DNA from: an uncultured Candidatus Saccharibacteria bacterium
GTDB lineage: Bacteria; Patescibacteriota; Saccharimonadia; Saccharimonadales; Saccharimonadaceae
Reading direction: 5' to 3'
DNA length: 34,253 nucleotides
Assembly: GCA_946500965.1 (NCBI GenBank)
Contig: CAMMXR010000002.1
Coordinates: 1 to 34,253 of the forward strand
Shown: piece after piece, positions 1 to 34,253 of the stretch
Layout of the letters: each line of letters begins with the position of its first letter
Numbering within the stretch: the stretch's first letter is position 1
Notes under the pieces: generated by a model
Seen by the model: only the letters and a program-made list of their open reading frames with translations
Database searches by the model: none
What the model was told of the DNA's origin: nothing
Position numbers and translations under genes: made by a program

Positions 1-207
1 ATCCGCGACGCCATCCGCCACGGTTTCCGCGAAGACGCTGAGTTGCGCCGGGAACTCTACGCCGCTGTGGACACTTACGACAAGCGCCGCTTCCGCAAAC
101 TCGCTTCCGGCTTCACCACCATTCTGCTCTGGGTCGTCTCTATCATCGTCGCTCTCTTCGTTGGCGCTTTCATTCATTGGGTTTTCTACGGCATCCAGAC
201 CAAATAG
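1..207 (+). CDS. C-terminal fragment of a membrane protein (start lies before the window)
   Basis: Open frame 1 from base 1 to TAG at 205-207: IRDAIRHGFREDAELRRELYAAVDTYDKRRFRKLASGFTTILLWVVSIIVALFVGAFIHWVFYGIQTK; one clear TM helix. Confidence 0.7.
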   Translation: MRDAIRHGFREDAELRRELYAAVDTYDKRRFRKLASGFTTILLWVVSIIVALFVGAFIHWVFYGIQTK

Positions 208-298
208 CCTGCACACTATCCTGGCGCTCCGCTGGTCCCCAGCCGGGTCCCCGCCCCGCCGCCTTTAGCTCGGCCAAGTTTTATGGTATAGTTAATCT

Positions 299-604
299 AT
301 GTCCAAGCTCTGTCACTGTCACTGCGGGTTCAAGTCCCACCTCAAATCCCTGAAAGCGGGGAAGCTTGGCTTCCTGGGCGCACTGCTTTTTGGTTTTCAT
401 TTTCTCTTTCACGTCGTGGAGTGCCTCGTGTTGCCCGCCGTCCTAGTGGGGCTCGGCGGCCATTTCACCGAAGCTCCGGTCGTGGCACTTGAGCAGACCC
501 AGACTACTCCTGCTCCCGCTCCGCTCCCCAGTCTCACTTCTTACACTCCTGCTCTGCCTTGTCCCGCCCTGTCTGAAACCTTGCTCGTTCCGCCGACATC
601 GTAG
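299..604 (+). CDS. Small Cys/His-rich membrane protein, unknown function
   Basis: 101 aa, N-terminal CHCHCGFKSH cluster then hydrophobic segment FLGALLFGFHFLFHVVECLVLPAVLVGL; -10-like TATAGT at 287-292 placed 6 nt before ATG. Confidence 0.6.
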   Translation: MSKLCHCHCGFKSHLKSLKAGKLGFLGALLFGFHFLFHVVECLVLPAVLVGLGGHFTEAPVVALEQTQTTPAPAPLPSLTSYTPALPCPALSETLLVPPTS

Positions 605-606
605 CT

Positions 607-846
607 ATGCTTTACCTCGTCCATGTCAAACCTGGCTCTAGGCGCGGTCCGCTCGTACTGACCGACCCGGCAAACGCCACGGAACTGACGGTCTACCTCC
701 GAGAAAAACCGGTTGATGGCGCCGCTAATCAGGCTCTCATCCAAGTGCCCGCCGACCATTTTCGGGTCGCCAAGACTCAAATCGTCATCTGCCGCGGCCA
801 CACCAGCCGCCACAAACAAGTTGAAATCCCCACCCTGAGGGGCTGA
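607..846 (+). CDS. DUF167/YggU-family protein
   Basis: VKPGSRRG...VYLREKPVDGAANQALIQVPADHFRVAKTQIVICRGHTSRHKQVEI matches the DUF167 pattern. Confidence 0.85.
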   Translation: MLYLVHVKPGSRRGPLVLTDPANATELTVYLREKPVDGAANQALIQVPADHFRVAKTQIVICRGHTSRHKQVEIPTLRG

Positions 847-959
847 CCAAGACCAGCCGCCCTTATTTAGAACTAAACCACAACCTTGTCTCAAGACAAG
901 TCTTGCACTTTTGCCGCGGGTGTAGTTAAATAAAATTATACTAAAAAAGGAGCAAAACT

Positions 960-1424
960 ATGGCAGAGATTCTCAGCATCAACGGTGCGGAGGTTAAAAT
1001 TGGCGTGGAGGGCGGCAAAATTGCCACCGTTCCCATTGCCTCGCTTCAGTTCGCCAATCCGCAAGTCGGCGACCAAGTTGAAGTTTACCAAGATGGCAAA
1101 GAATACATCGTCAAGAAAACCGCTTCGGCAGGCGCTTGTGCTGACGGTGAAGGCAAGAGCATCAATAAACATGTGTTCGTCTGGGTTGGCAACTTCCTCT
1201 TCGGCGGCTTGGGTGTAGACCGGTTTATGCGTGGTCAAGCTGGTCTCGGCGTCTTTAAGCTTTTGTTGAGCCTGTTGGGCTGGATCCCCTTCGGTATTGG
1301 CACGATTGCGGTTTGGATTTGGGTGCTTGTAGACTGGATTATCTCCATGACTAAAGCCTACGGCTCTGCCTATCGTGGCACCGAAAACCTCACCTTTGAT
1401 GCTGAAGGGCACTACACCCGCTAA
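960..1424 (+). CDS. TM2 domain-containing protein
   Basis: NKHVFVWVGNFLFGGLGVDRFMRGQAGLGVFKLLLSLLGWIPFGIGTIAVWIWVLVDWI resembles TM2; SD aaaggag upstream. Confidence 0.8.
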   Translation: MAEILSINGAEVKIGVEGGKIATVPIASLQFANPQVGDQVEVYQDGKEYIVKKTASAGACADGEGKSINKHVFVWVGNFLFGGLGVDRFMRGQAGLGVFKLLLSLLGWIPFGIGTIAVWIWVLVDWIISMTKAYGSAYRGTENLTFDAEGHYTR

Positions 1425-1434
1425 GGCTGCCACT

Positions 1435-2673
1435 ATGAAAACTCGTCAACTTCCCATTCTGGGCGCAGTCGTAGCCTGTGCTGGTCTGGTTTTGTCGCTG
1501 GCGGTCCTCACGCCGACCACCTACGCCGATACCACAGCTCAGCCCGAAGTTAATGCTAAGGCCGAGACCGCAGCCGACGCTGACACTACCGCTAACCCCG
1601 AAGCCACGACCAGCTCCGACCTCCCCGACCCAACTTTCTCAGTTGAAGTGGACCAGCAAAACGACATCGCTAGTTTCTGGTTCGGCTCTAATCTATTCGC
1701 CTTCGGCAACCTCCTAGAACTTGGCGACGCCACCGACGCCGGGCTGCTTCTGGCCGCCGGCAGCGAGCTGAACCTCGGCGCCACCTCAGATTATGGCTTC
1801 GTAGCCGGCGTCGCCGTCAATTATACCGGCACTACCAGCCACGACCTCTTTATCCTAGCTAGCAACATTGAACTTGACTCCGCCGCCCATATCGGTGGTG
1901 ACGTCTATGCTGCCGGTAACGTTATGACCGTCGCCGCCGACCTGCCTAGTGATCTCTCCGTGGCCGCCGCCGAACTTACCTTGCGCGACGTCACCATCGC
2001 CGGCAACCTCAATCTCTCCGTTGACCGCCTCAACTTTGAGGGCGACGTCAAGATCCACGGTACGCTTAACTACAACGCGGACGCCGTGCTCTCTGGAGAC
2101 TACGATGCCGCCGCCACTTCCACCTACGAGGTGATTGAGCCCAGTCCCGCCGCCGTCATTGCTGCCACCATCTACTCCAAGCTGCTCAGCATCGCTGGCC
2201 TCTTCATCACTACCATCGTCTTCCTCGCCCTCTTCCCTTCACTCTATCAACAACTGGTCGCGAAATCCACCACTCAGAGATTCGGTTTCCATCTCACCGC
2301 CGGCCTGGTCGCACTGGTAGCAGTCCCGCTGGTTAGCCTCTTTGCCTTCTGCACTATTGCCGCCGCCCCGCTCGCCGTCATCGTGATGGTCGCTTACGCC
2401 ATCCTCGTCTACCTCGCACAAGGTATCACCGGCACCTGGCTCGGCCACCTCATCACCGCCCAGCTCTTCAAGCGCCCCGCCAACCGCTTCATTGAAGCCC
2501 TCGTCGGCATCGTCCTTCTCGGCCTGGTTTCGTTAATTCCGTTCCTCGGCTGGATTACCGGCTTCCTCGCGCTGCTCTTTGGACTTGGCTTCATCGCGCA
2601 GGCTGGCTTCCTCCGCCACTTCAAGAACCTCAAATCCGCTTCGCCGGCTAAATCCGCCAAAGCTGCCAAATAA
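1435..2673 (+). CDS. Signal-peptide, bactofilin-like beta-helix, multi-TM membrane protein
   Basis: ORF track starts at 1375 inside the TM2 gene; internal ATG 1435 gives MKTRQLPILGAVVACAGLVLSLAVLTPTTYA signal-like start; central repeat-like DLFILASNIELDSAAHIGGDVYAAGNVMTVAADL region; four or so C-terminal TM helices. Confidence 0.65.
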   Translation: MKTRQLPILGAVVACAGLVLSLAVLTPTTYADTTAQPEVNAKAETAADADTTANPEATTSSDLPDPTFSVEVDQQNDIASFWFGSNLFAFGNLLELGDATDAGLLLAAGSELNLGATSDYGFVAGVAVNYTGTTSHDLFILASNIELDSAAHIGGDVYAAGNVMTVAADLPSDLSVAAAELTLRDVTIAGNLNLSVDRLNFEGDVKIHGTLNYNADAVLSGDYDAAATSTYEVIEPSPAAVIAATIYSKLLSIAGLFITTIVFLALFPSLYQQLVAKSTTQRFGFHLTAGLVALVAVPLVSLFAFCTIAAAPLAVIVMVAYAILVYLAQGITGTWLGHLITAQLFKRPANRFIEALVGIVLLGLVSLIPFLGWITGFLALLFGLGFIAQAGFLRHFKNLKSASPAKSAKAAK

Positions 2674-3320
2674 TGCACCCTAGTTGGAAACCTTTTCTCC
2701 AGTCCGAGTTCGCTAAGCCCTATTTCCAAGAGCTCAGCGCCTTCCTGCACGAAGCTTATGCCACCAAGACGATTTTTCCGCCCAAGGCCCAGGTCTTCCG
2801 CGCCTTCACCACCGACCTCAGCGCCGTCAAGGTCGTCATCCTGGGCCAGGACCCCTATCACACGCCAGGTGCCGCTCACGGCTTGGCCTTCTCGGTCCCA
2901 GATTCGCAGCCAATTCCGCCTTCGCTCGCCAACATCTATCGTGAGATTGACGCCGAATATGGTCACCACGCCAATCCCACCGGCAATCTCACGAACTGGC
3001 AGCGCCAGGGCGTGTTGTTGCTTAATAACGTCCTCACCGTTGAGGCCCACCGCGCCGGTTCTCACCGCGGTCACGGCTGGGAAAGCTTTACTGAAGCCGT
3101 GATTCGCTATCTCAGCGACCAGCGACCGCATCTCGTCTTTCTGCTCTGGGGTCGTGACGCTCGCAGCAAGAAACCCCTGATTGACGCCTCTCGCCATCTG
3201 ATTCTGGAGTCGCCGCACCCCTCGCCGCTCTCAGCCCATAGCGGCTTTTTCGGCAACAATCACTTCCGCCTGGCCAACCAGTTTCTGGAACAGCACGACC
3301 TCGCGCCAATAGAATGGTAG
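2673..3320 (+). CDS. ung: Uracil-DNA glycosylase, family 1
   Basis: VVILGQDPYHTPGAAHGLAFSV, GVLLLNNVLTVE, HPSPLSAHSGFFGNNHF motifs; TAATG overlap with upstream gene. Confidence 0.95.
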   Translation: MHPSWKPFLQSEFAKPYFQELSAFLHEAYATKTIFPPKAQVFRAFTTDLSAVKVVILGQDPYHTPGAAHGLAFSVPDSQPIPPSLANIYREIDAEYGHHANPTGNLTNWQRQGVLLLNNVLTVEAHRAGSHRGHGWESFTEAVIRYLSDQRPHLVFLLWGRDARSKKPLIDASRHLILESPHPSPLSAHSGFFGNNHFRLANQFLEQHDLAPIEW

Positions 3321-3420
3321 TTGCGCCAGGCTCTATGTTGAACATTATCCGCCAGACTTTTTTCGCTAAATAACGCGCTAGTGGTTGGTGGTCGCCCGGC
3401 TTTTTTGCTAGGCTGGGAGT

Positions 3421-5541
3421 ATGAGATTATTACGACCGTTTCCAACACCATCCCGCCGTCGCTCTGATGGCACACCCGCTTCATCCCGCCGTCCCAACCG
3501 CGCCCGAACCCGATCTCGTCGCCACGACCGCTCACGGCGTCTCCAACTCTCACCCCTTTTTGCGTCCAGCCTGCTGGTAATTAACATGCTCTTTTCTAGT
3601 GTCACCCCACCTCCTCGTGCGAACGCTAGCAGCTGTGACGACCTCAAGATTATCTTCGCCCGCGGCTCCGGCGAACCGCTGGGTGGCAGCAGTGCCGCCG
3701 CCTGGCAGCGCGAGTTAGACGCCCAACTCCAGTCCAGCCAGCTCTCCTATAGTTTCTACGAACTCGGCAGCGCACCCCAGGCGGGCGCCCAGTATCCGGC
3801 CGTCGCAATTTCCGGCTCAACGGATGGAGTCCTCACTATGTTAGGCGCGCTGTTTAGCGCTGGCTCTGCCTATGACTTTGGCGATAGTGTCGCTGCCGGC
3901 GTGCGCGAGCTCCAATCCTACATCTCCACCGTCAGCGCCGCCTGCCCCGAGACCAAGTTCATCCTCGGCGGTTACTCGCAGGGCGCCATGGTTATCTCGC
4001 GCACTCTCCCTGACCTCAACCCGGAGCAGATTATTTATACCGCCACCTTCGGCGACCCCAAGCTCTATCTCCCCGAAGGCGCCGGTCTCCCCTCGGCCGC
4101 CTGTCTTGGTCGGGCCTATTCCAGCTACCGTGCTTACGTCCCCGATTGTCAAGCCTATCTCGGCGTTCTCGGCGGTTATCAGCCCTACGAACCAGTCGGC
4201 TTTACCGGTAAGCTCGGCACCTGGTGCAACCAAGATGACATTATGTGTAGCTCTGGCTGGAGCCTAGCCGACCACTCCGCCTACGTCTCTGAGAATCTTT
4301 ACTATGACGCCGCCGTCAAGATTCGCGCTGCCGTGCGTTCAGCCTATCCTGATGCCTGGGCGACGCCTGCCGCCACTTCCACGCACGATCTTGCCATTCT
4401 TTTAGACACGACCAGCTCTATGCAAAATATGATTGACATTTATCGCTCCGAAGCCGAACGTCTCGCGGACCAGGTTTACGCCAGCGGCGGTCGCGTCGCC
4501 CTCTTTGAATTTCGTGACCTCCAGTTTGACGGCGCACCCGTAGAGCGCTGCGGTTTTGAGTGTAGTCGCAGCGAATTTCTCCAGACCCTCGCCACGATTG
4601 AAGTGGATGGCGGCGGCGATGCGCCGGAGTCCGTTCTTTCCGCCTCGCTCTTCGCCATGAATACCCTCAAATGGCGCCCCAACGTCACCAAGACTATCGT
4701 TCTCTTGACTGATTCCGGCTATCTCTCTCCCGACCGCGACGGTACCACCTTAGCCGAGGTCGTCCAGCGCAGCTTGGAAATTGATCCGGTCAACTTCTAT
4801 ATTATTACGACAAGCGGGTTTATTGGCAGGAACTATACCGACCTGGCTGAACTTACCGGCGGTCGCGTCGCCCAACTTGATGACCGCGTCTCTATCACCG
4901 ACGCTATCGTTAATCGTCCCACCGTGGCGCTGACGGCACCCACCTACGCTGGCCGAGTTGGCTACCAATTCTATTTCGCGGTTAATAGTCCTAGTTCTGA
5001 CCTGCGTTACGATTGGGACCTGGACGGCGACGGGCAGTTTGAGATCACTGATACCCCCGCCGTTCTCCACGCCTACTCCACGGCTTTCACCGGCTTCATC
5101 CAAGTCCGCGCCACCGACGCCGCCGGACTTAGCAGTACCATGTCAGCCGCCGTCACCGTCACCACCGCTACCGAACCCGCCGCTGTCATCACTTCCGCCA
5201 CCGCTCAGCTGGGTGCCGGCTCTGCCACGGTCAACTTCTCCACCATGCATACAGCTAAACTACTCATAGCGTTGGACGACGCCGTGCTGGGCTTCCTTGA
5301 CCCGTCCCTTCACTCCGCCTTCACGCTGACCGACATTGAGACCGGCTCCGTCCTGACCCTAGTCCCCTATAACGCCGCCGGTCAGCGGGGAACCAGCGTC
5401 ACGCTCAAACTCGGCGACGCCAAATCTTCTACTGATAGCTTATCGCCCGACCCCGCCGCCTCCGATCACCCAACCACCTCTCCCTCACTCACCCCCAAGG
5501 CCCCCAACGCTGGCGCTCCGCCTCGTCACACCAACCTTTGA
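3421..5541 (+). CDS. Secreted cutinase-like serine hydrolase with vWA and PKD-like domains
   Basis: R-rich N-region plus hydrophobic segment; cutinase-like IFARGSGEP, GYSQG nucleophile elbow, CNQDDIMC...ADHSAY Asp/His; vWA-like DLAILLDTTSSM...; PKD-like YDWDLDGDGQFEITDTPAVLHAYSTAFTGFIQVRATDAAG. Confidence 0.85.
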   Translation: MRLLRPFPTPSRRRSDGTPASSRRPNRARTRSRRHDRSRRLQLSPLFASSLLVINMLFSSVTPPPRANASSCDDLKIIFARGSGEPLGGSSAAAWQRELDAQLQSSQLSYSFYELGSAPQAGAQYPAVAISGSTDGVLTMLGALFSAGSAYDFGDSVAAGVRELQSYISTVSAACPETKFILGGYSQGAMVISRTLPDLNPEQIIYTATFGDPKLYLPEGAGLPSAACLGRAYSSYRAYVPDCQAYLGVLGGYQPYEPVGFTGKLGTWCNQDDIMCSSGWSLADHSAYVSENLYYDAAVKIRAAVRSAYPDAWATPAATSTHDLAILLDTTSSMQNMIDIYRSEAERLADQVYASGGRVALFEFRDLQFDGAPVERCGFECSRSEFLQTLATIEVDGGGDAPESVLSASLFAMNTLKWRPNVTKTIVLLTDSGYLSPDRDGTTLAEVVQRSLEIDPVNFYIITTSGFIGRNYTDLAELTGGRVAQLDDRVSITDAIVNRPTVALTAPTYAGRVGYQFYFAVNSPSSDLRYDWDLDGDGQFEITDTPAVLHAYSTAFTGFIQVRATDAAGLSSTMSAAVTVTTATEPAAVITSATAQLGAGSATVNFSTMHTAKLLIALDDAVLGFLDPSLHSAFTLTDIETGSVLTLVPYNAAGQRGTSVTLKLGDAKSSTDSLSPDPAASDHPTTSPSLTPKAPNAGAPPRHTNL

Positions 5542-5591
5542 CTCGCCCAAGCCGCTGCTCGCCCCGCCACTATATCAATCCATAACCCGCC

Positions 5592-5798
5592 CTAGTCGCC
5601 GCTCGCCCGATGTGAACTCAAATGCCAATGCTCCCCATACTCACACTTATATACACTCAATTTCGGTCCGCCGTGGTCGTGCTGCGCCACCAGCGCCGCC
5701 GCCTCCGCTTCCTCACGCGTGGCATAACAAACCTTCTGCTGGTCACCCACCCAGCATTTTGGCGGCACATATTCATAGCGCGACCTATAGTTTTTCAT
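5592..5798 (-). CDS. Small conserved hypothetical with C-terminal YKCEYGEHWHL motif
   Basis: 68 aa; EEAEAAALVAQHDHGGPKLSVYKCEYGEHWHLSS; own TATAAT at 5805-5810 (minus strand). Confidence 0.75.
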   Translation of the reverse strand: MKNYRSRYEYVPPKCWVGDQQKVCYATREEAEAAALVAQHDHGGPKLSVYKCEYGEHWHLSSHRASGD

Positions 5799-5872
5799 CC
5801 TTATATTATACCAAAATCTTCCCCACCGCCCAATCCTGTGCTATAATAGCCATAAGTTAAATAGGAAATTGG

Positions 5873-7510
5873 GTGAGCAAACTAGCACAATACATTAACC
5901 GGCACATCATTGGCAATGTTTTTGATAGCCCTACGGTCATTTCGCATTACACTACCGATCGCTCCATTCTAGAATACCGACCCCGCTTGGTCGCTTTCCC
6001 TAAGAATACCACCGACCTCCGTAAGCTCATCCGCTTCTCGCACCAGCTTGCTGCCAAAGGCTACGAGCTCCCCGTCACCCTGCGCGGCACGGGTCTTGAC
6101 GCCACAGGCGCCGCGATTGGCTCCGGCTTACTCATCTCCACCGCCAGCCTCAACCGCATTGAAGAGATTGACTTGCGTGGACGCCTGGTCCGAGTTCAAC
6201 CCGGCGTCACTCTCGGCGATCTTAATCAAGCTCTCAGTCTGCACGGCCTCTGGCTACCGGTCTCCTACCACCCGAACGCCACCATCGGTGGCCTGATTGC
6301 CAACGCGCCCCGCGATAATCTCAGCCAGCGCTACGGTGGCATTGCCGCAGCGGTTGAGCGGCTGGAGTTCGTACTTTCCGACGGCACCGTCACCGAACTT
6401 TCCCCCTACAGCGCGCGCAGCGTTCGTCACCTCATCCAAACCACCGCCCGTCGCTCCGCCACCACCACCACCGAAGCCCGCCTTTATCGCCAGCTCAACC
6501 AACTCCTGGACCGCCACGCCGACCTGGTCGCCGCCGATCCTCGCCTCAGCCGCATCCGCACCAAGCACCAGTGGAATCTCCTACCCCTCATCTTTGGCTC
6601 CCAGGGAACGCTCGGTGCCATCACCGACATCATCCTGCATGTTGAACTGCTCCCCTCCACTCCCCGCCGCCTCGCCGCCATCTTCCGTGACCTCTCAGCC
6701 GCCCTCAACTTCCTGAGCGCCGTCAAACCCCTTGCGCCGCGCACCGCCAAGCTCTTTGACTTGCGTATTTTTGCCCAGGCTGCCGCGCACGGTGTCCAGC
6801 CCGAGTTCTTCGGTCGCAGCGTTCCCCAGGGCTGGCTGGTCCAGCTGAGTTTTGACGATCGTCCCTTCCGGGCCAATCGCAAGCTGCGCCGCTGCCAGGA
6901 ACTCCTGCCTGCCAGCTCACGCGTGCTGATAGAAGCCCCCGAAACCGCCACCGCCTTCACCAAACTTGACAGCGCCCTGCTCACCTACCTCAATACCGAC
7001 GGCGATCACTCGCCGATTGTCCCCGATGTCTATCTTCCGCCCGATCGCCTGCCCGACTTTACCGCCGGTCTCTCTCTGCTGGAACAAACTTTGAGCCTCA
7101 ACCTCCCCCTCTACGGCTCCTATCTCACCAATAATTATCAAGTCCGCCCCGGTTTCAATTATCAGGAACTCTCCGGTCGCCAATCCGCCATCGCCTTCCT
7201 CCGCCAATATCTCCAACTCGTCACCGATTGCGGCGGCTCGGTCACGGGTGGCAGCCCGGCTGGGCGTCTCAAGCTCGCTCCGTCAACCACCGCTCGTCCT
7301 ACCGACCCCAACACCAAAGTCACCAAGTCTTCCGCCGCCACCGCCCAACCTACCGTCTCCCCCTCCGACCTCTCCGCCCTCGCTGCAGCCGTCAAGACTA
7401 CCTTTGACCCCTATAATATCTTCAACCCCGACCTCCAGCTTGGCGCCGACCTCAGCCAATCCCTCCGCCACCTCCGCACCCACAACCACTCCGGCCTTGT
7501 CACTCCCTAG
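5873..7510 (+). CDS. FAD-binding oxidase (GlcD/D-lactate dehydrogenase-like)
   Basis: RPRLVAFPKNTTDLRKLIRFS...LRGTGLDATGAAIGSGLLIST...VRVQPGVTLGDLNQAL...PNATIGGLIAN FAD_binding_4 pattern; GTG start; TGTGCTATAAT promoter about 30 nt upstream. Confidence 0.85.
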   Translation: MSKLAQYINRHIIGNVFDSPTVISHYTTDRSILEYRPRLVAFPKNTTDLRKLIRFSHQLAAKGYELPVTLRGTGLDATGAAIGSGLLISTASLNRIEEIDLRGRLVRVQPGVTLGDLNQALSLHGLWLPVSYHPNATIGGLIANAPRDNLSQRYGGIAAAVERLEFVLSDGTVTELSPYSARSVRHLIQTTARRSATTTTEARLYRQLNQLLDRHADLVAADPRLSRIRTKHQWNLLPLIFGSQGTLGAITDIILHVELLPSTPRRLAAIFRDLSAALNFLSAVKPLAPRTAKLFDLRIFAQAAAHGVQPEFFGRSVPQGWLVQLSFDDRPFRANRKLRRCQELLPASSRVLIEAPETATAFTKLDSALLTYLNTDGDHSPIVPDVYLPPDRLPDFTAGLSLLEQTLSLNLPLYGSYLTNNYQVRPGFNYQELSGRQSAIAFLRQYLQLVTDCGGSVTGGSPAGRLKLAPSTTARPTDPNTKVTKSSAATAQPTVSPSDLSALAAAVKTTFDPYNIFNPDLQLGADLSQSLRHLRTHNHSGLVTP

Positions 7511-7601
7511 CCTAAGCCCCAAATCCCAAACCAAAATCCCAGACCCAAACCCAAAGTCCGCTCCCTAGCCCTCACCCCTCATCTGTGCTATAATCAACCC
7601 C

Positions 7602-8981
7602 ATGAAGACTACCACAAAGCAACTATCCGACACCCAGGTTGAACTCACGGTGACCCTTGACGGCTCCGACCTCCAACCTGCCCGCGACGCCGCCTTGCGC
7701 CGCCTCGCCCAAACTGTTAAACTCCCCGGCTTCCGCCAAGGCAAAGCCCCGCTCGCCCTTGCCGAGCGCGCCATCTCCCCCAACGACCTCAGCAGCGAGA
7801 CCCTGGACCAGGCCGTTCGCCGCACCCTGATGCGCGCCCTTGACCAGTCCAAACTCCTCCCCCTCACCTCCCCCCACATCAACGTCACCAAGTTCGTCCC
7901 CGAGCAGACCCTTGAATACGTCGCCAGTGTGGAAATCCTCCCCGAGATCAAGCTCGGCGACATCCATAAGCTCAAAACCAAACCACCCAAAATCACCGTC
8001 AGTGACGCCGAGGTCCAAGAGGTGCTTGACCGTATCGCCGGTGCCTACAGCGAAAAATCCGTCGCCCAGCGCCCCGCCGCAGCTAAAGATGAAGTCATTA
8101 TCGACTTCACCGGCAAAAAAGACGGCACCGCCTTCCCCGGTGGCTCCGCCAAAGATTACCACCTCACCCTTGGCTCCGGTCAATTCATTCCGGGCTTTGA
8201 AGATGGCATCATCGGTCACGCCGCCGGCGACAGCTTCACGCTTGACCTCACCTTCCCCAAGGATTATCCCGAGTCCTCTCTCGCCGGCGCCAAGACCACT
8301 TTTGACGTGCTCCTCAAACAAGTCAACGCCGTCAAGACCCCAGCCCTGGACGATGCCCTCGCCCAGAAGTGCGGCGACTTCAAAACCCTTGACGACCTCA
8401 AGGCCGACATTCGTAAGAACCTTGAAGCTCAGAACCGCCACCGCGCTATGGAACAATACCGCGACGACCTCGTCATGGAACTGGTCGGCGCCTCCAAAGT
8501 CTCTGCCCCCGAAATCCTCATCAAAGACCAATTCCGCTTTATCAAGGACGATGTCACCCGCAACGCCGCTTCCCGCGGTCTCACGCTGGAGAAATACCTG
8601 GAGCGGATGGGTCAGACCGAGGAAGACTGGCAAAAGCAGGCCCGTAGCATCGCTGAAGATCGGGTGAAAGCTTCGCTGGTCCTCCAGGTCCTCGCCCGCG
8701 AACAGGGAATTACGGCCGATGCTGCCGAGGTGGATGCCAAGCTCGCCGAGCTCCGCGACGTTTATCAAAAGTCCGCCGAGGCCCTCAAGAATCTCAAGAA
8801 ACCGGAGGTCCGCCAGGACATCAAGAACCGGCTGATCTTGGATAAGACCCTGGACTTCCTGGTCGCCGCGAACAGCGACTCCGCCAAGCCCGCTAAATCT
8901 GCCAAAGCCGCCAAGACTACCAAGCCCACCAAATCCAGCAAAGCCAAACCCGCCAAGTCCAAATCCACTAAGTCCGCCTAA
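7602..8981 (+). CDS. tig: Trigger factor with Lys/Ala/Ser-rich C-terminal tail
   Basis: VELTVTLDGSDLQPARDAALRRLAQTVKLPGFRQGKAPLALAERA; PPIase domain DEVIIDFTGKKDGTAFPGGSAKDYHLTLGSGQFIPGFEDGIIGH. Confidence 0.95.
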   Translation: MKTTTKQLSDTQVELTVTLDGSDLQPARDAALRRLAQTVKLPGFRQGKAPLALAERAISPNDLSSETLDQAVRRTLMRALDQSKLLPLTSPHINVTKFVPEQTLEYVASVEILPEIKLGDIHKLKTKPPKITVSDAEVQEVLDRIAGAYSEKSVAQRPAAAKDEVIIDFTGKKDGTAFPGGSAKDYHLTLGSGQFIPGFEDGIIGHAAGDSFTLDLTFPKDYPESSLAGAKTTFDVLLKQVNAVKTPALDDALAQKCGDFKTLDDLKADIRKNLEAQNRHRAMEQYRDDLVMELVGASKVSAPEILIKDQFRFIKDDVTRNAASRGLTLEKYLERMGQTEEDWQKQARSIAEDRVKASLVLQVLAREQGITADAAEVDAKLAELRDVYQKSAEALKNLKKPEVRQDIKNRLILDKTLDFLVAANSDSAKPAKSAKAAKTTKPTKSSKAKPAKSKSTKSA

Positions 8982-9011
8982 AAAAGTGCCCCGAGCAAAC
9001 CGCTCGGGGCA
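8981..9011 (-). terminator. Intrinsic terminator; minus-strand reading has the U tract, may serve both strands
   Basis: GCCCCGAGC (8988-8996) / GCTCGGGGC (9002-9010), loop AAACC; minus strand continues ACTTTTTTAGG. Confidence 0.8.
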
Positions 9012-9046
9012 TTGGACTAAGGGGGTGAGGGAACTTGGGAATAATC

Positions 9047-9667
9047 TCAACCAAAATCACTTCCGCCGCGCAGACCGAAGTCGCACAGCAGCTGATCTTG
9101 ACGCTGGAACGCCTGGCGCAATTTCTGCGCTGCCGCCTCCACGCACAGCCGGTTCAGGTTATCCGAACGCCCCGACATCGTGAGATAAAGATCCATCACG
9201 CGCCAGGGAATCGTCAGATTGGGATGCAGCCGGCGGGCAGCGGTTTGGTCCAGCACTTCCACGCGCAGGAAGGTTTGCGTCGGCAGCACCAACGGCCCCA
9301 GCCGCGCATCTAGTCGCGGCGCTTCCTTGTGCTTTTTTCGCAGCCAGGCTATCAGCGACGAACGGCGCGTATCCTTCAGTTGCTGCTCTACCCCCAGCAG
9401 CGGATAATTCCGGCCGCCCGGCAGCACCGGCCATTCCAGCTGCAGCGTCCCCTCGAACCGCGGCTCTAGAGACGGCCGACCCAACCAAGCCACCGCCTCA
9501 TCATAAAACGGCGCCACCTTGAGCGTCATCGTCCCGGCATATTCCGGGTCGTAGCGGACCACAATCTCCGCAATCTGAGTCTGAATCTCTTCCACCAGCG
9601 GCCAAAACGGCTGCTCCAACAGAATCTGCTTGAGTTGCTTCTCGGGGTTCGGGTTTTTCGCATTCAC
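9047..9667 (-). CDS. Orphan hypothetical protein A
   Basis: ORF track uses TTG at 9676, but GGAGG-TTGATAT-GTG supports a GTG start at 9667: (M)NAKNPNPEKQLKQILLEQPFWPLVEEIQ... Confidence 0.75.
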   Translation of the reverse strand: MNAKNPNPEKQLKQILLEQPFWPLVEEIQTQIAEIVVRYDPEYAGTMTLKVAPFYDEAVAWLGRPSLEPRFEGTLQLEWPVLPGGRNYPLLGVEQQLKDTRRSSLIAWLRKKHKEAPRLDARLGPLVLPTQTFLRVEVLDQTAARRLHPNLTIPWRVMDLYLTMSGRSDNLNRLCVEAAAQKLRQAFQRQDQLLCDFGLRGGSDFG

Positions 9668-9700
9668 ACATATCAACCTCCTTCAGTCATTTTAAGGTAA

Positions 9701-9739
9701 CCCCCCTTCATTATATCACAGATAACCATAAAAGTCAAG
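9701..9739 (-). promoter_or_regulatory. Sigma70-type promoter, copy 1 of a duplicated cassette
   Basis: Minus strand CTTGACTTTTATGGTTATCTGTGATATAATGAAGGGGGG: TTGACT-17 bp-TATAAT with extended TG. Confidence 0.85.
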
Positions 9740-9937
9740 GAGACGCCATCAAGCGCCACTAAGCGCCCCCAAAATGACACCACCTGCCCCCAAAACGCCT
9801 AAGCTACTCAAGCCACCAACATCACCTAACCCTTGCCTTCTCGTCCCACTTGTGCTACAATTGATCCAGAGTTTCACGCCGCGTAGCGATTGCTGTAAGC
9901 TGCCGGCACAATATCAAGTTAATCAGGAAGAATTATC

Positions 9938-10348
9938 GTGCCTACTATCAACCAATTGATTCGTAAGCCGCGCCAGAAGTCTACCAAGAAATCCAAGGCT
10001 CCGGCGCTCGGCTCCATCGTCAATACCTTGAAGACGCGTCGCTATGAGCAGCCCGCTCCCTTGAAACGCGGCGTCTGTCTCAAGGTGACCACCAAAACCC
10101 CGAAGAAACCGAACTCCGCGCTTCGCAAGGTCGCCCGTGTGCGCCTGACCAACGGCCAGGAAGTTTGGGCCTACATCGGTGGTGAAGGCCACAACCTCCA
10201 GGAGCACGCCGTGGTGCTGGTGCGCGGCGGTCGTGTCCCTGATCTGCCAGGTGTGCGCTATCATATCGTCCGCGGCACGCTGGACCTCCAAGGTGTCCAG
10301 GGTCGCAAACAGGGTCGCTCCAAATACGGTGCGAAGAAGGGAGAATAA
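9938..10348 (+). CDS. rpsL: 30S ribosomal protein S12
   Basis: [15 protein letters not shown]...[63 protein letters not shown] start; TACAAT box near 9854. Confidence 0.98.
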
Positions 10349-10351
10349 TCT

Positions 10352-10831
10352 ATGTCACGTAAAGTTACCAAATCTCTCCAACGCAAGCTCACTCCCGATC
10401 GCAAGTATCAGTCTGTTCTGGTTCAGCGCCTAATCAACAAATCCATGCTGGACGGCAAGAAACAGGTCGCCGAACGCGCGGTCTATCAAGCCCTGGAAGG
10501 TGCCGCCAAGAAGGTTGGATCCGAAGACCCCGTCGCCGTGTTTGAGAAAGCGCTCGCCAACGTTTCGCCGGACTTTGAAGTTAAGTCCCGCCGCGTCGGT
10601 GGTGCCAACTATCAGATTCCGTTCCCGATTTCCGGTCACCGCCAGCTCCACTTTGCCTTTTCTTGGCTGGTGCAGGCGGCCCGCGCTCGCCAAGGTATGC
10701 CCTATGCCAAGCGCCTAGAGCAGGAAATCGTTGACGCCTACCATGAGACCGGTGCAGCCTACAAGAAGAAGGAAGACTGCCATCGCATGGCCGAGGCCAA
10801 CCGCGCCTTCGCGCACTTTGCCCGCGCTTAG
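10352..10831 (+). CDS. rpsG: 30S ribosomal protein S7
   Basis: MSRKVTKSLQRKLTPDRKYQSVLVQRLINKSMLDGKKQVAERAVYQALE...DCHRMAEANRAFAHFARA. Confidence 0.97.
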   Translation: MSRKVTKSLQRKLTPDRKYQSVLVQRLINKSMLDGKKQVAERAVYQALEGAAKKVGSEDPVAVFEKALANVSPDFEVKSRRVGGANYQIPFPISGHRQLHFAFSWLVQAARARQGMPYAKRLEQEIVDAYHETGAAYKKKEDCHRMAEANRAFAHFARA

Positions 10832-10917
10832 TCTGACTAGTTCAACTAGTCTGGCTACGTGCGCGTGCCGGGGCGGCACCAACCCTCTATCGGCTGAACT
10901 CACCGCCTCACACCGTC

Positions 10918-10945
10918 AAAATGCGACCACTTCGGTCGCATTTTT
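10918..10945 (+). terminator. Intrinsic terminator after rpsLG
   Basis: AAAATGCGACC-ACTTC-GGTCGCATTTTT. Confidence 0.9.
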
Positions 10946-11004
10946 GCTGCACCGCGAACGAACTTATGCTATAATGAAGTAAAATAGCGTTTTAGGAGGC
11001 ATTA

Positions 11005-12012
11005 ATGGTAAGATTAGCAATCAACGGGTTCGGTCGCATCGGACGCTGCGCATTCAAAATCGCTTTTGAGCGCCGCGACGCCGAGATCATCGCCATCAAT
11101 AGCTTAGGCGATGCCAAGACCTTCGCCCATCTACTCAAATACGATTCCGCCTATGGCATTTATGACCACAAGGTCAGCTACGACGATAAACACATCATCG
11201 TGGACGGACACAAAATCCTCTTCCTCTGTGAACCCGACCCGGCTAAGCTTCCCTGGGGCAAACTCAAGATTGATACCGTGATGGAGTGTACCGGCGCCTT
11301 CCGCAAGCTCGCCGACACTAAGAAACACCTCACCGCCGGCGCCCGCAAAGTCGTCCTCTCCGCCCCTGCCAAGGGTAGCGGCATCAAAACCGTCGTGCTC
11401 GGCGTCAACGAAGAAGTCGTCACCGCAGATGACCGCATCCTCTCCAACGCTTCCTGCACTACCAACTGTATTGCCCCAGTCATGAAAGTCCTGGAAGACA
11501 ATTTCGGAATTGAGAAGGCGATGATGACCACCGTCCACTCCTACACCGCTTCCCAGCGTCTCCAAGACGACGCCGCCCGCGACCTCCGCGAGGCGCGCGC
11601 CGCGGCCGCCAACATCGTCCCCACCACCACTGGTGCCTCTCAAGCCGCCGCCCTCACCATCCCGAGCCTGGAGGACCATTTCAAGGGTCTTTCGGTCCGG
11701 GTCCCCAGCCTTGTCGTCTCCCTGGCCGACATTACCGCCGTCTTGCGCCGCGACGTTACTAAGGCAGAAATCAACCAAGTCTTTGAAAAATCCGCCGCCG
11801 AACCCTATTACGAAGGCATTCTCACCGTCACCCACGACGAACTGGTTAGTACCGACTTCCGCGGCAACTCTCACTCCGCCATCGTAGACCTGCCCCTTAC
11901 CGATGTGGTAGGTGGCAATCTTGTCAAGGTCGTGGCCTGGTACGATAACGAATGGGGCTATTCCAACCGCCTGGTGGAGCTAGCCGTGGATTTCGGCCGC
12001 GACGTCGCCTAA
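11005..12012 (+). CDS. gap: Glyceraldehyde-3-phosphate dehydrogenase
   Basis: VRLAINGFGRIGRCAFKIAF...SNASCTTNCIAPVMKVL...WYDNEWGYSNRLVEL; SD taggaggc; TATGCTATAAT promoter. Confidence 0.97.
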   Translation: MVRLAINGFGRIGRCAFKIAFERRDAEIIAINSLGDAKTFAHLLKYDSAYGIYDHKVSYDDKHIIVDGHKILFLCEPDPAKLPWGKLKIDTVMECTGAFRKLADTKKHLTAGARKVVLSAPAKGSGIKTVVLGVNEEVVTADDRILSNASCTTNCIAPVMKVLEDNFGIEKAMMTTVHSYTASQRLQDDAARDLREARAAAANIVPTTTGASQAAALTIPSLEDHFKGLSVRVPSLVVSLADITAVLRRDVTKAEINQVFEKSAAEPYYEGILTVTHDELVSTDFRGNSHSAIVDLPLTDVVGGNLVKVVAWYDNEWGYSNRLVELAVDFGRDVA

Positions 12013-12035
12013 TTAACTAGCAGAAAGGAGTCAAT

Positions 12036-12512
12036 ATGCCAGAATATACCATCTATCTCGGAGCCGACCACCGCGGTTTTGCTAAGAAGGAAGAGCTGTT
12101 CCCGCTGCTCTGCGGCTGTCACGAGAACGTGAACGTGGAGGATCTCGGTGCGGACGAATATCAGGAAGACGATGATTTTAACGACCCCGCTATCGCCGTC
12201 GCTCAGGCCGTCGCCGCCAACCCACACGGGATCGGTGTCCTGCTCTGCGGCTCCGCTCACGGAGTCACGATGCAAGCCAATCGTTTTCCGGGTGCCCGTG
12301 CCATCAATGCCCTCACCCCTGAATCCGCTGCCGCCGGCCGCCGCGACGACCACGCCAACATCGTCTGTCTCGCCGCAGACCAGCTTGACGCCGTCACCAT
12401 GGAGCAAATCATCAAAACCTTCTGCCACACCCGCCCTGCCACCGATGAACGTTATCTGCGCCGCGTCCGGCGTCTTGACCAGACTCCGGCGGCTGACGCC
12501 AAGGAGCAATAA
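12036..12512 (+). CDS. rpiB: RpiB/LacAB-family sugar-phosphate isomerase
   Basis: IYLGADHRGFAKKEEL...GIGVLLCGSAHGVTMQANRFPGARAINAL...DDHANIVCLAAD. Confidence 0.88.
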   Translation: MPEYTIYLGADHRGFAKKEELFPLLCGCHENVNVEDLGADEYQEDDDFNDPAIAVAQAVAANPHGIGVLLCGSAHGVTMQANRFPGARAINALTPESAAAGRRDDHANIVCLAADQLDAVTMEQIIKTFCHTRPATDERYLRRVRRLDQTPAADAKEQ

Positions 12513-12514
12513 CC

Positions 12515-13171
12515 ATGCCTATTATCGTCCCCACCATCACCACCAGCGATCCCAACGTTTTCGCCACCAACCTGACCAAGTTCAGCACCTTCGCCAAGCG
12601 CATCCAGATTGACGCTTCAGATGGCAGTTTCGCACCTACCAACCTTGTTCCGCTTACCGCCCTCCAACCCACCCAATTCCCGCAGGGCGTTACCATTGAT
12701 ATTCACCTGATGTCCGCCCGCCCCAGCGAACATCTCCCGGCCATTCTCGCTCTTAAGCCCTCGCTTTGTATCCTGCACGCCGAGGTGGATGATAACCTCG
12801 CCGCGGTCTTTGCTCAGCTCAAACAAGCCGGCATCAAAACCGGCATCGCCTTCATCAAAACCACTTTCCCCGGTCGGGTGCGCGAGCTGGTGGCAAGCTG
12901 CGACCACGCAATGGTCTTTGCCGGCACCTTGGGTAGCCAAGGCGGCGCCATTGATCTGCTCCAGACCGAGAAAATCCCCCTGCTTCGCGCCATCAAGCCC
13001 GAACTAGAAATCGGCTGGGACGGCGGCGCTAATCTCAGCAATATCCGCGCCTTGGCCCATTCCGATCTTGACGTTATCAACGTCGGCAGCGCCATCTCCC
13101 AGGCCAGCGACCCCGCTGCTATGTATCAGTCTTTGCTTACTGAGGCCGACAAGAAGGGGGTACTAATCTAA
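12515..13171 (+). CDS. Ribulose-phosphate 3-epimerase-like protein, divergent
   Basis: IVPTITTSDPNVFATNL...RIQIDASDGSFAP...VTIDIHLMSARPSEHL...IGWDGGANLSNI; overall RPE architecture. Confidence 0.75.
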   Translation: MPIIVPTITTSDPNVFATNLTKFSTFAKRIQIDASDGSFAPTNLVPLTALQPTQFPQGVTIDIHLMSARPSEHLPAILALKPSLCILHAEVDDNLAAVFAQLKQAGIKTGIAFIKTTFPGRVRELVASCDHAMVFAGTLGSQGGAIDLLQTEKIPLLRAIKPELEIGWDGGANLSNIRALAHSDLDVINVGSAISQASDPAAMYQSLLTEADKKGVLI

Positions 13172-14134
13172 ATGGCTCGTATCGTCTCGCTCGGCCGCGT
13201 CCTCCAGGATATTATCTTGATTGATCGCGACGACTTCGCCAGTGTGGAAATCGCCGGGCAGTCTATTTTCTCCGAACTTACCATCGGTTCCAAAATTGAC
13301 ATTGACCACCTGCGCTACAGCGTTGGCGGTGGTGCTTTGAACTCCGCCACCACCTTCGCCCGCTGCGGACACGAGAGCGTCCTCTTTGGCACCATTGCCC
13401 ATGACTCCGCCGGCGAAGCGATTCTGGCTGCCCTGGACCGCGAGAGCATTGACAGCAGCTACCTCGCCACCGAGCGTGGCACCACCGGCTGTTCCATCAT
13501 CCTATTGGACGCCAAGACCGGCGAACGCACCATCCTCACCCACCGCGGCGTTTCCGGCCAGTTCCGCCGGTTCTCCGCTAGCGACCTGGATCTAGTGGCG
13601 CCGGACTGGCTCTATGCCACCACTACCGGCGGCGATATGGACAAGCTCCTAGCCTTCTTTGAACACGCCCACGAGCTTGGGATTAAGATTATGTTCAACC
13701 CCGGCGCCGCCGAAATCTCTCATCTCCCCAAACTTCACGGCTTATTAGAACTGGTGGATGTCCTGCTCGTCAACAAAACCGAAGCCGCTCAGATCGTCCC
13801 CGGCGTGGTGCTGAGCGAGTTGATTGAGCATCTCGCCTACTACTGCCCGACAGTTTTGATTACCGACGGTGTAATGGGCTCCATCGCCACCGACGGTAAA
13901 GCCACCTGGCGCCTCGGTGTTTATGGGCAAGTCCGCATGCGCGACGCCACCGGCGCCGGCGACGCTTTCGGCTCAGGCTTCCTGGCTAAACTGGCCGACG
14001 GCGCCGAGTTCGTGGACGCCTTACAGTTCGCCTCTGCCAATGCCGCCAGCGTCGTTCAGAAATACGGTGCCAGCACCGGCATCCTCACCGGCAGCGAAGA
14101 CCTCCACCCTATGCCGATTCAGCAACTAACCTAA
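13172..14134 (+). CDS. PfkB/ribokinase-family carbohydrate kinase
   Basis: YSVGGGALNSATTFARCG and C-terminal DATGAGDAFGSGFLAKL. Confidence 0.92.
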   Translation: MARIVSLGRVLQDIILIDRDDFASVEIAGQSIFSELTIGSKIDIDHLRYSVGGGALNSATTFARCGHESVLFGTIAHDSAGEAILAALDRESIDSSYLATERGTTGCSIILLDAKTGERTILTHRGVSGQFRRFSASDLDLVAPDWLYATTTGGDMDKLLAFFEHAHELGIKIMFNPGAAEISHLPKLHGLLELVDVLLVNKTEAAQIVPGVVLSELIEHLAYYCPTVLITDGVMGSIATDGKATWRLGVYGQVRMRDATGAGDAFGSGFLAKLADGAEFVDALQFASANAASVVQKYGASTGILTGSEDLHPMPIQQLT

Positions 14135-14151
14135 GAAAGGACCTCCCCCCA

Positions 14152-14859
14152 ATGTTTGACCAAGATATTCTTAAACAGCTAGAAAAAGCCGATGTCGCCC
14201 GCGCCAAAGCCTATGCCAAAGACCTGGAACAGGGGCTGAAAATCGTACGCACTTACCCGCAGGGCGTCACGGTCTTTGGTTCGGCCCGGCTCCCCCAAGA
14301 CCATAAATACTGCCTCAAGGCCCGTGAACTGGGCCAAAAACTCGCCCAAAACGGTCATGCCACCATCACCGGCGGCGGCCCTGGTATTATGGAAGCCGCC
14401 AACCACGGCGCCTACGAATACGGCGGCCAGAGTATCGGCCTCAACATCGCCCTCTCGCACGAGCAGCATCCCAATCCTTACCTCACCAACACTCTCCAGT
14501 TTCGCTACTTCTTCGCCCGCAAGGTTATGCTGGCGATGTCGGCCAAGGTTTACGTCTTTTTCCCTGGTGGCCTCGGCACTATGGACGAATTTACCGAAAT
14601 CACTATCCTAATGCAGGAGGGCAAAATGCCCAAGATGCCGGTTTTCTGCTTCGGCACCAGTTTTTGGCGTCCCCTGGACAAGTTCTATCAAGAGAAGATG
14701 CTGCCGCTCGGCCTAGTCTCTAAGCCTGATCTCAAAATCTATAAACTCACCGACGACGTGGATGAAATCGTTGCCGCTGCCAACAAAATCGGCCACCCCC
14801 TGCTCCACACCAACTACTACGACGGCTTCTCTAGCGCCTCGCAAATGGCCGACGCTTAG
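14152..14859 (+). CDS. LOG-family protein (TIGR00730-like)
   Basis: TITGGGPGIMEAANHGAYEYGGQSIGLNIAL...FFPGGLGTMDEFTEI. Confidence 0.92.
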   Translation: MFDQDILKQLEKADVARAKAYAKDLEQGLKIVRTYPQGVTVFGSARLPQDHKYCLKARELGQKLAQNGHATITGGGPGIMEAANHGAYEYGGQSIGLNIALSHEQHPNPYLTNTLQFRYFFARKVMLAMSAKVYVFFPGGLGTMDEFTEITILMQEGKMPKMPVFCFGTSFWRPLDKFYQEKMLPLGLVSKPDLKIYKLTDDVDEIVAAANKIGHPLLHTNYYDGFSSASQMADA

Positions 14860-14903
14860 CAACCTCATCACTTCTGCTCTAGGACTAGCCGACACGAAGC
14901 TGC

Positions 14904-15437
14904 CTACCGCTGTGTCGCCAGCTGTTCCAGCCCCCACAGCGCAATTCCTGTCGCCACCGAGACATTGAACGACTCCTTGCGCCCCTGCATCGGAATCTCT
15001 ATAAATAACTCGCACTCCGCCCGCACCTCGGTCGGGATCCCCGCCACTTCCTCTCCCAACACCAGAATGACCTGTTCCGCACTCCGAAGTCCCGTCGCTA
15101 GCTCCGCGCTGCCCAGCTGTCGTACTCGCGCCTGTTCCGTCGGCGCGAGATTGTTCTCTAGCCCCAGCACCCGCACCCCGCGCGCTCGTTCTTTACTCAA
15201 CCAAGCCGGCAGGTCCTCCACCGCCGTCTGCCGCACCAGCTGCTCCGCCCCCAGCGCCGCCTTGCTGATCTGACGGTTCAGCTTCTCACGCAGATGCGGC
15301 AGTAGCCTAGCATCCGCAAAGCGCGGCGTATATCCCGCATAAACCACCCGTTCCACTCCCAGCCCCTCGGCCGTCCGCAAGATTGCCCCCACGTTATAAA
15401 CCGAGCGCAGATTGTGCAGTACCAGCGTGATTTTCAT
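14904..15437 (-). CDS. TrmH/SpoU-family RNA methyltransferase
   Basis: MKITLVLHNLRSVYNVGAILRTAEGLGVERVVYAGYTP...LVLGEEVAGIP...IEIPMQGRKESFNVSVATGIALW. Confidence 0.93.
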   Translation of the reverse strand: MKITLVLHNLRSVYNVGAILRTAEGLGVERVVYAGYTPRFADARLLPHLREKLNRQISKAALGAEQLVRQTAVEDLPAWLSKERARGVRVLGLENNLAPTEQARVRQLGSAELATGLRSAEQVILVLGEEVAGIPTEVRAECELFIEIPMQGRKESFNVSVATGIALWGLEQLATQR

Positions 15438-15481
15438 GACAAAAATTATATCATATCTGTAAACAATGGTATAATCTAGCT
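15438..15481. promoter_or_regulatory. Divergent overlapping promoters for the SpoU gene and leuS
   Basis: Minus -10 TATAAT at 15445-15450 (7 nt before ATG); plus -10 TATAAT at 15470-15475 (6 nt before ATG). Confidence 0.8.
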
Positions 15482-17920
15482 ATGGATAGATATGACCCTC
15501 TGAAGATTGAATCAAAATGGCAAAAAATCTGGGCCGATACTGAGGCATTTAAGGCTGGCCCAGTCGGCGACCCGCGCCCCAAGAAATTCGTCGCCGAAAT
15601 GTTCCCCTACCCCTCTGGCGCTGGTCTTCACGTTGGTCATGTCCGCAACTTCACCATTGTTGACGTGCTCGCTCGCTTCTACGCGCAGCAAGGCATGAAC
15701 GTTCTTCGCCCCTTCGGCTATGACACCTTTGGTCTACCCGCTGAGAATTATGCCATCAAAACCGGCATCTCGCCTCAGTCCGCCACCACCACCAACATCC
15801 AAAACTTCCGTAAACAGGCCCAAAAGCTCGGTTACGCCATTGACTGGAGCCGCGAGATCAACACTTCCGACCCCGAATACTACCGCTGGACCCAGTGGTG
15901 CTTCCTCCAACTCTACAAAGCCGGCCTCGCCTACCAGAAGGAAAGCTACCAGTGGTGGTGCCCGGTTGACCAGACCGTGCTAGCCAACGAGCAGGTTGAG
16001 AACGGCCATTGCTGGCGCTGTGGCGCTGAAGTAGAAAAGAAGAAAATGAAGCAATGGTTCTTCAAAATTACCGATTACGCCGACGAGCTGCTGGCGTCGT
16101 TGGATGAAGTAGAATGGCCCGAAAAGATTAAGACCATGCAGAAGAACTGGATCGGCCGCAGCGAAGGTGCGGAGATTGATTTTCGCGTTCAAGTTGCTGC
16201 TGATGAACCTGCCGCCAACCCCTCCGATCCATCCGCCCCCCTCATCACCGTCTTTACCACCCGCCCCGACACCATCTTCGGTGCTACCTTCCTGGTGCTG
16301 GCGCCCGAGCATCCGCTGGTCGCCCAGCTTACCACACCCGGCACCCGCGCCAAGGTTGACCAATATCGCGAAGCCGCCCTCAAGAAATCCGAGATTGAAC
16401 GCCAAGAGAACAAAACCAAAACCGGCGTCTTCACCGGCAGTTACGCCATCAACCCCGCCACCGGCGAGCCGATTCCGATTTGGGTGGCCGACTACGTCCT
16501 CATGGGCTACGGCACCGGCGCGATTATGGCCGTTCCTGGTCACGACGAGCGTGATTTCGAGTTCGCCGAAAAGTTTGACCTGCCAATCAAGCAGGTGATT
16601 GAGAAGCCCGAGGGCAGTGACGATACCGACCGCTACTATCACGGCGAAGGCGAGCTCGTCAACTCCGGCCAGTTCAACGGCACCCGCAGCGAAGACGCCC
16701 GTGAACAGATTGTCGCCTGGCTGAACGCTCAAGGCGTCGGTCGCTCCAAAGTCACCTACCGGATGCGCGACTGGCTGATTTCCCGCCAGCGCTACTGGGG
16801 CTGTCCAATTCCGGTCGCCTATGATAAGAATGGTCAAGTCCATCCCATTCCCGAAGATCAGCTTCCGGTGTTAATCCCGGAGGTGGACGATTATCAGCCC
16901 GACCACACCGGTCGCTCCGCCCTCGCTAAGGCCAAAGATTGGCTTAAAGTGACCATTGACGGCGAGGAGATGACGCGCGAAACCGACACCCTTGATGGTT
17001 ACGCCTGTTCTTCCTGGTACCTCTGGCGCTACGCCAGCCCCCACGACCGCAGCGCTGCTTGGGACCCCGAAGCCGTCAAATACTGGTCACCGCTGGACGT
17101 TTACGTCGGCGGCGATCACGCCGTGGCGCACCTGCTCTACATCCGCTTCTGGTGCAAATTCTTCGCTGACCAAGGCTACCTGCCCTTCCGCGAACCCATC
17201 AAAAAGCTCCTCTATAACGGCTACATCAACGCCCCCGACGGCAAGAAAATGTCCAAGTCCAAGGGGAACGTGATTGATCCGCTGGAAGTGATTGATAGCG
17301 GCTATGGCGCCGACACCCTCCGCACCTACGAAATGTTCATCGGCCCCTACGATCAGGATGCCGCTTGGGACACTAAAGCTATCGGTGGGGTTTATCGCTT
17401 CTTGAATCGCTGCTGGACGCTCTGCTTTAACCCAGCCGAACCCGCCCAGCCCCTTGCCGCCGACGACCCCGCTCGCCTTGCCGCCCGTCATCAGACTATC
17501 AAGAAAGTCACCACTGACCTCCATCGCAACAGCTTCAACACCGCCGTGGCAGCGCTGATGGAATACGTCAATCAACTCTACAAAACCGGCGCCGAGACCG
17601 ACGACCTGGTCGCGCTCGCTCGCCTGTTGAAGCCCTTTGCGCCCCACCTCGCCTCGGAGATGCTGGAGCAACTAGAGACCGACGACACCTGGCCGACCTG
17701 GGAAGAGCAATACCTAGAAGCTCAGCTCGTAGAAGTAGTGGTCCAAGTCAACGGCAAACTCCGCGCCAAACTCCAAGCTAGTCCCGAGCTACTTGACCAG
17801 CCCGACGAACTGCGCGCCCTGGCGCTGGCTGACCCCAATGTCCAGCGCTTCCTGGCTGACCGCCCCGTCGAAAAAGTCATCATCCCCCGCGGCGCCAAGC
17901 TGGTCAACCTCGTCGTCTAG
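15482..17920 (+). CDS. leuS: Leucyl-tRNA synthetase
   Basis: MFPYPSGAGLHVGHVRNFTIVDVLAR...FRPFGYDTFGLPAENYAI-type motifs, editing domain, KMSKSKGNVIDP. Confidence 0.98.
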   Translation: MDRYDPLKIESKWQKIWADTEAFKAGPVGDPRPKKFVAEMFPYPSGAGLHVGHVRNFTIVDVLARFYAQQGMNVLRPFGYDTFGLPAENYAIKTGISPQSATTTNIQNFRKQAQKLGYAIDWSREINTSDPEYYRWTQWCFLQLYKAGLAYQKESYQWWCPVDQTVLANEQVENGHCWRCGAEVEKKKMKQWFFKITDYADELLASLDEVEWPEKIKTMQKNWIGRSEGAEIDFRVQVAADEPAANPSDPSAPLITVFTTRPDTIFGATFLVLAPEHPLVAQLTTPGTRAKVDQYREAALKKSEIERQENKTKTGVFTGSYAINPATGEPIPIWVADYVLMGYGTGAIMAVPGHDERDFEFAEKFDLPIKQVIEKPEGSDDTDRYYHGEGELVNSGQFNGTRSEDAREQIVAWLNAQGVGRSKVTYRMRDWLISRQRYWGCPIPVAYDKNGQVHPIPEDQLPVLIPEVDDYQPDHTGRSALAKAKDWLKVTIDGEEMTRETDTLDGYACSSWYLWRYASPHDRSAAWDPEAVKYWSPLDVYVGGDHAVAHLLYIRFWCKFFADQGYLPFREPIKKLLYNGYINAPDGKKMSKSKGNVIDPLEVIDSGYGADTLRTYEMFIGPYDQDAAWDTKAIGGVYRFLNRCWTLCFNPAEPAQPLAADDPARLAARHQTIKKVTTDLHRNSFNTAVAALMEYVNQLYKTGAETDDLVALARLLKPFAPHLASEMLEQLETDDTWPTWEEQYLEAQLVEVVVQVNGKLRAKLQASPELLDQPDELRALALADPNVQRFLADRPVEKVIIPRGAKLVNLVV

Positions 17921-18043
17921 ACCCGACCGCCCGCAGTTAGCCGCCGATTTTCTCCACTCTGCCTGCGCGCTTCGCCGACCCCCTTGTCAATCTCCACCAA
18001 ATATGCTAAGATGACATATAGTATTTTATATTAAAGGAGCATT

Positions 18044-18304
18044 ATGCCTGAACCTAAGAAACAGAGTAGCCCGCGCAAGACTGGTCTGCGCCGGAGCCAC
18101 CTTCGCCTCGAGTTGGCCCGTGCGGTCAACCGCCTTTCGCCAGTCAAAGCCTTTGAAACGGCTAAGAAAACCCCTAACTTAAAAGTCAAGACTGTTAAAC
18201 CGGCGCGCACGCAGTCGGTCAAGGCCCAGAAAGCCGCGGCCAAATCCGCCGCCGCTCCGGCCACCAAGAAAACCACTACTCGCGTCACTAAGAAATCTAA
18301 ATAA
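18044..18304 (+). CDS. rpmF: Probable cysteine-free bL32-like ribosomal protein with basic tail
   Basis: MPEPKKQSSPRKTGLRRSHLRLELARAVNRLSP resembles bL32 N-terminus; 86 aa, no Cys; just upstream of nusB. Confidence 0.6.
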   Translation: MPEPKKQSSPRKTGLRRSHLRLELARAVNRLSPVKAFETAKKTPNLKVKTVKPARTQSVKAQKAAAKSAAAPATKKTTTRVTKKSK

Positions 18305-18316
18305 AAGGGAAGGCAT

Positions 18317-18862
18317 ATGGCAAGCAACCGGCATCTAGGCAGGATTATCGTTTTACAAAGTTTATACGAATACGAGTTTCGCAAGAAAGCCGGTGACGCC
18401 ACCGCCGAGATTGACACTATCGTTGCGAAGAACATTGAGCCCTACGCCAAGGCGCTGGGTGATACTGAGTTTGTCTACAATCTCGCCCGCAACGTCTCCG
18501 CGCGTTTCCAGCCGCTGGACGATCTGCTCCAGCCGCTCGCCCCGGAGTGGCCACTTTCAACTATTGCTGCCGTGGATCGCAACGTGCTCCGGATGGGGCT
18601 TTACGAACTTCGCGAGTGTGCCGATACCGTTCCGCCCAAAGTTGCCATCAACGAAGCCGTTGAGCTCGCCAAGGCCTTTGGCTCAGATAATTCCTCTAAG
18701 TTTGTAAACGGCGTTCTCGGCACCGCCTACCGCCAAATCTATCAGGAAACCGAACCGCAAGGTTCCAAGGAATCACATGACCAAAAAACATTATCACAAA
18801 CGCCCGCGCCCGACGCCGGGCAGCCGACCCAACCCGTCGCACCCCCGGAGTCAGTCGCCTAG
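18317..18862 (+). CDS. nusB: Transcription antitermination protein NusB
   Basis: SNRHLGRIIVLQSLYEYEF...LSTIAAVDRNVLRMGLYEL...PPKVAINEAVELAKAFGSDNSSKFVNGVLGTAYR. Confidence 0.95.
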   Translation: MASNRHLGRIIVLQSLYEYEFRKKAGDATAEIDTIVAKNIEPYAKALGDTEFVYNLARNVSARFQPLDDLLQPLAPEWPLSTIAAVDRNVLRMGLYELRECADTVPPKVAINEAVELAKAFGSDNSSKFVNGVLGTAYRQIYQETEPQGSKESHDQKTLSQTPAPDAGQPTQPVAPPESVA

Positions 18863-19487
18863 CGCCCGCCCAGCTTCCGCCCAGGCGGCCAGCCGCACAG
18901 CTTCGGCCCCGCGACCAGTGGCTGGTCCCCAGGCAACCCCGGCTTCGCACCCTCAGCGTAAAGTCCCCGAGGCCCTGCCGCTCAAATCCGAGCGCACCAA
19001 GCTGAATCCGCTTTCTCGTCTCACCACCAAAGTCTTTAAGAAACCGTCCATTCAAGAAGTTGTCCGCGAGCCAACCGCCGGGGGGATTGTCTTTCGGATG
19101 AGCGCGGACCAAAAAGACATTGACATTCTCCTCATCCAGGACTCCAAGGGCCGCTGGACCATCCCCAAGGGTCACATTGAGCCCGGCGAAACCGCCCGCC
19201 AGACCGCCATCCGCGAAATCGGTGAGGAGGCCGGCCTCTTCCACATCCAAGTCCTCACCTGGCTCGGCAAAATCCATTTCCAATATCGCCGCGTGGACAA
19301 ACTGGTCCTGATGACCACCCAAATCTACCTCGTCCGCGCCCTGGACAACGCCGAAATCCCCACCAAGGAACAATGGATGAAGGGCATTAAATGGTTCCGC
19401 TTCAAGGACGCCATCAACGCCATTGAATACGAAGACATTGAGAAACTGATGCTGCTGGCCAAAAACAAAATCCGCCAGGGACTTTAG
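18777..19487 (+). CDS. Nudix hydrolase with basic Pro/Ser-rich N-terminal extension
   Basis: Nudix box GHIEPGETARQTAIREIGEEAGL; AAGGA SD before ATG 18777; overlaps nusB by 86 nt. Confidence 0.9.
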   Translation: MTKKHYHKRPRPTPGSRPNPSHPRSQSPSARPASAQAASRTASAPRPVAGPQATPASHPQRKVPEALPLKSERTKLNPLSRLTTKVFKKPSIQEVVREPTAGGIVFRMSADQKDIDILLIQDSKGRWTIPKGHIEPGETARQTAIREIGEEAGLFHIQVLTWLGKIHFQYRRVDKLVLMTTQIYLVRALDNAEIPTKEQWMKGIKWFRFKDAINAIEYEDIEKLMLLAKNKIRQGL

Positions 19488-19581
19488 CGCCGGCCTAGAG
19501 CCGGCCAAACTGCACCTCACGTTATCTATTAATCTCGCCTTGGGCCCTGCGTCCGAGACTCAAAAGGGAAGGAAATTAACC

Positions 19582-20295
19582 ATGAACCAAACCCAAATCG
19601 CCGAATACCAAAACTTTGCCCGCGAAAAGCTCGGCTTCGAGTTCCACGATATTGACCTCTTAATCACCGCCCTCACTCACCGCAGCTACGTCAACGAACA
19701 CCGCGCCAGTGTCAAGGAACACAACGAGCGTCTGGAGTTTCTCGGCGACGCCGTTCTGGAACTCGTCACCTCTGATTTTCTCTACCGCAACTACCAGCAG
19801 CCGGAAGGAATTATGACCGCCTGGCGCGCCGCCTTGGTCCGCACCGAAAGCATCGGCGCCGCCGGCGAAGAACTCGGCTATGCTCCGCTCGTCCGCCTCT
19901 CTAAGGGCGAGAAGCACGGCTCCGACCGCGCCCACGCCGTCATCCTCGCCGATTGTTTTGAGGCCGTCATTGGCGCCATCTATCTTGACCAAGGCTACGA
20001 CACCGCCGCCGCCTTCATCGCCAAGCACATCCTGGTCAAGATTGACCAAATCCTCGCTGACGGCAGCTGGCGCGACCCCAAATCCTATCTCCAAGAACTC
20101 GCCCAGCACCACGACTCTGCCACCCCCTCTTACCGCGTCCTCGGCGAAGACGGCCCCGACCACGACAAGACCTTCACCGTCGGCGTCTTCGTCGCCGGCA
20201 AGCAGCGCGGTCGCGGCACTGGCCACTCCAAGCAGGAAGCCGAAGGCGCCGCCGCCGCCGAAGCCGTCAAATACTACCTCCGCCGCCAGTCCTAG
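19582..20295 (+). CDS. rnc: Ribonuclease III
   Basis: NERLEFLGDAVLELVTSDFLY...LADCFEAVIGAIYLDQGY, C-terminal dsRBD; SD ggaagg before ATG 19582 (ORF track start 19540 is upstream). Confidence 0.96.
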   Translation: MNQTQIAEYQNFAREKLGFEFHDIDLLITALTHRSYVNEHRASVKEHNERLEFLGDAVLELVTSDFLYRNYQQPEGIMTAWRAALVRTESIGAAGEELGYAPLVRLSKGEKHGSDRAHAVILADCFEAVIGAIYLDQGYDTAAAFIAKHILVKIDQILADGSWRDPKSYLQELAQHHDSATPSYRVLGEDGPDHDKTFTVGVFVAGKQRGRGTGHSKQEAEGAAAAEAVKYYLRRQS

Positions 20296-20356
20296 GCTTT
20301 ACATTTCTCCTCACCTATGCTAGAATAATCCTACTATTATTAAATAAGGAGATTCC

Positions 20357-20719
20357 ATGCTCGCGATTCGTATGCAACGTAATGGCCGGACTCACACCCC
20401 TGTGTACCGGATAGTCGTCCAAGAAGCGCAGCGCCACCCGCTCTCGGGTCGTGTTGTTGCCGAGGTCGGCAATTATAACCCTGAGACTAAGAAAACGGTC
20501 CTTGACCAAGAGAAAATCGGGTTCTATCTCGCTCACGGCGCCCAGCCCTCGTCTCGGGTGGCCTTCATCCTGAAGCAGAACGGCATCAAACTGCCCGCCT
20601 GGTACCAGGAACGCCCCGCCCGCCACGCTCAGGCTAAGCACGCCGACAAGCTCCGCAAGAACCAGCCCAAGGAAGCGCCCGCCGCAGACGCAGCCGACGC
20701 CGAAGCCGCGGAAGCCTAG
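20357..20719 (+). CDS. rpsP: 30S ribosomal protein S16
   Basis: MLAIRMQRNGRTHTPVYRIVVQEAQRHPLSGRVVAEVGNYNPETK...GAQPSSRVAFILKQNGI. Confidence 0.96.
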   Translation: MLAIRMQRNGRTHTPVYRIVVQEAQRHPLSGRVVAEVGNYNPETKKTVLDQEKIGFYLAHGAQPSSRVAFILKQNGIKLPAWYQERPARHAQAKHADKLRKNQPKEAPAADAADAEAAEA

Positions 20720-20819
20720 GCCCGCCCACGCTAAGGGTATCCCGCCCGTCTCGCCAATTTACCTTTTTATTCAGCTTGTGCTATAATAACAGCATATTAA
20801 CCTAACCATCGGAGATCTT

Positions 20820-21236
20820 ATGGCAACCATTGACCAGCAATTTGTAGAATACATCGTTAAAACCCTTGTCAACAACCCTGACAAAGTCGTCGTGGATCGT
20901 GAAATTGACGAGCGCGGCGTTCTGCTCTCGCTCAGCGTTGACCCCGAAGACGTCGGTCGCGTGATTGGTAAGCGCGGCGCCACCGCCCAGTCCATCCGCA
21001 CCCTGCTCCGTGTACTCGGCACTAAGAACGGCGCCCGCTACAACCTCAAGATCGTCAATACTGACGAAGAAGGCGCCGCCCCAGTCGAGCATGATCAGCC
21101 TACCGAACTCGCTGACGCAGCCGAAGCCGAAGTCACCGCTGCCGCTGATGAAGCTGCTGCGACGGCTGCTGAGGGCGACGATCTCGCCGAGAAAACTCGT
21201 GCCGAGCTGGCCGACCTTGACGACCTGGACATCTAG
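20820..21236 (+). CDS. khpA: KH-domain RNA-binding protein with acidic tail
   Basis: QFVEYIVKTLVNNPDKVVVDREIDERGVLLSLSVDPEDVGRVIGKRGATAQSIRTLLRVLG; downstream of rpsP. Confidence 0.9.
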   Translation: MATIDQQFVEYIVKTLVNNPDKVVVDREIDERGVLLSLSVDPEDVGRVIGKRGATAQSIRTLLRVLGTKNGARYNLKIVNTDEEGAAPVEHDQPTELADAAEAEVTAAADEAAATAAEGDDLAEKTRAELADLDDLDI

Positions 21237-21289
21237 CTTTGCTACCGGGCTCCGCAACCAGCCCAGTCAAAGTTAGACCTTAGCTCCAC

Positions 21290-21314
21290 AAAAATACCCC
21301 AATGGGGTATTTTT
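21290..21314 (+). terminator. Intrinsic terminator after khpA
   Basis: AAAAATACCCC-AAT-GGGGTATTTTT perfect stem. Confidence 0.92.
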
Positions 21315-21366
21315 GCTAGCGCCCGACCCTGTTCGTGCCAATTTTGGCAGATTTTCTAAAAAACTC

Positions 21367-21395
21367 TTGTGTTTTTCCGCCGCGTCCTGTATAAT
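21367..21395 (+). promoter_or_regulatory. Promoter for candidate ncRNA
   Basis: TTGTGT (21367-21372), 17 nt, TATAAT (21390-21395). Confidence 0.65.
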
Positions 21396-21401
21396 CAAAA
21401 C

Positions 21402-21489
21402 AGTTCGGAAGAACATATGGCTAACTGCGAGCCAACATAAAGTTGAGAGCTTATATGTTCAAAAAGCCACCCTTTTGCGGTGGTTTTTT
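21402..21489 (+). ncRNA. Candidate structured small RNA ending in an intrinsic terminator
   Basis: GAACATAT/ATATGTTC 8-bp stem (21411-21418/21453-21460), inner GGCT/AGCC and AAC/GTT hairpins, terminator AAAAAGCCACC-CTTTTGC-GGTGGTTTTTT (21461-21489); no convincing ORF. Confidence 0.55.
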
Positions 21490-21564
21490 GGTGGCAGTAT
21501 TTACGGCGTCCAGCCTCCAATGCCCCGTACCTCGCCACACGTCACGAAGGCTCCAACCGCATTG

Positions 21565-21595
21565 AAAAGGCCCGCCCCTTGGGGCGAGCCGCTCC
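21565..21595 (-). terminator. Probable intrinsic terminator for orphan gene B
   Basis: Minus strand GGCTCGCCCC-AA-GGGGCGGGCC-TTTT; one stem mismatch. Confidence 0.65.
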
Positions 21596-21663
21596 GCAGC
21601 CGTAAATCGGCCGCTAGACGTGATACTGACAGTAGCCGGCACAGACCGGACTCGTCAGTTAAG

Positions 21664-22302
21664 TTAGAAACGTGACAAATGGTGTCGCTTCAGGTAATCC
21701 TCAATGGACAGCAGCAAACTGGTCTCGTCCAGCGCCGTGTAAAGAATACAGCATTCTTCGCCCGACTTGTCCAAGCGGGTCGCAAACACCGCCCAGCCGG
21801 TCGGCGCCGTAATCCGGATCGTATCCTGTGTAGACAGCTGCCGGTGCGCAATCAGTGGCAGCCACTCATCAGTCAGTTCGCCCTTGAACTCCAGCGGGGA
21901 ATTGCAATAAACCTGCTCCAGGCGGGCCGGGCCATGATCCGACTTGAAGGCCACCGGAAAACTCCGGCCGGCCGGTTCTGCGTGCCGCGTCTCGGTAATC
22001 CCGTATTCGCGCCACATCATCATGGACAGGTCGCCCCGCTTAAAATGCGCTTCCACGGTTTTGAACTGCTGCTTCAGCTCCAGGGTGCCAGGCACCAGCG
22101 CAAACCGTCGCCGGAAAGACTTAGCCCGCGGCAGTCGGCTGTGATACTCGCAGATAAAACTCCGACCATCCAGCTTGACCGTCCAGCCTTTCAGCTCAAT
22201 CATGCGCCGAAACTGCCCGTCCGCGTTCAGATTCTGACTCAAACTGTCACTGCTCCGAATCCCACCAAAACCACTTGCCGTCACTTCAACTTTAATCACC
22301 AT
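21664..22302 (-). CDS. Orphan hypothetical protein B
   Basis: ORF track start 22395 lies inside the promoter; ATG 22302 with GAGGAG SD gives MVIKVEVTASGFGGIRSSDSLSQNLNADGQFRRMIELKGWTVKLDG... Confidence 0.75.
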   Translation of the reverse strand: MVIKVEVTASGFGGIRSSDSLSQNLNADGQFRRMIELKGWTVKLDGRSFICEYHSRLPRAKSFRRRFALVPGTLELKQQFKTVEAHFKRGDLSMMMWREYGITETRHAEPAGRSFPVAFKSDHGPARLEQVYCNSPLEFKGELTDEWLPLIAHRQLSTQDTIRITAPTGWAVFATRLDKSGEECCILYTALDETSLLLSIEDYLKRHHLSRF

Positions 22303-22357
22303 AAGGTACTCCTCTCTGCGCTTCCTGCGCGGGTTCTCTAGGGGCTTGAGGCTCTTA

Positions 22358-22396
22358 CCCCCCTTCATTATATCACAGATAAGCATAAAAGTCAAG
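22358..22396 (-). promoter_or_regulatory. Sigma70-type promoter, copy 2 of the duplicated cassette
   Basis: Minus strand CTTGACTTTTATGCTTATCTGTGATATAATGAAGGGGGG; 38/39 identical to 9701-9739. Confidence 0.85.
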
Positions 22397-22492
22397 ACTG
22401 CTCCTATCCACCCCGCTTTTCGGCGCCCACCACCGTCCCTAAGCCCCGTCCGCGCGCCACGTCACCTTGCCCCAATCTCCTGAAAAATCCCC

Positions 22493-22521
22493 TTGCCAAA
22501 GCTCCCAAAGTTTGCTAAAAT
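22493..22521 (+). promoter_or_regulatory. rpoBC promoter
   Basis: TTGCCA-17 nt-TAAAAT. Confidence 0.7.
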
Positions 22522-22540
22522 CTTAAACTAAGAAGTAGTG

Positions 22541-22617
22541 TGTGGTATTTTGGCAGCGCTTGAGAATAGCGGCATCAGGCGTAAAATACCACAGTAATCT
22601 TCGGCGCTAAAAGATTA
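22541..22617 (+). promoter_or_regulatory. Structured 5' leader of rpoBC with two stems
   Basis: TGTGGTATTTT (22541-22551)/AAAATACCACA (22583-22593); TAATCTT (22595-22601)/AAGATTA (22611-22617). Confidence 0.65.
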
Positions 22618-22640
22618 TCAACACTAAGAGAGAGGAAACT

Positions 22641-25600
22641 GTGAGCAAAACAACCACTACTGGTCGTCGCGTATTTTTCACCGAAGGCGACCAAGCCCTC
22701 CCCATTCCTGATCTGACGGCCCATCAGAAGGATAGCTGGGAGGATTTTGTCAAATCTGGTCTCCGGGAAGTGTTCAACGAACTCAACCCGATTGACGACT
22801 ACACCGGGCAAAAACTATCCTTGCGCTTCAAGGATTATTATTTCAAAACTCCGGCCGAGGACGAGAAAACCGCCAAATACAACCTGTCCACCTACGCCGC
22901 CCCGCTGCATGTAATCGTAGAGCTGACCAACAAGGTCACCGGCGAGGTCAAGGAGCAGGATATTTATTTCGGCGACTATCCCTGGATGACCGAGCGCGCC
23001 ACCTTTATTATCAACGGCACCGAGCGCGTGGTGGTTTCCCAGCTGATTCGTTCCGCCGGGGTTTTCTTCACCGCTGACGAACACAACGGCAAGCGCTACT
23101 ACGGCGCCAAAGTGATTCCGGGCCGCGGAGCCTGGCTGGAGTTTGAGACCACCCCGGGTGGCTGCATTTACGTTAAGATTGATCGCCGCCGCAAGATTCC
23201 CATCACCACCTTCCTGCGCGCGCTCGGCATCGCTTCCGACGAGGAAATCCGCGCCCAGTTTGCCGAGATTGACAACGGCCCCATCAGTTACATCAACTCC
23301 ACCCTGGAGAAAGACACCTCCACCAGCCAGGCTACGGCGCTGCTTGAAGTCTATCGCCGGCTGCGCCCGGGTGATCTCGCTACGGTTGAGAACGCCAAGT
23401 CTATGATTGAGCGCACTTTCTTTGATTATCGCCGCTACGATTGTTCGCGGGTTGGTCGCTTCAAGCTCAACCGCCGGCTCGGCTTTGATACCCCGAACGA
23501 CGCCGCCCACCGCACCCTGCAAATGCAGGATGTGCTGGCCATCATCAGCGAAATTATCCGCCTCAATAACACCCAGGAACCGGCAGATGACATTGACTCG
23601 CTGGCAAATCGCCGGGTCAAGCTGGTCGGCGAGCTGGTTCAACGTCAGTTCCGTCTCGGGATGCTCCGCCTCCAGCGCAACATTCTGGACCGGATGTCAA
23701 TGGCTGACCCCGAAGAAGTCACCCCTTCGCAGCTGCTCAACTCCCGCCCGGTGGTGGCCGCGGTCAAGGAGTTCTTCTCCAGCTCTCAGCTTTCGCAGCT
23801 GATGGACGAGGTCAACGGCTACTCCGAGCTCGCTCACAAGCGCCGCCTCTCTAGTATGGGCCCCGGCGGTCTGACGCGGGAACGCGCCGGCTTTGACGTC
23901 CGCGACGCTCACCCCACCCACTACGGCCGCATCTGCACCGTAGAGACCCCGGAAGGTGGCAACGTCGGTCTGGTCTTGAACCTGGCGACCTATGCTCGCA
24001 TCAACGAATACGGTTTCATTGAAGCCCCCTACCGCGTGGTCAAAAACGGCAAGGTGACCGACGAAGTGGTTTACGTAGACGCCGCCACCGAGGAAGATAT
24101 GATTATCGCCGACGCCTCAGTTAAACTCAATGACAAGGGCGAATTCGTGGAAGATTGGGTCTCCGCCCGGGTCAAGGGCCGCCCCAGCCAGGTCGCTTCC
24201 AACCTCGTCACCCACATTGACGCCGCTCACAAAGAGATTCTCGGCACCTCGGCCAGCCTGATTCCGTTCGTAGAGAAAAACCGCGTTGACCGCTCCTTGA
24301 TGGCCTGCGCCATGCAAAAGCAAGCCGTGCCACTGCTCAAGAACGACGCCCCGATCGTCGGCACCGGCATTGAGCACGAAATCGCAATGAATACTTCGCA
24401 AGTTGTGGTCGCTGCAGCTGCCGGTGAGGTGGTGAAGGCGGACGGCATCTCGGTCATCGTCAAATACAAAGACGGCGAAAAAGAATATCCGCTGGAGCAC
24501 TTCCAGAAGACCAACGACGACCGCTGCTACAACCAGCGTGTCAAGGTCGTGCGCGGCCAGAAGGTCAAAAAAGGCGACATCCTGATTGAGGGCGCTTCTG
24601 TCACGAATGGTGAGCTAGCGCTCGGTAAAGACCTCCTGGTAGCCTTTATGCCCTGGCGTGGTTATAATATGGATGACGCCATCGTGATCTCTTCCCGTTT
24701 AGTAGAGGACGATGAACTTACTTCCATCAACATCAAGGATTTTGACGTGGAAGTGCGCGAAACCAAGCTCGGACCCGAGCAGGTCACTCGCGACATCCCG
24801 AACGTTCCCGAGAAAAGTCTGCGCCACCTTGGCGAAGACGGTATCGTAGTTGTGGGTTCCGAAGTTCAGCCTGGCGACATCTTGGTCGGTAAAATCACCC
24901 CGAAAGGTGAGCAGGAACTCAGCTCTGAGGAGCGCCTGCTCCGTGCCATCTTCGGTGAGAAAGCTAAGGACGTCCGCGACACTTCGGTTCGCATGGATGG
25001 CTCTTCCACCGGTAAGGTGGTCGGCGTGCGGGTCTATACCCGCGAACAGGGTCACGAACTCAAAGCCGGCGTGTTGATGCAGATTCGGATTTACGTGGCC
25101 GAGATGCGCAAAATCAGCGTCGGTGACAAAATCGCCGGTCGCCATGGTAACAAAGGTGTCGTCTCCCGGATTCTGCCGGTGGAAGATATGCCGTTCATGG
25201 AGGACGGGACGCCAATTGACATTCTGCTCAGCCCGATGGGCGTGCCAAGCCGTATGAACCTCGGTCAGCTGTTTGAGGTCCACCTCGGTATGGCGGCTCG
25301 GGCGCTCGGTTACGAAGTTGCTACCCCCTCCTTCAACGGTGTGCCGGACGAAGTGATCTCTGATCAACTAGAGAAGGCCGGCTTCAGCCGTGACGGTCGC
25401 GTGCAGCTCTATGATGGTCTGACCGGCGAACCTTTCAACGAACGCACCTCGGTCGGCGTGATGCATATGCTAAAACTGCACCACATGGTGGAAGACAAGA
25501 TTCACGCTCGCTCCACTGGTCCCTACACTACTGTCACTCAGCAGCCGCTCGGTGGTAAAGCTCAGAACGGTGGTCAGCGCTTCGGGGAAATGGAGGTCTG

Positions 25601-26036
25601 GGCGTTGGAAGCCTACGGTGCCGCCACCACCCTGCAGGAAATGCTCACGATTAAATCTGATGATGTCTATGGTCGTGCGCAAGCCTACAAGTCAATCATC
25701 AAGCGTGAACCGATTGAAGGTCCCAAGCTGCCGGAAGGCTTCAATGTTCTGGTTAAAGAGTTCCAGGGGTTGGGCCTGAAGGTGGATCTGCTGGAGCAGG
25801 GTGAATCCAAAGATGCTGGTGAAGTAATTGAGAAGACTTCGCGCGAGATTGAACAAGAGAATGATGACAGCCGCATCTATGCCCAGCACGCGCACCACGC
25901 ACCGGCGGACACGATTGTGGATCTGGATGAAGAAGAAAAGGAAGTGATGGACGCAGAGGGCGTCAGTATAAGAGAGGCCGACGAGCTTGACGAATCGCCT
26001 GACGATTCCGAGGCTGGCCTTGGAGAGGAGTTATAA
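22641..26036 (+). CDS. rpoB: RNA polymerase beta subunit
   Basis: SSQLSQLMDEVNGYSELAHKRRLSSMGPGGLTRERAGFDVRDAHPTHYGRIC; GDKIAGRHGNKGVVSRILP; GTG start. Confidence 0.98.
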   Translation: MSKTTTTGRRVFFTEGDQALPIPDLTAHQKDSWEDFVKSGLREVFNELNPIDDYTGQKLSLRFKDYYFKTPAEDEKTAKYNLSTYAAPLHVIVELTNKVTGEVKEQDIYFGDYPWMTERATFIINGTERVVVSQLIRSAGVFFTADEHNGKRYYGAKVIPGRGAWLEFETTPGGCIYVKIDRRRKIPITTFLRALGIASDEEIRAQFAEIDNGPISYINSTLEKDTSTSQATALLEVYRRLRPGDLATVENAKSMIERTFFDYRRYDCSRVGRFKLNRRLGFDTPNDAAHRTLQMQDVLAIISEIIRLNNTQEPADDIDSLANRRVKLVGELVQRQFRLGMLRLQRNILDRMSMADPEEVTPSQLLNSRPVVAAVKEFFSSSQLSQLMDEVNGYSELAHKRRLSSMGPGGLTRERAGFDVRDAHPTHYGRICTVETPEGGNVGLVLNLATYARINEYGFIEAPYRVVKNGKVTDEVVYVDAATEEDMIIADASVKLNDKGEFVEDWVSARVKGRPSQVASNLVTHIDAAHKEILGTSASLIPFVEKNRVDRSLMACAMQKQAVPLLKNDAPIVGTGIEHEIAMNTSQVVVAAAAGEVVKADGISVIVKYKDGEKEYPLEHFQKTNDDRCYNQRVKVVRGQKVKKGDILIEGASVTNGELALGKDLLVAFMPWRGYNMDDAIVISSRLVEDDELTSINIKDFDVEVRETKLGPEQVTRDIPNVPEKSLRHLGEDGIVVVGSEVQPGDILVGKITPKGEQELSSEERLLRAIFGEKAKDVRDTSVRMDGSSTGKVVGVRVYTREQGHELKAGVLMQIRIYVAEMRKISVGDKIAGRHGNKGVVSRILPVEDMPFMEDGTPIDILLSPMGVPSRMNLGQLFEVHLGMAARALGYEVATPSFNGVPDEVISDQLEKAGFSRDGRVQLYDGLTGEPFNERTSVGVMHMLKLHHMVEDKIHARSTGPYTTVTQQPLGGKAQNGGQRFGEMEVWALEAYGAATTLQEMLTIKSDDVYGRAQAYKSIIKREPIEGPKLPEGFNVLVKEFQGLGLKVDLLEQGESKDAGEVIEKTSREIEQENDDSRIYAQHAHHAPADTIVDLDEEEKEVMDAEGVSIREADELDESPDDSEAGLGEEL

Positions 26037-26037
26037 G

Positions 26038-29000
26038 ATGGCTTGGATGGATAATTACATCAGCGCCAACGATTTTGACGCCATTCGTCTCAGCGTCGCC
26101 AGCCGGGAGGACATCCTGAACTGGAGCTACGGTGAAGTCTTGAAACCGGAGACGATTAACTATCGCACCCAAAAGCCGGAACGCGACGGTCTGTTCTGTG
26201 AACGGATTTTCGGACCGGTCAAGGATATTAACCCGCACGACTCCAAGCTTAAGGGCGTGCGCTCTCGCGAGGCCGCGGTGGACAAGGAAGGGAACCTGGT
26301 CACCAAGTCCATTTCTCGCCGCGAACGCATGGGGCATATCTCCCTGGCGGCGCCGGTTGCCCACATCTGGTTTATGCGTGGCACCCCCAGCGCGCTCAGT
26401 GTATTGCTCAACCTGACCGTCAAGAACATTGAGAAAGTGGTTTACTTCGCCTCCTATCTGATCGTAGCGGCCGAAGACGAGGCCATTGCTCAGCGCCTGA
26501 CCGATCTGGAAGCCAGCACTACGGCCGCCCGCGAGGCGATCCGCCTGCGCTACGAACAGGCCGCCGAGGCCGAAGGCGCGGATCTGAAAGTCCTGGCCGA
26601 CCAACAAGCCAAGGAATCCGAAGCCTTGGAAGCTGATTATCTCAAGCGCAAGTCAGCGCTGGAGAAGATGCAAAAAGGCGCGGTGATCAGCGAGCAAGAA
26701 TACCGCAATCTTCCGGACGACTACGACGAGCTGATTACGGTTGAGATGGGCGCCACCGCGATTAAGCAGCTCCTGGAAGAGATTGATCTCAAGACCATGA
26801 TCTCTGAGCTGCGCGAGGAATCCGAAGCCTCCAAGGGCCAGAAGCAGAAGCGGATTATGAAGCGCCTCAAGGTGATTGAGGGGATGGAAGCCGCCGGCAT
26901 CAAGCCCGTGGACCTGATCCTGACCGTGATTCCGGTCATCCCACCCGATCTCCGGCCGATGATTTCGCTGCCGGGCGGTCGCTTCGCCACCTCTGATCTT
27001 AACGACCTCTATCGCCGGGTGATTAATCGCAACAACCGTCTACGCAAACTGTTGGAGCTGAACGCTCCGGCCGTCATTTGCCACAACGAGATGCGTATGC
27101 TCCAAGAAGCGGTGGATGCCTTGATTGATAACTCTGCGGTTCACGGCAGCCGCTCGGCCAGCACCCAAAACGGTCGGCGCAAACTCAAGAGCCTCTCTGA
27201 CCTCCTCAAGGGTAAACAGGGGCGCTTCCGCCAGAATCTACTCGGTAAGCGCGTAGACTACTCCGGTCGCTCCGTGATCGTGGTCGGCCCCGAGCTGAAG
27301 TTGAATGAATGTGGTCTGCCCAAGCAGATGGCGCTGGAACTCTTCAAGCCGTTTGTGATTTCCTGGCTGATGAATAACGAGTATGCCGCTAATATCCACG
27401 CCGCTACCCGGATGATTGAAGCTGGCGAAGCTGTGGTCTGGGATGCGCTGGATGACTGCATCAAGGGCAAATACGTGCTCTTAAACCGCGCCCCCTCGCT
27501 GCACCGCCTCTCAGTTCAGGCCTTCCAGCCCAAACTGATTGATGGTAAAGCAATTCAGTTGCACCCACTGGTCGCCTCCGGCTTCAACGCTGACTACGAT
27601 GGTGACCAAATGGCGGTCCACCTGCCACTCTCTGATGCTGCGCAAGCCGAGGCTGGCGAACTGATGTCAGCCAGCAAGAACCTCTTAAAGCCGGCGGACG
27701 GCGCTCCGGTGCTCGCCATCTACCAGGATGTGGTCTTAGGAATCTATTACCTCACCTACAACAAACCTGGGACCGAAACCGATCAGGTTAAACCTTTCAG
27801 CTCCGTTTACGAAGCCGAAATGGCCTATGACCAGAAGCTGATTGCGCTGCAAACCCCCATCCGGGTCTTCGCCAAAGGTGAAATCCGCAACACCACCCTC
27901 GGTCGCGTGATCTTTAACGAGATTCTACCCAAAGATTATCCCTATGATAACTCGGTTCAGAACAGCAAACAGCTCAAGCGCGTGATGGCGGACATCTTTG
28001 ATCGCTACGGCGCCGAAGAAATGGTTAAGACCGCTGACGCCGTCAAGAACCTCGCCTTTGAGTATGAGACGATTGCCTCGGTCTCCACGGCTAAGGACGA
28101 CTACCCGACCTATCCGGAGATTGACGACTTTATCGCCGAAGGTGATGCCAAGACTGCACTCATCCAAGAGCAATTTGATCAGGGCTTGGTCACCGAAGAA
28201 GAACGCTACAACCTCACCGTGGCCAACTGGCGCGATATTGATAAGAAAATCTCCGACTTCCTGAAGAGCAAGCTCGCCGAGATGGATACCGACATTGCCG
28301 TGATGGTTAACTCCGGCGCTCGCGGTAGCGTCTCCAACATCAAGCTCGCCTCAGCCGAAATCGGTATCATGGTGGACATCAACAACAACGAGATTGAGCT
28401 CCCGGTCAAGTCCAGCTACAAGAAGGGCCTCAACACCCTGGAATCCTTCATCGCTACCCGGGGTGCCCGTCAAGGTCAGGTCTCAACCGCTCTTCGGACC
28501 GCTGACTCTGGCTATCTCACCCGCCGCTTGGTGGACGTCGCTCAAGATGTCTTCACCACCGACGAAGAAGCTCCCGATCCTGGCTTCGCCGTCCACAAGA
28601 GCGAATCCGAATACACTGGCATCAGCTTTGCCGCTCGGATTGCCGGCCGCTACACCGCTGAACCTGTGCCCGGCTATGTTGACGCCGACGAACTAATCAG
28701 CCAAGAGATTGCGGAACAGATTGAAAACGATGATTCCATTGACAGCATCAAGATCCAGTCTGTCCTCACCACTACCGCCGTGGATGGCGTGCCCCGCAAG
28801 GCTTACGGGATTGATATGTCTACTCGGACGCTGGTGGAAGCTCATCAGCCGGTCGGTGTCATCGCCGCTCAGTCGCTCGGTGAGCCTGGTACGCAGCTGA
28901 CGCTTGATACCAAGCACGGCTCCGGCGTAGCTGGCTCTGGTGCCATCGCTCGCGGTCTTCCGCGTGTGGAAGAGTTACTGGAAGCCCGCACTCCGAAAGG

Positions 29001-29895
29001 TCAGGCCTATATCACCCCAATCACCGGGACGGTGGAGACCTGGGAAGAGAATAACCGTTACGTCGTTCAGATTACGCCCGAAGCTGGCGAAACTGACCGT
29101 CACGAGCTGGCTGGTCGCAAGCCAACCGTCAAGGATGGCGCTCATGTCAAAGCTGGCGATGTGATTGCCGACAAGGGCAAAGGCAAGGACCCGCTGATCT
29201 CACCGGTAGATGGTATCGCCGAGTTGGTGGAGGACGCCATCGTAATCGTCGCCGAGGCTGGCGCCCCGGTCAAGGTAGAAATCCCGGGCGATGCCGAGCT
29301 CCTCGTGAAGTCTGGTGACCATCTGGAAGCTGGTGACCGCCTCACCACCGGTTCTTTGAATCTCCAAGACCTCTTGAAATACAAGGGTGCCGAGGAAACC
29401 GCTCGCTACATCATGAACGACGTCACCGCGGTTTACGCCGCTCAGGGTCACGAAATCTCTGCAAAACACCTTGAGATTATCGTGCGTCAGATGTTCAGTC
29501 GGGTGATGATTAACGAACCGGGCGACTCCAGCTTCGTCTCTGGCGACATTGTGTCTAAAGCCGCCATTACGGCCGAAAATCAGCGCCTGGAAGCCGCCGG
29601 CAAGGAGCCAGCCACCTATGATAGTCTCCTGCTCGGTATTACCAAGGTCTCCATCTGGTCCGACTCCTTCCTCTCTGCCGCTTCCTTCCAAGACACCACT
29701 CGCGTCTTGATTAATGCCGCGATTAATGGACGGGTTGACCACCTCAAGGGTCTGAAAGAGAATGTCATCATTGGCCGCAAGATCCCGGTTGGTACCGGTG
29801 TGACGCCGCTAGAGGTGACAAACGCCGCCCGTGCCGAAGCGCAAGCCGAAGCTGCGGACCTTGGTCCCACCGCCGAGGATGTGGCTGAGCTGTAA
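26038..29895 (+). CDS. rpoC: RNA polymerase beta' subunit, divergent
   Basis: [81 protein letters not shown]; ATG 26038 preferred over ORF-track 25987, which overlaps rpoB. Confidence 0.98.
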   Translation: [1285 protein letters not shown]

Positions 29896-29927
29896 AACTC
29901 CAGTTCCGCTAACAGCCTCACGCAGCT

Positions 29928-29953
29928 AAAGCTCCCCGTTCAAGGGGAGCTTT
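29928..29953 (+). terminator. Probable terminator hairpin after rpoC
   Basis: AAAGCTCCCC-GTTCAA-GGGGAGCTTT perfect stem; weak U tract. Confidence 0.75.
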
Positions 29954-30060
29954 GGTTTGGTCGTATAATGCCCAGCCACACCTCTGTTCAAAAAGTAATT
30001 TTGACACACCGACCCCTGTTCTGGTGGTCTGCCGGTTTTGTTGAATTGTCTCAAATGTAG

Positions 30061-30066
30061 TATAAT
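30061..30066 (+). promoter_or_regulatory. -10 box of gatCAB, leaderless arrangement
   Basis: TGTAGTATAAT ending 6 nt before ATG 30073. Confidence 0.75.
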
Positions 30067-30072
30067 TACCCC

Positions 30073-30360
30073 ATGGAAGTTAACCAAGCTACGATTCAGC
30101 ATCTTGCCCAGCTCTCTAATTTTGCGCTCACCGCCGACCAGAGCCAGCGGCTGGAATCTGATATTCGCGCAATCTTAGATTATATTTCTCAGCTTGACCA
30201 GCTGGACACCGACGGCATTGAGCCGACTTATCAGGTCTTTGAAATGGAGAATGTCTGGCGTCCGGACGTCATCACACCCCAGGACGCTACGCCCGATGAG
30301 CTGCTCGATCTCACCGTTGCCACTCAAGATCATCAAATTAAAGTACCAAAGGTATTGTAA
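30073..30360 (+). CDS. gatC: Asp-tRNA(Asn)/Glu-tRNA(Gln) amidotransferase subunit C
   Basis: IQHLAQLSNFALTADQSQRLESDIRAILDYISQLDQLDTDGIEPTYQVF. Confidence 0.93.
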   Translation: MEVNQATIQHLAQLSNFALTADQSQRLESDIRAILDYISQLDQLDTDGIEPTYQVFEMENVWRPDVITPQDATPDELLDLTVATQDHQIKVPKVL

Positions 30361-30362
30361 TC

Positions 30363-31751
30363 ATGATTCAAGCTGCGAGTAAAACCCATTCTGCCGTCCA
30401 AATGGTCCGCACCGCCTTGGAGCGTGCGCATCACTATCAGGATACGCACCATATCTTTACCTTTATCAATGACGAAGCTGCCCTTGCCAAAGCCGCCGCA
30501 ATTGACCAGCGTATCCAGCGTGGCGAGACCGTCGGGCCGTTGGCCGGTGTCCCCTACGCCCTGAAGGACAACTTCCTCTCTCCCGAAGGCGAAACTACGG
30601 CCTCGGCGCACATCTTGGAAGGCTTCACCAGTCCTGTCACCGCTACCGCCGTCCAGAAACTTGAAGATGCTGGGGCGATTATGATTGGTCGCACTAATCT
30701 TGACGCCTTCGCCCACGGATCATCTACCGAGAACTCCTACTTCGGTCCTACCAAAAACTCGCGTGATCCTGAACGCGTAGCGGGGGGTTCCTCGGGCGGC
30801 TCGGCCGTCGCCGTGGCACTCGGCATCGTGCCGTTTGCGACCGGTACCGATACCGGCGGCTCTATCCGCCAGCCGGCTTCTTTCAACGGTGTTTATGGAC
30901 TTAAGCCTACCTACGGTACCATCTCGCGCTACGGCGTGGTCGCAATGGCTTCGTCCACCGATTGTATCGGCTTCTTCGCCCAGAGTCCCGAAGATCTTGA
31001 TTTACTGATGCGCGTCACCGCTGGTCAGGATCCCTATGACCTCACGACTCTGCCCGATTATTACCAAACTGCCCCTGCCGAGACCGCCCCGCGCCGCATC
31101 GGCGTAATTAAAGACTTTGACAACGAAGCCGTGGATCCAGAAATTCGCGCTGCGCTCCAGCATAAGCTTGACCTCTTGCGCCAGCAGGGCCATCAAATCA
31201 TTGAGCTCTCAATGCCCAGCCTCAAATATGCCCTAGCCGCCTACTACATCATCGTCCCCGCCGAAGTTGCCAGCAACCTTTCCCGTCATGACGGCGTGCG
31301 CTATGGCTTCCGCAGCACAAAATCCCAGCATCTCGCCGAGCTTTACCAGAATACGCGCGACGAGGGCTTTATGCCCGAGAATAAACGCCGAATTATGATT
31401 GGTAATTTTGTTTTGTCCTCCGGCTATTATGATGCCTATTATCTCAAAGCCGCCAAGGCTCGCACCCTGATCATCCAGGAATACGAAAAAGCCTTCAAAC
31501 AGTGCGACTTCATCCTGACGCCAGTATCGCCCAATCCTGCCTTCAAGCTAGGTGAGAAAGTTAATGACCCGGTTGCGATGTATCTTGAGGATGTGATGAG
31601 TGTTCCTCTCAACTTAGCCGGCGTTCCTGGCCTTGCCATTCCAGCTGGCGAGACTAAGTCTGGTCTGGCGCTCGGCTTACAACTGGTCGGGCCGCGCCGC
31701 AGTGATGCCGCCCTGCTTCAATTCGCTAAGACCCTGGAGGAAAGCCACTAA
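30363..31751 (+). CDS. gatA: Asp-tRNA(Asn)/Glu-tRNA(Gln) amidotransferase subunit A
   Basis: GPLAGVPYALKDNFL...AGGSSGGSAVAVALGIVPFATGTDTGGSIRQPASFNGVYGLKPTYG. Confidence 0.97.
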   Translation: MIQAASKTHSAVQMVRTALERAHHYQDTHHIFTFINDEAALAKAAAIDQRIQRGETVGPLAGVPYALKDNFLSPEGETTASAHILEGFTSPVTATAVQKLEDAGAIMIGRTNLDAFAHGSSTENSYFGPTKNSRDPERVAGGSSGGSAVAVALGIVPFATGTDTGGSIRQPASFNGVYGLKPTYGTISRYGVVAMASSTDCIGFFAQSPEDLDLLMRVTAGQDPYDLTTLPDYYQTAPAETAPRRIGVIKDFDNEAVDPEIRAALQHKLDLLRQQGHQIIELSMPSLKYALAAYYIIVPAEVASNLSRHDGVRYGFRSTKSQHLAELYQNTRDEGFMPENKRRIMIGNFVLSSGYYDAYYLKAAKARTLIIQEYEKAFKQCDFILTPVSPNPAFKLGEKVNDPVAMYLEDVMSVPLNLAGVPGLAIPAGETKSGLALGLQLVGPRRSDAALLQFAKTLEESH

Positions 31752-32167
31752 TGCCGTCGCTAATCTTTCTGATTATTGCTATTGTCGCGGTCGGCATCCT
31801 CTTGCTCATTGCGATGGGGATTACCCGCAAGCACGGTCACGCCTTTGACGTTGAAGAATACCAAACCAAATGGCTCAAAATTGAGAATAGCCTCGTGCGC
31901 GATGACCCGCGCAGCTACCCCTTAGCCGTGATTGAAGCCGACAAGCTGCTGGACCACGCCCTGATTGAACTCGGGCTGCCCGGTAAGACCATGGGCGACC
32001 GCCTCAAACGTGTCGGCGACCGCTTTTCTAAACTCAATTCCGTCTGGCACGCCCACAAATTACGCAATCAAATCGCACACGAATCCGGTTTTGAGATTGA
32101 CTACGGCCAAGCCAGCCGTTCACTCGCCGCGTTTCGCCAAGCCTTAAAAGATCTAGGAGCAATCTAA
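31751..32167 (+). CDS. Single-TM protein with HEPN-like domain
   Basis: N-terminal TM LIFLIIAIVAVGILLLIAMGI; VIEADKLLDHALIELGL...WHAHKLRNQIAHESG with Rx4H; TAATG overlaps with gatA and gatB. Confidence 0.8.
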   Translation: MPSLIFLIIAIVAVGILLLIAMGITRKHGHAFDVEEYQTKWLKIENSLVRDDPRSYPLAVIEADKLLDHALIELGLPGKTMGDRLKRVGDRFSKLNSVWHAHKLRNQIAHESGFEIDYGQASRSLAAFRQALKDLGAI

Positions 32168-33588
32168 TGACCACCGAATATCTGCCTACCATTGGTATAG
32201 AATGCCACGTCCAGCTTTCCACCAAGACTAAACTCTTCTCGGAAGTAGATAACGACGCCCGCCAGAAAGAGCCCAACAGCTGTGTCTCGCCGGTTGACTA
32301 TGGTCTGCCCGGGATGCTACCACGCCTCAACCATACCGCTATTCTCTACACTATTCGCGCCGGCCTCGCCCTGAATGCCAAGATTAACTTAAACTCACGC
32401 TTTGACCGTAAACACTATTACTACCCCGATCTCCCCAAGGGCTACCAAATCACTCAAATGTATTCCCCCATCATCGGCGCCGGTTCCGTGGAGCTTCCAG
32501 ATGGCACCATCATCCCAATTGAGCACGCCCATTTGGAAGAAGACGCCGGCAAGCTTTCGCATTACCGCGATTATTCACTGGTTGACCTCAACCGTGCCGG
32601 CACCCCGCTCATTGAGATTGTCTCTGAGCCCGCCATTCATTCTGCTGCCGCCGCCCGTGACTATGCCAAGGAACTCTGGCGCTTGATGACCTATGCTGGT
32701 GTCACCTATGGCGACCTCTACAACGGCAATATGCGCTTTGATGTCAACATCTCGCTTGCCCCTAAAGGTAGCAAAGAGCTCGGTACTCGCGCCGAGGTCA
32801 AAAACCTCAACTCCTTCCGCTCCGTTGAGCGTGTCATTGAATATGAGATCAAACGTCAGACTAGAATCCTCCAGCAGGGTGGTCAAGTTGTCCAGGAAAC
32901 CCGCGGCTGGAATGATGCGACTGGCGAAACCACTGACCAGCGCAGCAAAGAATCCGCCGCTGACTATCGCTACATGCCCGAACCCGATCTGCCACCGCTC
33001 CGCCTCACACCAGAGCTTGTAGAGGCCGAACGCCGGCAGCTGTCACCACTCCCCGCTTGGTATCGCGAGCGCCTGACACCTGTGATTGGCTCCGATCTAA
33101 CCGAGATTTTGCTGGACCACCAACCGCTGGTCGCCAAGCTTGCAGAGCTAGACGATCCCCAGGCCATCAAGCTGGTCGCCAATCTCTTCTCTAGCGTCCT
33201 GCTGGCCGAAGAAAATGCCAGCCTCTTAAACGACGAGCTGCCGAGCAAAACCCAGCTAGCCGACCTGGTTACAATGCGCAACCAGAACGAACTTTCCAGC
33301 ACCGCCGCCAAGGAAGTCTTTCTGAAGTATTTTGATCCCGAGATGCACTACAAGGACACGCGTACCATCGCCAAGGAACTCGGTGTCATCCAAGAAAACG
33401 ATACGGCTGCCCTGGAGGCCTTGGTTGACCAAGTCCTCGCTCAACCCACCACAGCCCAGGCCCAAGCCGACTATCACAACGGTCAGACCAAGGTCCTCGG
33501 TTTTCTCGTCGGTCAGGTCATGAAAGCTTCTCACGGTCAAGCCAACCCCACTGCGGTCCAAGAAATCTTACGACAGAAGCTCGCCTAG
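32167..33588 (+). CDS. gatB: Asp-tRNA(Asn)/Glu-tRNA(Gln) amidotransferase subunit B
   Basis: YLPTIGIECHVQLSTKTKLFSEVDND...GMLPRLN...EEDAGKLSH...VDLNRAGTPLIEIVSEP. Confidence 0.97.
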   Translation: MTTEYLPTIGIECHVQLSTKTKLFSEVDNDARQKEPNSCVSPVDYGLPGMLPRLNHTAILYTIRAGLALNAKINLNSRFDRKHYYYPDLPKGYQITQMYSPIIGAGSVELPDGTIIPIEHAHLEEDAGKLSHYRDYSLVDLNRAGTPLIEIVSEPAIHSAAAARDYAKELWRLMTYAGVTYGDLYNGNMRFDVNISLAPKGSKELGTRAEVKNLNSFRSVERVIEYEIKRQTRILQQGGQVVQETRGWNDATGETTDQRSKESAADYRYMPEPDLPPLRLTPELVEAERRQLSPLPAWYRERLTPVIGSDLTEILLDHQPLVAKLAELDDPQAIKLVANLFSSVLLAEENASLLNDELPSKTQLADLVTMRNQNELSSTAAKEVFLKYFDPEMHYKDTRTIAKELGVIQENDTAALEALVDQVLAQPTTAQAQADYHNGQTKVLGFLVGQVMKASHGQANPTAVQEILRQKLA

Positions 33589-33591
33589 CGG

Positions 33592-34253
33592 ATGCCCCTG
33601 ATCTGGACCCCGTCAACCGTTCAGCAGTGGTTCGCCGAGCACGTCAGGCTACACGGCGCTCCCTACACTCTAGATCGCGATCAGGCGCAAGCAGTATGCG
33701 ACCAGCATACCAACACACTGGTCGTAGCCCGTGCCGGCTCCGGCAAAACCCGCATCATTGTCGCGAAGGCAATTTTCTTAGTCTATGCTTGCAATTATGC
33801 CTGGAAAGAAGTGCTGATTTTTATGTTCAACCGGGCTGCGGCGACCGAAGTCAACCAGCGCCTCTCGGAAGTAAGCGTTGACCAGCGCCCTATCGCCAAG
33901 CAACCGCTCCAAGTCGCTTCTACCTTCCACAAGTTCGCCTTGGATGTCCTTAAAGGCAGCGGAAGAGCTCCGCAAATTATCTCCAGCGAACTCCAGACTG
34001 ATTACCTCCGTCAAGCCTTCACTAAGGCGCTCGGTCCCAAGCGCCTTCATCCCACCGCCCGAGTCGAAGCCTTCAAGCTCACTCAGAGTTTCATTGCCCG
34101 AGCCGGTCAATCCTACCCAGCCCAAGCCGACTTACCCGCCCTAAAATCCGCCCTCCAACAATCCGTGCTGACCGCCACCCCCTCGCAGGCCTTCTATCAA
34201 AAACTCGGTTTTGCCGCTTACACCCACTACCTCCAGCAGTTTCAGCCACCTCA
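33592..34253 (+). CDS. UvrD/Rep-like SF1 helicase, N-terminal part (runs off window)
   Basis: From ATG 33592: MPLIWTPSTVQQWFAEHV...LDRDQAQAVCDQHTNTLVVARAGSGKTRIIVAKAIFLV...VLIFMFNRAAATEVNQRL. Confidence 0.88.
   Translation, partial: MPLIWTPSTVQQWFAEHVRLHGAPYTLDRDQAQAVCDQHTNTLVVARAGSGKTRIIVAKAIFLVYACNYAWKEVLIFMFNRAAATEVNQRLSEVSVDQRPIAKQPLQVASTFHKFALDVLKGSGRAPQIISSELQTDYLRQAFTKALGPKRLHPTARVEAFKLTQSFIARAGQSYPAQADLPALKSALQQSVLTATPSQAFYQKLGFAAYTHYLQQFQPP

Follow-up and report, generated by a model that had tools for sequence, protein, structure and literature searches.

The Cutinase/CE5 family includes the Fusarium solani cutinase (1cus), the mycobacterial Culp proteins and the phage LysB enzymes, which have in common a GYSQG nucleophile motif, catalytic Asp and His residues and a Ser and a Gln in the oxyanion hole. 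Relatives in this family are active on lipids of the mycobacterial envelope, LysB being a mycolylarabinogalactan esterase (PMC7246905). Proteins handled by sortases carry, in the textbook form of the sorting signal, a hydrophobic domain and a charged tail after the sortase motif (PMC12004944). CPR bacteria, including Saccharibacteria, were reported to lack membrane-lipid synthesis (PMC10939385). A search of the open-access literature by titles and abstracts found no paper on a cutinase in Saccharibacteria and none on tailless sortase substrates.

The window, a stretch of 34,253 nucleotides (contig CAMMXR010000002.1, assembly GCA_946500965.1), belongs to a 735-kb Saccharibacteria metagenome-assembled genome in 65 contigs, which contains a single cutinase gene (Table 1). 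Its product was initially annotated as a secreted cutinase-like hydrolase fused to VWA and PKD-like modules. The profile search bears out the cutinase half, Pfam Cutinase scoring 76 bits (cut-off 25.9), as well as the VWA domain (VWA_4, 36.6 bits against 27), and the motifs FARGSG, GGYSQG, CNQDDIMC and DTTSSM are all present. The PKD-like domain scores below its own cut-off (17.7 against 23.5 bits), but its core, YDWDLDGDG, is invariant save for one residue in a six-sequence alignment of long-form relatives, and an Arthrobacter homologue exceeds the PKD cut-off. Secretion is supported by an N-terminal hydrophobic segment, which is the same in relatives with shorter N-termini. A second beta domain, FN3-like by eye, is retained even in short family members without PKD. 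Of 88 distinct relatives, only 66 have a recognisable regular MIDAS motif, hence metal-dependent adhesion may not be general.

Table 1. Features of the cutinase locus, in window coordinates.
Feature	Position	Strand	Basis
Uracil-DNA glycosylase family protein, upstream neighbour	2673..3320	+	Pfam UDG; near the cutinase gene in 34/43 loci
Secreted cutinase-VWA-PKD-beta-domain protein, 706 aa	3421..5541	+	ORF, Pfam, full-length Saccharibacteria relatives
Probable signal peptide, residues 1-70 (Arg-rich n-region, hydrophobic segment, A-x-A-like end PRANA/SS)	3421..3630	+	Sequence inspection
Cutinase domain, residues 71-292	3631..4296	+	PF01083, E 4.6e-21; own-genome match 3631-4296; fold matches
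Ser83 of FARGSG, oxyanion-hole position	3667..3669	+	98% conserved, 83 relatives
GYSQG: predicted nucleophile Ser186 (codon 3976-3978) and second oxyanion residue Gln187	3970..3984	+	S186 and Q187 100% conserved
CNQDDIMC: predicted catalytic Asp273 (codon 4237-4239), flanked by Cys269 and Cys276	4225..4248	+	D273 and C276 100%, C269 99% conserved
Predicted catalytic His285 codon	4273..4275	+	100% conserved
VWA domain, residues 324-455 (MIDAS DTTSS; GGGDAPES)	4390..4785	+	VWA_4 match; integrin-beta and VWA domains among structural matches
PKD-like domain, residues 516-574 (YDWDLDGDG)	4966..5142	+	PKD below cut-off; core conserved; homologue over cut-off
Second beta-sandwich-like domain, residues ~585-665	5173..5415	+	Strands in model; conserved in relatives
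C-terminal PKAPNAG, followed by 8 residues and no TM	5494..5514	+	Variant of genus consensus [ILV]PK[AV]PNTG[RK][KR]
Small convergent ORF, 68 aa, downstream	5592..5798	-	Conserved in 33/43 loci

The conservation of individual residues points to a cutinase-type active site. Among 83 aligned relatives, S186, D273, H285, Q187, C72 and C175 are fully conserved, and the cysteines, including C269/C276 and an extra pair, C228/C243, are 98-100% conserved. The initial annotation had placed both the Asp and the His between conserved cysteines, which is correct for Asp273, between Cys269 and Cys276, while His285 lies 9 residues past Cys276. When the cutinase domain was modelled by itself, its 50 best PDB matches were all cutinases or cutinase-like esterases (best 1cux, E 3.1e-7). 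Confidence in the model is low across residues 217-284, the stretch holding Asp273, so that the geometry of the triad is backed by conservation and not by the model. An AlphaFold2 model of the protein (six sequences) reached a mean pLDDT of 66.7, and its structural matches are integrin-beta and VWA domains. Judging from its sequence, the protein is predicted to be a catalytically active serine esterase of the cutinase family.

The gene was found in 164 of the 173 genomes of the genus (about 95%, by our own count), in 59 of the 221 remaining genomes of the family and in 11 of 384 genomes across the phylum. The named full-length relatives belong to Candidatus Saccharibacteria metagenome-assembled genomes and to two genomes termed Nomurabacteria, which seem to belong to the same family as the window genome. 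The enzyme could be an ordinary scavenging esterase, active on environmental polymers or lipids such as cutin-like polyesters and acetylated glycans and with no role toward a bacterial host. Cutinase/CE5 enzymes attack many esters, and the PDB sequence matches are chiefly acetylxylan esterases and cutinases from fungi, mycobacterial cutinase-like proteins ranking lower. However, a gene kept by most of a genus with very small genomes, its adhesive modules and its weak sequence relatives, which include mycobacteriophage and Gordonia-phage LysB and mycobacterial Culp proteins including Culp6, all fit envelope lipids better, if weakly, and we regard scavenging as improbable.

In the gene tree, the sequences of the genus form one clade (99/91), sister to those of a second genus, g8 (96/94). 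The recurrence of the uracil-DNA glycosylase neighbour, together with an ORF resembling the same gene near the cutinase in g8 loci, makes vertical descent of the cutinase gene within the family probable. Three g8 cutinase genes (L160, L158 and L154) contain in-frame TGA codons where their relatives have Trp (for example SAEwRQF, VEYQwSV and QSVwSGV), and the genes adjoining them have no TGA well inside the frame. This may reflect readthrough, decoding as Trp or gene decay.

The most unusual part of the protein, overlooked in the initial annotation, is its conserved C-terminus, which resembles a sortase signal devoid of a tail. In 64 of 67 distinct complete proteins from the genus, P-x-[TAS]-G lies at most 18 aa from the end; 40 have the PNTG form and, in 40, the stop lies exactly 2 aa past the Gly, the positional consensus being [ILV]-P-K-[AV]-P-[ND]-T-G-[RK]-[KR]-COOH. 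The window copy, PKAPNAG followed by 8 residues, is thus an Ala variant of this consensus, with PNAG instead of PNTG, which counts against its reading as a sorting signal. P[ND][TAS]G occurs within 11 aa of the end in 56 of the 67 proteins, compared with 0.2 expected in shuffled sequences. No transmembrane helix was found in the last 70 aa of the cutinase proteins of the genus. A frameshifted or downstream-encoded transmembrane tail was considered and rejected, as no consistent hydrophobic frame follows the stop. In relatives from other genera, the protein terminates in LPSTG or LPATG followed by a transmembrane segment and a basic tail, or in a plain transmembrane tail; one g8 member ends bare, with VPSSGYQ.

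Since textbook signals carry a hydrophobic domain and a charged tail, the bare motif could simply mean release. The tail would then have been lost and the esterase secreted freely into the medium, PKAPNTG being kept, unprocessed by sortase, as for instance a docking or export tag. Neither a transmembrane segment nor a charged tail follows the motif, and known systems need the classical tripartite signal for anchoring (PMC12004944). Two observations weigh against free secretion, which we consider the less likely outcome. The core of the motif is identical to the canonical sortase motif of these genomes, in which other secreted proteins of the genus end with [AV]PNTG, a linker, a transmembrane segment and a basic tail. 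In addition, bare and tailed endings replace one another in a single lipase family, an exchange not expected if the motif served something other than sorting. Of 118 genomes of the genus, 35 encode this secreted Lipase_3-type family (L217-L247), whose complete copies comprise 8 with bare and 18 with tailed PNTG endings, which alternate in the tree with about six changes. The PK extension was counted, by eye, in 7 of the 8 bare copies and in none of the 18 tailed ones (p 1.2e-5). In one lipase gene, L279, IPKVPNTG occurs internally as well as at the C-terminus, the internal copy separating an additional N-terminal module from the lipase.

Further proteins with tailless signals were sought by pattern searches only. 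At least four other, unrelated secreted proteins end bare (L271, L275, L276 and L285). Across 394 genomes of the family, PK[AV]PNTG was found at 82 sites, compared with a handful of matches to the reversed control. The genus accounts for 79 of the 82, and each of the other three is tailed. Immediately before PK, the bare cutinases mostly have I, V or L, and the seven tailed PK copies have A, S, T, P or G. A chance motif is excluded by the shuffles and the reversed-pattern control, and an assembly artefact because dozens of independent genomes share the tailless ending, which spans several gene families.

Sortases were present in all 12 genomes of the genus that were tested, with one to four each and three in G000. 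The sortases of the genus are of two types, of about 400 aa and about 235 aa. Conservation of the bare motif and its interchange with tailed endings favor a new class of signal over a sign of release. The genus may thus possess a second, tailless class of sortase-type signal, [ILV]-P-K-[AV]-P-N-T-G-[RK]-[KR]-COOH, borne by secreted lipolytic and other exported proteins. Its sortases would handle these as soluble substrates, dispensing with retention in the membrane, and might place enzymes on the host cell as well. We propose this class tentatively, at somewhat less than an even chance.

The kinship with actinobacterial proteins that had been suggested from the cutinase signature is supported by plasmid-borne homologues, and that actinobacteria carry the same architecture had likewise been overlooked. 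On the Arthrobacter sp. zg-Y1110 plasmid NZ_CP104273.1, an ORF encoding 831 aa (L248:4821-7316) has Cutinase, VWA_4 and PKD matches all over the Pfam cut-offs; the PLSDB gene table lists its C-terminal part alone, as a PKD protein (WP_231711996.1). Two Rhodococcus plasmid proteins named cutinase family proteins (WP_231783644.1 and WP_192378962.1) also combine cutinase, VWA_4 and PKD-type matches. An architecture unique to Saccharibacteria is ruled out by these homologues. In the tree, which samples few actinobacterial sequences, several of them on long branches, the Arthrobacter protein falls among the saccharibacterial ones (93/86), and the direction of transfer between the two groups can be read either way. 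A termite-gut Bifidobacteriaceae protein (L250) was found by eye to combine a GDSL/SGNH-type hydrolase lookalike with VWA, PKD, LAVTG and a transmembrane segment, the same design with another type of esterase.

The Arthrobacter protein ends with a complete actinobacterial sorting signal, LASTG followed by a transmembrane segment and RRRR, unlike the window protein. That an actinobacterium has the same protein in anchored form, and that a soluble sortase substrate need not remain on the cell that produced it, raises the idea that the released tailless enzyme is ligated onto the wall of the actinobacterial host or a neighboring cell by that cell's own sortase, the epibiont thereby putting an esterase on its host. 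We consider such anchoring in trans very improbable, as the motif fits the epibiont's own substrates ([AV]PNTG) and not LAXTG or LPXTG.

The reading that we favor, though we place it no higher than evenly balanced, is that of a secreted surface esterase displayed through a tailless sortase-type signal and probably acting on the lipids of an actinobacterial host. Cultured Saccharibacteria are epibionts on other bacteria, which makes plausible, for a genome of this phylum, the epibiont lifestyle on which the initial annotation had made its host-interaction role conditional. The enzyme would be secreted by the Sec pathway, its catalytic domain being carried on an adhesive stalk formed by a VWA domain with a metal site, the PKD domain and the second beta domain. 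After cleavage of the signal peptide, the C-terminal motif (PKAPNAG here, PKAPNTG in most relatives) would be read by the cell's own sortase. Recognition without a membrane helix or a charged tail would leave the enzyme displayed on, or linked at, the surface of the epibiont, and the VWA and PKD domains may keep it on the partner cell. The cutinase domain could then cleave lipid esters of the envelope, either phospholipids or, in hosts that bear them, mycolates, releasing fatty acids for the epibiont. Saccharibacteria are not known to make fatty acids. The sequences establish the domains, the conservation of the catalytic residues, the near-universal presence of the gene in the genus, the conserved tailless motif and the occurrence of canonical [AV]PNTG signals and sortases alongside it; catalysis, sortase processing of the tailless form, the location of the enzyme, its substrate and its benefit are inferred, and action on host envelope lipids is plausible. 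A nearly universal esterase of surface type that carries adhesive modules is a concrete candidate for the way in which episymbiotic Saccharibacteria acquire host lipids.

Compared with known systems, the window protein has its two family-type cysteine pairs at places matching those of Cutinase/CE5 enzymes, from which it differs by the extra conserved pair (228, 243), by insertion regions and by the fusion to VWA and PKD. It shares the second beta domain and the N-terminal hydrophobic segment with the Arthrobacter protein, to which it is 35% identical over the cutinase domain. The Rhodococcus proteins resemble it in domain content but have a more distant cutinase domain and different C-termini, and one PKD match is below the cut-off. 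The cutinase-adhesin is a new version of a known type, and the novelty lies in its tailless signal. Relative to tripartite LPXTG-type substrates, the motif core [AV]PNTG is identical to that of canonical substrates of the same genus, whereas the cutinases of the genus lack the hydrophobic helix and the charged tail, with [ILV]PK before the core, RK after it and then the stop. This ending contradicts the rule that a sorting signal needs a membrane helix and a charged tail, and tailless endings of this kind hint at an unrecognised route for placing enzymes at the cell surface.
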